This document shows, in pieces, positions 1 to 47,794 of a DNA stretch of 47,794 nucleotides. Both the position numbers and the translations under genes were made by a program. Position 1 is the first letter of the stretch. Every line of letters starts with the position of its first letter. The stretch is from Desulfobacteraceae bacterium (GTDB lineage: Bacteria > Desulfobacterota > DSM-4660 > Desulfatiglandales > Desulfatiglandaceae), in NCBI GenBank assembly GCA_030613055.1, contig JAUWMR010000031.1, forward strand, positions 1 through 47,794, read 5' to 3'. Under the pieces are notes generated by a model. It was not told the DNA's origin. It saw nothing but the letters and a program-made list of their open reading frames with translations, and did not search any database.

Positions 1-1
1 G

Positions 2-301
2 TACAACAGTGAAGTGAATGCCTTCTGGATAGACGTGGCCTATACCATATCGCCGATGTTTGAGATACACGGTATATGGGGTATGCAGGATGAGGAGTTA
101 GACAGGCCGGGTCTTGCCAATGACCTGACGCGAGAAAGGGACATGTGGGGTATTGTTGTCCCCATAAATGTTGCCCCGCATTTTACTATTGCCCCGCAAT
201 ATTTTGTATTTGACTATGGTGATCAGGAAAACGGCGGGGTGAACCTTGGAGGACTGGGTAAAGAGACTATTGCCGGTATCCAGTTTACGGTGAGTTTTTA
301 A
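2..301 (+). CDS. C-terminal end of an outer-membrane beta-barrel (porin-like) protein, 5' truncated by the window
   Basis: The reading frame is open from the window edge to a TAA at 299-301, so only the last 99 residues or so are present. The visible part alternates polar and hydrophobic/aromatic residues in short strands and ends in ...FTVSF, a terminal phenylalanine typical of proteins assembled by the BAM complex in the outer membrane. There is no real start here; the GTG at 14 is internal. A strong terminator follows about 55 bases after the stop, so this is the last gene of its unit. The barrel assignment rests on pattern only; no specific porin family is recognised. Confidence 0.6.
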   Translation, partial: YNSEVNAFWIDVAYTISPMFEIHGIWGMQDEELDRPGLANDLTRERDMWGIVVPINVAPHFTIAPQYFVFDYGDQENGGVNLGGLGKETIAGIQFTVSF

Positions 302-354
302 TAATAGAACGCAAACAGAGGGGGTGGTTTGTAAAGTATTTTCTCTGATTGAAC

Positions 355-395
355 AGGCCCCTGCCCCCTTAAGCGGTGCAGCGGGCCTCTTTTTT
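355..395 (+). terminator. Rho-independent terminator after the barrel gene
   Basis: AGGCCC (355-360) pairs with GGGCCT (383-388), and CTGC with GCAG inside it around a one-base bulge; the stem is followed by CTTTTTT. Its position just after the stop at 301 fits termination of the upstream gene. Confidence 0.75.
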
Positions 396-442
396 GTTTA
401 CCCGGATTTGCCTTTGAAACACTAAATGGGAAAACTGTCAGA

Positions 443-669
443 ATGCAAGCCCTTATTTTTCAAAACGCCGAAGTTGAAGGCCCGGGCATTTTTGCTGATG
501 TTCTGCGCGAAAAAGGCTGGGTCCAGGATATTATTCATCTCTACAATGGAGAACCAATCCCCCCGGACTGGCAAAATTATGATCTGTTAGTGGTTATGGG
601 GGGGGCATGAACGTCTACGAGGACGACACCTATCCGTTCCTTGCTCAGGAAGAGAACAATTACCTGTAA
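443..669 (+). pseudogene. Remnant of a class I glutamine amidotransferase-like gene
   Basis: From the ATG at 443 the frame reads like the N-terminus of a GMP-synthase-like glutamine amidotransferase (MQALIFQNAEVEGPGIF, then LLVVMGG). It hits TGA at 608 just after a run of eight G. One base out, the family motif continues as MNVYEDDTYPFLAQEE and then stops at 667. A one-base loss in the G run (598-605) followed by truncation explains this. About 75 of the usual ~230 codons remain, with no catalytic Cys or His. There is no ribosome binding site ahead of the ATG. A sequencing error could explain the G-run slip but not the later truncation. Confidence 0.7.
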
Positions 670-700
670 ATGATAGGAACTCTTTAGAGGGCACGAGTGT

Positions 701-3301
701 TTATACCTGCTTTAATTGATGAAGCAGGGCCTTTTTGATCTCCAACATCTGCTCGTTGTCTTCCACCTTCTGCCCTTCAAGATCACGCACGTAGAAAACG
801 TCTGCTGCCTGATCCCCTTTTGTGGCGATCTTGGCTATTTTTATATCAAGCCGGAGATTAAAGAGTGTGCGCGTTATGGAGTAAAGGAGACCCACACGGT
901 CGTCTGCAAATATCTCAATCAATGTAAAAAAATCAGAGGATTCATTGTCCACAACAACCTCTGGCGGATGAGACGGTTTGTGGGTGTTTGAAAAAATAGA
1001 GGGCGCCCTTTTTTGACCAAGGCGATACTCCAGAGAAAGTTTTCCTGCAAAGACGTTTTCAAGATCCTCTTTGACGCTTTTCCATGTTTTACCCGGATGG
1101 ATTGGGTCGATTGGATCGGTTACCTTGAAGATGTCAACGGCCGTCCGGCCCCGCCAGGTATATATATCCGCGGAGAGAATATTGATATTATTAAGGGCCA
1201 ACACACCGGCCATATCAGAGAAAAGCCCGGGTCTATCTTTGGCCATAAATGTAGCTTCCCAGCAACCCTCGGATTCGTCTTCCCTGGCTTGAAACCCGAA
1301 TGCATCAGCTCCCTGGTTTTCCAGACGCTTTTTTAATTCTTGAAACATAGAAACATGAACCAAAATATCACGAGGGCTGGTATTCAAAATGTACCTTGGA
1401 GACATGATTTCGAAAAGTCTCTCAAGATCATCATCATGCGCATGGCTCACCATCAAACGCCGGACTTTTGACCTGGTTTGTTTTACTTTTTTCGATGCAT
1501 ACGGAGTAGCCAGCTCTTTGCTTTCAAGGATGTGAGAAATTTTAAAAAAGAGTTCCTGAATCAGGTTTGCAGTCCACTCGTTCCAGGCCCTGGGACCTGT
1601 TGCCATGGAATCCGCCCATGTCAACAGATAAAGCATCTTCAACCGTTCAATGCACCCTATTGTGCGGGCACATTGAACAACCACCTTTTCATCATTCAAA
1701 TCCCTTCTCGTTGCAGTTTCCACCAGAAGAAGATGATTGCCTACAAGAAAGAGTATATCTTCGGTCCTTTTATTGTCATAACCAAACCGTTTAAGGATAC
1801 GCCGGGTAATTGAAATTCCCTTACGGGCATGGCCTTTACCTGATTTTCCTATATCGTGAAATAGACCGGCTAAAAAAAGAGGTTCGGGATCCGGAAGGTC
1901 CGAAAAAATGTCCAGTAGCAATATTTCTTTCTGGTTGGTCAGCCTTTTGAGATGCTTAACTGTTTCCAGCGAATGTCTTCCAACGGGAAATATGTGGTAG
2001 GCGTCAAACTGTACCAGGTCTTTGATCTTTGCAAATTCCGGGATAAAGGCCTCCAGTAATCCCGTTTCAAGCATCTGATCGAGCGCATCAGAGGTATTGC
2101 TTCTCCTTATGATGCTTAAGAAATTCTGAACCGCCCTGTTTGAATCTCTGAAGTTGTTGTCCACAAGATAGAGAAATTCTCGAACCAGTCTCCTTGCCTC
2201 CAGAGAAAGAGGACAGCTAAAATGCGAACTCTTCTCAAAAATATCCATCAAGAGAAAGGGATCAGATAATATGGCCGTGGCTGAATCAAAGACTATTTCT
2301 TCCTTATGGATTTGCAGGCCTGTTGAAATATCTCCGCTCCGGAGGCCTTTCTTGTCACCCTGTCTTTTTGGAAAATAGCTATTTACTAAGGACCGGTGAA
2401 GCGATTTTATTGACGCCATGGAGGCATGAAGCCGTCCCATAAATTGTTCAACGGCCAGGATGCTTCTGTGATCTTTGTATTTTAGATCGCGAGCAATCTT
2501 TTCCTGATACTCAAAACCTAATCTGTCATTTTTTCTGCCGGACAAATAATGCAGGTGATTTCTGACGAGCCATATGAAATCGAGATGGTCTCTCATTTCC
2601 TGGTATTCGTTATGGGAGAGTCTGCCCTCGTATTCTAAGTCCCTGGGCATTCTCGAATTAAAAAATGCCCTGGCCAGCCACAGGATATGGTGGTAATCCC
2701 GTAATCCCCCGATACCTTCTTTAAGATGGGGCTCAAGGAGGTAGCTTGCGTCTCCATAGTTATCCATCCGGATCCTGTCCCGATCCCCAAGCCATCTGCC
2801 AAAGGCAGTCGTCTTTTTCGCGATGATTTTTTTCTGAAGGGTTTCCATCAGGGACAGGTAGAGAGGGGAATCACCGCACAAAAAGCGGGCATCCATCATA
2901 GACGTAAGGACCTCGAAATCGTCTCTGCAGAGAGTCTGGCAGTCCCTGATAGTTCGTATCCCATAACCCAGATCAAGGCCGAGGTCCCAAAGCGGGAAAA
3001 AAATACTATCTGAAAGCTCCTTTGCCAGGGCAGGTATTTTTGAGCCAAACAGGATGATTATGTCAATATCCGAGTAAAGACAGAGCTCCCTCCTCCCATA
3101 ACCCCCTACCGCTACGAGGGCAAACGGTCTTTTTTCTTTAAATAGCTTATGCCCGGCTTCGTTTTCCTGGAGGGTTCTCCTGAAATACTGATCCACGATC
3201 TCTGTATAATTCTCCTGAAAGCTGTCAGAAACCGTGCCCTCGTAAAATTGTGTTAGGAGAAGTCCCCTTGATTTATTTAATTCCTCAAAAGGAGAAGCCA
3301 T
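701..3301 (-). CDS. glnD: [Protein-PII] uridylyltransferase / uridylyl-removing enzyme GlnD
   Basis: Bifunctional nitrogen sensor that uridylylates PII when glutamine is low and removes UMP when it is high. The 866 residues carry the full family order: nucleotidyltransferase motif GGYGRRELCLYSDID (residues about 66-80, with the paired Asp), a GlnD linker, an HD phosphohydrolase domain with FHDIGKSGKGHARKG (about 481-495), and two C-terminal ACT domains (about 680-750 and 795-866) that sense glutamine. The ATG at 3301 has GAGG about 8 bases upstream. It is the last gene of the minus-strand amt-glnB-glnD unit and lies 199 bases after glnB, with a palindromic repeat in the gap. No key motif is missing. 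Confidence 0.96.
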   Translation of the reverse strand: MASPFEELNKSRGLLLTQFYEGTVSDSFQENYTEIVDQYFRRTLQENEAGHKLFKEKRPFALVAVGGYGRRELCLYSDIDIIILFGSKIPALAKELSDSIFFPLWDLGLDLGYGIRTIRDCQTLCRDDFEVLTSMMDARFLCGDSPLYLSLMETLQKKIIAKKTTAFGRWLGDRDRIRMDNYGDASYLLEPHLKEGIGGLRDYHHILWLARAFFNSRMPRDLEYEGRLSHNEYQEMRDHLDFIWLVRNHLHYLSGRKNDRLGFEYQEKIARDLKYKDHRSILAVEQFMGRLHASMASIKSLHRSLVNSYFPKRQGDKKGLRSGDISTGLQIHKEEIVFDSATAILSDPFLLMDIFEKSSHFSCPLSLEARRLVREFLYLVDNNFRDSNRAVQNFLSIIRRSNTSDALDQMLETGLLEAFIPEFAKIKDLVQFDAYHIFPVGRHSLETVKHLKRLTNQKEILLLDIFSDLPDPEPLFLAGLFHDIGKSGKGHARKGISITRRILKRFGYDNKRTEDILFLVGNHLLLVETATRRDLNDEKVVVQCARTIGCIERLKMLYLLTWADSMATGPRAWNEWTANLIQELFFKISHILESKELATPYASKKVKQTRSKVRRLMVSHAHDDDLERLFEIMSPRYILNTSPRDILVHVSMFQELKKRLENQGADAFGFQAREDESEGCWEATFMAKDRPGLFSDMAGVLALNNINILSADIYTWRGRTAVDIFKVTDPIDPIHPGKTWKSVKEDLENVFAGKLSLEYRLGQKRAPSIFSNTHKPSHPPEVVVDNESSDFFTLIEIFADDRVGLLYSITRTLFNLRLDIKIAKIATKGDQAADVFYVRDLEGQKVEDNEQMLEIKKALLHQLKQV

Positions 3302-3377
3302 GCTGAGCCCTCATCTGTTAAATGCAAAAATACTTATTTCCAAACCATCCATCCTGAATCCCTGAATATTAAGCGTA

Positions 3378-3457
3378 TTTATTTCGATTTTAAAACCATG
3401 TCCTTCCCCGCATAGCGGGATCTTCGATGGGCATGTCGAAGATCCCGTACTGCGGGG
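3378..3457. repeat. Palindromic interspersed repeat (full copy with both hairpin arms)
   Basis: 3378-3435 matches 24294-24351 at all but three of 58 positions, without gaps. In this copy 3406-3427 and 3436-3457 form a 22-base-pair inverted repeat with only a few mismatches around an 8-base loop (TGGGCATG). It lies between glnB and glnD and could trim or attenuate the transcript. The second copy has lost the right arm. Confidence 0.8.
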
Positions 3458-3485
3458 GTCAGAGCCAATCGTCTCTGCCTTTAAT

Positions 3486-3499
3486 CCCGCCACGGCGGG
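3486..3499. repeat. Small GC hairpin directly after glnB
   Basis: CCCGCCACGGCGGG is an inverted repeat starting two bases beyond the glnB stop codon (TAG at 3503-3501). There is no T tract, so it is more likely an mRNA-stabilising or partial-termination hairpin than a terminator. Confidence 0.45.
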
Positions 3500-3500
3500 A

Positions 3501-3842
<342 letters not shown>

Positions 3843-3962
3843 TTAACTCCTTTTTTAATATTTACGAAACAGTGCCCTGTGTGGACCTTGCTGTTTGTTC
3901 ATTATTGCCTGAGTATTTTCAAGACAAATCGCGGAATAGTCCTTTAAACCATGGCCGTGAGA

Positions 3963-5183
3963 TTAATAGCTATAACCTGTCTCATTGTGCAGACAGATAT
4001 CCATTCCCTTTACTTCTTCCTCTTCCGTGACCCTTAACCCCATGACCAGGTCGATCAACTTAAGGATGATAATGGTCATGACAAATGCGAAGACCATGGT
4101 TGCAATTACGGAAACAAACTGTATCCAGAGCTGGCCGGGATTGCCGAAGAAAAGGCCATTTGCACCATCAGGATTAATGCGGGTGCTGGCAAAGAGGCCG
4201 GTAGCCAAGGCTCCCCAGGTGCCGCCGAGCCCATGGATGGCCACGACGTCAAGGGAATCATCATAGCCCAACCTGGATTTCAGAAGCACGCCACCGTAAC
4301 AGATCGCGCCTCCCAGCCCTCCGATAATGATCGCCGACATTGGCCCTACGAATCCCGAGCCTGGAGTAATTGCCACGAGACCTGCCACAGCGCCACTGGC
4401 CGCACCTAATGTGGTTGGCTTTCCCCTGTGGAGCCACTCCATAAACATCCAGGATAACGCTGCAACCGCAGAGGCAATGTGTGTGACTACAAAAGCACTG
4501 GCCGCAAGACCGTTACACGCAAGCGCGCTTCCCGCATTAAAACCAAACCATCCGAACCATAAAAGCGCTGCTCCGGTAATGGTCATGGGAAGGTTATGGG
4601 GTATGTAGGCTGTGCTTCCGTAGCCGAGCCGTTTACCGATAATGAGTGCGGCGGCCAGCGCGGAAACTCCGGAACTTATATGAACAACAGTTCCCCCGGC
4701 GAAATCCAGCGCTCCCATACTGCCTATCCACCCTCCAACACCCCAGACCCAGTGGCACAGAGGGTTGTAGACAAGAGTGGCCCACAAAACTGCGAAAAGC
4801 AAAAACGACGTGAATTTCAAACGCTCAGCAAAGGCACCCGTGATCAATGCCGGCGTGAGGATGGCAAACATGCACTGGAATATCATGAAGGCCATATGGG
4901 GTATGGTGCTTCCGTAATCTGCACTCGGGTCCATACCCACACTATTAAGACCAAACCAGTTAAGACCGCCAATTATACCGCCATGGTCCGGTCCGAATGA
5001 CATGGAATATCCCCATAGAACCCACTCTAAGGTGATGATTCCTAACAGGATAAAGCTGTGCATTATGGTACCAAGGACATTCTTGTTGCGTACCATACCT
5101 CCGTAAAAAAGGGCCAGCCCGGGCGTCATGAGCATAACCAGGGCGGCAGAAATCAATACAAATGCAGTATCTCCTGTGTTCAT
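3963..5183 (-). CDS. amt: Ammonium transporter Amt
   Basis: Inner-membrane ammonium channel of the Amt/MEP/Rh family, 406 residues with about eleven hydrophobic segments. The family signature DFAGGTVVHISSG carries the first pore histidine and DVVAIHGLGGTWGAL the second (the twin-His motif). The cytosolic C-terminal tail (MGLRVTEEEEVKGMD) is the part to which PII proteins normally dock. The N-terminus starts directly in the membrane region. The ATG at 5183 is preceded by AAAGGGGGAAG and, 35 bases further, by the predicted start of a sigma-54 transcript. It is the first gene of amt-glnB-glnD. Confidence 0.96.
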   Translation of the reverse strand: MNTGDTAFVLISAALVMLMTPGLALFYGGMVRNKNVLGTIMHSFILLGIITLEWVLWGYSMSFGPDHGGIIGGLNWFGLNSVGMDPSADYGSTIPHMAFMIFQCMFAILTPALITGAFAERLKFTSFLLFAVLWATLVYNPLCHWVWGVGGWIGSMGALDFAGGTVVHISSGVSALAAALIIGKRLGYGSTAYIPHNLPMTITGAALLWFGWFGFNAGSALACNGLAASAFVVTHIASAVAALSWMFMEWLHRGKPTTLGAASGAVAGLVAITPGSGFVGPMSAIIIGGLGGAICYGGVLLKSRLGYDDSLDVVAIHGLGGTWGALATGLFASTRINPDGANGLFFGNPGQLWIQFVSVIATMVFAFVMTIIILKLIDLVMGLRVTEEEEVKGMDICLHNETGYSY

Positions 5184-5228
5184 AATTCTTCCCCCTTTCA
5201 GTTTTTGTTGTGTTTGTGAGGGAAGAAA

Positions 5229-5244
5229 TGCAATGTATATGCCA
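5229..5244 (-). promoter_or_regulatory. Sigma-54 promoter of amt-glnB-glnD
   Basis: On the minus strand the sequence is TGGCATATACATTGCA. It has GG and GC exactly ten bases apart and matches the -24/-12 consensus TGGCAC-N5-TTGCA closely. The predicted transcription start (about 5218) leaves a 35-base leader with a good ribosome binding site. Nitrogen control by RpoN fits the genes. I did not find a convincing NtrC box upstream. Confidence 0.75.
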
Positions 5245-5478
5245 TTTGGTTAACATGCAAATTTCTTATAATATATCAAAAGGTTATATGTTCCTGCATT
5301 TTTAACGGGTAAGAGAAAATGACAATTTTGTAGTATGGAAAAATTAATCAGACAAAACCGTATAATTAAGAATAAGAAGATAATTTATTGAAAAAACAGG
5401 CTGGGGGAAACAGTCAAATTAGGTCTCCCCGAAAATTGAACAGACAAAATCAATGTTTTAAAGCATATCCCATAAAAA

Positions 5479-5964
5479 TTATTTAATGAATCTTCCATCA
5501 TCCTTTGATGTTGAGAGTTTGTGAACTTTTTTCTCAAGCCACCCTGTTTTTTCAACTTCTCTTATGTCAAATTCCGGCACATAAGGCTTAATGTCCAGAA
5601 GAGGGGTCCCATCCACAATGTCCACATCCTGAATATTCAGTTCATTTCCTTCGATCCCTACAAGCCTTACTACGGAAATGCCTATGGAGTTGGGCCTGCT
5701 CGGCCCCCGCATAGCGAAAACCCCGTGTGTTTCGTTATCCATATATGGCTTCGCTCTCAAACTATATTCACCTGATAGGTGGAAGTGGTATATCAAAAAA
5801 ATATGTGAAAACCCATCAAGGTCTTTGAGTCCGTCGGCGTATTCCGGAAATACTTCGACTGTTCCACTGATATCCTCGGCGCCCGCAGGCTGAATAGGCG
5901 TTCCCTTGGGTTGCTTGAACGGCGTGTGAATAATCCCAATCGGTTTGTAGTTTATCTCATTCAT
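5479..5964 (-). CDS. trmO: TrmO/TsaA-family tRNA (t6A37) N6-methyltransferase-like protein
   Basis: Member of the UPF0066/TsaA beta-barrel family, whose E. coli member TrmO uses SAM to methylate t6A37 in threonine tRNA. Family motifs are present: IGIIHTPFKQPKGTPIQP, DLDGFSHIFLIYHFH, and MRGPSRPNSIGISVVRLV (the R-P-N-S-IG signature). At 161 residues it resembles the short archaeal and deltaproteobacterial forms, which lack the extra C-terminal domain of the E. coli enzyme. The frame is open upstream to 6048, but the ATG at 5964 has AAGGTG ahead of it and starts where the family starts; the extension lies in a mobile-looking repeat. Confidence 0.85.
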   Translation of the reverse strand: MNEINYKPIGIIHTPFKQPKGTPIQPAGAEDISGTVEVFPEYADGLKDLDGFSHIFLIYHFHLSGEYSLRAKPYMDNETHGVFAMRGPSRPNSIGISVVRLVGIEGNELNIQDVDIVDGTPLLDIKPYVPEFDIREVEKTGWLEKKVHKLSTSKDDGRFIK

Positions 5965-5980
5965 GCTTTCACCTTTGAAC

Positions 5981-6085
5981 CTTAATTGACCACAGCGTAA
6001 TTGTTCAGCTCTTTGAAAAAATCGATTATAGCCTGTAGGGATTCCCATGTCCCGTTCCTGTTTTCAAAGGGCTAAAGTGTTATAC
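5981..6085 (-). repeat. MITE-like interspersed repeat, copy 1
   Basis: Read on the minus strand, this segment matches 27161-27242 on the plus strand. Shared blocks are TAACACTTTAGCCCTTTGAA, then ACAGGAAYGGGACATGGG, then TTTTTTCAAAGAGCT; the middle is longer here. The ends are inverted: TTTAGCCCTTTGAAAA against TTTTCAAAGAGCTGAA. It is a short non-coding element with terminal inverted repeats, directly upstream of trmO. Confidence 0.75.
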
Positions 6086-6132
6086 CACAACGTTTATGAC
6101 CTGTGCCGTGGAAAAATGCGTCAGAGTTTTTA

Positions 6133-6879
6133 CTATTTCCCGAATAGCTTTTTGAACTTGTCTTTCAGCGTATCCATCGTTTTTGTTGCCCGTTGTTTGA
6201 AGGTGTTTGTCGAACCTGAAACGGTGTTTGAAATGTCTTCGTTCACAGATCTAAATATCTCTTCAAAAACCTCGGACGCGGTCTTTCCCTCTTTACCCGC
6301 ACCGATGTTTTTGAGGTGAATATCAGGAAGTGTCATGGAAAGCTTTTTACCATTGAGCATGTCCATGCTCATGTTTACCCGTCCGTTTTTCACAATGAAA
6401 TTGTTGATCTGGAGCTTTTTTCCCCCGTCCGTTTTGCTTTCGACTTTGGGGCCCTTTATAGTTTTGCCTCTTGATTGCGCGGTAAATGATTTAATGTTGC
6501 CGAGGATGGTCTTGATGTTGTTCGTACTTCCCATCATTTCATATGTGATCTCAGGGGCGCGGACCACAATTTCATCAATGATGATTCTATCTGATATAAT
6601 CGAGGGCACCTGCATTACAATCTTGACCTCTTTAAGCTTAAACGCGCTTTCCGTCTTAAATCCCTCTGGATTGCCGACAAAGACTCCCCTTAGCACGCCT
6701 TTTCCTGAGAGCAGAGAGATATTGGATTCTTCAAGTTTAACCTCGGTTTGAGTCATGTCTGGGCCGAGGGTCTCCACGGCCTTTTTGGTAATCCAGCCAA
6801 ATGAGAGGTACAAGGCAACAAATGCCGCAATGATCAGAACTGGAATGGCAATAAACAGGACCTTAATAAATTTTTTCAT
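6133..6879 (-). CDS. AsmA-like membrane-anchored protein of unknown function
   Basis: A 248-residue protein with one N-terminal membrane anchor (residues about 5-29, KVLFIAIPVLIIAAFVALYL) and a periplasmic remainder. The body is built of short beta-like segments of the kind seen in AsmA/DUF748-type proteins (VKLEESNISLLSGKGVLRG, GNPEGFKTESAFKLKEVKI, IIIDEIVVRAPEITYEM, LQINNFIVKNGRVNM). The C-terminus is basic and helical. AsmA-like proteins are linked to lipid transport and envelope assembly, but no role can be assigned to this small member. The ribosome binding site AAGGAGG is clear. It is a single gene, divergent from the large repeat protein. Confidence 0.65.
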   Translation of the reverse strand: MKKFIKVLFIAIPVLIIAAFVALYLSFGWITKKAVETLGPDMTQTEVKLEESNISLLSGKGVLRGVFVGNPEGFKTESAFKLKEVKIVMQVPSIISDRIIIDEIVVRAPEITYEMMGSTNNIKTILGNIKSFTAQSRGKTIKGPKVESKTDGGKKLQINNFIVKNGRVNMSMDMLNGKKLSMTLPDIHLKNIGAGKEGKTASEVFEEIFRSVNEDISNTVSGSTNTFKQRATKTMDTLKDKFKKLFGK

Positions 6880-7021
6880 TTTTGGGCCTCCTTGATAATA
6901 TTTGCACGCACGGTCACCGTTGCCTAAAAGGATTAAAGATAATTACCTTTAATGTGCAAATAATTTTCAAATGTGTCAAGGTTGGTTTCGGGATATATGA
7001 CAATACATGTTGTTTTATCGT

Positions 7022-7035
7022 CAAGCTGCAGCTTG
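7022..7035. promoter_or_regulatory. Perfect 14-bp palindrome between divergent genes
   Basis: CAAGCTGCAGCTTG lies 60 bases before the start of the repeat protein at 7095 and about 140 bases from the divergent AsmA-like gene. It could be an operator. I see no second copy in the window. Confidence 0.35.
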
Positions 7036-7094
7036 CACTATTATCCGTAATCCGATAAAAAAGTCTACACATTCGATTGCAGGATGAGGTAAAA

Positions 7095-10000
7095 ATGTTC
7101 AAAATACCAAAAACCGCGTTTTTGGCTATACTGGTTAGCCCTTTTATTGTGGCTTATGTCTTAACCTCATTTATCTTAGGTTTTTTCACCCCAACTGCAT
7201 TAGGCGACAATGGCATGAGAGATTGCCTTATTGATCGGTCATTGAAGATTAATGCCATGCGGAGAGGGGACCTGTCAATAAGGTCGGATCTTTCGACAAA
7301 TCCTTTCGCCTTAAGTTATTTCGGAAGATGGATGGACAATCCCATGAATGCTCCCATTGAGGGTCAAGCAAAGGCCATGAGTCTTTTGGCCAAGTCCGAA
7401 AACCCTTTATTGTGGATGAAGGAACTGGCAACGCTTGGTGATTTCGATACGATCGACGCCATTCCTCTAAAGAAATATGACAGACATGAGATCCCGGGTC
7501 CGGGGCAGCTAAAAGAGGCCATTCATCTGATCCTTGATGCCATATATACGGCCAATGTAAGGTTTGATACTATCAGGGCAGGAATATCTCCTGAAGATAT
7601 GAGACTTATCGAAAAGCATTTTATCCCGGAAGCCTGCACGGACAGGGGTTTTAGAGAGAAGATAGAGCAACCGCTCAGCATAAGTGAGCAGAGACAAGCC
7701 ATTGATGCTGCTGGCAGTGTCAAAAGGAAAGATATTCTCGAAGCAGGATTAACCATTGTCGAAGCAGTGGCAAAGGCCAGGGAACTTTTGACCAAAATGG
7801 ACAAATGGCAAAAAAATGTCAGTTCCTTTTCCTTCATGACTGATCTGGGATTGGTTGAAATAGGCGGAAAAGGACCAGATGTGCATCAAGATGCTGCAAC
7901 TCTGATCATTGATTTTGGCGGAAACGATGTCTACAAAGGAAAGACAGCCTCCGGGACAAATGGCAAGTGTTCGCTTGTGCTCGATCTTTGCGGCGATGAT
8001 ACTTATCTGGGAGAAGAGTGCACACAGGGGTCAGGTATCTGGGGAATTGGAATCCTGTACGACCTTAAAGGAAACGATTTGTACAGGGCCGGGAGTTATT
8101 CCCAGGGTGCCGGCCTGTTTGGCTTGGGCCTGCTTATTGATGGTGGCGGCATGGATACCTATCTGGGGACGGAATTCGTACAGGCTGCTTCGTCTTGGGG
8201 ATGGGGCGGGCTGATTGACCTTGGCGGCGAAGACACTTATCAGTGCCGGCATTCAGGCCAGGCATATTCCGGCGTGTTGGGGGTCTCATGTTTATGTGAC
8301 ATCAAAGGTAACGATAAGTATTTGTCAGGCGCTAAGGCACCGGATCCGAGAGAGCCTGATATTAACAAGAGCTTTTCGCAGGGCTTTTCTTTTGGGATGA
8401 GGAACCTCGCTGCAGGTGGTTTTGCCTTACTTGCCGACAAATCGGGCAACGATCATTATCAATGCCAGTATTTTGGCCAGGGGGCTTCCTACTGGATGGG
8501 TATCGGAATACTGTATGATGAAGCGGGGAAAGACACCTTTATTGCACGGAGGTACGCCCAGGGAGCGGGTATCCATTTTTCTTTTGGTTTACTCATGGAC
8601 GCGGCAGGCAACGACCATACCTCCTCCTGGGGTGTTTCCCAGGGATGTGGCCATGATTATGGCATCGGTATTCTTATCAATGAAACAGGTGACGACACGT
8701 ATGTCTCTGACTGGCTTTCTATGGGGGCCTCAAACGCGAGTGGTGTCGGTATCTTCGTTGATAATTCCGGCGACGACGGGTATGAGTGCAGGGGTGGAAT
8801 CGCGGTTGGCAATCTGACTAAAAGCCGGGGAGGGATAGGCCTTTTTGTGGATGCCGGAGGCAAAGACAGGTATTCCCTGCACGGGGCGGACAACACGCTC
8901 TGGGGACCAAATCGATGGAGTATCGGCATTGACGAGGATGGAGGGGGAATGAGCGGCATGAATATTATTGCTCCTGCAACAATATCTCCTGTCAGCGTAG
9001 AGGCGAAAAAGAAAAAAACAGAGGAAAGAAATAATCTTCTCAGTATGCTGGCCAGCTCGGAACAAATGCCCTATCCCGAAAATGTAAAGTTGATGCTTTC
9101 GGTAGCCTCACACTGGGGCCTGGAAAAAGAGGTCCCAAAAGAGGCAGGGGAGAAAATCCTTGATCTGCCACCGGAAAAATCAACGCCGGTCATATCCGGC
9201 TTTATCCACACCCCGGATACCATGAGCCTCATCTTCATGAAGAAGTTTTTTAGAGTTCATGCCTTCCATGCCTTGCCCGAATTAGTAAAAAAAACTCAAA
9301 GCTCCAATCCTGTTGACAGGGTAAGAGCATGCTATTATCTGGGCCTGCTTAAAGATTCCAGGGCACTTAAATGTCTTATAGGAGCACTGAATGATCCATC
9401 ATGGCGCATCAGGTCCTCAGCGGCCCGCGCGCTCGGAGAGATATTGAATAAACATCGTCTTTTCGTTTTAACACCAATGAAGGAGGCATTCGACAAGGCC
9501 CAAAAAAATAATGATCCGGCTGTTATAGGTCATTATCTTGAAGATAGAGAAAGGGTTACAGCCCTGCTTTCTGTTATTGTTCGTGCCATGCCTCTCGAAT
9601 ATCACAAATACAGGCGTTATGCGGAAATGGCCTCAACTGCGGCAGGGACAGATGTCTTAACTGATATTATTGATCTGACGTTTAATAACCTGGACAAGAT
9701 ACTGCCCGTCCTTAGAACATGGATCATGGATATAAACGACTCAGAGGAAATGGCTAAAAAACTTGTGCAGTATGTTATTGATCTTGATCCCGCTGTGAGA
9801 AAAGCGGCAGCCTACTCTCTGGGGCAGATGAATTATGAGCCCGCCATTCGCGAACTGATCGCCCTTCTCAAGGATCCGGATTTATGGGTTCGCAATTCCG
9901 TCGTTTTGTCACTGTCCCTGTTTGGAAACAGGGCCGTCTATCCTCTTGGACTGTCCATGAGTCGAAAAGGGCCTTCTTTTAAAATTATCGCAATTGATGT

Positions 10001-10109
10001 TCTTGCGCGCATTAAAAGCGATCGGGCAAAGTCCCTTATTGAAAAATATCTAAACAACTCCGATAGAGGTGTCAGGATTGCGGCACGGCGGGCTATGTCG
10101 GGTTTTTAA
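7095..10109 (+). CDS. Large exported protein with twelve Gly-Asp-Tyr tandem repeats and C-terminal HEAT repeats
   Basis: 1004 residues from the ATG at 7095, which has GAGG at the right distance; a TTG at 7077 is less likely. The N-terminus has a hydrophobic signal/anchor (residues about 7-32). Residues about 50-260 are a helical region without a recognised domain. Residues about 270-600 are about twelve tandem units of 25-27 residues with the pattern L-x-D-x-x-G-x-D-x-Y-x(6-8)-Q-G-A-x(3-4)-G-x-G; units read, for example, YDLKGNDLYRAGSYSQGAG and IDLGGEDTYQ. The period and the Asp/Gly/Tyr pattern recall solenoids such as RTX nonapeptides but do not match them. Residues about 730-1004 hold HEAT/PBS-lyase-type repeats (WRIRSSAARALGEIL, PAVRKAAAYSLGQM). 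It is probably an envelope or periplasmic scaffold; no enzymatic motif is seen. Confidence 0.8.
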   Translation: MFKIPKTAFLAILVSPFIVAYVLTSFILGFFTPTALGDNGMRDCLIDRSLKINAMRRGDLSIRSDLSTNPFALSYFGRWMDNPMNAPIEGQAKAMSLLAKSENPLLWMKELATLGDFDTIDAIPLKKYDRHEIPGPGQLKEAIHLILDAIYTANVRFDTIRAGISPEDMRLIEKHFIPEACTDRGFREKIEQPLSISEQRQAIDAAGSVKRKDILEAGLTIVEAVAKARELLTKMDKWQKNVSSFSFMTDLGLVEIGGKGPDVHQDAATLIIDFGGNDVYKGKTASGTNGKCSLVLDLCGDDTYLGEECTQGSGIWGIGILYDLKGNDLYRAGSYSQGAGLFGLGLLIDGGGMDTYLGTEFVQAASSWGWGGLIDLGGEDTYQCRHSGQAYSGVLGVSCLCDIKGNDKYLSGAKAPDPREPDINKSFSQGFSFGMRNLAAGGFALLADKSGNDHYQCQYFGQGASYWMGIGILYDEAGKDTFIARRYAQGAGIHFSFGLLMDAAGNDHTSSWGVSQGCGHDYGIGILINETGDDTYVSDWLSMGASNASGVGIFVDNSGDDGYECRGGIAVGNLTKSRGGIGLFVDAGGKDRYSLHGADNTLWGPNRWSIGIDEDGGGMSGMNIIAPATISPVSVEAKKKKTEERNNLLSMLASSEQMPYPENVKLMLSVASHWGLEKEVPKEAGEKILDLPPEKSTPVISGFIHTPDTMSLIFMKKFFRVHAFHALPELVKKTQSSNPVDRVRACYYLGLLKDSRALKCLIGALNDPSWRIRSSAARALGEILNKHRLFVLTPMKEAFDKAQKNNDPAVIGHYLEDRERVTALLSVIVRAMPLEYHKYRRYAEMASTAAGTDVLTDIIDLTFNNLDKILPVLRTWIMDINDSEEMAKKLVQYVIDLDPAVRKAAAYSLGQMNYEPAIRELIALLKDPDLWVRNSVVLSLSLFGNRAVYPLGLSMSRKGPSFKIIAIDVLARIKSDRAKSLIEKYLNNSDRGVRIAARRAMSGF

Positions 10110-10163
10110 CTCATTTCGGGGCATTCTTTCCGCTTAATGCATTACGAAAGACCCTTTCGGTTT

Positions 10164-10193
10164 CCTTAAGTCCCTGTTGATCGGGACTTAAGG
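10164..10193. terminator. Bidirectional hairpin between the repeat protein and comEA copy 1
   Basis: CCTTAAGTCCC and GGGACTTAAGG form a perfect 11-bp stem with an 8-base loop. It lies between convergent genes, so it probably ends both transcripts, although the T tracts are short. The loop, but not the stem, differs in the second copy (12053-12082). Confidence 0.55.
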
Positions 10194-10225
10194 AACCTTT
10201 CAATAATACGGGATGTTTTGTATGT

Positions 10226-10459
10226 CTATTCCACGGTAATCAGGTTCTTGATTGCTTCGAATTTCTTTGGGCCAATCCCTTTAACATTTGTTATATCCTC
10301 AATCATTTTAAAGGGTCCGTTTTTATCCCGGTATACCACAATACGCTCCGCGTATTTTTGTCCGATGCCTTTAATTTTTACAAGATCCGGCACTGTGGCC
10401 TTATTGATATTGACCTTGCCTGCTTCCAATGCAACTGTCATAGGAACAAATGCCATCAC
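10226..10459 (-). pseudogene. ComEA-like helix-hairpin-helix gene, copy 1, signal sequence lost
   Basis: Encodes the same (HhH)2 DNA-binding domain as copy 2: VNINKATVPDLVKIKGIGQK and ITNVKGIGPKKFEAIKNLI differ from copy 2 at only a few residues. The upstream part of the signal peptide is cut at about 10480, where sequence of a histidine-kinase fragment takes over. The only starts left are a GTG at 10459 and the ATG after it, inside the former signal peptide and without a ribosome binding site. The product could not be exported normally, so I treat it as a decaying duplicate. Confidence 0.75.
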
Positions 10460-10489
10460 AACCGAGATAATGAGTACTACGTTCAGGTC

Positions 10490-11279
<790 letters not shown>

Positions 11280-11671
11280 GGTTACATGTTTGACAATTTA
11301 AGCTTTTGTATTATGTATATTATTTTAATAGATAAAAATATTATATTATAAATTATTTTATTGCAATAAAATAATTGAACTAATATGTGCCTTATCGAAA
11401 AATTATGCCCATCGGTTCGTGCTTCGTTACAAACCGTACTAAGGAGTGCTTGCCTGATTTTTCGATCAACTTTAAAGGCTTTGTGGGAAGCATGGGAGCA
11501 GAGCTTTATTATTTTATAATATTTGCGGGCTTGAGGTATATTTTCAAACATATCTTGCGCATTATGTGATTGTTGCTTAGGCTTATATTTGCGTTTATAA
11601 TGAGATGTTCCTGTGCACAAGAGGCTCCATTGCTGTATCAAAGCAGGATTTTGTCAAGATTGTAGGTAACA
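11280..11671. other. AT-rich intergenic region between the two truncated genes
   Basis: Contains a perfect 26-bp palindrome (11351-11376) and otherwise AT-rich sequence. Short open frames here have no ribosome binding site and no family resemblance. It is probably the original divergent promoter region of the kinase and radical-SAM fragments. Confidence 0.5.
11351..11376. promoter_or_regulatory. Perfect 26-bp AT-rich palindrome
   Basis: AATTATTTTATTG is followed directly by its exact reverse complement CAATAAAATAATT. It lies about 75 bases upstream of the kinase fragment and could be an operator for a dimeric regulator. Confidence 0.4.
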
Positions 11672-11998
11672 ATGAAAATCCACATCCTTCAGCCAACCGG
11701 CTATAATCCTGATGGTACCCTTTTTCAAACCAAGACAAGATGGGTTATTGGAATGACGCTTCCTTATCTGGCAGCACTTGTACCAGATCAACATGAGGTG
11801 AAGGACACGGATGAGTGCCTTCAGGATATTGATTTTAGTGAAGAATACGATCTTGTGGCTATTACAACATTTTCTCATGCCTCTAAAAGGGCCTATGAAA
11901 TTGCCCGTACATATTGCGAAAAGGGCACAAAGGTGGTTATGGGGGGGGCTTTTAAGGGTGGTTTTTGTGAAGTCGCTGAATTATTGTCGGGTTTTTAA
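11672..11998 (+). pseudogene. Truncated B12-binding radical-SAM gene (N-terminal part only)
   Basis: The first ~100 residues read as the cobalamin-binding N-terminus of B12-binding radical-SAM proteins (MKIHILQPTGYNPDGTLFQT, VKDTDECLQDIDF, YDLVAITTFSHASKRAYEIA, GTKVVMGG). The radical-SAM CxxxCxxC domain is absent. The frame runs into direct repeat 2 at 11985 and ends with the same SGF-stop codons that end the repeat protein at 10109. The stop is therefore borrowed from the duplication, and the gene was cut at that junction. Confidence 0.8.
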
Positions 11999-12367
11999 CT
12001 CATTTCGGGACATTCTTTCCGCTTAGTACATTACGAAAGACCCTTACGGTTACCTTAAGTCCCGGTTAATCGGGACTTAAGGAACCTTTCAATAATATAG
12101 GTTTTTGCCCGCCTATTCTACGGTAATCAGGTTCTTGATTGCTTCGAATTTTTTCGGGCCAATCCCTTTAACATTTGTGATGTCCTCAATCTTTTTAAAG
12201 GGTCCGTTTTTATCCCGGTATGCCACAATACGCTCCGCGTATTTTTGTCCGATGCCTTTAATTTTTACAAGATCCGGCACTGTGGCCTTATTGATATTGA
12301 CCTTGTTCACGTCTAATGCCACTACAAGCGGAACAAATGCCACAACCACCGAGATTACAAGTACTAC
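11985..12367. repeat. Direct repeat 2 of the 385-bp duplication
   Basis: Same order as 10096-10480: SGF-stop codons, hairpin (12053-12082), comEA frame. It diverges from copy 1 beyond GTACTAC at 12367, where this copy continues into a full signal peptide and ribosome binding site. This copy therefore has the ancestral 5' end of comEA, and copy 1 the ancestral 3' neighbour. Confidence 0.9.
12053..12082. terminator. Hairpin downstream of comEA copy 2
   Basis: CCTTAAGTCCC and GGGACTTAAGG again form an 11-bp perfect stem. It is the likely transcript end of the minus-strand comEA gene. Confidence 0.5.
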
Positions 12368-12394
12368 TGTCAAAACCCGTTTCAAATTTCTCAT
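12113..12394 (-). CDS. ComEA-like helix-hairpin-helix protein (intact copy)
   Basis: 93 residues from the ATG at 12394, which follows GGAGG. An N-terminal signal peptide or anchor (residues about 5-25, VLTVVLVISVVVAFVPLVVA) is followed by a (HhH)2 domain with two GIG turns (VKIKGIGQKYAERI and VKGIGPKKFEAI). ComEA-family proteins bind double-stranded DNA in the periplasm during DNA uptake; many short versions like this are of unproven function. No other competence gene is nearby. A sigma-54-like promoter and tandem upstream palindromes precede it. Confidence 0.85.
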   Translation of the reverse strand: MRNLKRVLTVVLVISVVVAFVPLVVALDVNKVNINKATVPDLVKIKGIGQKYAERIVAYRDKNGPFKKIEDITNVKGIGPKKFEAIKNLITVE

Positions 12395-12486
12395 TCTTCT
12401 ACCTCCATTCAAAAAAATGTTAGTGAAAACGCAGGGCGCGTACTTAGACCGCAGAGCCGCATCCTGCACGGACAATTCCCTTTATC

Positions 12487-12502
12487 TTCAAATGCTGTGC
12501 CA
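12487..12502 (-). promoter_or_regulatory. Possible sigma-54 promoter of comEA
   Basis: On the minus strand the sequence is TGGCACAGCATTTGAA. The -24 element TGGCAC is perfect and the spacing correct; the -12 element reads TTGA instead of TTGC, one mismatch at a usually conserved base. It lies about 95 bases upstream of the comEA start. Confidence 0.5.
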
Positions 12503-12674
12503 GAACTGCATTTTGTGTGAAATAGACTGGATGTTTATAATTATTCCGGTCGGAGATATTCGGAAATCCTTATTTTACATGCGTATTAGAAAATTATGAT
12601 TCAGTAAAATAATATGGTTTCTTCAAGAAATGATTCAAGATGGGGGCATTGATGGAATGTATATTCCTCGATCA

Positions 12675-12713
12675 TGCACAAAAAACAGTGCGTCATGCAC
12701 AATTTTTTGTGCA
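12675..12713. promoter_or_regulatory. Tandem enhancer-like palindromes, TGCAC-N8-GTGC(A/G) twice
   Basis: Site 1 (12675-12692) is TGCAC-N8-GTGCG. Site 2 (12696-12713) is TGCACAATTTTTTGTGCA, nearly a full palindrome. The sites start exactly 21 bp apart, two helical turns, and lie 173-211 bp upstream of the -24 box, as expected for binding sites of a sigma-54 enhancer-binding protein. Confidence 0.55.
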
Positions 12714-12768
12714 TGTAATAAAAAAATCAATTATCCTCCGGCAAATGGTTGGGGTATTAAAAATGGTT

Positions 12769-12791
12769 CTTCTCCAATTTAGTTGGAGAAG
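12769..12791. repeat. Perfect 9-bp hairpin
   Basis: CTTCTCCAA and TTGGAGAAG around a 5-base loop; no gene ends next to it on either strand. Purpose unknown. Confidence 0.4.
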
Positions 12792-12954
12792 AGGGTCCAA
12801 GGATTCAAGGGGTCAAGGATTCAAGGGTTCCAGTGAAATGCTTAAAGACTATAAGCGGATACTTATTTCATACAACCGCTTACACAATATTGATAAGCAG
12901 ATGTCGGTAGCGTTCACCGATCAATGAGAACAGCAGAATTTCGAACAGAAAGTA

Positions 12955-13701
12955 TCAAATGATCAACTTTAATGCCAATGCCAGGACGGAAACGATAAAT
13001 AATCTCCTTATCCATACATTTCCAATCCTGTCTGAATAGTGTGCCCCGATATAAGACCCCGAGGCGGTCCCGATGAACAAGGCAACGGCATCCGGGTATA
13101 CGATGAGTCCTTTAAAGGCAAAAATGATGGTGGTCGCAACTGAGTACATTACGGCGCCGATTTTCCATGTTCCAGCGCTTTCGATGAAGGTCTGCCCGAA
13201 CAGCAGTATTTGCACATAGGATAAGAAAATGCCGAATCCAGGCGTGTAAAATCCCGCATATACTCCGATTAAAAAGGAAAGGGCAATGCCCAGGATACGC
13301 TCATATTTTAGGATAACGTCTTTTCTTTTTTCCAAGCCGATGTTTGACTTGGCCATGATGATGATCAGAACCGCAACAGTAAAGGCGGCAATGATTTTTC
13401 TTAGGGCTTCCTCGCTGATTTCCAGCAGAAGGAACGCCCCGAGAATGGAGCCAATGAAGAAAGGGATTCCCGTAATCAGGCCTATACTATAGTCTATTGT
13501 TCCCTTCTTGTGGAATTTATACCAGCCGGTACTGAACAAACCCACGGCCCCCAGTCTATTGGTAGCGATCGCTACATGGGGGGGTAACCCTATGAAAATG
13601 AGCGTGGGTACAGTGATCAGCCCCCCGCCTCCGGCCAGGGTGCCAAAAAACCCCGCGAATATGCCGACCAAGCAGATGACCAATAGAGTGATAATATCCA
13701 T
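12955..13701 (-). CDS. TauE/SafE-family membrane permease (second of a pair)
   Basis: Polytopic membrane protein of the TauE/SafE (DUF81) family, which includes exporters of sulfite, sulfoacetate and other organosulfur anions. Hallmarks are the N-terminal GIFAGFFGTLAGGGGLITVP, with the glycine-rich turn, and the repeated half beginning near LIGVYAGFYTPGFGI. About eight hydrophobic segments in 248 residues. The ATG at 13701 follows GGGG; a TTG at 13716 would add five residues. The gene starts 15 bases after the stop of the upstream homologue, so the two are co-transcribed and may work as a pair. The substrate cannot be told from sequence. Confidence 0.88.
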   Translation of the reverse strand: MDIITLLVICLVGIFAGFFGTLAGGGGLITVPTLIFIGLPPHVAIATNRLGAVGLFSTGWYKFHKKGTIDYSIGLITGIPFFIGSILGAFLLLEISEEALRKIIAAFTVAVLIIIMAKSNIGLEKRKDVILKYERILGIALSFLIGVYAGFYTPGFGIFLSYVQILLFGQTFIESAGTWKIGAVMYSVATTIIFAFKGLIVYPDAVALFIGTASGSYIGAHYSDRIGNVWIRRLFIVSVLALALKLII

Positions 13702-13716
13702 GGATACCCCAATCAA

Positions 13717-14499
13717 TTACCTGAAAAGCATTGCGGTAAGCCTGATGCATATGAGAAGCATCAACGACCCCAGGATGGTCTTGCGCCAGAAAAGCGGAAA
13801 ATCCTGATTAATCAAAACTCCTATCTTGGTAAAAATGAAGCTACCGGTAAAGAGAAAAAAGGCGATATCCAGGTGAATATATCCAACGACAGGGAACTGA
13901 TACGGAGTTCCACTGTTAAAGGCAAAGGGGATGCTCGCAAAAAAGCAGGTGAATATCATAATCGCGTTGGATGTGGGTGTGGCCTGCACGTTTTTTGTGA
14001 GTCCGCTGACCAGCATAAGTGACGTGGTGATACCGCCGCCGCCGACTCCCGTCATTCCTGCAACAAAACCGCTAAAACCGCCGATCCCGAAAGGCAGTAA
14101 TTTTGAATACTTCCCGGATGATTTTCGGGAGGTTTCCTTCTTTATGGAAAACGTCCTTAGGGCCAGCCAGAATAGAAACAGAATATAGAAAATAATCAGG
14201 AATTTCTCAGGCAGGATGGTCGCCAGTTTTCCTGCAATCAAGGCAAAAAGAGAAGACGGAAACGCGATCCAGGGAACGATACGCCAGACCACAACCCCCC
14301 TTTGCTGGAAGCTATAGGTGTTATACGCGGCGACCATAATGATGGTGACCAGGCTTGTGGAGATCGCCTCAAGATGAGAAAAGGGCAATATCAGGCTCAG
14401 CATGGGTACGATGATAAGACCCCCGCCAAGGCCGAACAAAGTGGAAATAAAGCTTACACCAAACCCGGTGACCAGGATTATAACATAGTTCAGTAACAT
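13717..14499 (-). CDS. TauE/SafE-family membrane permease (first of a pair)
   Basis: 260-residue homologue of the next gene, with the same internal duplication: GFGVSFISTLFGLGGGLIIVP in the first half and GGFSGFVAGMTGVGGGGIT in the second. About eight membrane helices. Two adjacent TauE/SafE genes are common in sulfate-reducing bacteria, where sulfonate or sulfite export is the usual guess. It could also serve the neighbouring carboxylate island, but it is transcribed away from it and separated by 254 bases. Confidence 0.88.
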   Translation of the reverse strand: MLLNYVIILVTGFGVSFISTLFGLGGGLIIVPMLSLILPFSHLEAISTSLVTIIMVAAYNTYSFQQRGVVVWRIVPWIAFPSSLFALIAGKLATILPEKFLIIFYILFLFWLALRTFSIKKETSRKSSGKYSKLLPFGIGGFSGFVAGMTGVGGGGITTSLMLVSGLTKNVQATPTSNAIMIFTCFFASIPFAFNSGTPYQFPVVGYIHLDIAFFLFTGSFIFTKIGVLINQDFPLFWRKTILGSLMLLICIRLTAMLFR

Positions 14500-14605
14500 G
14501 AAAAGACGACCTCACATGGTAACAGGGTTTTCATCACTATCCTTTTGCGGTTCCAACATGATTACGGGCCGCACAATCGCCCGCAAGTTACTTGACTTAA
14601 CACAG

Positions 14606-14622
14606 ATCATATATTATAAAAT
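14606..14622. promoter_or_regulatory. AT-rich motif, site 1 (upstream of tctBA)
   Basis: The 17-mer here is the exact reverse complement of 22741-22757 (ATTTTATAATATATGAT) and contains the core ATATTATAAAAT (14611-14622). It is enclosed by CAGAT (14603-14607) and ATCTG (14621-14625). It lies in the 254-base gap between the divergent TauE and tctB genes. Possible operator for the GntR regulator at 17815-18534. Confidence 0.5.
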
Positions 14623-14753
14623 CTGCATTATTGAAATACGCTATACAGCGCGTTAGGTAAAGCGTAAAATGGATTGAATGTCTCCCTGTTTTTCGATTTT
14701 TCACGCTGTACCGCCTGAATGGACAGTTATTTTTTCAATCGGGGCAACAAAGA

Positions 14754-15239
14754 ATGGACAAAAAAAAGGACCCGCCGGACAAGAAAAAGGCGGGGATAAC
14801 CATTGACCTGATCAGCGGGGCGTTTCTTTTTGCCCTTTCCATTTATGTGGCAATCCACACCTATGTCGCTCTACCGCTGGGCACACATTTCAATCCCGGG
14901 CCAGGCTATGTGCCCATGCTCTTGGCAATCATCCTTGGGATTTTGTCCTGCATCATTCTGGCGCTGGGCCGTCGTTCCGTGGCCTTTAAGTCCCTTCACT
15001 GGCCCGGCTTTTTCCATGCCGTGTGTATTGTGGGATGCTGCGGTTTTTCCATTTTTGCGATCGAAAGGCTCGGATACCGGGTCACTGTGTTGATTATCCT
15101 GCTGTTCCTGTTCGGTTATCTTGAACGTCTCAAAGTCTGGGCTTTTCTCCTGCTGACGTTTGGGCTTACATTTGGTTCCTACTGGCTTTTCCACAACCTG
15201 CTGAATGTCCCTCTTCCACTGGGAGGTTTTGGGTTTTGA
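14754..15239 (+). CDS. tctB: Tripartite tricarboxylate transporter, small membrane subunit TctB
   Basis: 161 residues with four hydrophobic helices (IDLISGAFLFALSIYVAIHT, then YVPMLLAIILGILSCIILAL, and two more) and the family feature F-x-PGPGYVP near residues 45-52. TctB is the poorly conserved small subunit of the secondary carboxylate importer TctABC. Its stop overlaps the TTG start of tctA (TTGA), so the two are translationally coupled. The start at 14754 has a weak ribosome binding site. Confidence 0.88.
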   Translation: MDKKKDPPDKKKAGITIDLISGAFLFALSIYVAIHTYVALPLGTHFNPGPGYVPMLLAIILGILSCIILALGRRSVAFKSLHWPGFFHAVCIVGCCGFSIFAIERLGYRVTVLIILLFLFGYLERLKVWAFLLLTFGLTFGSYWLFHNLLNVPLPLGGFGF

Positions 15240-16759
15240 TATCAGACACTTTGCCGAACCTGATTCTGGGTTTTGCCACGGCTTTCACGCCCGGGAATTT
15301 GCTCTGGGCCATTTTGGGTTGTTTCATAGGCACGATGGTAGGCGTTTTGCCTGGGATCGGCCCACTGGCCGGGATCAGTCTGCTTTTGCCGCTAACCTTC
15401 GGCCTCAACCCTACGAGCGGGCTAATACTTTTGTGCAGTGTGTATTACGGGGCGATGTACGGGGGGTCGACCACATCCATCCTGATGAGAATCCCCGGTG
15501 AGTCGGCATCGGTGATCACCTGCATTGAAGGATATCAGATGGCGCAAAAAGGCAGGGCGGGTCCCGCACTTGCCATTTGTGCTATTGGTTCTTATATAGC
15601 GGGAACAGTCGCAGTCCTCGGCCTCATGTTCGTGGCGCCGCCCTTGGCCAGGTTAGCCCTGCGTTTTGGACCCCCGGAGTATTTCTCCCTGCTGGTTCTG
15701 GGTCTGATGCTCCTTGGGTACATGAGCGGCGGGTCGGTTCCGAAAAACCTGTCAATGATCGCATTGGGCCTGCTTTTTGGGATGGTCGGCATCGACGTCA
15801 TCACCGGGTATTTCCGTTTTATCTACGGAGTGGTGGCCCTGGGAGACGGGCTTTCCATCGTGCCCGTGGCCGTAGGTCTTTTCGGACTTTCCGAAATCAT
15901 GGCCACTGCCGGGGATCCTGACAGACCGGACGCAATAAAGCCCCGCCTAAAGGACCTGGTTCCGTCCAAGCATGAACTCAAAGTCTCCGCGGCCCCTATC
16001 GCAAGGGGGACCATCCTGGGTTTTTTAATCGGGATTATTCCCGGATCGGCCCATATCATTTCCACCTTTATTTCCTATGCCCTGGAACGGAGATTGTCCA
16101 AATATCCCGAGCGGTTTGGGACAGGGGTAATTGAAGGCGTGGCAGGGCCTGAGTCCGCCAACAACGCAGCCAGTACCGGAGCACTAGTTCCCATGCTTGC
16201 CCTCGGTGTGCCCACCGGCCCGATTCCGGCGGTGCTGCTGGCCGCCCTGATGGTGCACGGGGTCACTCCCGGCCCGCTCCTGATCACGGAGAACCCGGTC
16301 ACCTTCTGGGGGTTGATCGCGAGCATGTATCTGGGCAATTTCGTGCTTCTCTTACTCAACCTTCCGATGGTGGGTATCTTTGTAAATTTTTTGAGGATCC
16401 CCTATAAGTATCTTTACCCGACCATCTTGATGCTGTGCATAGTGGGCGTCTATGCCGTGAATTACAGCGTGGTTGATTTGGGGATCATGGTGGTCATGGG
16501 TGTTCTGGGATATTTGATGCGGAAGTTCGAATTCGAGGCCGCTCCGGCTGTTTTGGGGGTTGTACTTGCCCCGATCATGGAACTGAGCCTTCGGCAGGCA
16601 CTGGCTATGTCGGACGGGAGCTACGGCATTTTTATAAGCAGGCCCATTTCCGTCACTTTTTTAGCTGCGACCGCCATTTTGCTCTTACTGGCTGTCCTTC
16701 CGTTGTTCAAGAAGGTCGCGTGGCGGGAAAAGCTGACAAAAGCGGAGAAAGAAGGGTAG
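15236..16759 (+). CDS. tctA: Tripartite tricarboxylate transporter, large permease TctA
   Basis: 507 residues with about twelve membrane helices, the normal size for TctA. Characteristic segments are MVGVLPGIGPLAGISLLLPL, the tight stretch YYGAMYGGSTTSILMRIPGE, and the mirrored later motif GPESANNAASTGALVPMLAL. It couples ion gradients to uptake of a carboxylate delivered by TctC. The TTG start at 15236 is preceded by GGGAGG and overlaps the tctB stop. The matching TctC-type binding protein lies 5 kb away on the other strand (21614-22594). Confidence 0.95.
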   Translation: MISDTLPNLILGFATAFTPGNLLWAILGCFIGTMVGVLPGIGPLAGISLLLPLTFGLNPTSGLILLCSVYYGAMYGGSTTSILMRIPGESASVITCIEGYQMAQKGRAGPALAICAIGSYIAGTVAVLGLMFVAPPLARLALRFGPPEYFSLLVLGLMLLGYMSGGSVPKNLSMIALGLLFGMVGIDVITGYFRFIYGVVALGDGLSIVPVAVGLFGLSEIMATAGDPDRPDAIKPRLKDLVPSKHELKVSAAPIARGTILGFLIGIIPGSAHIISTFISYALERRLSKYPERFGTGVIEGVAGPESANNAASTGALVPMLALGVPTGPIPAVLLAALMVHGVTPGPLLITENPVTFWGLIASMYLGNFVLLLLNLPMVGIFVNFLRIPYKYLYPTILMLCIVGVYAVNYSVVDLGIMVVMGVLGYLMRKFEFEAAPAVLGVVLAPIMELSLRQALAMSDGSYGIFISRPISVTFLAATAILLLLAVLPLFKKVAWREKLTKAEKEG

Positions 16760-16819
16760 TCAGGGGATCGAGAATATAAGGCACACTCATGTCCGTAAGG
16801 CCCGTTGCGAAGGCCGTTT

Positions 16820-17671
16820 TTAAACGGAAACCTTTGTCAGTTTCCCATACAGTTCGGGCAAACGGTCTTCCATCAGATCATTGTGCCGGGTTATTTTTTT
16901 ATCTCTGGCTTCAGCAGGATCTATTTCAACAACCTTTACTGTTTCTTCTTCTCCCAGGCGAAATAATACATTTCCCCTGGGGTCTACCACCTGGCTTTTG
17001 CCGCTGAATTTCAGCGCATCTTTCCCGCCTCTTTTTTCTTCTCCGATACGATTTGCCGTAAGCGAAAAGACCCCGTTTTCAATGCTCCGGGTGATCATGG
17101 CCTGCTGGCAGTAAGGCAAAACCAGGTTGGCGGGATGGCAGATGATGTCGGCTCCCTTAAGCGCCAGAATGCGAGCGACCTCGGGAAAAATCCAATCAAA
17201 GCAGATCATCAACCCGACGTAAACGCCGTTTTGTTGAAATATCGGGAACCCCCCGTTTCCGGGTGAAAAAAAGAATTTCTCTTCGAAGAAGAGATGCGCC
17301 TTTTTATAAACACCGATCACGCCCTCAGGACCTGTATATAACGCGGAATTGAAAAAGGCCCCATTTGCGCCCTCTGCCATGCCGAAAACCATATACATAT
17401 TTCTGTCCTTGCATAGTTTTACAAATTCGTTCACGGCATGGCTGCTTGAAATATCCTCGGATAGAAATTTCACCTCGTTTGGGGATTTGAATTGATAACC
17501 GGTCGTGCAAAGCTCCGGAAGCACGATTAAATCGGCCTTGATGTTGGCCAGGGAGTCGGTGACGTGCTCCACATTTTGCCGGATCTCTCCAAAAACCGGC
17601 TCGAACTGAAAAAGCCCGACCTTTATTGCTTTAGAAACGCCCGTGGTCCTGTTTTGCTCTTTGTTTTGCAT
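16820..17671 (-). CDS. Carbon-nitrogen hydrolase (nitrilase superfamily amidase)
   Basis: 283-residue nitrilase-superfamily enzyme with the Glu-Lys-Cys triad in place: E53 in LIVLPELCTTGYQ, K124 in YKKAHLF, C157 in GLMICFDWIFPE. Such enzymes hydrolyse amides, N-carbamoyl compounds or nitriles in the cytosol. It is the third gene of a cupin-GntR-hydrolase unit facing tctBA, so its substrate may be an amide or carbamoyl derivative of the imported carboxylate. The starting ATG has only a weak ribosome binding site. Which amide it cleaves cannot be told. Confidence 0.88.
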   Translation of the reverse strand: MQNKEQNRTTGVSKAIKVGLFQFEPVFGEIRQNVEHVTDSLANIKADLIVLPELCTTGYQFKSPNEVKFLSEDISSSHAVNEFVKLCKDRNMYMVFGMAEGANGAFFNSALYTGPEGVIGVYKKAHLFFEEKFFFSPGNGGFPIFQQNGVYVGLMICFDWIFPEVARILALKGADIICHPANLVLPYCQQAMITRSIENGVFSLTANRIGEEKRGGKDALKFSGKSQVVDPRGNVLFRLGEEETVKVVEIDPAEARDKKITRHNDLMEDRLPELYGKLTKVSV

Positions 17672-17814
17672 AAGTTCCCGCCGGGATTATGTAAGATTTG
17701 GTTTCAACCGGGATGTGTCGATTGCGGTTTTGCCGGGCATTACAGCGAACATCGCGGGTCCGGGCGATTTGGAATTCCTTCGCCGCGACCGTGAGGTCAC
17801 GGATGACCGAACCC

Positions 17815-18534
17815 TCAGGATTGATCTCCCTGGGCGACCAGGTCTCGTCCGACTCGTATAAAGTGCTCTTTTACCAGTGCCGCAGCCAAATCGGCCTGGC
17901 GGTTGGAAAACGCCTCGAGGATATTGTCATGTTCCTTTATTGAAATAACGGCGTGATCCGGTGCTACCTGAAATTTATCCTTTGGGTTTTGCATCCACAG
18001 GAAGCGGATCATTTTGCCGAGAAAAGTGAAATGGGATTCCCCGCAAAGAAGTAGATGCATTTTTTCGTTCAATTCCTTGAGGGTGTTCAAATCTCCTTTG
18101 GATACGTAAACCCTCATTTGATCATTCAGGCGGCGCGCCTCCGTGATTTCCGTATGGCTGATTTTCGGGACATAAAGACGCGCCGCCTCGCTCTGAAGGA
18201 GGGCGTGAACCAAATAGATCTCCCTTATCTGCTCAGGAGGGATATCTGAAACCCTCATACCCTGGTAGGGTACGCTGACGACGAGACCCGCGACTTCAAG
18301 TCTCCGGAGCGCTTCCCGAACGGGGGTGATGCTTTTATTCAGAGTGGTCGCCAGATCCTGCTGTTTGAGCCACTGCCCGGCGGGGAGATTTCCGGACCTG
18401 ATCATTTCCAGCAGTTCCCTCTCGGTCTCGTCGACCTTGGATTCAGCCGGTTTCCGGGCGTTGAGATTCATTTCGCGTTTCTGAAGTTCTGGTGCGGTAT
18501 TAGAGGTATCGTACGCTCTGGCTTTATTCATCAT
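17815..18534 (-). CDS. GntR-family regulator, FCD subfamily
   Basis: 239 residues: an N-terminal winged helix (residues about 35-100, with LATTLNKSITPVREALRRLEV) and an all-helical FCD ligand domain. The histidines in LNEKMHLLLC, VISIKEHDNILEAF and VKEHFIRVG fit the metal/ligand site of the family. FCD regulators usually sense organic acids and repress neighbouring catabolic genes. It lies between the cupin and the amidase, so it is the obvious local regulator of the transport/AOR island. Its likely operator is the AT-rich motif noted upstream of several units here. Confidence 0.9.
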   Translation of the reverse strand: MMNKARAYDTSNTAPELQKREMNLNARKPAESKVDETERELLEMIRSGNLPAGQWLKQQDLATTLNKSITPVREALRRLEVAGLVVSVPYQGMRVSDIPPEQIREIYLVHALLQSEAARLYVPKISHTEITEARRLNDQMRVYVSKGDLNTLKELNEKMHLLLCGESHFTFLGKMIRFLWMQNPKDKFQVAPDHAVISIKEHDNILEAFSNRQADLAAALVKEHFIRVGRDLVAQGDQS

Positions 18535-18621
18535 TTCTATCTGCTCTCCATTTCAGGGATTTCGGGGCATCGCCTAAAAAATCCCGGGTAACGGGTTAAA
18601 AAACATCTTAACCTCTCTCTG

Positions 18622-18969
18622 CTATTTCTTCGCATAATGACGAAACTCAAGGAAAACAGCTCCCTCCGGGTAAAAAAACGGCCCGTGCTCAAGACCGGCT
18701 GGAAAGACGGCATGCATGCCTGTCGCATTCTGATGACCGGTTCTCGGGTTAACGGCATATCCCTGAAGGACCCAAACGAACTCGTCGAAATCATGTTTCA
18801 GAGGGGTATCGCCCGTTTGGAAACCGGGGGCTATATTGAGTAGACGAACATAGGTTCCCTGTTTTTCATCACGGTACAGTATTTTTTCCTGGATGCCCGG
18901 CTTATCGAAACCTTCCACGTCTCTCCAAGGCAGTGTCTCATGGGCTTGATATTCGCTGTCTTTCGCCAT
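18622..18969 (-). CDS. Small cupin-domain protein
   Basis: 115 residues forming a single cupin barrel: the stretch GDTPLKHDFDEFVWVLQG fits motif 1, and MHAVFPAGLEHGPFF fits motif 2 with a histidine near its end. Only some of the usual metal ligands are visible (His in KHDFDE, His in LEHG). It could be an isomerase, a small metal-binding sensor or an enzyme accessory. First gene of the minus-strand cupin-GntR-amidase unit; AGGGAG precedes the ATG. A second, different cupin starts the opposite AOR operon (26606-26986). Confidence 0.75.
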   Translation of the reverse strand: MAKDSEYQAHETLPWRDVEGFDKPGIQEKILYRDEKQGTYVRLLNIAPGFQTGDTPLKHDFDEFVWVLQGYAVNPRTGHQNATGMHAVFPAGLEHGPFFYPEGAVFLEFRHYAKK

Positions 18970-18986
18970 TATATGATCTCCCTGTA

Positions 18987-18998
18987 AATTTATAATAT
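18987..18998. promoter_or_regulatory. AT-rich motif, site 2 (between cupin and ferredoxin genes)
   Basis: AATTTATAATAT, the reverse complement of ATATTATAAATT, differs by one base from the core at site 1. It lies 18 bases upstream of the cupin start. A looser relative, AATAATATAATATTAAT, sits at 19228-19244 just upstream of the ferredoxin gene. Confidence 0.35.
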
Positions 18999-19267
18999 TT
19001 TATTCGGAAGCCATTTTAAGAGGAAACGCCCTTACTTGTCAAGAAAAAGAGCATGGCCCATTATAAGAAAATATTTCCCCTATGATCATTTGGCGGTCAT
19101 GCGGTAATTTTAATGAAATTAGAGGTTGATACGGGGTTTTGATCCTGCGTCGTGTGTCCTTAAAAGCCCTCTGACATTTTTGTGGAGGTTTTCTGATACC
19201 CCTTGCATTCCGGCAAGCTTTACGTTAAATAATATAATATTAATGAAATACCATGAGGAGAAGAAGA

Positions 19268-19540
19268 ATGATTGAAGTTGAAAACGGGGATGCCTGCACT
19301 GGATGTTTGATATGCGAGATGGCATGTTCTTTTCACCATTCGCGCATGTTTTCCCGGAGCCAGTCCAGCATTCGGGTAAACAAGTCCCTCTCCAATCCCG
19401 AGGGGGGGGGGCAAATCAACATATCTTATGATACGGAAGCTGGAATTCCTGTATGTGACCTCTGCGAAGGGGAGGAATATCCCCTCTGCATTGGTTTGTG
19501 TCCCCAGAACGTATACAGGCTGAAAGGGAGAGAATCATGA
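19268..19540 (+). CDS. Ferredoxin-like 2[4Fe-4S] electron-transfer protein
   Basis: 90 residues from the ATG at 19268 (AGGAGAAGA ribosome binding site). Two cysteine clusters are visible: CTGCLICEMAC (C-x2-C-x2-C-x3-C, residues about 10-20) and CDLCEGEEYPLCIGLC (C-x2-C-x7-C-x3-C) near the C-terminus. Similar small proteins accompany AOR-family enzymes and carry electrons from the tungsten site to ferredoxin or a partner oxidoreductase. The stop overlaps the start of the AOR gene (ATGA), so the two are coupled. A run of ten G (near 19401-19410) lies in the coding region, but the frame stays intact. Confidence 0.88.
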   Translation: MIEVENGDACTGCLICEMACSFHHSRMFSRSQSSIRVNKSLSNPEGGGQINISYDTEAGIPVCDLCEGEEYPLCIGLCPQNVYRLKGRES

Positions 19541-21483
19541 TGGATGCAGGCTACGGGTATGCCGGAAAGATACTGCGTATAGATCTCACAAACGGGATAA
19601 TTCGCACGGAATCCACCCGGAGATATGTCCCCAGGTTCCTTGGGGGAAGGGGGATCAACCAATGGATTCTTCTGAAAGAGTTAGGCCCGTGGGTGACACC
19701 CTTTGAACCGGCAAACTTGATCTGCTTTGGAGCCGGAGCCCTCAGCGGAACGCTGGTCCCGGGGGCATCCAGACTCAATATTGATTCCAAAAATCCGTTT
19801 ACGGGTGGGATCGGATCCGGAAATGCGGGGGGATGGTTTGCCTCGGAACTGAAGTATGCAGGTTATGATAACCTGGTCCTCGGGGGAAGGGCAAGGGAGC
19901 CCGTATATTTATGGATAGAAAATGATCGGGTCGTCTTGAAATCGGCACGATCCCTGTGGGGAAAAACGGTCGCCGAAACCGAAGAACGTATAAAGGAGGT
20001 TTCGGGTCATGACGATGTTCAGGTTCTGTGCATCGGTCCTGCCGGAGAAAATATGGTCCGATCGGCCTGCGTCATTGTCTGCGGTTGCCGGGCCGTGGGA
20101 CGATGCGGGCTGGGTGCCGTCATGGGATCAAAGAATCTCAAGGCGATCGCGGTGAAGGGCACCGGTGGGATCGCGACCAGAAAACCGGATGATTTCATGT
20201 CATTGGTTAAAAAAACCACAAAAAGGCTTGGTGGATTACACGAGCACAATGCCAGGAAGGAATTCGGATCTCTTTTTGTATCACCCAAGTGGAATGACAT
20301 ATCCTCTTTGCCTTATAAAAATTACCAGGACGACTACATTCCCGAAGAGAGTTTTGCCAGGATATCCCATGAAGTATTTCATGACGCCTATGAAGTGTCT
20401 CAGCACGCGTGTACGGCTTGTCCGACTCACTGTGGTCATAGCTATCGTATTGACCACGGACCCTATGCCGGTACGTTGTGCCGGAAGGCCGAGGCGAATG
20501 CCGTTTGGAATTTCGGAGGAAGACTGGCGATAGAGGATGCGGGGGCAATTCTGAAAGCCCAGGAGGAATGCTGCCAGCTGGGTCTGGACATTGATAACAC
20601 CGCGAGCAGTATTGGATGGGCGATCGATTCCTTTCAGAACAAGATCCTCACTGAGAAAGATACTGACGGGTTGAATCTAAACTGGAGCGACCATGAAGTG
20701 ATACTGAAACTGATAAGGAAAATCGCCAATCGTGAAGGTCTGGGTAACATATTGGCCGAAGGCAGCATGAGGGCGTCACAGATGGTGGGTAGGGGGTCTG
20801 AAAAATACGCGTTTCATATGAAAGGTCAGGATCTTATTGAGGGAATACGCGCGGCCAAAGGTTGGGCTTTAGGCGTTGTTGTCTCTGCAAGGGGGGGGGC
20901 GCACACCAGGGGCGCAGCGGTAACGGAGGCCAGGAAATATTCGGAGGAGGACAGCCAGAAACTTTTCGGCGTCAAAACGGCAGGGGATGCACGCGCATAT
21001 GAAGGAAAACCGGAGGTGGTCACCCAGACGGAATATATCTGTTCTTTGTTGGATTCGCTTGGGGTCTGTTTTTTTTCCGGTACCTGGGGCGCCCCCCAGG
21101 GCGTAAACCCTGATGAACTGGCACGGTTCTATTCCTTTGCGACAGGCATTGAGATGACGGTTCCCGAATTGATGAAGACCGCTGAAAGAATCCACAATGT
21201 GGAAAAAATGTTCAATGTCTACCATGCGGGTTTTACGCGAGAAGATGACTACCCCCCGGAAAGGTTGATGGAAGAGCCCGTGAGGTCAGGTCCGCTGAAG
21301 GGAGAATTGTTGCAGAAAGAGCGCTGGGACGAGATGCTCGATGTGTATTACTCCCTTCACGGGTGGGACAAAGATACCGGTTGGCCTTCCAGGGAAACAC
21401 TGGAAAAACTGGATTTACCCGAATGTGTAGAGAAGCTTGACCAGGCGAACCGGACCCGCCGCGGAAAAATCTCAAAGCGTTAG
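19537..21483 (+). CDS. Aldehyde ferredoxin oxidoreductase family protein (tungstopterin enzyme) 1
   Basis: 648 residues from the ATG at 19537. AOR enzymes oxidise aldehydes to acids, or in some branches reduce acids or aromatic CoA esters, using a bis-pterin tungsten site and one [4Fe-4S] cluster. The N-terminal domain is typical (GYAGKILRIDLTNG, FLGGRGINQWILLKELG, NPFTGGIGSGNAGGWF). The cluster ligands are CTACPTHC (about residue 292) and a late Cys in SLGVCFF (about 510). The middle has SARGGAHTRGA, the usual site of pterin contacts. It is coupled to the ferredoxin gene. It differs clearly from the second AOR at 24656-26557, so the two are not a recent duplication. The substrate is unknown. 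Confidence 0.93.
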   Translation: MMDAGYGYAGKILRIDLTNGIIRTESTRRYVPRFLGGRGINQWILLKELGPWVTPFEPANLICFGAGALSGTLVPGASRLNIDSKNPFTGGIGSGNAGGWFASELKYAGYDNLVLGGRAREPVYLWIENDRVVLKSARSLWGKTVAETEERIKEVSGHDDVQVLCIGPAGENMVRSACVIVCGCRAVGRCGLGAVMGSKNLKAIAVKGTGGIATRKPDDFMSLVKKTTKRLGGLHEHNARKEFGSLFVSPKWNDISSLPYKNYQDDYIPEESFARISHEVFHDAYEVSQHACTACPTHCGHSYRIDHGPYAGTLCRKAEANAVWNFGGRLAIEDAGAILKAQEECCQLGLDIDNTASSIGWAIDSFQNKILTEKDTDGLNLNWSDHEVILKLIRKIANREGLGNILAEGSMRASQMVGRGSEKYAFHMKGQDLIEGIRAAKGWALGVVVSARGGAHTRGAAVTEARKYSEEDSQKLFGVKTAGDARAYEGKPEVVTQTEYICSLLDSLGVCFFSGTWGAPQGVNPDELARFYSFATGIEMTVPELMKTAERIHNVEKMFNVYHAGFTREDDYPPERLMEEPVRSGPLKGELLQKERWDEMLDVYYSLHGWDKDTGWPSRETLEKLDLPECVEKLDQANRTRRGKISKR

Positions 21484-21500
21484 GACAGGCCGTTTATATG

Positions 21501-21526
21501 AACAGGGACCTGGTAATGGCCCTGTT
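21501..21526 (+). terminator. Hairpin after AOR 1
   Basis: AACAGGG and CCCTGTT form a 7-bp stem just after the AOR stop. It has no T tract and probably acts together with the stronger hairpin that follows. Confidence 0.4.
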
Positions 21527-21532
21527 AAGTGT

Positions 21533-21566
21533 AAAGCCCCCCGGCTTTATTAGCCGGAGGGCTTTC
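21533..21566. terminator. Bidirectional terminator between AOR 1 and tctC
   Basis: AAAGCCC-CCCGGCT pairs with AGCCGG-AGGGCTTT around a TTATT loop. The flanking A and T tracts let it act in both directions, as suits two convergent genes. Confidence 0.75.
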
Positions 21567-21613
21567 TTGATTGCGTTGTCGGATGGAAACAGACCCCAAC
21601 GCGAAGCGTACGC

Positions 21614-22594
21614 CTACTGAACCTTTCCAATAAACTTAATAAGTGAGTCCAGGTTTTCTGCGTCCTTGTCCCAGAATTTCTGCAGGTCCTCAGCGTTTAA
21701 GTATACGGGGGGCGTCCTTATGTTTTTCATGGCACTTTTGAAGGCCTTGGTCTTGGCAGCCTTACCGTAGGCTTCCCTGATGACCTTGAGTGCTTCCGGC
21801 GGCGTTCCCTTGCGCGCGAACAATCCGGCCCATACGTAGAACTCGGCATCATATCCCAATTCCCTCAAAGTGGGTTTATCCGGATGCGCCGCGATCCTTT
21901 TGTCAGACCAGACGGCCAGCACACGTAACTTTCCAGCCTTAACCTGGCCCGCAACAACACTGGGCGGGATGGCTAAGGTGTCAACATGTCCCCCCAACAG
22001 GGCCATGGTGGCAGGATTTCCGCCCCGAAAGGGAACATGAGTCATCTTGATACCTGCGGACTTCATGAACATTTCCATGGCCACGTGAAGCGTGGAATAA
22101 AAGCCGGCAGAGCTGTATTTGATTTTACCCGGCCTTTTCTTGGCGTCGGCCACGAGGTCAGCCACACACTTGTAAGGGCTTGAGCTCTGCACCACCATGA
22201 TAGCGGGGTCCTTGCTCATCAGACCAATGGGTACGAATTGCTCACGTGTAAAGGTGGGGGGCCGGTTGAAGAGTTTGTCCACCGACGGCATATAAGAAAT
22301 AAAGGTAAGGGCAAGAAGGATGGTATAGCCATCCGGTTTTTTGCTGGCTACATATGCCGCTCCCACCGCACCGCCAGCCCCGGTTTTGTTAATCACCACT
22401 ACCGATTGCTTGAGGATTTTCTCAAGACTGGGGGCAATGGCTCGACAATGCAGATCAGCAGTCCCACCGGGCGAAAACGGGGCTACTATGGTTATGAGAC
22501 GTGACGGATACTTGTCCGCCGCCAAAGCCGGGCCTGACAGTAAAAGCCCAACTACACCAAAAAACATTAGGTATTTCAAGATTCTTCTGCTCAT
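21614..22594 (-). CDS. tctC: TctC-type periplasmic binding protein of the tripartite tricarboxylate transporter (Bug family)
   Basis: 326 residues from the ATG at 22594, which follows AAGGAGG; the frame is open 69 bases further but lacks a site. A signal peptide (residues about 4-25, ILKYLMFFGVVGLLLSGPAL, AADKYPSR) precedes the Bug-family fold. Its opening is typical: YPSRLITIVAPFSPGGTADL, then NKTGAGGAVGAAYVASKKPDGYT. It captures a carboxylate for TctBA, encoded on the other strand 5 kb away. Downstream of the aldolase and LOG-like genes, but with its own likely promoter region carrying the AT-rich motif. Confidence 0.93.
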   Translation of the reverse strand: MSRRILKYLMFFGVVGLLLSGPALAADKYPSRLITIVAPFSPGGTADLHCRAIAPSLEKILKQSVVVINKTGAGGAVGAAYVASKKPDGYTILLALTFISYMPSVDKLFNRPPTFTREQFVPIGLMSKDPAIMVVQSSSPYKCVADLVADAKKRPGKIKYSSAGFYSTLHVAMEMFMKSAGIKMTHVPFRGGNPATMALLGGHVDTLAIPPSVVAGQVKAGKLRVLAVWSDKRIAAHPDKPTLRELGYDAEFYVWAGLFARKGTPPEALKVIREAYGKAAKTKAFKSAMKNIRTPPVYLNAEDLQKFWDKDAENLDSLIKFIGKVQ

Positions 22595-22740
22595 CTTTGC
22601 TCCTCCTTGGTTTTGAATTAATTGGGTAATTCCCTCAATTTCCCCTTTCGCTTTCCGGATCATTTGTTCAGGAAAGTGACACCCGGAATTTTCAATCTGA
22701 AACTACCTGCACCGGGCGGTTCCAATATTTCGTAAAAATT

Positions 22741-22757
22741 ATTTTATAATATATGAT
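22741..22757. promoter_or_regulatory. AT-rich motif, site 4 (upstream of tctC)
   Basis: ATTTTATAATATATGAT, an exact 17-base inverted copy of 14606-14622 upstream of tctBA. The shared motif links the binding protein and permease genes to one regulator, most simply the local FCD-type GntR protein. Confidence 0.5.
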
Positions 22758-22826
22758 TTTATGATGTCAAGAGTTTTAGAGTTGTCCGTTTTCAAAAGCA
22801 AAACCAGGGATGCCTCCGGGGATTCT

Positions 22827-23303
22827 TCACATACCCCTTAGCATACGGGAAACCGTTTCAATGGCTTCTACGGGTTCCCGAACTCGAACGAGACCGGGGA
22901 TATCCCAGGGGGTCTTGATCCCCACCACCGGTTTTTTGAGTTTGAGCCCGAGAGCGATCTCCGACAGGGTCCCGTATTCACCGTCCACCGCGACGATGGC
23001 GTCCGCTGTGTGGGCGATGATGGAATTCCGGGCGTGCCGCATGTGGGTAACTACTGCAATCTCGATGTAAGGATTCGCGTCACCCCGGTCTCCGCCCGGT
23101 AAGATGCCCAGGGTTAACCCTCCGACCTCCCGGGCGCCCTTGGCCGCGGCCTCCATAACCCCTTTGAGCCCGCCGGTTACGACTATCCACCCTCTAAGGG
23201 CAGCTTCCCTGCCGACCGACACGGCCATATCATAAACATCCGGTGAGGCATTTCCTGCCCCGACGACCGCCAAATACATATGCTTTACCGATATGCTTTC
23301 CAA
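22827..23303 (-). CDS. LOG-like (TIGR00725-type) Rossmann-fold protein
   Basis: 158 residues of the SLOG superfamily: an N-terminal MYLAVVGAGNASPDVYDMA strand-loop, VVTGGLKGVMEAAAKGA, LGILPGGDRGDANPYIEIAV, and the VDGEYGTLSEIALGLKL region in place of the PGGxGTxxE motif of true LOG cytokinin phosphoribohydrolases. Related proteins bind nucleotides or hydrolyse nucleoside monophosphates; this short group has no settled function. A TTG at 23303 with GGGGAG upstream is the best start; an ATG at 23279 is the alternative. It lies 84 bases after the DapA-like aldolase on the same strand. Confidence 0.82.
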   Translation of the reverse strand: MESISVKHMYLAVVGAGNASPDVYDMAVSVGREAALRGWIVVTGGLKGVMEAAAKGAREVGGLTLGILPGGDRGDANPYIEIAVVTHMRHARNSIIAHTADAIVAVDGEYGTLSEIALGLKLKKPVVGIKTPWDIPGLVRVREPVEAIETVSRMLRGM

Positions 23304-23387
23304 TCTACAGTCTCCCCGGGAAGGTCTTATCCCGGCACCCGTTTACGCCGGTTAAGGGCGAATACCAGGACGGCCCGATGAATATGC

Positions 23388-24275
23388 CTAAAGTACATCC
23401 AGGGTTTTTAATACCGCTTCCACGTCCTTTAGTGCCGGGCCGGTCAGGGGTTGAAGGGGAGGAATAGGCGCACCCACTTCAAATCCCTGCAACTCGAGAC
23501 AGGCCTTAATGCAGGGTGCCAGGGCATATTTTTGAAAAACCCGGTTAATAGTCCAGAGGCGTTTTTGCAGGGTTATAGCTTCGTCCCACTGTCCCTTCTT
23601 GGCCAGTTCATAGAGCTCGACACTCTGACGCGGAATGACACAGGCGGGTCCCGCCATCCACCCCACTCCCCCTAACATCATGACGAACAGCGGTATATGG
23701 GCGGAGGCGCTGAAGACTTTTATTTTGTCGCCGAGATGATTCATGGTGAAGAGAAGGTTTCCGGTATTTGCCGAAGCATCCTTGAGATATTTTATATTCG
23801 GCACCTCAGCTATGGCCTCGATAACCTCCAATGAAAGATTGGTGCTGGAGAAACTCGGATTCGTATATATGACAACAGGACAGCTGACGGCCTCGGCTAT
23901 CCCTCGGAAGTAAGCTACAACCCCCTCCGGAGGTACGGGAAAGTAAGAATCCATGATAGCCAGAATTCCGTCCGCTCCGATGGCTTCCATCTCCCTTGCC
24001 TGTCTTGCGGCCTCCCTGATAGAAGTGTGGGAAACACCGGCGACAACGGGAACCCTTCCGGCTGCCGCTTCAAAGACCACCTCTACGATTCGTTGCCTTT
24101 GTGTCCACGTAAGGTACGCAAATTCCCCCGTACTCCCCAGAGGAGTTAATCCGTGGACCCCACTTTTGATCAAATGATCAACCAGGGATGAAAGGACCTT
24201 TTCTTTCACCTTCCCCTGTTCGTCAACCGGGGATACGAGATATGGAAAAACGCCTGAAAATTCTTTATTACTCAT
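23388..24275 (-). CDS. DapA-family class I aldolase (not a true dihydrodipicolinate synthase)
   Basis: 295-residue TIM-barrel enzyme of the DHDPS/N-acetylneuraminate-lyase family. The pyruvate-binding motif LGSTGEFAYLT, the catalytic Tyr in VVIYTNPSF and the Schiff-base Lys in IKYLKDASAN are present. The YNVPxR segment that holds the substrate arginine of DHDPS reads YTNPSF, so the natural substrate is probably a 2-oxo acid other than the lysine-pathway one. Expected chemistry is reversible cleavage to pyruvate plus an aldehyde. Placement with two AOR enzymes suggests that aldehyde may be their substrate (inference). The start has AAAGG upstream. Confidence 0.88.
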   Translation of the reverse strand: MSNKEFSGVFPYLVSPVDEQGKVKEKVLSSLVDHLIKSGVHGLTPLGSTGEFAYLTWTQRQRIVEVVFEAAAGRVPVVAGVSHTSIREAARQAREMEAIGADGILAIMDSYFPVPPEGVVAYFRGIAEAVSCPVVIYTNPSFSSTNLSLEVIEAIAEVPNIKYLKDASANTGNLLFTMNHLGDKIKVFSASAHIPLFVMMLGGVGWMAGPACVIPRQSVELYELAKKGQWDEAITLQKRLWTINRVFQKYALAPCIKACLELQGFEVGAPIPPLQPLTGPALKDVEAVLKTLDVL

Positions 24276-24293
24276 TTTATACCTTTCTACCTG

Positions 24294-24351
24294 TTTATTT
24301 CGATTTTAAAACCATGTCCTCCCCCGCATAGTGGGATCTTCGATGGGCGTG
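24294..24351. repeat. Palindromic interspersed repeat, partial copy
   Basis: Matches 3378-3435 at 55 of 58 positions but lacks the right hairpin arm found there. It sits between the aldolase and MoaD-like genes. Confidence 0.8.
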
Positions 24352-24360
24352 GATTCTTTA

Positions 24361-24636
24361 TTATCCACCGCCAACCAAACCGAATATTTCCACCTCGTCT
24401 CCGGGCCGAACCGGTGTATCAAGTTTGCAAGTCAGGGAGTTGTTAACGAAAATCATGCTGATTTCAGACATCGGAATCCTGAATCTTTGAATCAGACCGT
24501 GAACCGTCTCCGAAGGGCCTACCGGTACCGGGAAAGGACGGATTTTTTCCCCTGCGTACCGCGCCAGATTGCTATACAGACGGAGGGAAAGCTTTCCAGG
24601 CGGTTTTTTATTGCCTTTGCCGACCAGGGCCTGCAA
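24361..24636 (-). CDS. MoaD/ThiS-like ubiquitin-fold protein with C-terminal Gly-Gly
   Basis: About 91 residues: a beta-grasp protein with LSLRLYSNLARYAGE at the start of the domain, FVNNSLTCKLDTPVRPGDEV, and the ending EIFGLVGGG. The terminal glycines are what MoaD and ThiS use for adenylation and thiocarboxylate sulfur transfer. It follows the AOR gene with about 20 bases between stop and the chosen start (a TTG at 24636; the exact start is uncertain, because upstream codons overlap the AOR gene). MoaD-like proteins next to AOR genes are known and are thought to serve molybdopterin or tungstopterin assembly for that enzyme. Confidence 0.8.
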   Translation of the reverse strand: MQALVGKGNKKPPGKLSLRLYSNLARYAGEKIRPFPVPVGPSETVHGLIQRFRIPMSEISMIFVNNSLTCKLDTPVRPGDEVEIFGLVGGG

Positions 24637-24655
24637 CCCTGCCGATCCGCTCCAA

Positions 24656-26557
24656 TCATTTAATATGGTCCCAGATCCAGTCAATGTCCAGTTCAACAAG
24701 CTTTGCGTAAGTGGGGCATGCCTTTTCAGGATCCCAGTTCATTATGCCGTAATACAGCCCCAGCGCCTCTTCGAATGTCTTTCGATCGATGTGGTAACCC
24801 TTCATAGCCCCCTCTCCCTCGAGCGGTTGAAAGAAGCGATCCGGAAGTGTGTCATCCTTTCGGGTGAAGCCTTCCCGCACATTAAATGCCCGGGCCATAT
24901 TGATTGAACGTTCCCCGACCTTCATCAGTTCCCATAGGCTGGTTTCCCATCCGGTGATGCCTTTTACCAGATCAACCAGCTCCGCCGTGGTAGTGATAGA
25001 ACGGGGAACAAACGCGAAATTGCAGATGCTGGCACAGTTATAGAAACCCCAGAGACAGGACATATAAACAAATAGCCGTATCTTTTTCGGTCCCATGTCA
25101 AGAACGTCTAAGGGTTCCAGGAGGCCGAGAGGGGCAACGGAGACAAACCCGGGATGATCCGATTTTTCGTACAGGATATCGAAGCCGGAGACCAGATGAT
25201 CGGCCCCTTTTTCCACCACGGCGTACCCGAAACCAACTGCGGCTTTTCCCCTGGCGTCGTGAAGCGGTACTTCCTGGCCTTTGACCTGGACCGCAAGTTT
25301 TTCGGCTTCAGGACCGAGTTCACGCGCCATGTCCCGGACGCCTTTTGCAAGCTTTTTCCCTAATCCACGCCCGTAGGCCGTGTCTTCAATGAGCTGGAGC
25401 ATAAGCTCCGCGTTGCCGAACCTGAGATCCAAACCGTTGACCCAATCCTCCGGTAAAAGTCCTTGTTCGTGACAGTCCATCAGAAAGGCAATGCTGCCGC
25501 CCATGGAGATAGTATCCAGTCCGAGCTTGTTGCAAAGTTCATTTCCCTTAACAACCGCGTTCAGATCATCGATGCCGCAGTTGGAACCTAACCCTACCAG
25601 GGTTTCATATTCTGGCCGACCATAGCGAGGTTCCACCGTAAATCTGTTGTCCTCCACCCCCACTCGAGCCCTGCATTGTATTGAGCAGGCGTAGCACCCT
25701 TCACGTCTTTCGAGAAGGGTCTCCATCATTCGCTCACCGGATATGTTTTCGGCCCCTTCAAAGGTCCCTTCGCGAAAGTTTTTTGAGGGAAGGGCCCCGG
25801 CATGGTTGAAATGAAGAACCGCGGCCGGTGTCCCCAGCAGGTGGAGGCCGTAGCTCAAGGGGTTATCCTTCCGATCTCTGGCGACCCTTTTGGCAACACT
25901 GCCCACGAGTTTTTGGTCTTTTGTCTTTATCTTGTGTGTTCCCCGGCAGACAATGGCCTTCAGGTTTTTTGAACCCATGACGGTGCCCATACCGTTTCGT
26001 CCCGACATATGGCTCAGGTCGTTCGCAATGATGGAGTAAGGAACCAGGTTTTCGGCAGCCGGACCTATCAGAACCGTACGTATTTTGCGATCTCCGATCT
26101 CTCGCATCAGGACGTCTTGTGCCTCTCCGGTGGGCATTCCCCAGATAGAGGAGGCATCCCTGATTTCCACATCCCCATCGTGAATCCACAGATACACCGG
26201 GTTTTCAGATTTTCCCTTGATGACCATGGCGTCAAAGCCGGCAAACTTCAGTTCAGGGCCCCAGAACCCACCTGCTTCGGATTCGCCGAACCCGCCTGTC
26301 AACGGCGATTTGGCGCCTACTGAGAAACGGCAAAGACCGTGTGACGGCGCCCCTCCGATAGCGCTGGATGCAAATACAAGGACATTTCCAGGACCCAGGG
26401 GGTCTTCATGGGGCTTCATTTCCCTGAGGAGATAGTAGGCCAGGAAGGCGCGTCCGCCGAAATAGCGCCGGTAAAACATTTCGTCTGGTTCTTCTATGGT
26501 TATGTCTGATGTTGTCAAGTTGATATGTAAAATTTTCCCTGCGTATCCAAACGGCAT
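24656..26557 (-). CDS. Aldehyde ferredoxin oxidoreductase family protein 2
   Basis: 633 residues, with the AOR N-terminus (GYAGKILHINLTTSDI, FGGRAFLAYYLLREM, SPLTGGFGESEAGGF), the cluster ligands CYACSIQC (about residue 287) and a cysteine-rich late segment VYMSCLWGFYNC for the fourth ligand. The ATG at 26557 follows AAGGAG. It is preceded by a cupin gene and followed by the MoaD-like gene. Unlike AOR 1 it has no adjacent ferredoxin gene; it may share the one at 19268 or use a general ferredoxin. Confidence 0.93.
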   Translation of the reverse strand: MPFGYAGKILHINLTTSDITIEEPDEMFYRRYFGGRAFLAYYLLREMKPHEDPLGPGNVLVFASSAIGGAPSHGLCRFSVGAKSPLTGGFGESEAGGFWGPELKFAGFDAMVIKGKSENPVYLWIHDGDVEIRDASSIWGMPTGEAQDVLMREIGDRKIRTVLIGPAAENLVPYSIIANDLSHMSGRNGMGTVMGSKNLKAIVCRGTHKIKTKDQKLVGSVAKRVARDRKDNPLSYGLHLLGTPAAVLHFNHAGALPSKNFREGTFEGAENISGERMMETLLERREGCYACSIQCRARVGVEDNRFTVEPRYGRPEYETLVGLGSNCGIDDLNAVVKGNELCNKLGLDTISMGGSIAFLMDCHEQGLLPEDWVNGLDLRFGNAELMLQLIEDTAYGRGLGKKLAKGVRDMARELGPEAEKLAVQVKGQEVPLHDARGKAAVGFGYAVVEKGADHLVSGFDILYEKSDHPGFVSVAPLGLLEPLDVLDMGPKKIRLFVYMSCLWGFYNCASICNFAFVPRSITTTAELVDLVKGITGWETSLWELMKVGERSINMARAFNVREGFTRKDDTLPDRFFQPLEGEGAMKGYHIDRKTFEEALGLYYGIMNWDPEKACPTYAKLVELDIDWIWDHIK

Positions 26558-26605
26558 GATTACGACTCCTTCTCACAAAATTTTATTTACCTCTCCTGCA
26601 AGCCC

Positions 26606-26986
26606 TTAGTCCTTAGACTCCCGCAGATAGGTATCTGTACCGTCAAGATAATCCGTTCGTGGAGGGCTGAAAATCTTTAACATCTTAACGCCTTTGTCCC
26701 CTACCACGAGTTGATGCTCCACATTCGGTGGAATATAAATGATGTCCCCGGTCTTCAACTCGCACTCCCGGTCGCCCACGGTGCATGCCGTGTCCCCTTC
26801 CAGGATAATCATTGATTCATCGTTGCCATGTTTGTGGCTCTTGGTTATCCATCCCGGCCGAATGTCAACCAGGCATACCATCTGGTTTTTCCCATTCACG
26901 GTACGGCGGAAATAGCCCTCGTTGATCTTTTCCTGTTCTATTCCCTCGAAGTTTTCATGTATGATTTCAAAATGCTTCTGGTCCAT
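26606..26986 (-). CDS. Cupin-domain protein
   Basis: 126 residues. Metal-binding cupin motifs are well preserved: GWITKSHKHGNDESMIILEG (two His plus Glu) and GDIIYIPPNVEHQLVVGD (His). This resembles small metal-dependent isomerases or sensors of the cupin_2 type. AAAGGAGGGG precedes the ATG. First gene of the minus-strand cupin-AOR-MoaD unit; its 620-base upstream region is shared with the divergent MFS gene. Confidence 0.82.
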   Translation of the reverse strand: MDQKHFEIIHENFEGIEQEKINEGYFRRTVNGKNQMVCLVDIRPGWITKSHKHGNDESMIILEGDTACTVGDRECELKTGDIIYIPPNVEHQLVVGDKGVKMLKIFSPPRTDYLDGTDTYLRESKD

Positions 26987-27105
26987 TATTTTTACCCCTC
27001 CTTTATTGTTTTAAGCGCTTAACCCTAAAGATGCATAAACAAAACGCCAAAGTGTTAAAAGGCTTATAACTATCCTGGCCCTTTTGAAACGGTCGCTAAT
27101 AAAAT

Positions 27106-27117
27106 ATATTATAATAT
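27106..27117. promoter_or_regulatory. AT-rich motif, site 5 (between cupin/AOR 2 and MFS)
   Basis: ATATTATAATAT is a perfect palindrome and matches the core of sites 1 and 4 with one change. It lies 120 bases upstream of the cupin-AOR-MoaD operon. Confidence 0.4.
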
Positions 27118-27160
27118 TTATCATAATGCAATATGGTTTTAACGTCAACTGCAATTAAGG

Positions 27161-27242
27161 GTAACACTTTAGCCCTTTGAAAACAGGAATGGGACATGGG
27201 GATCTCTTTTTTCAAAGAGCTAAACTATTGCAGTCAATTACC
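27161..27242 (+). repeat. MITE-like interspersed repeat, copy 2
   Basis: Inverted partner of 5981-6085, shorter by about 20 bases in the middle. TTTAGCCCTTTGAAAA (27169-27184) and TTTTCAAAGAGCTAAA (27209-27224) are terminal inverted repeats with one mismatch. Confidence 0.75.
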
Positions 27243-27609
27243 ACCCCTAAAAGGGATGGCATGCTATGGACCCTGAAAGGGTCCTTTAAGTCTCTCACAG
27301 AGCCCCCGGAGTCTCAGAGTTTTTTTTGATCAGAATTTTTGACATGATGATGGTTTGACACGGAAAAGATATTCCAATATATAAAATTATAGCCTCAAAA
27401 ATGAACTTCCCCGCCGCCCCGCTCAGGCGGGATCTCCGTTACGCTCCGATCCATCCTCCGTAGTCCCGCTTGAGCGGGACGGAGGACGGACGAGCAGCGG
27501 GGTATCAAAAACAATAACATTGCACGTCCCAAGGGGCGGGGAATTAAACCCCTGTCCGCCTCCGACTGGCTTGCCTGCCTTCGGCGGGATAAAAGATTAA
27601 GGAATAGAG

Positions 27610-28824
27610 TTGAATAGAAAAGAAAAGAAAATCATGGGTTTGACCATCGGCTCCCATAGCCTGGTCCATTTATTTGAGGGGGTATTGCCTCCTCTTATCC
27701 CGTTTCTAATTACGGAGTTCAGTACAGACTATTTTCATCTGGGCCTGGTTGTTACGGTGTTCTCGTATGCTTTCGGTTTTGGCTCCCTTCCTGCAGGTAT
27801 ACTGGCCGATAAATTTGGGCCTCGCCGTCTAATATCGATATATCTTTTTAGTGCAGGTCTAATCGCTGTCCTGGTTTGGCCCATCAGCACGTTATGGATG
27901 TACGGCATCATCATGGGGTTCATAGGCCTGTGCTGCAGTACCTACCATCCAGCCTCCAACACACTGATTTCCCTGAGCATGACCAACAAAGGGCATGCCT
28001 TTGGTATCCATGGCATAGCCGGCAGTTTAGGTGTCGCCTGTGTGCCTGTTTTGTCGGCAGGGATCGGTTCGCTTTTCGGCTGGCGGGCGCCACACGTCCT
28101 GTATGGTTTAATAGGAATTTTATTAGGCATCTATTCACTGGGTGTTGCCGAATGTCGCGCTCCATCAACAGGGAGAACGGTCGCGCAAACCCGTGTTGCA
28201 GGACTTGATCGAAAGACTTTCCTTACAATTATTATCTTTTTCATGTCCGCGACAGCATTGGGGATGACATATAAGGGGATAATGATGTTTTTGCCGGTCT
28301 ATATGGGAACACGGGTGAAACTGTCTATCATGAACTTGAATACCGTGACCCTTGGCGGAACGATCGCCACACTGGTATTGGCATCAGGTGCCGTGGGGCA
28401 ATATTTTGCCGGTCGTTTGGTGGATCGTCACAGTGCCGAGAAACTCTATTTAGGTGCCGTTATCATCAGCATGATTTGTGTGTTTGTAATGGCTTCCAGC
28501 ACCAATGCATTGTTAGTGGCATCATCCGCTATTTACGCTTTTGGATATTTTGCCATACAACCAATCCAAAACTACTTGATCTCCGGCTACCTGCCGGAGC
28601 ATCGACACGGATTAGGTTACGGCATCCATTTTTTTCTCTTCTTTGGTGTCGGATCCACTGCCGCCGCCATATCCGGATATATCGCCGATCGAGCGGGACT
28701 GGAGGCGGTATTCACATTTATGGGGCTTTGCTTTTTGATATCGGCCTGTATGGTTGCGCTACTGGTATTTCTGGTCGGCAGTCACCGGCAATTCCAGGAA
28801 GAAAAAACAGATGCCTTTGGGTAA
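27610..28824 (+). CDS. Major facilitator superfamily transporter
   Basis: 404 residues with about twelve membrane helices. The loop after helix 2 carries the MFS motif A variant GILADKFGPRRL. The opening IGSHSLVHLFEGVLPPLIPF resembles the fosmidomycin-resistance-like branch. The TTG start at 27610 has AAGGA upstream; an ATG at 27631 is possible. It is followed after about 36 bases by the acyltransferase/hydrolase gene, so the two may share a transcript. Substrate and direction of transport unknown. Confidence 0.85.
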   Translation: MNRKEKKIMGLTIGSHSLVHLFEGVLPPLIPFLITEFSTDYFHLGLVVTVFSYAFGFGSLPAGILADKFGPRRLISIYLFSAGLIAVLVWPISTLWMYGIIMGFIGLCCSTYHPASNTLISLSMTNKGHAFGIHGIAGSLGVACVPVLSAGIGSLFGWRAPHVLYGLIGILLGIYSLGVAECRAPSTGRTVAQTRVAGLDRKTFLTIIIFFMSATALGMTYKGIMMFLPVYMGTRVKLSIMNLNTVTLGGTIATLVLASGAVGQYFAGRLVDRHSAEKLYLGAVIISMICVFVMASSTNALLVASSAIYAFGYFAIQPIQNYLISGYLPEHRHGLGYGIHFFLFFGVGSTAAAISGYIADRAGLEAVFTFMGLCFLISACMVALLVFLVGSHRQFQEEKTDAFG

Positions 28825-28860
28825 TTGGACCCTTATTAATCCCTGTTGAGACAGTTTATC

Positions 28861-31014
28861 ATGAACCGTTTTGCATATCTTACAACAAGTCTCGCGATAA
28901 AAACACTTTCCCGCCTTTCAAAGGCAAACATCGCGATCCACGGGAAGGAAAATATTCCGGATGGCGCCATTATTTTTGTTGTCAATCATTTTACCAGGAT
29001 CGAGACGCTTCTTTTGCCCTATCATATCCATCGGTTGACCCATACTCCTGTCTGGTCCCTTGCGGACTATGGCCTTTTTGACGGGGCCCTTGGGAGATTT
29101 CTCGATTTGGTAGGTGCGGTATCCACAAAAGATCCTGACAGGGATCTCCTTATTGTGAAGAGCCTTCTTACCGGGGAGGCAAATTGGATAATTTTCCCCG
29201 AAGGCCGTATGGTTAAAAGCAAGAAGGTCGTGGAAAAGGGACAGTATATGATATCCTATGCCGGCGGCAAACATCCTCCGCACACAGGCGCCGCCGCACT
29301 GGCCATCAGGACCGAATTTTACCGGAAGCGGCTGCGCCATATTTCCAGAGAGGCGCCTGAGGAAGCCAAACGACTTTTGGCCTTTTTCCAGATCGAGTCC
29401 ATTACGCCGGTACTGGCAACGAACACCTTTATCGTTCCGGTAAACATCACCTATTACCCGATCCGGGCCCATGAGAATATTGTAAGCAACGTTTTTGTCC
29501 GTTTGATGGAAGACATACCGGAACGTATGGTGGAAGAGATCATGGCGGAAGGCACCATGCTCCTGTCCGGTGTGGATGTGGATATCCGTTTTGGGGCACC
29601 GATTGAGATAAAGGAATTTATGACCGATCCTGCCATTGACCGGGATGCTTCATCTATGCAGAGAATCGGTTTTAATGATCTCATACCTTCGAGACGTGTG
29701 ATGCGAAGAATGGCCCTGAATATCATGCAGCGCTACATGTCGGCCATCTACAGCATGACGACCGTCAATCACGATCATCTATTTGCCTCCATCCTCAGAC
29801 TGTATCCATTTAAGAGGATCGATGAGTATAATCTGAGGCGGCGGGTGTTCCTGGCCGCAACCGGGGACCTGGACAAGATGGGAATTCATCCGCACAAAGG
29901 CCTTAAAGAGGATCAGGTTCATCTCCTTACGGATGATCGCTTCCATATATTCAAGGACTTTGTATCTCTGGCCCTGGAAAAGGGTATTGTCAAAAAGCAG
30001 GGAACCGCGCTGGTCAAAGATACTGGGAGATTCTCTTCCGGGTTTGATTTTCATCGCATTCGAATTGACAACCCCATTGAAGTTATTGCCAATGAGATTG
30101 AACCCTTGCCGCGACTGCAGCGCCGGATGCGCTGCCTGGCGTGGCAACCCGGTTTCTGGCAGAGACGTAAGACTGCGCGCTACCTGCTTGACTGTGCTGT
30201 TTCGGAATTTGAGCAGGATTACAGCAGATTTTATATCGAGGCGGAATCCAAGAAGAAAGAGGTGGGGATGCCCTTTCTCATCAGGGGGCGGTCCCGGAAT
30301 ACGGGTGTGGTCCTCGTTCACGGATACATGGCGGCTCCACTGGAGGTAAAAGAGCTTGCCGGCTATCTTGGCCGCAGAGGTCTGTGGGTCTATGTCCCCC
30401 GCCTGAGAGGGCACGGCACGTCTCCCGATGATCTCGCCGGAAGATCCTATGAGGAATGGATAGCCTCTTTGGACAGGGGCTACGCCATTATGCGAAATAT
30501 ATGTAAGCGGGTTGTGGTTGGCGGATTTTCAACAGGGGCGGGGCTGGCGCTTGATTTAGCGGCAAGAGTGAAAGATGTGAGGGGCGTATTTGCCGTCAGC
30601 CCCCCCATGAGACTTCAGGATATTTCCTCAAGGTTCGCGCCTGCCGTGGATGCATGGAACCGGTGGATGGAAATCATCAAGCTCGATGCCGCTAAAATGG
30701 AATTTGTTGAAAACAATCCGGAAAATCCCCACATCAATTATTTTCGTAACCCGATTAACGGGGTAAAGGAGCTCGATCGCCTCATGGACGCAATTGAACC
30801 CAAATTGGAAACCATACAGACGCCGGCGCTCGTTGTCCAGTCCAGTGGGGACCCGGTAGTGAATCCCAAAGGTTCAAGGAGGGTGTTTGATCTACTGGGT
30901 TCCGAAGACAAGCAATACATCCTGTTTAATTTCAAACGGCATGGAATCCTTTTGGGTGAGGGCGCTTACCGGGTCCACAGGGCGATAGGTGAATTTATCG
31001 AACATTTGAGGTAG
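28861..31014 (+). CDS. Fusion of a PlsC-type acyltransferase and an alpha/beta hydrolase
   Basis: 718 residues from the ATG at 28861. The N-terminal ~270 residues are an acyltransferase of the 1-acylglycerol-3-phosphate type, with motif I as NHFTRIE (H43, E48) and motif III as FPEGRM (about 112-117). The canonical H-x4-D has Glu in place of Asp. A middle helical region of about 200 residues is unassigned. The C-terminal ~240 residues are a lipase/thioesterase-like alpha/beta hydrolase: LVHGYMAAP (oxyanion region), nucleophile GFSTG (about 555), acid in SSGDPVVNP, His in KRHGILLG. A lipid remodelling or acyl-transfer role is likely; both activities are inferred. Confidence 0.85.
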   Translation: MNRFAYLTTSLAIKTLSRLSKANIAIHGKENIPDGAIIFVVNHFTRIETLLLPYHIHRLTHTPVWSLADYGLFDGALGRFLDLVGAVSTKDPDRDLLIVKSLLTGEANWIIFPEGRMVKSKKVVEKGQYMISYAGGKHPPHTGAAALAIRTEFYRKRLRHISREAPEEAKRLLAFFQIESITPVLATNTFIVPVNITYYPIRAHENIVSNVFVRLMEDIPERMVEEIMAEGTMLLSGVDVDIRFGAPIEIKEFMTDPAIDRDASSMQRIGFNDLIPSRRVMRRMALNIMQRYMSAIYSMTTVNHDHLFASILRLYPFKRIDEYNLRRRVFLAATGDLDKMGIHPHKGLKEDQVHLLTDDRFHIFKDFVSLALEKGIVKKQGTALVKDTGRFSSGFDFHRIRIDNPIEVIANEIEPLPRLQRRMRCLAWQPGFWQRRKTARYLLDCAVSEFEQDYSRFYIEAESKKKEVGMPFLIRGRSRNTGVVLVHGYMAAPLEVKELAGYLGRRGLWVYVPRLRGHGTSPDDLAGRSYEEWIASLDRGYAIMRNICKRVVVGGFSTGAGLALDLAARVKDVRGVFAVSPPMRLQDISSRFAPAVDAWNRWMEIIKLDAAKMEFVENNPENPHINYFRNPINGVKELDRLMDAIEPKLETIQTPALVVQSSGDPVVNPKGSRRVFDLLGSEDKQYILFNFKRHGILLGEGAYRVHRAIGEFIEHLR

Positions 31015-31093
31015 CTTGTAAAAGCAAATGCATAAACGGGTCACCCCTTCACATGGTATCTTCCTCTCCTGATTGTCCCCCCTCTTACAGGTT

Positions 31094-31190
31094 TGACAAT
31101 CTCATAAAAAGTCAGAAAACACCCGTTTTCGTCATTCCCGCCCCTCCCTTCGCTGGGGCAAGCTCTTCGCGGGAGTGACGGACTTTTAGA
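31094..31190. repeat. Interspersed palindromic repeat, copy A
   Basis: Shares with copy B (32261-32370) the order CTCRTAAAAAGTC, GAAARCACCYGTTTTCGTCA, TTCCCGC, a GC-rich palindrome, and GTGACGG-like right end. The middle is partly different here (CCCCTCCCTTCGCTGGGG). Such elements are typical intergenic dispersed repeats. Confidence 0.7.
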
Positions 31191-31237
31191 CCTTCAAATA
31201 ACAAAACCCCAACCTTTTGATATAATTGTTAAATTAG

Positions 31238-31377
31238 CGCACCTTCGGTGCGGACTTGTAGCGCAGAGCTTTAGCTCTGCAATTATGAGGCAGGGCTGAA
31301 GCCCTGCACTACGTTTGAAAAAAAGGAAATTTCATATACTATCAAGTTATTTTAGGTTGCAGTGCCGCAGCGCGGCA
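31238..31377. repeat. Cluster of small perfect hairpins
   Basis: CGCACC-TTC-GGTGCG (31238-31252), GCAGAGCTTTAGCTCTGC (31263-31280), GCAGGGCTGAAGCCCTGC (31290-31307) and TGCCGC-AGC-GCGGCA (31363-31377). The middle two are enclosed by GTAG (31258-31261) and CTAC (31309-31312), giving a cloverleaf-like structure of REP type. Confidence 0.65.
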
Positions 31378-31465
31378 TCACATAGCTTTTTACGAGTTCA
31401 TCAGGGTTAATTTGAATAAAAAATATAAAAAAATGCTTGACAAGCAGGATGGATACTTGTAACCA

Positions 31466-31479
31466 GTTAATCAATTAAC
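31466..31479. promoter_or_regulatory. Palindromic operator candidate for the GntR gene
   Basis: GTTAAT-CA-ATTAAC, perfect 6-bp arms, 20 bases before the ATG of the GntR gene at 31500. The position suits autoregulation; no second copy was found in the window. Confidence 0.4.
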
Positions 31480-31499
31480 CAATTACCTGAAAAGAATCT

Positions 31500-32243
31500 A
31501 TGATGTCTCCTTTCAAGCCTATTAAGACAGAAAAATTCGCGAACGAAGTCGCCAACCAGATCAAAGAAAGCATATTTGACGCGACTTACGTATCGGGCGA
31601 TAGGCTCCCATCCGAGAGCAATATGGCCGATCTTTTTGGAGTGAGCAAGGTCACGGTGAGACAGGCGATCAGGGTCCTTGAAAATTCCGGACTGGTTTTT
31701 ACGAAGCAAGGAGTCGAAGGCGGTATTTTTGTTGCGGAGGCAGACTCCATCTCTGTAAGTTCTTTCCTTTCGGACATGCTCAAGCTGAAAAGGGTTGCCC
31801 AGAGTGACCTGACCATGGCAAGGCTGATTTTTGAACCGGACATTGCCTCATTGGTTGCCGATGTCTGGAAGGAGACTGACCTGGAAGAACCGGAAGAGAA
31901 TATTCGACAGGCAAAATTACTTCTGGAAAAAGGTGAGCAGGATAACACAAGGTTGCTAAGCCTGGAATTTCATCGTCTTATCTGCAACCTCACCAGAAAC
32001 CCTGTGATCATATTTACCTTAAACTCAGTGCTCGATGTTCTTGAGGAAAATGTTTTAAGGTTTAGATTAGGCACTGAATTCATCCGTAATGAAATCATCG
32101 ATCATGAAATCATATTAGAAAAAATAAGAAGACGCAGGAAGGATGAAGCCTATAACGCGATGCACAAACATATCCGTATCGTCCATAAAAAATTAGAAGC
32201 CATGCATAAGGGTATTCATAGACCCGAGCTAAAGAAATCTTAA
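31500..32243 (+). CDS. GntR-family regulator, FadR-like
   Basis: 247 residues. The winged helix spans about residues 8-76, with DRLPSESNMADLFGVSKVTV and RQAIRVLENSGLV, followed by VEGGIFVAE. The helical C-terminal domain has the LEFHRLICNLTRNPVI and MHKHIRIVHKKLEAM helices of the FCD/FadR ligand domain. It heads the second catabolic island and probably controls it. ATG codons at 31500 and 31503 are equally possible; the ribosome binding site is weak. Confidence 0.9.
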   Translation: MMSPFKPIKTEKFANEVANQIKESIFDATYVSGDRLPSESNMADLFGVSKVTVRQAIRVLENSGLVFTKQGVEGGIFVAEADSISVSSFLSDMLKLKRVAQSDLTMARLIFEPDIASLVADVWKETDLEEPEENIRQAKLLLEKGEQDNTRLLSLEFHRLICNLTRNPVIIFTLNSVLDVLEENVLRFRLGTEFIRNEIIDHEIILEKIRRRRKDEAYNAMHKHIRIVHKKLEAMHKGIHRPELKKS

Positions 32244-32260
32244 GTGATCAACTTGGATGG

Positions 32261-32370
32261 ACTCGTAAAAAGTCGGAAAGCACCTGTTTTCGTCATTCCC
32301 GCGAAGGCGGGAATCCAGGACTCCCGCCTTCGCGGGAATGACGGTAAATTGGAATTTTTACGAGACTGTC
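32261..32370. repeat. Interspersed palindromic repeat, copy B, with terminal inverted repeats
   Basis: CTCGTAAAAA (32262-32271) and TTTTTACGAG (32355-32364) are perfect terminal inverted repeats. Inside are TTCCCGCGAAGGCGGGAA and the mirrored TCCCGCCTTCGCGGGA. It sits between the GntR gene and the PreA-like gene. A fragment with TGTAAAAAGTCCAATTCC is at about 45110-45127. Confidence 0.75.
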
Positions 32371-32395
32371 AACGTTAATATAAAAGGAGAAGATT

Positions 32396-33586
32396 ATGAT
32401 TGATCTATCTGTTGAAATCGGCGGAATTAAATTTAAAAACCCCATCGTAGTCGCTTCGGCTACACCCACAATGGACGCGATTAGGATGAAACACGGTATA
32501 GATGGAGGGGCCGGCGCTGTTATTGCTAAATCACTCTTTGGAGAGGCCGGAAGGCTTGGACGTAAGTTCCCTCGCCCGAGATTCAAGCTCATTGACTACC
32601 GGGATTATCCCGAATACCCGAAAAAGCTCCCTCACGCCTTCACACTACGTTCCCTGGAGGAATGTTCGGCCTTTGATTATCCGACTTATATGGACGACAT
32701 CAACCGGACTAAGGATCTAATCAAAGACGATGGTGTTGTTATTGCCAGCCTTTCAGGCTCATCTCTTGAAGAATGGTCTGAAATGTGTGAACTGGTGAAC
32801 AAGACCAATGCTGATTTTGTTGAGCTCAATAATTCATGTCCATTTGCTGCCGATATGGGAGTGAAAATGGGGGCTGGCGCGGTTGATGTGACATTTGAGT
32901 CCGTGAAGACCTGCGCCGGCATATTAAAAAAGCCTTTTTCCGTCAAGATCACCCCTCAAGCCAATAACCCGGTAGAAATAGCCAAGCAGGTGGAAGAGGC
33001 GGGGGCTTACGCGGTCAACATGTCGGCCAGGTTTTCGGGTATTGTTATAGATATCGAGACGGCAAGGCCAGTGCCGTTCGGAGCCATGGGCGGATACGGG
33101 GGACCCTATCTGATTGGTTATGGGTTGAAACTGGTGAGTCAGGCAGCCAAAGAGCTAAAAATACCCATTATTGCGGGTCTTGGTGTCTGGGACTGGCGCG
33201 ATATCGTGGCCTATACAATGTGTGGGGCAACGCTGGTTCAATCTGCGGCAGCGATTATGCTCCAGGGTTATAAAGTCACCGGCAAGTGGGCTGAATCCAT
33301 GGCCGCCTGGATGGAAGGAAAGGGATACACAAGCCTGGATGAGATGCGAGGCAAGGCGCTCCCCAACATCATAAAGACCGCGGAAGTCCCGCGTAAACCT
33401 GAGAATGTAAAGGCCACCATTGATACCAGTAAATGCAACAGGTGCGGAATTTGTTTGAGAAGCTGCTTCTATGATGCCATTACTTTGACCAAAGTAGGGG
33501 CGGTTATTAATCCTGATGTCTGTGATGTTTGCGGCATGTGTGTAGAGGTATGCCCGGAACACGCTGCACAGTTGCAGTATATATAG
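32396..33586 (+). CDS. PreA-like flavin oxidoreductase with C-terminal 2[4Fe-4S] ferredoxin domain
   Basis: 396 residues. Residues 1-310 or so are a dihydroorotate/dihydropyrimidine-dehydrogenase-type FMN barrel: GIKFKNPIVVASATPTM at the start, and VELNNSCPFAADMG holding the catalytic cysteine position of dihydropyrimidine dehydrogenase. The end (from about 342) has two cluster motifs, CNRCGICLRSC and CDVCGMCVEVC. Relatives reduce pyrimidines or other unsaturated rings with electrons from a PreT-like partner; no PreT is present, so ferredoxin may be the donor. AAAGGAGAAG precedes the ATG. First structural gene of the island. Confidence 0.9.
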   Translation: MIDLSVEIGGIKFKNPIVVASATPTMDAIRMKHGIDGGAGAVIAKSLFGEAGRLGRKFPRPRFKLIDYRDYPEYPKKLPHAFTLRSLEECSAFDYPTYMDDINRTKDLIKDDGVVIASLSGSSLEEWSEMCELVNKTNADFVELNNSCPFAADMGVKMGAGAVDVTFESVKTCAGILKKPFSVKITPQANNPVEIAKQVEEAGAYAVNMSARFSGIVIDIETARPVPFGAMGGYGGPYLIGYGLKLVSQAAKELKIPIIAGLGVWDWRDIVAYTMCGATLVQSAAAIMLQGYKVTGKWAESMAAWMEGKGYTSLDEMRGKALPNIIKTAEVPRKPENVKATIDTSKCNRCGICLRSCFYDAITLTKVGAVINPDVCDVCGMCVEVCPEHAAQLQYI

Positions 33587-33662
33587 CCTCAATTGAGGTG
33601 GTACTTGGTATCCGGTATTAGGTGCTGGATTAAAGAAATATTTTTCAAACCTATAAGGACGA

Positions 33663-35312
33663 ATGGGAAAGTTGAAACAAGAGACCCTCCAAACGGATGT
33701 ATTGATTATCGGCGGGGGTGGCGCTGCCGGCAGGGCTGCCTATGAGGCAAAACGCATGGAACCCCAGGTCGATGTGACTGTAGCCACAGAAGGAACCTGG
33801 GGAAGCGGTGGGAGCACCGTGTGGGTTGCCTCTGAGACACTGGGCATTAACGCGCCGTTGAATGCATCCGATGATGGTGACTCGCCCGATGTCTATCTTG
33901 AGGACATCCTGAAGACAGGGTTGGGATTGGCCGATGAATCATTGGCTTCCATAATCGCCCATGAGGCTTCCGATAGGATATTGGAACTTATTGAGATGGG
34001 TGTTACCTTCGATGGTGTTGGTGAGAAACCACTCCAGAGAAAGCTCTCGGGATGTACTAAAGCCAGATCTCTGGCTGAGGGTGGGCAGACAGGGGTCTCT
34101 ATCGTTTCAGTGTTAAAAAAAGCTTCCCTTGAGAAGGGCGTCAAAGTCCTCGAGGGCATACGACTTCTGGACCTCATTTATAAAGAGGGCGAGGTATGGG
34201 GAGCAAGAGGCTTTAGACAGGGGAAGCAGATTGATATCCTGGCTAAAGCGGTCGTCCTCGCGAATGGAGGTGCAGGGGCCATCTTCCCTCACAATATCAA
34301 CCATCCCTCTCTTAAGGGTGACGGCTTTGCTATGGCCTTTCGTGCCGGAGCCGTTCTCACCAATTTAGAATTCTTTCAGATCGGCCCTGGTGTCGTCTTC
34401 CCCAGGATGCATTTCATCATCCATTCACACATGTGGAATTTTTGTCCACGCCTGAGAAATGTTCTCGGTGAGGAGTTCTTAAGTAATTATCTCCCCAAAG
34501 GCGTCTCAAAGGATGACGTGCTTTCCCTGAAGTCCATGTCTTTCCCCTTTTCCGTCAGGACCAATGCCCGCTACCTGGATATATCCATATTTAAAGAGAT
34601 CTGTTCCGGAAGAGGAACGGAACACGGAGGCGTTATTTTTGACGTGAACCACGTTCCGGACAGCGAATTAGAGAATAAAGCCCCGATTACCTATGAGACC
34701 TTTTTAAAAAAAGGGGTTAATCTATGCACGGACAGCATTGAAATTGCCCCCCTTGTTCAGAATTTCAATGGTGGCGTCAAGATTGATGAGAATGCGGCAA
34801 CGACTGTCCCGGGGCTGTTCGCGATAGGTGAGGTTTCAGGTGGGGTTCACGGGGCTGACAGGCCCGGCGGCAATAACCTGACCGACTGCCAGGTATTTGG
34901 ATATCGGGGGGGACGAGCCGCTGCCGGCCTGGCCATTGAACGCTCTGAAAAACCGAAAGAGGTTTTTCGGGAAAAAGAGCTTATCCCTCAGGAAAAAACG
35001 GATATGCTCGCGCCCGTTAAAACGGCCATGGACAAATCCCTCATGATTGTCCGGCACAAAGAAGGCTTGGCAGCTCTTTTGGAAGAAATCGAGGGCTGTC
35101 GCCAAAAGGTTTCACAGCTTGACGTTACAACAGATAACTTTCTTCTTGTTGCCGAAATGTTTGCCAGGTCAGCACTCTACCGAGAGGAAAGTCGGGGTAT
35201 TCATTACAGGGAGGATTTCCCGAACAGGGATCCGGCCTTTGATAAGCCCTCCTTGATACGCAAAGGAAAAGGAGGGGAAATGGGAGTTTGGGTAACCAAT
35301 AAGGACGTTTAG
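33663..35312 (+). CDS. FrdA/SdhA-like FAD-dependent oxidoreductase
   Basis: 549 residues. The N-terminal FAD motif is VLIIGGGGAAGRAAYEAKR, and the C-terminal one GEVSGGVHGADRPGGNNLTD is typical of the fumarate reductase/aspartate oxidase group. The fumarate-site segment QFHPTG reads QIGPGV here, so the usual His is absent and the substrate is probably not fumarate or succinate. Seventy-six bases after the PreA-like gene; AAGGA precedes the ATG. It may be the redox partner of the PreA-like protein or act on a related unsaturated acid. Confidence 0.88.
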   Translation: MGKLKQETLQTDVLIIGGGGAAGRAAYEAKRMEPQVDVTVATEGTWGSGGSTVWVASETLGINAPLNASDDGDSPDVYLEDILKTGLGLADESLASIIAHEASDRILELIEMGVTFDGVGEKPLQRKLSGCTKARSLAEGGQTGVSIVSVLKKASLEKGVKVLEGIRLLDLIYKEGEVWGARGFRQGKQIDILAKAVVLANGGAGAIFPHNINHPSLKGDGFAMAFRAGAVLTNLEFFQIGPGVVFPRMHFIIHSHMWNFCPRLRNVLGEEFLSNYLPKGVSKDDVLSLKSMSFPFSVRTNARYLDISIFKEICSGRGTEHGGVIFDVNHVPDSELENKAPITYETFLKKGVNLCTDSIEIAPLVQNFNGGVKIDENAATTVPGLFAIGEVSGGVHGADRPGGNNLTDCQVFGYRGGRAAAGLAIERSEKPKEVFREKELIPQEKTDMLAPVKTAMDKSLMIVRHKEGLAALLEEIEGCRQKVSQLDVTTDNFLLVAEMFARSALYREESRGIHYREDFPNRDPAFDKPSLIRKGKGGEMGVWVTNKDV

Positions 35313-35484
35313 CAAATGGGCACCGCCTGTGACCTGTCAACATAGTATCGCATGGATGAGTTTTTTAAAGGATGTCATATTGGCTCCAATACCTCTCCGT
35401 GGGATGCAGACCTACTGTTGCCGGGTTATCGGCGGATTAAATCAAAATTCATTTAAGACATAATGACAGAAAGGAGGAAGAGAG

Positions 35485-36459
35485 ATGAAAAAGAAATATT
35501 TTGTTTTGTTCGCGGCGTGTTTTTTTCTATTAATTTTTTCAGGGATAGGTGTCTCTCAGGCAAGAGACCTCCCAACCGTTGAGATTGCTGCTTTCACACC
35601 TCCTTCGGTTGGATCATTCTTAGCCCCTATCATCGAGCATGCGAAGACTGACATCAAGAACGGGGTAGACATAAAGTGGGTTATGAAACCCCCGAGGGCA
35701 TATAATATGGGATATGCCTCCGGTGAGTTCAAAGTGGGTTCAAGTGCCGCTCTATTGTCTGAGGGCCTCAGGAGGGTTAAAGGAATGAAGACCGTCTTTC
35801 TCTTCGGGACCTTTGATTATTTCGGGACAGTGATAGTACGAGACCCCTCGATCAAGACACTGAAGGACCTCGAAGGTCGCAAATTAGCAGCAGCCAAGGT
35901 CACGACAAACTATGCCATGTTCAAGTATTTCGCAATAAAAGAAGGTGTGGATCTTGAAAAAATTGACGTTTTATCCGCAAGCGTTCCGACTTTATTAACC
36001 TATATTACGGCAGGCAGAGTCGATGCGGTTCAGTTGTGGGAACCGGGCTTCACAAAGATCATGATAGAACAACCGGGAAAGTATTTCCCTATTTTTTACC
36101 ATAAGTCTTTGAAAAAATACACGGGGCTCGATGTTTCCCCCTATCTTGGCGTCGCTGCCCATGAGGATTGGGTTAAGCAAAACCCATCGCTTGTTCAAAA
36201 ACTATATAATGCATTCAAGGATGCCGAAAAGTGGCTCTGGGCCAATCCTTCGAAGGGGGCAGCGATCATTGCCGAAAAAAACAAACTGCCCTTGAAGGCG
36301 ATTCAGGACTTGGTTAAAAATAATGACCGGTTAGGGTTACACGTTATCCCCGCGGAAAAGGTTGAAAAAGAGATCTTTGTTATTTTCAAGGCGGGTTTGG
36401 AAACAGGGTATATCAAAAAGCTTCCTGAGAGGAGCATTATTTATCACGGCCTTAAATAG
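35485..36459 (+). CDS. ABC transporter substrate-binding protein, NitT/TauT (NMT1) type
   Basis: 324 residues. Signal peptide (residues about 4-26, FVLFAACFFLLIFSGIGV then SQARD), then an NMT1/SsuA-like periplasmic domain: VKGMKTVFLFGTFDYFGTVI, IKTLKDLEGRKLAAA, TYITAGRVDAVQLWEPGF. This family binds sulfonates, nitrate, thiamine precursors or aromatic acids. AAAGGAGGAAG precedes the ATG. It forms a complete importer with the next two genes. Confidence 0.9.
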   Translation: MKKKYFVLFAACFFLLIFSGIGVSQARDLPTVEIAAFTPPSVGSFLAPIIEHAKTDIKNGVDIKWVMKPPRAYNMGYASGEFKVGSSAALLSEGLRRVKGMKTVFLFGTFDYFGTVIVRDPSIKTLKDLEGRKLAAAKVTTNYAMFKYFAIKEGVDLEKIDVLSASVPTLLTYITAGRVDAVQLWEPGFTKIMIEQPGKYFPIFYHKSLKKYTGLDVSPYLGVAAHEDWVKQNPSLVQKLYNAFKDAEKWLWANPSKGAAIIAEKNKLPLKAIQDLVKNNDRLGLHVIPAEKVEKEIFVIFKAGLETGYIKKLPERSIIYHGLK

Positions 36460-36498
36460 ATCTTTTTGAAAGCCTAATCCATTTCCTGGAGAATAACT

Positions 36499-37266
36499 AT
36501 GTTAGAGAGGCTTAAGAAAATTCAACTCAAAAAGGGAGGATTTATCTCTTTCGGGATAATCCTAATCGCGTGGGAGACATCCTCCCATTTTGTACCGCCT
36601 TATCTGATTCCCGACCTGTCAACGCTCCTTGACAAGTTCCTTGAGGTCCTTACCAGTTGGAAACTCATGCGGCATGTCTTTATCACCGTCCTGAGGGTAA
36701 TCATCGCCCTCACAATCTCTTTCGTGTTTGGAGCTACTTTAAGTATCTTGATGGGCTTTGTTCGAAAGTCGGAAGACTATATCCTGCCGGTCCTCCATTT
36801 CGTTATGGGGGTACCCGCCCTTTCCTGGGTGGTCATGGCCATTATCTGGTTCCCTAATATTGAAAGCAGGATCCTCTTTATTCTGGTGGCCTGCTGTTTC
36901 CCGAACTACACATTAGAGATGTATGATGGCATTAAGGGTATTCAAAAGGATCTGATGGACATGCTCCAATCATTCCGGCCCACCCGCTTGCAGCTTTTCA
37001 GCAAGCTCATCTTACCCAGCATCGTGCCGGCCATTCTTACCTCGTGGAAGATCAACGTGGGATACGCTACCAGGGTGGCCATGGTCGCGGAGCTGGTAGG
37101 AGCAACAACAGGCGTAGGATTTCAGTTGCTTTCATCCCAGGAGATGTTCGACATGCCGGGGGCAATTGCATGGACCTTAATGCTTATTGTATTTCTTTTA
37201 ATTTCGCAATTTTCTTTGGAAAAGGCTGAACGCTATTTATTGAGGTACAGACCTTCCACAAATTAA
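36499..37266 (+). CDS. ABC transporter permease, NitT/TauT type
   Basis: 255 residues with about six membrane helices. The cytoplasmic coupling (EAA) loop is visible as DMLQSFRPTRLQLFSKLILP. CCTGGAG precedes the ATG. It forms the membrane channel with the ATPase that follows 18 bases on. Confidence 0.93.
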   Translation: MLERLKKIQLKKGGFISFGIILIAWETSSHFVPPYLIPDLSTLLDKFLEVLTSWKLMRHVFITVLRVIIALTISFVFGATLSILMGFVRKSEDYILPVLHFVMGVPALSWVVMAIIWFPNIESRILFILVACCFPNYTLEMYDGIKGIQKDLMDMLQSFRPTRLQLFSKLILPSIVPAILTSWKINVGYATRVAMVAELVGATTGVGFQLLSSQEMFDMPGAIAWTLMLIVFLLISQFSLEKAERYLLRYRPSTN

Positions 37267-37284
37267 GACTTGGGGGGAAAAGAG

Positions 37285-38043
37285 TTGGAAAAAAAGATTA
37301 TCGTGGTAGACAATGTTAAGAAGATTTACAAGATCGGCCGAAAACAGGACTTTGTTGTGGCGGATGGATTGAGTTTCCAGGTTTCTAAAGGAGAGGTTGT
37401 CTGTATCGTTGGCAAGACTGGATGCGGTAAATCGACATGCTTCAATATGCTATTGGGTATAGAGCCGACTACTGAAGGAACCATAAGGATTGAAGGAAGA
37501 GATCCATACAAAGACTTCAATTATTTTCAGACCAAAATCGGAGCAATCTTTCAGACTGATCGCCTGCTTCCCTGGCGGAGTTCACTTGAGAATGCCGTAA
37601 TCGGCCTTGAGCTCGTGGAAAAATCCAAGGAAGCACGAGAAGAGATTGCTCTCAAATGGCTCCACAGGTTGGGTTTAGAAGGGTTTGAAGAGGTGTATCC
37701 CTATCAGCTCTCGGGAGGCATGCGGCAGAGGGTGGGCATGGCCCGAGCCTTCACGGTGAACCCCGATATTCTTTTAGCGGATGAGGCCTTTGGTCATCTC
37801 GATCAAGTGACCTCAAACCAGCTTCGCGAGATTTTTCTTGAGCTTATTAAAGAGACAGGCAAGACATGCCTTGTCGTGACTCATGATATCAGGGAGGCGA
37901 TTGAGATAGGCAATAGGATAATCGTATTAGGTAAACCCTGCCGCAACCTTTTGGATGAAAAAATTCCTGAATTTTCTTCGGAAAAAGAAAAAGGCGAATA
38001 TGAGGAAAGGATTTTTTCAGTGATCGATAGAGGTGAAGTATGA
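37285..38043 (+). CDS. ABC transporter ATP-binding protein, NitT/TauT type
   Basis: 252 residues with every ATPase motif: Walker A GKTGCGKST, Q-loop FQTDRLLPWRS, signature LSGGMRQRV, Walker B ILLADEAF, H-loop VVTHD. The TTG at 37285 is chosen because GGGGGGAAAA lies just ahead of it; the TTG at 37270 has no such site. Confidence 0.93.
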   Translation: MEKKIIVVDNVKKIYKIGRKQDFVVADGLSFQVSKGEVVCIVGKTGCGKSTCFNMLLGIEPTTEGTIRIEGRDPYKDFNYFQTKIGAIFQTDRLLPWRSSLENAVIGLELVEKSKEAREEIALKWLHRLGLEGFEEVYPYQLSGGMRQRVGMARAFTVNPDILLADEAFGHLDQVTSNQLREIFLELIKETGKTCLVVTHDIREAIEIGNRIIVLGKPCRNLLDEKIPEFSSEKEKGEYEERIFSVIDRGEV

Positions 38044-38070
38044 CGTGGCTTTGTTGAGGAGTGGGAATTC

Positions 38071-39498
38071 ATGGAAAAACCTTTAGACAAAGCGATTCAC
38101 AGATTTCAGGAAGATTTTTCAGGTAAGGTACTCACCCTTGGTGAGCTTGTGGAGATAGCGGAGGAAGAGAATATTTCCCTGAGCAGCATGGTTGTAACTG
38201 AAGCCATGGTCAAGGAACACAAGGGCTATGAGGAGGTTCTCACTTGTGTTACCGATTCCTTCAAACATAACCTGAAGGCATTAGAGTTAGGGATTACCAC
38301 CGGCGTTAGTTTTCTGTTAGGCACGGTTGGTTCCGATCTGGCCGGTTATGGTGATAATGCACTGATCGAGGATAAATTAATCAATAAGGCCTTGATTTAT
38401 ACCATAGCTACCGAAGTAGGTAATCATGAAATAGGTCTTCAGCCCTGCGCCGGGACAGGCGACTCCTGTCCGTATACAGGATTGATAAGGGCATTGATGG
38501 AGAATCACTATTCTACTGAGCAGATTGGCCTGACCGCGGCTTTAATCCTGAAAGTTGGAAGTATCTTCAGGGCAGGCAAACGAACCACCGGATGTAACAT
38601 GGAGGGATATGGAGCAGGAGCGGCAGCCACTGCCGCAGCCCTGACCGATCTTCGGGGAGGCACACCCAAACAGGTTGCCAAAGCTATTGTTCTGGCGCTT
38701 TCTCCTACGATCGCTGTTCCGTGCACACCACGTGTAATGGTAGCGGGGCTTTGCGCGAGCCATATTGGGGGGGCTATCTTAATCGGCAACCTGGCCTCTA
38801 ATCTAATCCTTAATACCTCATTGCCAGTTGAGGTAGACGTGGATGTCATGATTGCCATGGCGGCAAAAGTCCATACTGAAGCGGCACCCGCTATTACTGC
38901 CGTTAATCTCGAATACCTGAAACCCTATTTCCAGAAAAAGACTCAAGTGGAGTCATTCATAGATGAGGCTATCAGGGAAAGTGAAGCTGAACAGGCCGAT
39001 GAGATACAGCAGATTGCAAAGGAAGAAATCAGAAATTTGATTGCTTCTTCGCGACCTCTTACCCAGGTCTTTGGTGATGTGGTCGTCGGGGGGAGCAGTA
39101 TCGCTGTCGGGTCGCCTACAAACATGGCTCGGATCTGTCATGCCATGGTCTCAGGTGAAATCAGAAAGATAGAGATTGATCTTACCACGGACCTGTTTTC
39201 ACGAAGGGGCATCAACGTGCCGGCCATCCTCATGGGGGCTATCTACGGGGCAAGAACGGATGATGCCCAACTCTATCATAAAATTTTTGATCTTCCCGAA
39301 ATCAGAAATATTAATATTAAGATCAACAGGGTGGATATTCCTGAAGTACAGCGCATAAGAATAGAAACAACCGAAAAAAGCGCCATGGTAGATTCCAAAA
39401 ATCGCGGAGGCGGGCGGGTGGCCATCATTGATGCCGAACCCTCTTTACAGGAGGCGATTCGCGCAGCGGAAAGACTTGGCATTGAGTTGGCGGGTTGA
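38071..39498 (+). CDS. Serine-dehydratase-like Fe-S protein with reversed (alpha-beta) domain order
   Basis: 475 residues. The N-terminal ~320 match the catalytic (alpha) chain of Fe-S L-serine dehydratases: ATEVGNHEIGLQPCAGTGDS, then GCNMEGYGAGAAATAAALT and VPCTPRVMVAGLC, which supply the three cysteines expected to hold the cluster. The C-terminal ~150 resemble the beta (regulatory) chain: TQVFGDVVVGGSSIAVGSPT aligns with the family's GPSSSHTxGxxR segment, but the Ser-His pair is lost. Known single-chain enzymes have beta first. The substrate may be another beta-hydroxy or beta-thio acid. GAGG precedes the ATG. Lies between the transporter and the RraA genes. Confidence 0.8.
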   Translation: MEKPLDKAIHRFQEDFSGKVLTLGELVEIAEEENISLSSMVVTEAMVKEHKGYEEVLTCVTDSFKHNLKALELGITTGVSFLLGTVGSDLAGYGDNALIEDKLINKALIYTIATEVGNHEIGLQPCAGTGDSCPYTGLIRALMENHYSTEQIGLTAALILKVGSIFRAGKRTTGCNMEGYGAGAAATAAALTDLRGGTPKQVAKAIVLALSPTIAVPCTPRVMVAGLCASHIGGAILIGNLASNLILNTSLPVEVDVDVMIAMAAKVHTEAAPAITAVNLEYLKPYFQKKTQVESFIDEAIRESEAEQADEIQQIAKEEIRNLIASSRPLTQVFGDVVVGGSSIAVGSPTNMARICHAMVSGEIRKIEIDLTTDLFSRRGINVPAILMGAIYGARTDDAQLYHKIFDLPEIRNINIKINRVDIPEVQRIRIETTEKSAMVDSKNRGGGRVAIIDAEPSLQEAIRAAERLGIELAG

Positions 39499-39517
39499 TT
39501 CAAGGAGACAGACAACA

Positions 39518-40195
39518 ATGACATCTTCAAAGCATGTTATTTATGATATAGACAGGACATCAAGGGGCCTGGTTGAATTAATGAAGGCCATCCCAACGGC
39601 CACAATTCATGAAGCCTATGGTGGAAAAGGGGCTTTTATGAATTTCATTAAACCTATTCAGCGAGGCATGACACTTTGTGGTCCCGTTGTACCCGTTAAA
39701 ACGAGGCCGGGGGATAATCTTATCGTTCATAAGGCCATCTACGTGTCTCAACCAGGCGATGTTCTGCTGGTGGATACATCTTCCTTTGTTGAAGCAGGTT
39801 TCTGGGGAGGAATCATGACAGAGGCCGCTCAACAGAGGGGAATAGCCGGTCTGGTGACAGACGGCGCTGTTAGGGATACGGATGAAATCATTAAGATGGG
39901 GTTCCCTCTATTTTGTCAGGGCATTTCCATCAAAGGAACCACCAAAACATGTCTTGGCACTATCAATCATCCCATAGACTTTGGAGGGGTTCACATTACA
40001 CCCGGGGATTTGATCGTTGGGGATTCAGATGGGGTCGTGGTCGTTGCGCGAAGGGATGTTCCCGGTGTCCTTGAAAAGGCCATGCAGCGGGAAGAGAAAG
40101 AGAACAAAATCAATGATGAACTAAGGCAGGGTAAGACCACCCTTGAACTTTATGGTTTCTCAAAGCTGTTGGAGCGTGAAGGGATCGTAGAATAG
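39518..40195 (+). CDS. RraA/HMG-aldolase family protein 1
   Basis: 225 residues from the ATG at 39518 (AAGGAG upstream; the frame is open further into the previous gene). The active-site region reads RGIAGLVTDGAVRDTDEI, with the DGxxRD motif that holds the catalytic Arg and the metal-binding Asp in 4-hydroxy-4-methyl-2-oxoglutarate (HMG) aldolases. Such enzymes cleave or decarboxylate 2-oxo-dicarboxylates to pyruvate; RraA itself is a non-enzymatic RNase E regulator that lacks these residues. So this is more likely an aldolase or decarboxylase. Confidence 0.88.
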   Translation: MTSSKHVIYDIDRTSRGLVELMKAIPTATIHEAYGGKGAFMNFIKPIQRGMTLCGPVVPVKTRPGDNLIVHKAIYVSQPGDVLLVDTSSFVEAGFWGGIMTEAAQQRGIAGLVTDGAVRDTDEIIKMGFPLFCQGISIKGTTKTCLGTINHPIDFGGVHITPGDLIVGDSDGVVVVARRDVPGVLEKAMQREEKENKINDELRQGKTTLELYGFSKLLEREGIVE

Positions 40196-40215
40196 CCATG
40201 AACGAGGAAAGAGAA

Positions 40216-40887
40216 ATGGAAAGAGAAATATTTGACCAAAAATATCGAAAGCGCCTGGAAAGACTCTCTACCACAAATATCTCCGATTCCCTTGATAAGG
40301 TAGGTGTTCGGGGTGCTGTGATCGGTATCAGGCCCCTGTTTGGTTTGCCCAAGGTAGTGGGTTTGGCCGTCACAATAAAAATCACGGCAGCAGGAATGAC
40401 CAAATCCAAGCACCATCTTGGAACCGAAGCCATAGCCTCTGCTCAAAAAGGGGATCTAATTGTTATTGATAACCGTGGTGACACTCGGAACAATTGCTGG
40501 GGCGAAGTCTTAACCTGCGCCGCCAAAATGAAAGGTATCTCCGGGGTCATCATTGACGGAGCCGCCAGAGACGTGGACATGTGTGATGAAATGGGCTTTC
40601 CTGTTTTTGCTCGTGGGGTTGTCCCTATAACTGCAAGGGGACGGATTATGCAGGAAGATTACAACTGCCTTATCCGCTTAGGTGATGTCCAGGTCAGACC
40701 GGCGGACATACTTGTAGGAGATATTAACGGCATTGTGGTCATTCCGCCAGAAAGATTGGATGACGTTTTATCCGAGGCAGAAATGATCATGGAGAAAGAG
40801 GAAAACATGAAGAAAGACATTCTTTCAGGTCTCGATATTTTAGAGGTTGATAAGAAGTATAATTATGAGCAGATGTTAAAGAAATAA
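40216..40887 (+). CDS. RraA/HMG-aldolase family protein 2
   Basis: 223 residues from the ATG at 40216, which has GAGG eight bases upstream; an ATG at 40198, two bases after the previous stop, is possible but has no site. The motif region is GISGVIIDGAARDVDMCDEM, again with DGxxRD, and GDLIVIDNRGDTRNNCWGE is typical of the family. It is clearly a paralogue of its neighbours, not a duplicate at DNA level. Confidence 0.88.
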   Translation: MEREIFDQKYRKRLERLSTTNISDSLDKVGVRGAVIGIRPLFGLPKVVGLAVTIKITAAGMTKSKHHLGTEAIASAQKGDLIVIDNRGDTRNNCWGEVLTCAAKMKGISGVIIDGAARDVDMCDEMGFPVFARGVVPITARGRIMQEDYNCLIRLGDVQVRPADILVGDINGIVVIPPERLDDVLSEAEMIMEKEENMKKDILSGLDILEVDKKYNYEQMLKK

Positions 40888-40912
40888 CCCTCTGAGCATG
40901 GAGAAAAAAATA

Positions 40913-41581
40913 ATGGAATTCAAAAGGCCAGATCCGGAAATAGTAAAGAAATTTGAATCTCTTTCCACGCCCACAATCTCTGATGCCCTGGATAAATCAG
41001 GCATAGCTGGAGGATGTAACGATATTATGCCTATTGTTTCAGGGGTGAAGATGACAGGGACGGCTTACACAGTTCGATATGTACCCACAGGCGCTGTAAA
41101 GGGAACTGTGGGAGATTATATTGATGATGTTTTGCCAGGAGATGTGGTTGTTCTTGATAATAGAGGGAGAAGAGACTGTACAGTATGGGGAGATATTCTG
41201 ACAGTGACGGCAAAGATGAAAGGCATTGCCGGAACCGTTATAGACGGTGTCTGCCGTGACATTCCCACTATCCTTGAAGAAAAGTATCCTATCTTTTCCA
41301 GTGGAAGATTTATGATGACAGGGAAGGACCGTGTCATGGTGGAGGCGACTCAGGTAATTGTTTCTATCGGGAGGGTTCAAGTGAAGCCGGGTGATATTCT
41401 AATCGGGGATGACAGCGGGGTTGTGGTCGTTCCTCAAGAGATGGCCCACCAGATTCTCGAGGCGGCTGAGAAAATAGAACAAGCGGAGAATGGCATTGTA
41501 GAGGCAGTCAAAGGCGGCTTGAGCATAAAAGAGGCCCGCAAAAAATACGGCTATCACAAGTTGCAAGCAAAAAACAGTTGA
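40913..41581 (+). CDS. RraA/HMG-aldolase family protein 3
   Basis: 222 residues from the ATG at 40913 (GGAG nine bases upstream); an ATG at 40898 would add five residues. Motif region GIAGTVIDGVCRDIPTILEE has DGxxRD, and VVLDNRGRRDCTVWGDILT matches the family. Last of the three consecutive homologues. The family usually forms trimers of one chain, so three chains could form mixed trimers or act on different intermediates. Confidence 0.88.
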   Translation: MEFKRPDPEIVKKFESLSTPTISDALDKSGIAGGCNDIMPIVSGVKMTGTAYTVRYVPTGAVKGTVGDYIDDVLPGDVVVLDNRGRRDCTVWGDILTVTAKMKGIAGTVIDGVCRDIPTILEEKYPIFSSGRFMMTGKDRVMVEATQVIVSIGRVQVKPGDILIGDDSGVVVVPQEMAHQILEAAEKIEQAENGIVEAVKGGLSIKEARKKYGYHKLQAKNS

Positions 41582-41631
41582 ATTTTCCCTATTCTATGTT
41601 AGCGATGTCGTCTTTTCACTGACGATTCTCC

Positions 41632-41820
41632 TTACGATCGTCCTGACTGAAATTGTTCAAGAAATTCAAACGCAATTCGTTCGCAACCAGCCTCACCAAA
41701 TTCTGCGCTCTCTAAAAGGACGCCGGCATATCCGGGAACGCTATCACCAAGAGTATTTCAATGGATATCGCAGACCACCGGAAAAAGTGACGGCTCGATG
41801 ATGACGGCACGCAAATTCAT
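41632..41820 (-). pseudogene. Short unidentified protein-like remnant with one in-frame TGA
   Basis: On the minus strand a 63-codon frame starts at the ATG at 41820 (MNLRAVIIEPSLFPVVCDIH), is broken by TGA at codon 21, and continues as NTLGDSVPGYAGVLLESAEF ... to a TAA at 41632. The second part looks protein-like (balanced, helical end FEFLEQFQSG), but I do not recognise it. No ribosome binding site. It fills most of the 271-base gap between the third RraA gene and the MFS gene. Confidence 0.3.
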
Positions 41821-41852
41821 GTTCAAGCGACTGTGATTGGGGGCACAATCAG

Positions 41853-43127
41853 ATGAGAGATACGATGTACCGTCGTTGGGCCATCTTTATTATCACATCA
41901 ACGATGTTTTTGCTTTCGCAGTTCTACCGGGTCTCAAACGCAGTCATTGCCCCCCATTTAGTCCAGGACCTAAAACTTGATACCGAATCCCTGGGTCTTC
42001 TCTCCGCAAGTTTTTTCTATGCCTTCGCGATAACTCAAATCCCTATTGGCATCCTGTTGGACCGAATAGGATCAAGAAGGACTATGACTATCCTTTCCCT
42101 AATAGCTGTTCTTGGGGCTCTTGTCTTCGCCTGGGCTGATTCCTTGATTTCCGGAATGCTGGGACGAATCCTCCTTGGGGTGGGTATGGCCTGCAACCTG
42201 ATGGGCACGTTCAAACTTCTTACCATCTGGTTCGGGCCATCTACTTTTGGAACCCTTTCGGGAATCACTTTCTCAATCGGGACCCTGGGAAATATGGCCG
42301 CGACAACACCCCTTGTCCTTCTTGTCCAGGAAGTGGGCTGGCGATGGAGCTTCAGCCTTATGGCAAGCGTCAATTTTCTCTTGGCGGTAATTCTTTATTG
42401 CGTGGTACGTGACAAACCTCTGGGAAAAAACCAATTCGCAATATCTTCTGAATCTGATCCGACGCTCTATAATGTTTTATCAGGGCTTTTCGAACTTTTC
42501 AGAAAGAAGGAATACTGGATTATCTCTTTCGCGAGTTTCTCTCGCTACGGCGTCTTCGCGGCGCTTCAGGCTCTTTGGGCCGGACCTTTTTTAATGGGGG
42601 TCATGGGCCTTTCCGCGTTAGAAGCCGGAAACCTGATTTTGCTCCTGAACGTTGCCCTTATTATAGGAGGTCCGGCTTGGGGAATGCTATCAGATAGGTT
42701 TTTAAAATCTCGCAAAATAGTAGTTCTTATGAGTCTCGCTGCATTTTCAGTCGTCGTGTTGATCATTGCATTGCTACCTCCGGGAACTAATATCGCTGTA
42801 TTGGCCTCCCTTTTCATCTGTTTTGGTTTATCCGGGAGTATCGCCGGGGTAATGTTTGCTCACATAAAGGAACTTATGCCGGTCGAAATGGCGGGCGTGT
42901 CCATGACGGGAATAAATTTTTTCAACATGATAGGGGCGGCAGTTTATATACAGGGCATGGGAAGTTTCATGCAACGTTTTTATCCACAGGCGTCCCAAGG
43001 GCCAGATGCCTTCAGGGGAGCCTTGCTGCTTTGTGCGGCCAGCCTGATGTTTGTCTCATTACTTTATTTATTCACGAGGGATGCCGTCACCATCAAAGAT
43101 GAAGCCATACTGGACGCTCTAAGTTGA
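41853..43127 (+). CDS. Major facilitator superfamily transporter
   Basis: 424 residues with about twelve membrane helices. Motif A after helix 2 is GILLDRIGSRRTM. N-terminus FIITSTMFLLSQFYRVSNAV is typical of MFS carriers for organic acids or anions. It follows the second catabolic island on the same strand and could export a product or import the same substrate as the ABC system. The ATG at 41853 is preceded by GGGGG at some distance. Confidence 0.88.
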   Translation: MRDTMYRRWAIFIITSTMFLLSQFYRVSNAVIAPHLVQDLKLDTESLGLLSASFFYAFAITQIPIGILLDRIGSRRTMTILSLIAVLGALVFAWADSLISGMLGRILLGVGMACNLMGTFKLLTIWFGPSTFGTLSGITFSIGTLGNMAATTPLVLLVQEVGWRWSFSLMASVNFLLAVILYCVVRDKPLGKNQFAISSESDPTLYNVLSGLFELFRKKEYWIISFASFSRYGVFAALQALWAGPFLMGVMGLSALEAGNLILLLNVALIIGGPAWGMLSDRFLKSRKIVVLMSLAAFSVVVLIIALLPPGTNIAVLASLFICFGLSGSIAGVMFAHIKELMPVEMAGVSMTGINFFNMIGAAVYIQGMGSFMQRFYPQASQGPDAFRGALLLCAASLMFVSLLYLFTRDAVTIKDEAILDALS

Positions 43128-43129
43128 TG

Positions 43130-43148
43130 TCCCCCGCAAGGCGGGGCT
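43130..43148. repeat. GC-rich hairpin between convergent MFS and ackA genes
   Basis: CCCCGC-AA-GGCGGGG after the MFS stop, a small stem without a T tract; may mark the end of both converging transcripts. Confidence 0.35.
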
Positions 43149-43179
43149 AAATTAAAAAAATGCCTTGGGATATTGTTTA

Positions 43180-44406
43180 TCAGGATCGGGCTTTGATTTC
43201 CGATTCAATCACTCTTTTTGTCTCCTGCGCGATCTTCAATTCCTCATTTGTAGGGATCACAAGGACCTTAACTTCACTGACCGGGGAATTGATTTTTCTA
43301 ATTCCGTTTCCGGTCCTGTTGTTCTTTTCCGGATCGATCTCAATACCCATTTTGTGTAAGCCGCGGCAGCAGAGTTCACGGATATATGGCGCATTTTCTC
43401 CAATACCCGCTGTAAAGACCAGGCCATCCAGGCTTTCCAGGGCCGCGAAATACGCGCCGATATATTTTTTTATTCTATATGTGTAAACCTCCAGGGCAAT
43501 CTTTGCCTGCGCGTCACCCGCGTCTTTTTTCTTGATAATTTCCCGCATATCATTGGTGCCGCACATTCCTTTCAAACCGCTCTCGTTGTTCAGGAGCGTA
43601 TTAATCTCTTTAAGAGACATGCCCAGATGGTCAGCAAGGAAAAAATGAAGTGCAGGGTCCACATCACCTGACCGTGTCCCCATTACCAACCCCGCAAGAG
43701 GCGTCATGCCCATGGTGGTATCCACGCATTTACCGTTTCTTATTGCCGCTATGCTGGCGCCGTTTCCGAGATGGATTGTTATCAGATTCAATTCGCCTAA
43801 GGGTCGGCCTAAATACTCTGCCGCCTTTTCAGAAACATATGCATGTGATGTCCCGTGAAAACCGTATCGCCGCACCCTGTCCTTTTCATACATTTCAAAA
43901 GGAATAGCATAAAGAAATGCCTTCATAGGAATAGTCTGGTGAAAGGCAGTATCAAATACAGCGACCTGCGGTGAATCAGGAAAAATCGATCCGGCAACCT
44001 CAATCCCCATCAGATTGGAAGGATTATGTAAAGGGGCCAGGGGGATGTTTTCCTTAATGGCTGCGATTACGTTCTCGTCAATAATCGTGGTTGACTGAAA
44101 CTCTTCCCCACCATGAACCACGCGATGGCCCACAGCCGAGATTTCAGCTTTATCCTGAATAACTCCGTGTTCCGGGTCAATCAGCAGTTCCACGATACGA
44201 TTCAGCCCATCATAGTGGTCAGCAATCACACCCTCTTCCACTTTTTTTTTGGATTCGCCGTTTGCCAGGATTTTCTTGTGAGTGAGAATGCCACTGTCTT
44301 CACCAATCTTTTCGGCCATGCCTTCAGCCGCGATTTTGTGGTGGTCCATATCAAATAATTCGTACTTAATGGATGAACTTCCCGTGTTTATGACGAATAT
44401 TTTCAT
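43180..44406 (-). CDS. ackA: Acetate kinase
   Basis: 408 residues from the ATG at 44406; family-typical start MKIFVINTGSSSIKYELFDM. Also HGTSHAYVSEKAAEYLGRPL, NLITIHLGNGASIAAI (nucleotide-binding segment), TTMGMTPLAGLVMGTRSGDV, and FTAGIGENAPYIRELC at the end. It interconverts acetyl-phosphate and acetate, making ATP. An ATG at 44415 is an alternative; neither has a strong ribosome binding site. No phosphotransacetylase gene is adjacent in the window. Confidence 0.96.
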   Translation of the reverse strand: MKIFVINTGSSSIKYELFDMDHHKIAAEGMAEKIGEDSGILTHKKILANGESKKKVEEGVIADHYDGLNRIVELLIDPEHGVIQDKAEISAVGHRVVHGGEEFQSTTIIDENVIAAIKENIPLAPLHNPSNLMGIEVAGSIFPDSPQVAVFDTAFHQTIPMKAFLYAIPFEMYEKDRVRRYGFHGTSHAYVSEKAAEYLGRPLGELNLITIHLGNGASIAAIRNGKCVDTTMGMTPLAGLVMGTRSGDVDPALHFFLADHLGMSLKEINTLLNNESGLKGMCGTNDMREIIKKKDAGDAQAKIALEVYTYRIKKYIGAYFAALESLDGLVFTAGIGENAPYIRELCCRGLHKMGIEIDPEKNNRTGNGIRKINSPVSEVKVLVIPTNEELKIAQETKRVIESEIKARS

Positions 44407-44516
44407 GATAACCATTTATGATAACGTATCGGGTTGGGCTCTCCATGCTAAAGGGGGCAAAGATTTTTATAATTCCCACGTTTTAAAGGAAAATGCAGGG
44501 GGGTGAAAACGGTTAT

Positions 44517-44975
44517 TCAGGATTCCTGCGTCCTGTAGGGATTGACGCTCATGACGGGAACCGGCGACATCTTTATCACCCGCTCGGCCACGCTTCCGAA
44601 CAATATCTTGTCAAGTCCTTTTCTGCCGTGCGTTCCGATGATAACCAGATCAATTTTCTCTGATTTTACGTAATTAAGGATCTCTTCAGCCGCGTCTCCA
44701 AGCACGACCTTGTTTTTACAGGCCGCATAGTCTTTGAAGTGTTTGTTCGCGAATTCCTCCATCATTGCCTCCGCACCACTAATCACTTCATTTTCAAAGT
44801 TCTCGATGGATACTTGCGCCACGTTAATGCCTGAAAGGTGTTCAAGCCTGCGTGCGACAAAAAGCAGATGGATTTCCGTGGAAAATTTATCGCCTAAGGT
44901 GAGTGCCCAGGTCGCCGTTTTTAAAGAGACCTCCGAAAAATCAATGGGAAGCAAGAGCTTTTCAATTTTATTCAT
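44517..44975 (-). CDS. Universal stress protein (UspA family)
   Basis: 152 residues from the ATG at 44975, which follows AAGGAGG (the frame is open to 45002). UspA fold: KIEKLLLPIDFSEVSLKTA at the start and the ATP-binding motif GTHGRKGLDKILFGSVAERV near the end (G-x2-G-x9-G-S). Upstream of ackA on the same strand with about 110 bases between. Confidence 0.93.
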   Translation of the reverse strand: MNKIEKLLLPIDFSEVSLKTATWALTLGDKFSTEIHLLFVARRLEHLSGINVAQVSIENFENEVISGAEAMMEEFANKHFKDYAACKNKVVLGDAAEEILNYVKSEKIDLVIIGTHGRKGLDKILFGSVAERVIKMSPVPVMSVNPYRTQES

Positions 44976-45606
44976 AATGATCCTCCTTTTCAATTCTATC
45001 ACCGAGAATTATCCCGCGCATGTTCTCATTTGTGCAAGTCAATAAAAATACAGTATCTTAGACCCTAAAACCCGTCAAGAAATTTAAGTGCCCCAGTTTT
45101 TGATGGTCCTGTAAAAAGTCCAATTCCATGTTTCTGATTCCCATAATAAATTGAAATTACTACATGCAAATTCTACTTTATTGCGTGTTTTGCGCCTTTT
45201 TGCGGCTATATCAATTTTTGATTTCAGCACTGAAAGAAATTCAATCAAAAATCTTGATCCGGTTCACCGTCATGCTAATGGCCACGAATGCTCCTTCTAC
45301 CATTTCTCACTGGATTATATTGACGCCGATTGTTTCGTTAATTTTAGACCCTCTTTTTTTGTTGATATTTCCTTGAATTTACTTTTAAATAACCCATTCT
45401 TTCCAAAATTATTCGATTCTCACTCATAATGTAATGATATTGAGTAAATTGCCTGTTTTTGTTGAGAAGATTATTGCTTTTTGGCACTTAATCGACATTG
45501 AGCCCCGTAGATAAACGGAAAATCATATAATTACTTGTTGGGCACAAGGCACAAATGCGATATCGCCTAAAAGAATAGCGCTCTTCAAGGTACAGGAGGG
45601 TCAGGA
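44976..45606. other. AT-rich intergenic region left of the cassette
   Basis: Contains a fragment of the interspersed repeat (about 45110-45127) and otherwise AT-rich sequence. Frames at 45151-45429 and 45164-45376 have no ribosome binding site and no family resemblance. No integrase gene is present. The boundary of the cassette is at 45537. Confidence 0.5.
45537..45543 (+). other. Integron core site (R' box) at the left end of the cassette
   Basis: GTTGGGC fits GTTRRRY exactly. It is the perfect reverse complement of the R'' box GCCCAAC at 46408-46414, as expected if both belong to the same cassette's attC in its circular form. The sequence to the left shows no attC hairpin. Confidence 0.7.
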
Positions 45607-46468
45607 ATGGCAAAGAAGGGTTACAACCGACCACCAATCGAAATTCGCAGCTTCACGGTCGAGGAAATCGAATTTGGTATAAGGAAGCTTGCCAGACGAA
45701 AGGCGGAAGTTGAAGGCCTTAACCCTAACGATGTTAGACACGGCGATCCGCAGATCAGAAATATCGAGTCAAATATTAGAAACACCGTACGTGAGGTATT
45801 TGGAGAAAACTCACCGGAATTCCACGAACACGGGCACTTGACTATTTGGCGCGGTGGGTTTGCCTTCAATGAACCAGAACATGTCTTGCAAAGGAAGTTT
45901 GCCGAAGGAATACCACAAACAGTCGTGATTCTTGACGGCCTTATCGCCCGGCTTGAAGAGAAGAGAGAAGACCTCGGCGGAGTTGTCCCAAATCAGGATT
46001 CAGACGAATCCATCTGGGGCGACATTCACCCGAAGATCGTATCGGTGGTGAAAACGCGATTTGAAACGGAGCATTATGCTGACGCCGTCGAATCCGCCTT
46101 GAAAGAAGTTAATTCTGTTGTGAAAGACATCGTCCGAAGAAAGACGGGCAACGAACTCGATGGAGCAAACCTAATGCGAACGGCGTTTTCACCCAACAAT
46201 CCCATCATCGTTCTGGATGATCTGTCAACCGAAACCGGGAGAAACATTCAGCAAGGGTATATGGAAATATTTGCTGGAGCAATGATTGGCATCAGAAACC
46301 CAAAGGCACACGACAACATAACCATAACCGAGATCAGGGCTAAGCACTTCATCTATCTGGCGAGCCTCTTAATGCACAAAATTGATGAAAGAATCTGAAG
46401 AAGTACTGCCCAACGAGCCGTTCCACCGGATCGGCGGGAAAGGGCCCCGCCTCCCGGTGAACTTTGTG
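45538..46468 (+). mobile_element. Integron gene cassette (931 bp)
   Basis: From the cut point G^TTGGGC at 45537/45538 to G^TTAGTC at 46468/46469. It contains a single gene on the plus strand, with the attC starting nine bases after the stop, the standard compact cassette layout. No intI is in the window, so it is a lone cassette, part of an integrase-less array, or at a secondary site. Confidence 0.75.
45607..46398 (+). CDS. TIGR02391 (Ymh)-family protein carried on the cassette
   Basis: 263 residues; CAGGAGGG precedes the ATG. The C-terminal ~130 residues match the Hypoth_Ymh/TIGR02391 domain: LMRTAFSPNNPIIVLDDLS, then GYMEIFAGAMIGIRNPKAHD, and FIYLASLLMHKIDE. The R-N-P-K-A-H segment fits the R-x4-H motif of HEPN-type RNases, but family membership in HEPN is my inference. 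The N-terminal ~100 residues (IEIRSFTVEEIEFGIRKLAR...) are unassigned. TIGR02391 proteins have no settled function and are often found near restriction or phage-defence genes. Confidence 0.8.
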   Translation: MAKKGYNRPPIEIRSFTVEEIEFGIRKLARRKAEVEGLNPNDVRHGDPQIRNIESNIRNTVREVFGENSPEFHEHGHLTIWRGGFAFNEPEHVLQRKFAEGIPQTVVILDGLIARLEEKREDLGGVVPNQDSDESIWGDIHPKIVSVVKTRFETEHYADAVESALKEVNSVVKDIVRRKTGNELDGANLMRTAFSPNNPIIVLDDLSTETGRNIQQGYMEIFAGAMIGIRNPKAHDNITITEIRAKHFIYLASLLMHKIDERI

Positions 46469-46474
46469 TTAGTC
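46408..46474 (+). other. attC recombination site (59-base-element type)
   Basis: R'' GCCCAAC (46408-46414), 5-base spacer, L'' GTTCCACC (46420-46427), a GC-rich imperfect stem and loop, L' GGTGAAC (46456-46462), 5-base spacer TTTGT, R' GTTAGTC (46468-46474). L'' has exactly one base more than L', which leaves the single extrahelical base characteristic of attC. R' here deviates by one base from GTTRRRY, as expected when it belongs to the next DNA. Confidence 0.8.
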
Positions 46475-46482
46475 GGCAATTG

Positions 46483-47793
46483 GTACGATCTCATATCATC
46501 GTTTACACTAATGTCACATCATCGTTTACACTTTTAAGTTATGATTTCCTCCAAACAAAAGGAGGGGGTTATGGCTTGGATAGAGACGACGAAGATGGAA
46601 CAGAAAATAGAGTTTATTAACGAATGGCGGTCAGGGAATTACTCGATATCTGAGCTGTGTCGGCAATTCGACATTTCTAGACCTACTGCTTACAAGTATA
46701 TCAAAAGATACCATGCAGAAGGCATTGAAGGTCTGGAAGAAAGAAGCAGAAACCATCTAACCCATCCGGCAAAGATACCTTCTACTATTGAAGTCAGAAT
46801 TATCTTTCACAGGAAACAACATCCTCGATGGGGTGGAAAGAAGATATGGAAATATCTACATAAAGAATTCAGAGAAGAAGTTCCATCGATCAGTACTGTT
46901 AACAGGGTAATAAAACGTAATGGACTAGTCATCCCCAAAAAGAGAAGGAGAAGGGTTAAGCCACTCAACCCAATTTTCGATCCGAAGAAATGTAATGAAG
47001 TCTGGAGTGCTGATTTTAAGGGGAAATTCAAATTAGGCAATAAGAGGTATTGCCACCCCCTTACAATAGCGGATTCATACAGCCGATTTGTATTTTCAGC
47101 CAAAGGGTTATATGGTGAAAAGTTCAAGCCGACAATACTCGAATTTCGTCGAGTTTTCAGGGAATTTGGTTTACCATTACAAATACATACGGATAATGGT
47201 GGCCCGTTTGGCGCTGTACAGGCAGTGAAACGACTTACCAGGCTTGCTGTTTGGTTTATAGAACTCGGGATAGAGCCTGTTTATTCAGACCCCGCAAGTC
47301 CGCAGCAAAATGGGCGGCATGAGCGAATGCATCGGGATCTTAAAGGTGATGCCACAAGGCCACCCGGATACAACTTGAGAACACAGCAGCGTAAACTGAA
47401 TAAATTTGTTAATGAATACAATTATGAAAGGCCTCACGAGGCACTTGATCTAGAAACGCCAGGATCAATCCATGAATATTCTCCCAGGCCTTTCAAAGAA
47501 AAAATAGAAGAATGGGTGTATCCTGCTGATTGCGAGGTCAGGAGGGTAACGAAAAATGGTGCTCTCCGTTGGAAATCGACTCAGTGGGTCATGGTCTCAA
47601 CGAGCCTGATTGATAAACACGTAGGATTAGAGGAATTAGGAGACGGTATCTGGCGAATCTATTTCAGACAAAAATTGTTAGGTTATTTCGATGAAAGTAA
47701 CCGCAGAATAATGGATGAGATAGGTCGCTTAAAGAGAAACTGCATGTAAACGATGATGTGATACAAACTGTAAATCATGATGTGAACTGAACA
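46483..47793 (+). mobile_element. IS481-like insertion sequence with doubled terminal repeats
   Basis: A transposase gene flanked by inverted ends. Inner repeats TGTCACATCATCGTTTACA (46512-46530) and its complement at 47745-47763 match at 18 of 19 positions. A second, weaker copy lies outside each: CATATCATCGTTTACA at 46492 and the complement of CACATCATGATTTACA near the right end, with a 23-24 bp period. Outer limits are approximate; the right end is close to the window edge, and a target duplication could not be seen. Confidence 0.75.
46571..47749 (+). CDS. IS481-family transposase (DDE type)
   Basis: 392 residues from the ATG at 46571, which has AAAGGAGGGGG upstream (the frame is open from 46541). 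An N-terminal helix-turn-helix (SISELCRQFDISRPTAYKYI) precedes the retroviral-integrase-like core. The triad is likely D in VWSADFKGKFK, D in IHTDNGGPFG, and E in QQNGRHERMHRDLK. A C-terminal domain (about 300-392) follows. The gene is intact, so the element may still move. Confidence 0.9.
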   Translation: MAWIETTKMEQKIEFINEWRSGNYSISELCRQFDISRPTAYKYIKRYHAEGIEGLEERSRNHLTHPAKIPSTIEVRIIFHRKQHPRWGGKKIWKYLHKEFREEVPSISTVNRVIKRNGLVIPKKRRRRVKPLNPIFDPKKCNEVWSADFKGKFKLGNKRYCHPLTIADSYSRFVFSAKGLYGEKFKPTILEFRRVFREFGLPLQIHTDNGGPFGAVQAVKRLTRLAVWFIELGIEPVYSDPASPQQNGRHERMHRDLKGDATRPPGYNLRTQQRKLNKFVNEYNYERPHEALDLETPGSIHEYSPRPFKEKIEEWVYPADCEVRRVTKNGALRWKSTQWVMVSTSLIDKHVGLEELGDGIWRIYFRQKLLGYFDESNRRIMDEIGRLKRNCM

Positions 47794-47794
47794 A

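Follow-up and report, generated by a model that had tools for sequence, protein, structure and literature searches.

The locus at the right-hand end of the window is best explained as a relic (pseudo-)integron, made up of an intI fragment, an attI site, one cassette and a second cassette interrupted by an insertion sequence (IS), a reading to which we give a probability of roughly 0.88. The window is the whole stretch of DNA analysed here (47,794 nt) and corresponds to the entire contig C37 of a Desulfobacteraceae draft genome (4.26 Mb in 97 contigs, 95.6% complete, with 4% contamination), for which genome-wide results were obtained from individually fetched stretches and model searches. The assignment to a relic chromosomal integron follows from the attI bordering the cassette and the decayed intI fragment lying just upstream on the expected strand (Table 1); intI is truncated and both attI and cassettes are kept, as in degraded (pseudo-)integrons. 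No family was matched in an Rfam scan of the window.

Table 1. Features of the relic integron locus and its surroundings (positions in the window)
Feature	Position	Strand	Basis
Dispersed ~120-bp repeat between usp and intI fragment	45099-45221		94-95% copies on C5, C30, C35
Decayed intI fragment, N-terminal extension region (profile positions ~73-134), with in-frame stops	45318-45491	-	IntI profile; DNA similarity to G002
attI: 28-nt leader ...CATATAATTACTT and core G^TTGGGC	45509-45543	+	Likeness to C86 attI; attI profile
Integrated gene cassette (TTGGGC ... G of R')	45538-46468	+	Boundaries read directly
Cassette gene, TIGR02391/Hypoth_Ymh, 263 aa, C-terminal HEPN-like domain with RNPKAH	45607-46398	+	Pfam, TIGR02391, PADLOC, alignment
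attC (R'' S'' L'' ... L' S' R')	46408-46474	+	Read directly; covariance model R3
Start of next cassette or original right side of site, TTAGTCGGCAATT	46469-46481	+	Direct reading
IS481-like insertion sequence, transposase ORF 46541-47749	46482-47792	+	Second copy elsewhere in genome; AATT duplication shared with C77

The original prediction had described a lone gene cassette with an attC, and the boxes, the spacers, the extra L'' base and the gene all lie where it placed them. Beginning nine bases after the cassette ORF, the attC comprises R'' GCCCAAC, spacer GAGCC, L'' GTTCCACCGG, L' CCGGTGAAC, spacer TTTGT and R' GTTAGTC. R'' is exactly complementary to the left box GTTGGGC (45537-45543), L'' exceeds L' by one base, and each spacer measures 5 nt; the locus holds a cassette consisting of a gene and an attC whose R'' complements its own left box. 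R'' and R' pair at 5 of 7 positions, as expected given that R' belongs to the next cassette. A leave-one-out covariance model (R3), built from eight other attC sites from the same genome and its relatives, recovered the site at 19 bits and a modest E-value of 0.024, with no other match in the window up to E=10, and when included in covariance-model training the site ranks second in the whole 4.26-Mb genome. The E-values of this model and of a further attC model (R2) depend on length normalisation, since loops and spacers had been cut to a uniform length (MAFFT was unable to align by structure). Across the nine attC sites on which the attC models rest, the inner stem was paired in 94% of cells, seven of its eight pairs varied on both sides, and this covariation was lost when pairing partners were slid. 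The bottom strand folds only modestly better than shuffled sequence (z -2.2), and the exact pattern YGCCCAAC...GTTRGNC was found genome-wide at the window site and at one chance-like match only. The window site is a real attC.

One proposed origin of the cassette was insertion next to ackA/usp into a secondary G^TT site; this is unsupported because the left flank is itself an attI and has remains of intI upstream. Over the 28-nt leader that precedes the crossover (between 45537 and 45538), 22 positions are identical to the intI-linked attI of contig C86, against 18/28 for the next best place in the window, and longer similarity (~80-98 bp) links the leader to attI-like leaders in the relatives G025 and G019. 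A 36-bp profile trained solely on seven intI-linked attIs from seven integrons matched the window attI at E=0.087 in 401 kb and also recovered the other orphan sites, with no match up to E=5 in shuffled sequence. The window locus thus has an attI with a G^TT crossover at the point where cassettes start. Judged from these sequence comparisons, the left boundary is a true attI rather than a secondary G^TT site. No sigma-70-like promoter was detected on the plus strand of the attI leader, and a Pc promoter there is not supported.

The absence of intI, as originally stated, holds for an intact gene in the window, and no functional intI adjoins the cassette, but a decayed fragment precedes the attI and an intact copy lies on C86. 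A profile of 15 IntI N-termini matched the minus strand of the window at E=2.9e-6 (hmmsearch), compared with E=3.3 for the best of 300 shuffles in six frames; the core of the fragment, LSAKKQ*SSQQKQAIYSISLHYE, lies at ~45423-45491, and the first ~70 codons and the entire catalytic part are absent. At the DNA level, positions 45334-45492 share 65% identity over 159 bp with a decayed intI that adjoins an attI-like site in the relative G002 and translates, with stops, to an IntI N-terminus. C86 and intact relatives have the same order and orientation (leftward intI, attI, rightward cassette), and truncated intI is likewise found upstream of attI-like sites in G025, G002, G051 and G003. The fragment is short, the E-value of its profile match is moderate, and its region is similar to a stretch of G037 that precedes an unrelated gene and is itself weakly intI-like (E=2.5e-5).

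Further upstream, the dispersed repeat beside usp has related copies in many relatives. The relative G019 (95% identical, with the usp flank in common) loses synteny at position 45088, ~450 bp before the cassette, and therefore no clean empty site was seen; neither an empty nor an ancestral version of the exact locus was found among the relatives examined. A test for an island between orthologues (usp on C37 and a response regulator on C87) gave no support for a simple island, as C87 runs on into unrelated chromosomal genes.

The cassette protein matched Pfam PF09509 (E=8e-30, 103.6 bits against a cut-off of 25) and TIGR02391 (E=1.6e-25, 89.6 bits against 39.45), and in PADLOC it matched PD-Lambda-3_B and Aga_HEPN, the latter being the HEPN part of a short-Argonaute system. 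R-x4-H is the signature of HEPN RNases, and RNPKAH conforms to the R-x4-6-H form of this motif; within the C-terminal IRNPKAH, the residues R, N, P, A and H are invariant across four aligned relatives (RNPxAH). Based on these family and motif matches, the gene most likely encodes a HEPN-type RNase of abortive-infection-like defence. All relatives of the protein are distant: those borne on plasmids are distant TIGR02391 proteins, none of which covers 80% of the query, and a search of viral contigs found none.

To the right of the attC, the last four bases of 46469-46481 (AATT) form the target duplication of the IS481-like element. This element occurs twice in the genome, its copies being divided among four contigs, and the assembly breaks at the window copy. 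Four-base target duplications pair C37 with C77 (AATT) and C59 with C24 (AAGG). Beyond the IS, C77 (L019) carries a small gene, as well as a further weak attI-like site that was found by similarity. On the minus strand of C77, at ~15470-15810 and after the gene following the IS, there is also a ~340-bp MITE-like element with inverted ends GGGGTC(A/G)(A/G)GCCACGCTAACT. The original prediction had suggested looking, in this region and beyond 47.8 kb, for intI and further attC sites; an intact intI was found on C86, whereas the search of the C77 continuation with model R2 returned no attC, and the rest of the array is therefore degenerate or different. With one attC in the window and none on C77 by this model, the locus has fewer than the two or more attC sites without integrase that define a CALIN. 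The suggestion of an integrase-less array is supported in a refined form, namely as an integron with decayed intI whose attI is followed by a first cassette and then by a next one that starts at 46469 and is cut by the IS.

We propose that a chromosomal integron ancestrally lay here, its intI facing left and, past the attI, its cassettes facing right, and that it has since decayed. The sequence shows the outcome: intI is reduced to an N-terminal fragment of ~170 bp, the attI survives together with the first cassette and that cassette's attC, and the second cassette is split by the IS. Bottom-strand attC x attI recombination by IntI at G^TT is the established integron mechanism, and the cassette was presumably placed in this way. 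It would no longer be self-mobile, and the intact C86 IntI could in principle act in trans on the attI and attC of the window.

A single full-length integron integrase was detected in the genome with NCBIfam TIGR02249. It lies on C86 (362 bits against a cut-off of 265, with no stops), which has the layout of an ordinary integron: intI is followed by a divergent attI with crossover ACTTG^TTGGGC and three cassettes parted by two attC sites, up to the contig end. Beyond C86 and the window, a model of five attI leaders that includes the window's (R1), on which whole-genome attI counts depend, found sites on C49, C4, C66, C10, C85, C61 (two, in series) and C76, and weakly on C23 and others. Approximately 9-10 attI-like sites lie away from the single intact intI, and at least five of them are followed by cassettes with matching attC boxes, although several sites were judged by eye. 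These include a cassette with a model-supported attC on C76, and cassettes on C66, C10 and C61 whose R'' matches the left box by eye. The orphan site on C49 (L114, G000:C49; 2300-4200) precedes LmuA-like, LmuC-like and SMC-like genes forming a Lamassu-like unit, for which no attC was seen. The leaders on C49 and C66 have 88-152 bp in common with that of C86 (91-95% identity over 99-152 bp) and no intI coding sequence. Searching the other attI-like sites of this genome with the IntI N-terminal profile detected no intI remnants, with the exception that C76 and C85 show 31-bp similarity to the 3' end of intI of relatives. The sites on C85, C61 and C76 (L118, L119, L122, L140) are double: the stretch with the crossover is preceded, ~55 bp upstream, by a further attI-like stretch that ends in ACTTTTCTG.

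The simplest account of the orphan sites is the repeated gain or duplication of integrons and their decay, with attI and first cassettes outlasting intI. Another account, which we consider doubtful, is a dispersed integron, in which the sole intact C86 IntI acts in trans on ~10 scattered attI sites, each having one or a few cassettes (several of them defence-like) behind a conserved leader and no long array. At the window locus itself, this idea would translate into a dispersed attI-cassette unit whose leader was copied with a cassette or ready for one, and the ten or so sites away from intI, several with cassettes and matching attC boxes, together with the near-copies of the C86 leader on C49 and C66 and the serial sites on C61, are in its favour. 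Nonetheless, the intI remnant in the window indicates that intI was lost at this very locus, neither a transposition mechanism nor a shared outer boundary was detected, and the leaders fall into several families, some common to intI-linked attIs of other genera, as several decayed integrons predict; we therefore consider a copied unit highly improbable here.

The remnant bears equally on whether there was ever an integron at this position. Placement of a lone cassette by IntI next to usp, at a non-classical (attG) site in the genome, would fit a window with one intact cassette, no functional intI adjoining it and an intact IntI elsewhere in the genome. However, an attG target is unlike attI or attC, whereas the flank here matches attI, through its likeness to the C86 attI and to the G025 and G019 leaders, and is no minimal G^TT; with decayed intI behind it, an attG origin is quite improbable. 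Even less credible, to the point of being practically inconceivable, is a chance hairpin with boxes beside an ordinary gene. Structures as short and as good as the attC did occur 18 times in 200 shuffled windows (~0.09 per window), but only once with a matching left box 0.2-1.5 kb upstream (~0.005 per window), in agreement with the original claim that attC and left box together are unlikely by chance, and the coincidence of that box with the leave-one-out model, the attI leader and the intI fragment already refutes this explanation.

Decayed integrons are already well known; what is unusual here is the genome, in which about ten attI-like sites lie apart from the single intact intI. In a 2008 survey (Nemergut et al. 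2008, PMC2426708), about a third of intI genes were pseudogenes and ~20% of hosts carried several intI genes, and the same progressive loss of intI is described for Xanthomonas integrons (PMC12444791). As in the pseudo-integrons of these two studies, intI is inactivated or truncated and attI and cassettes persist, but in the window only a short intI fragment remains, the array consists of one intact and one IS-split cassette, and the genome has ~10 attI-like sites to one intact intI. The locus resembles CALINs, which are regarded as degraded integrons (IntegronFinder, including single-attC loci; PMC9024848), in having an attC cassette without a neighbouring functional integrase, yet differs from the default of at least two attC sites and in keeping a recognisable attI and intI fragment. 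Insertions at attG sites (Loot et al. 2024), as they are summarised in PMC12444791 and PMC12901181, similarly place a chromosomal cassette away from a working integron, but at a divergent genomic site instead of an attI. In delta-attI-type cassettes (PMC12901181), attI pieces also occur away from intI, including inside arrays (compare C61 and C77); these are mostly 14-18 nt of attI located downstream of a gene in place of attC, whereas the window attI is longer, upstream of its cassette, and adjoins an intI fragment. Partial coverage of the literature yielded no report of orphan attI sites or of ~10 attI sites with one intI per genome. The locus illustrates that a "lone cassette" far from an integrase can be what is left of an integron, as opposed to a random insertion, and that scanning for attI leaders, beyond intI and attC, recovers such loci. 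Should the single intact IntI still use the many orphan attI sites of this genome, the usual model of one integrase, one attI and one array would have to be extended to a dispersed version.

Both intI decay and N-terminally extended IntI have precedent in the pseudogenes of the 2008 survey and in an IntI clade ~120 aa longer than usual (PMC2426708), to which the extended C86-type IntI possibly belongs. The intact C86 IntI (L009, 2666-4168) has 500 aa with an N-terminal extension of ~150 aa, in which the motif HYxKWLRYYLDFCxKY...QxQAxxA is conserved in about a dozen genera (C86 and relatives L049-L063). The closest named contigs with an IntI like that of C86 are from Deltaproteobacteria bacterium UBA3076 (L021, L024), where two intI copies share ~86-90% identity with the C86 gene; one of them has an internal deletion of ~459 bp that keeps the frame, and the other is truncated after ~159 codons.
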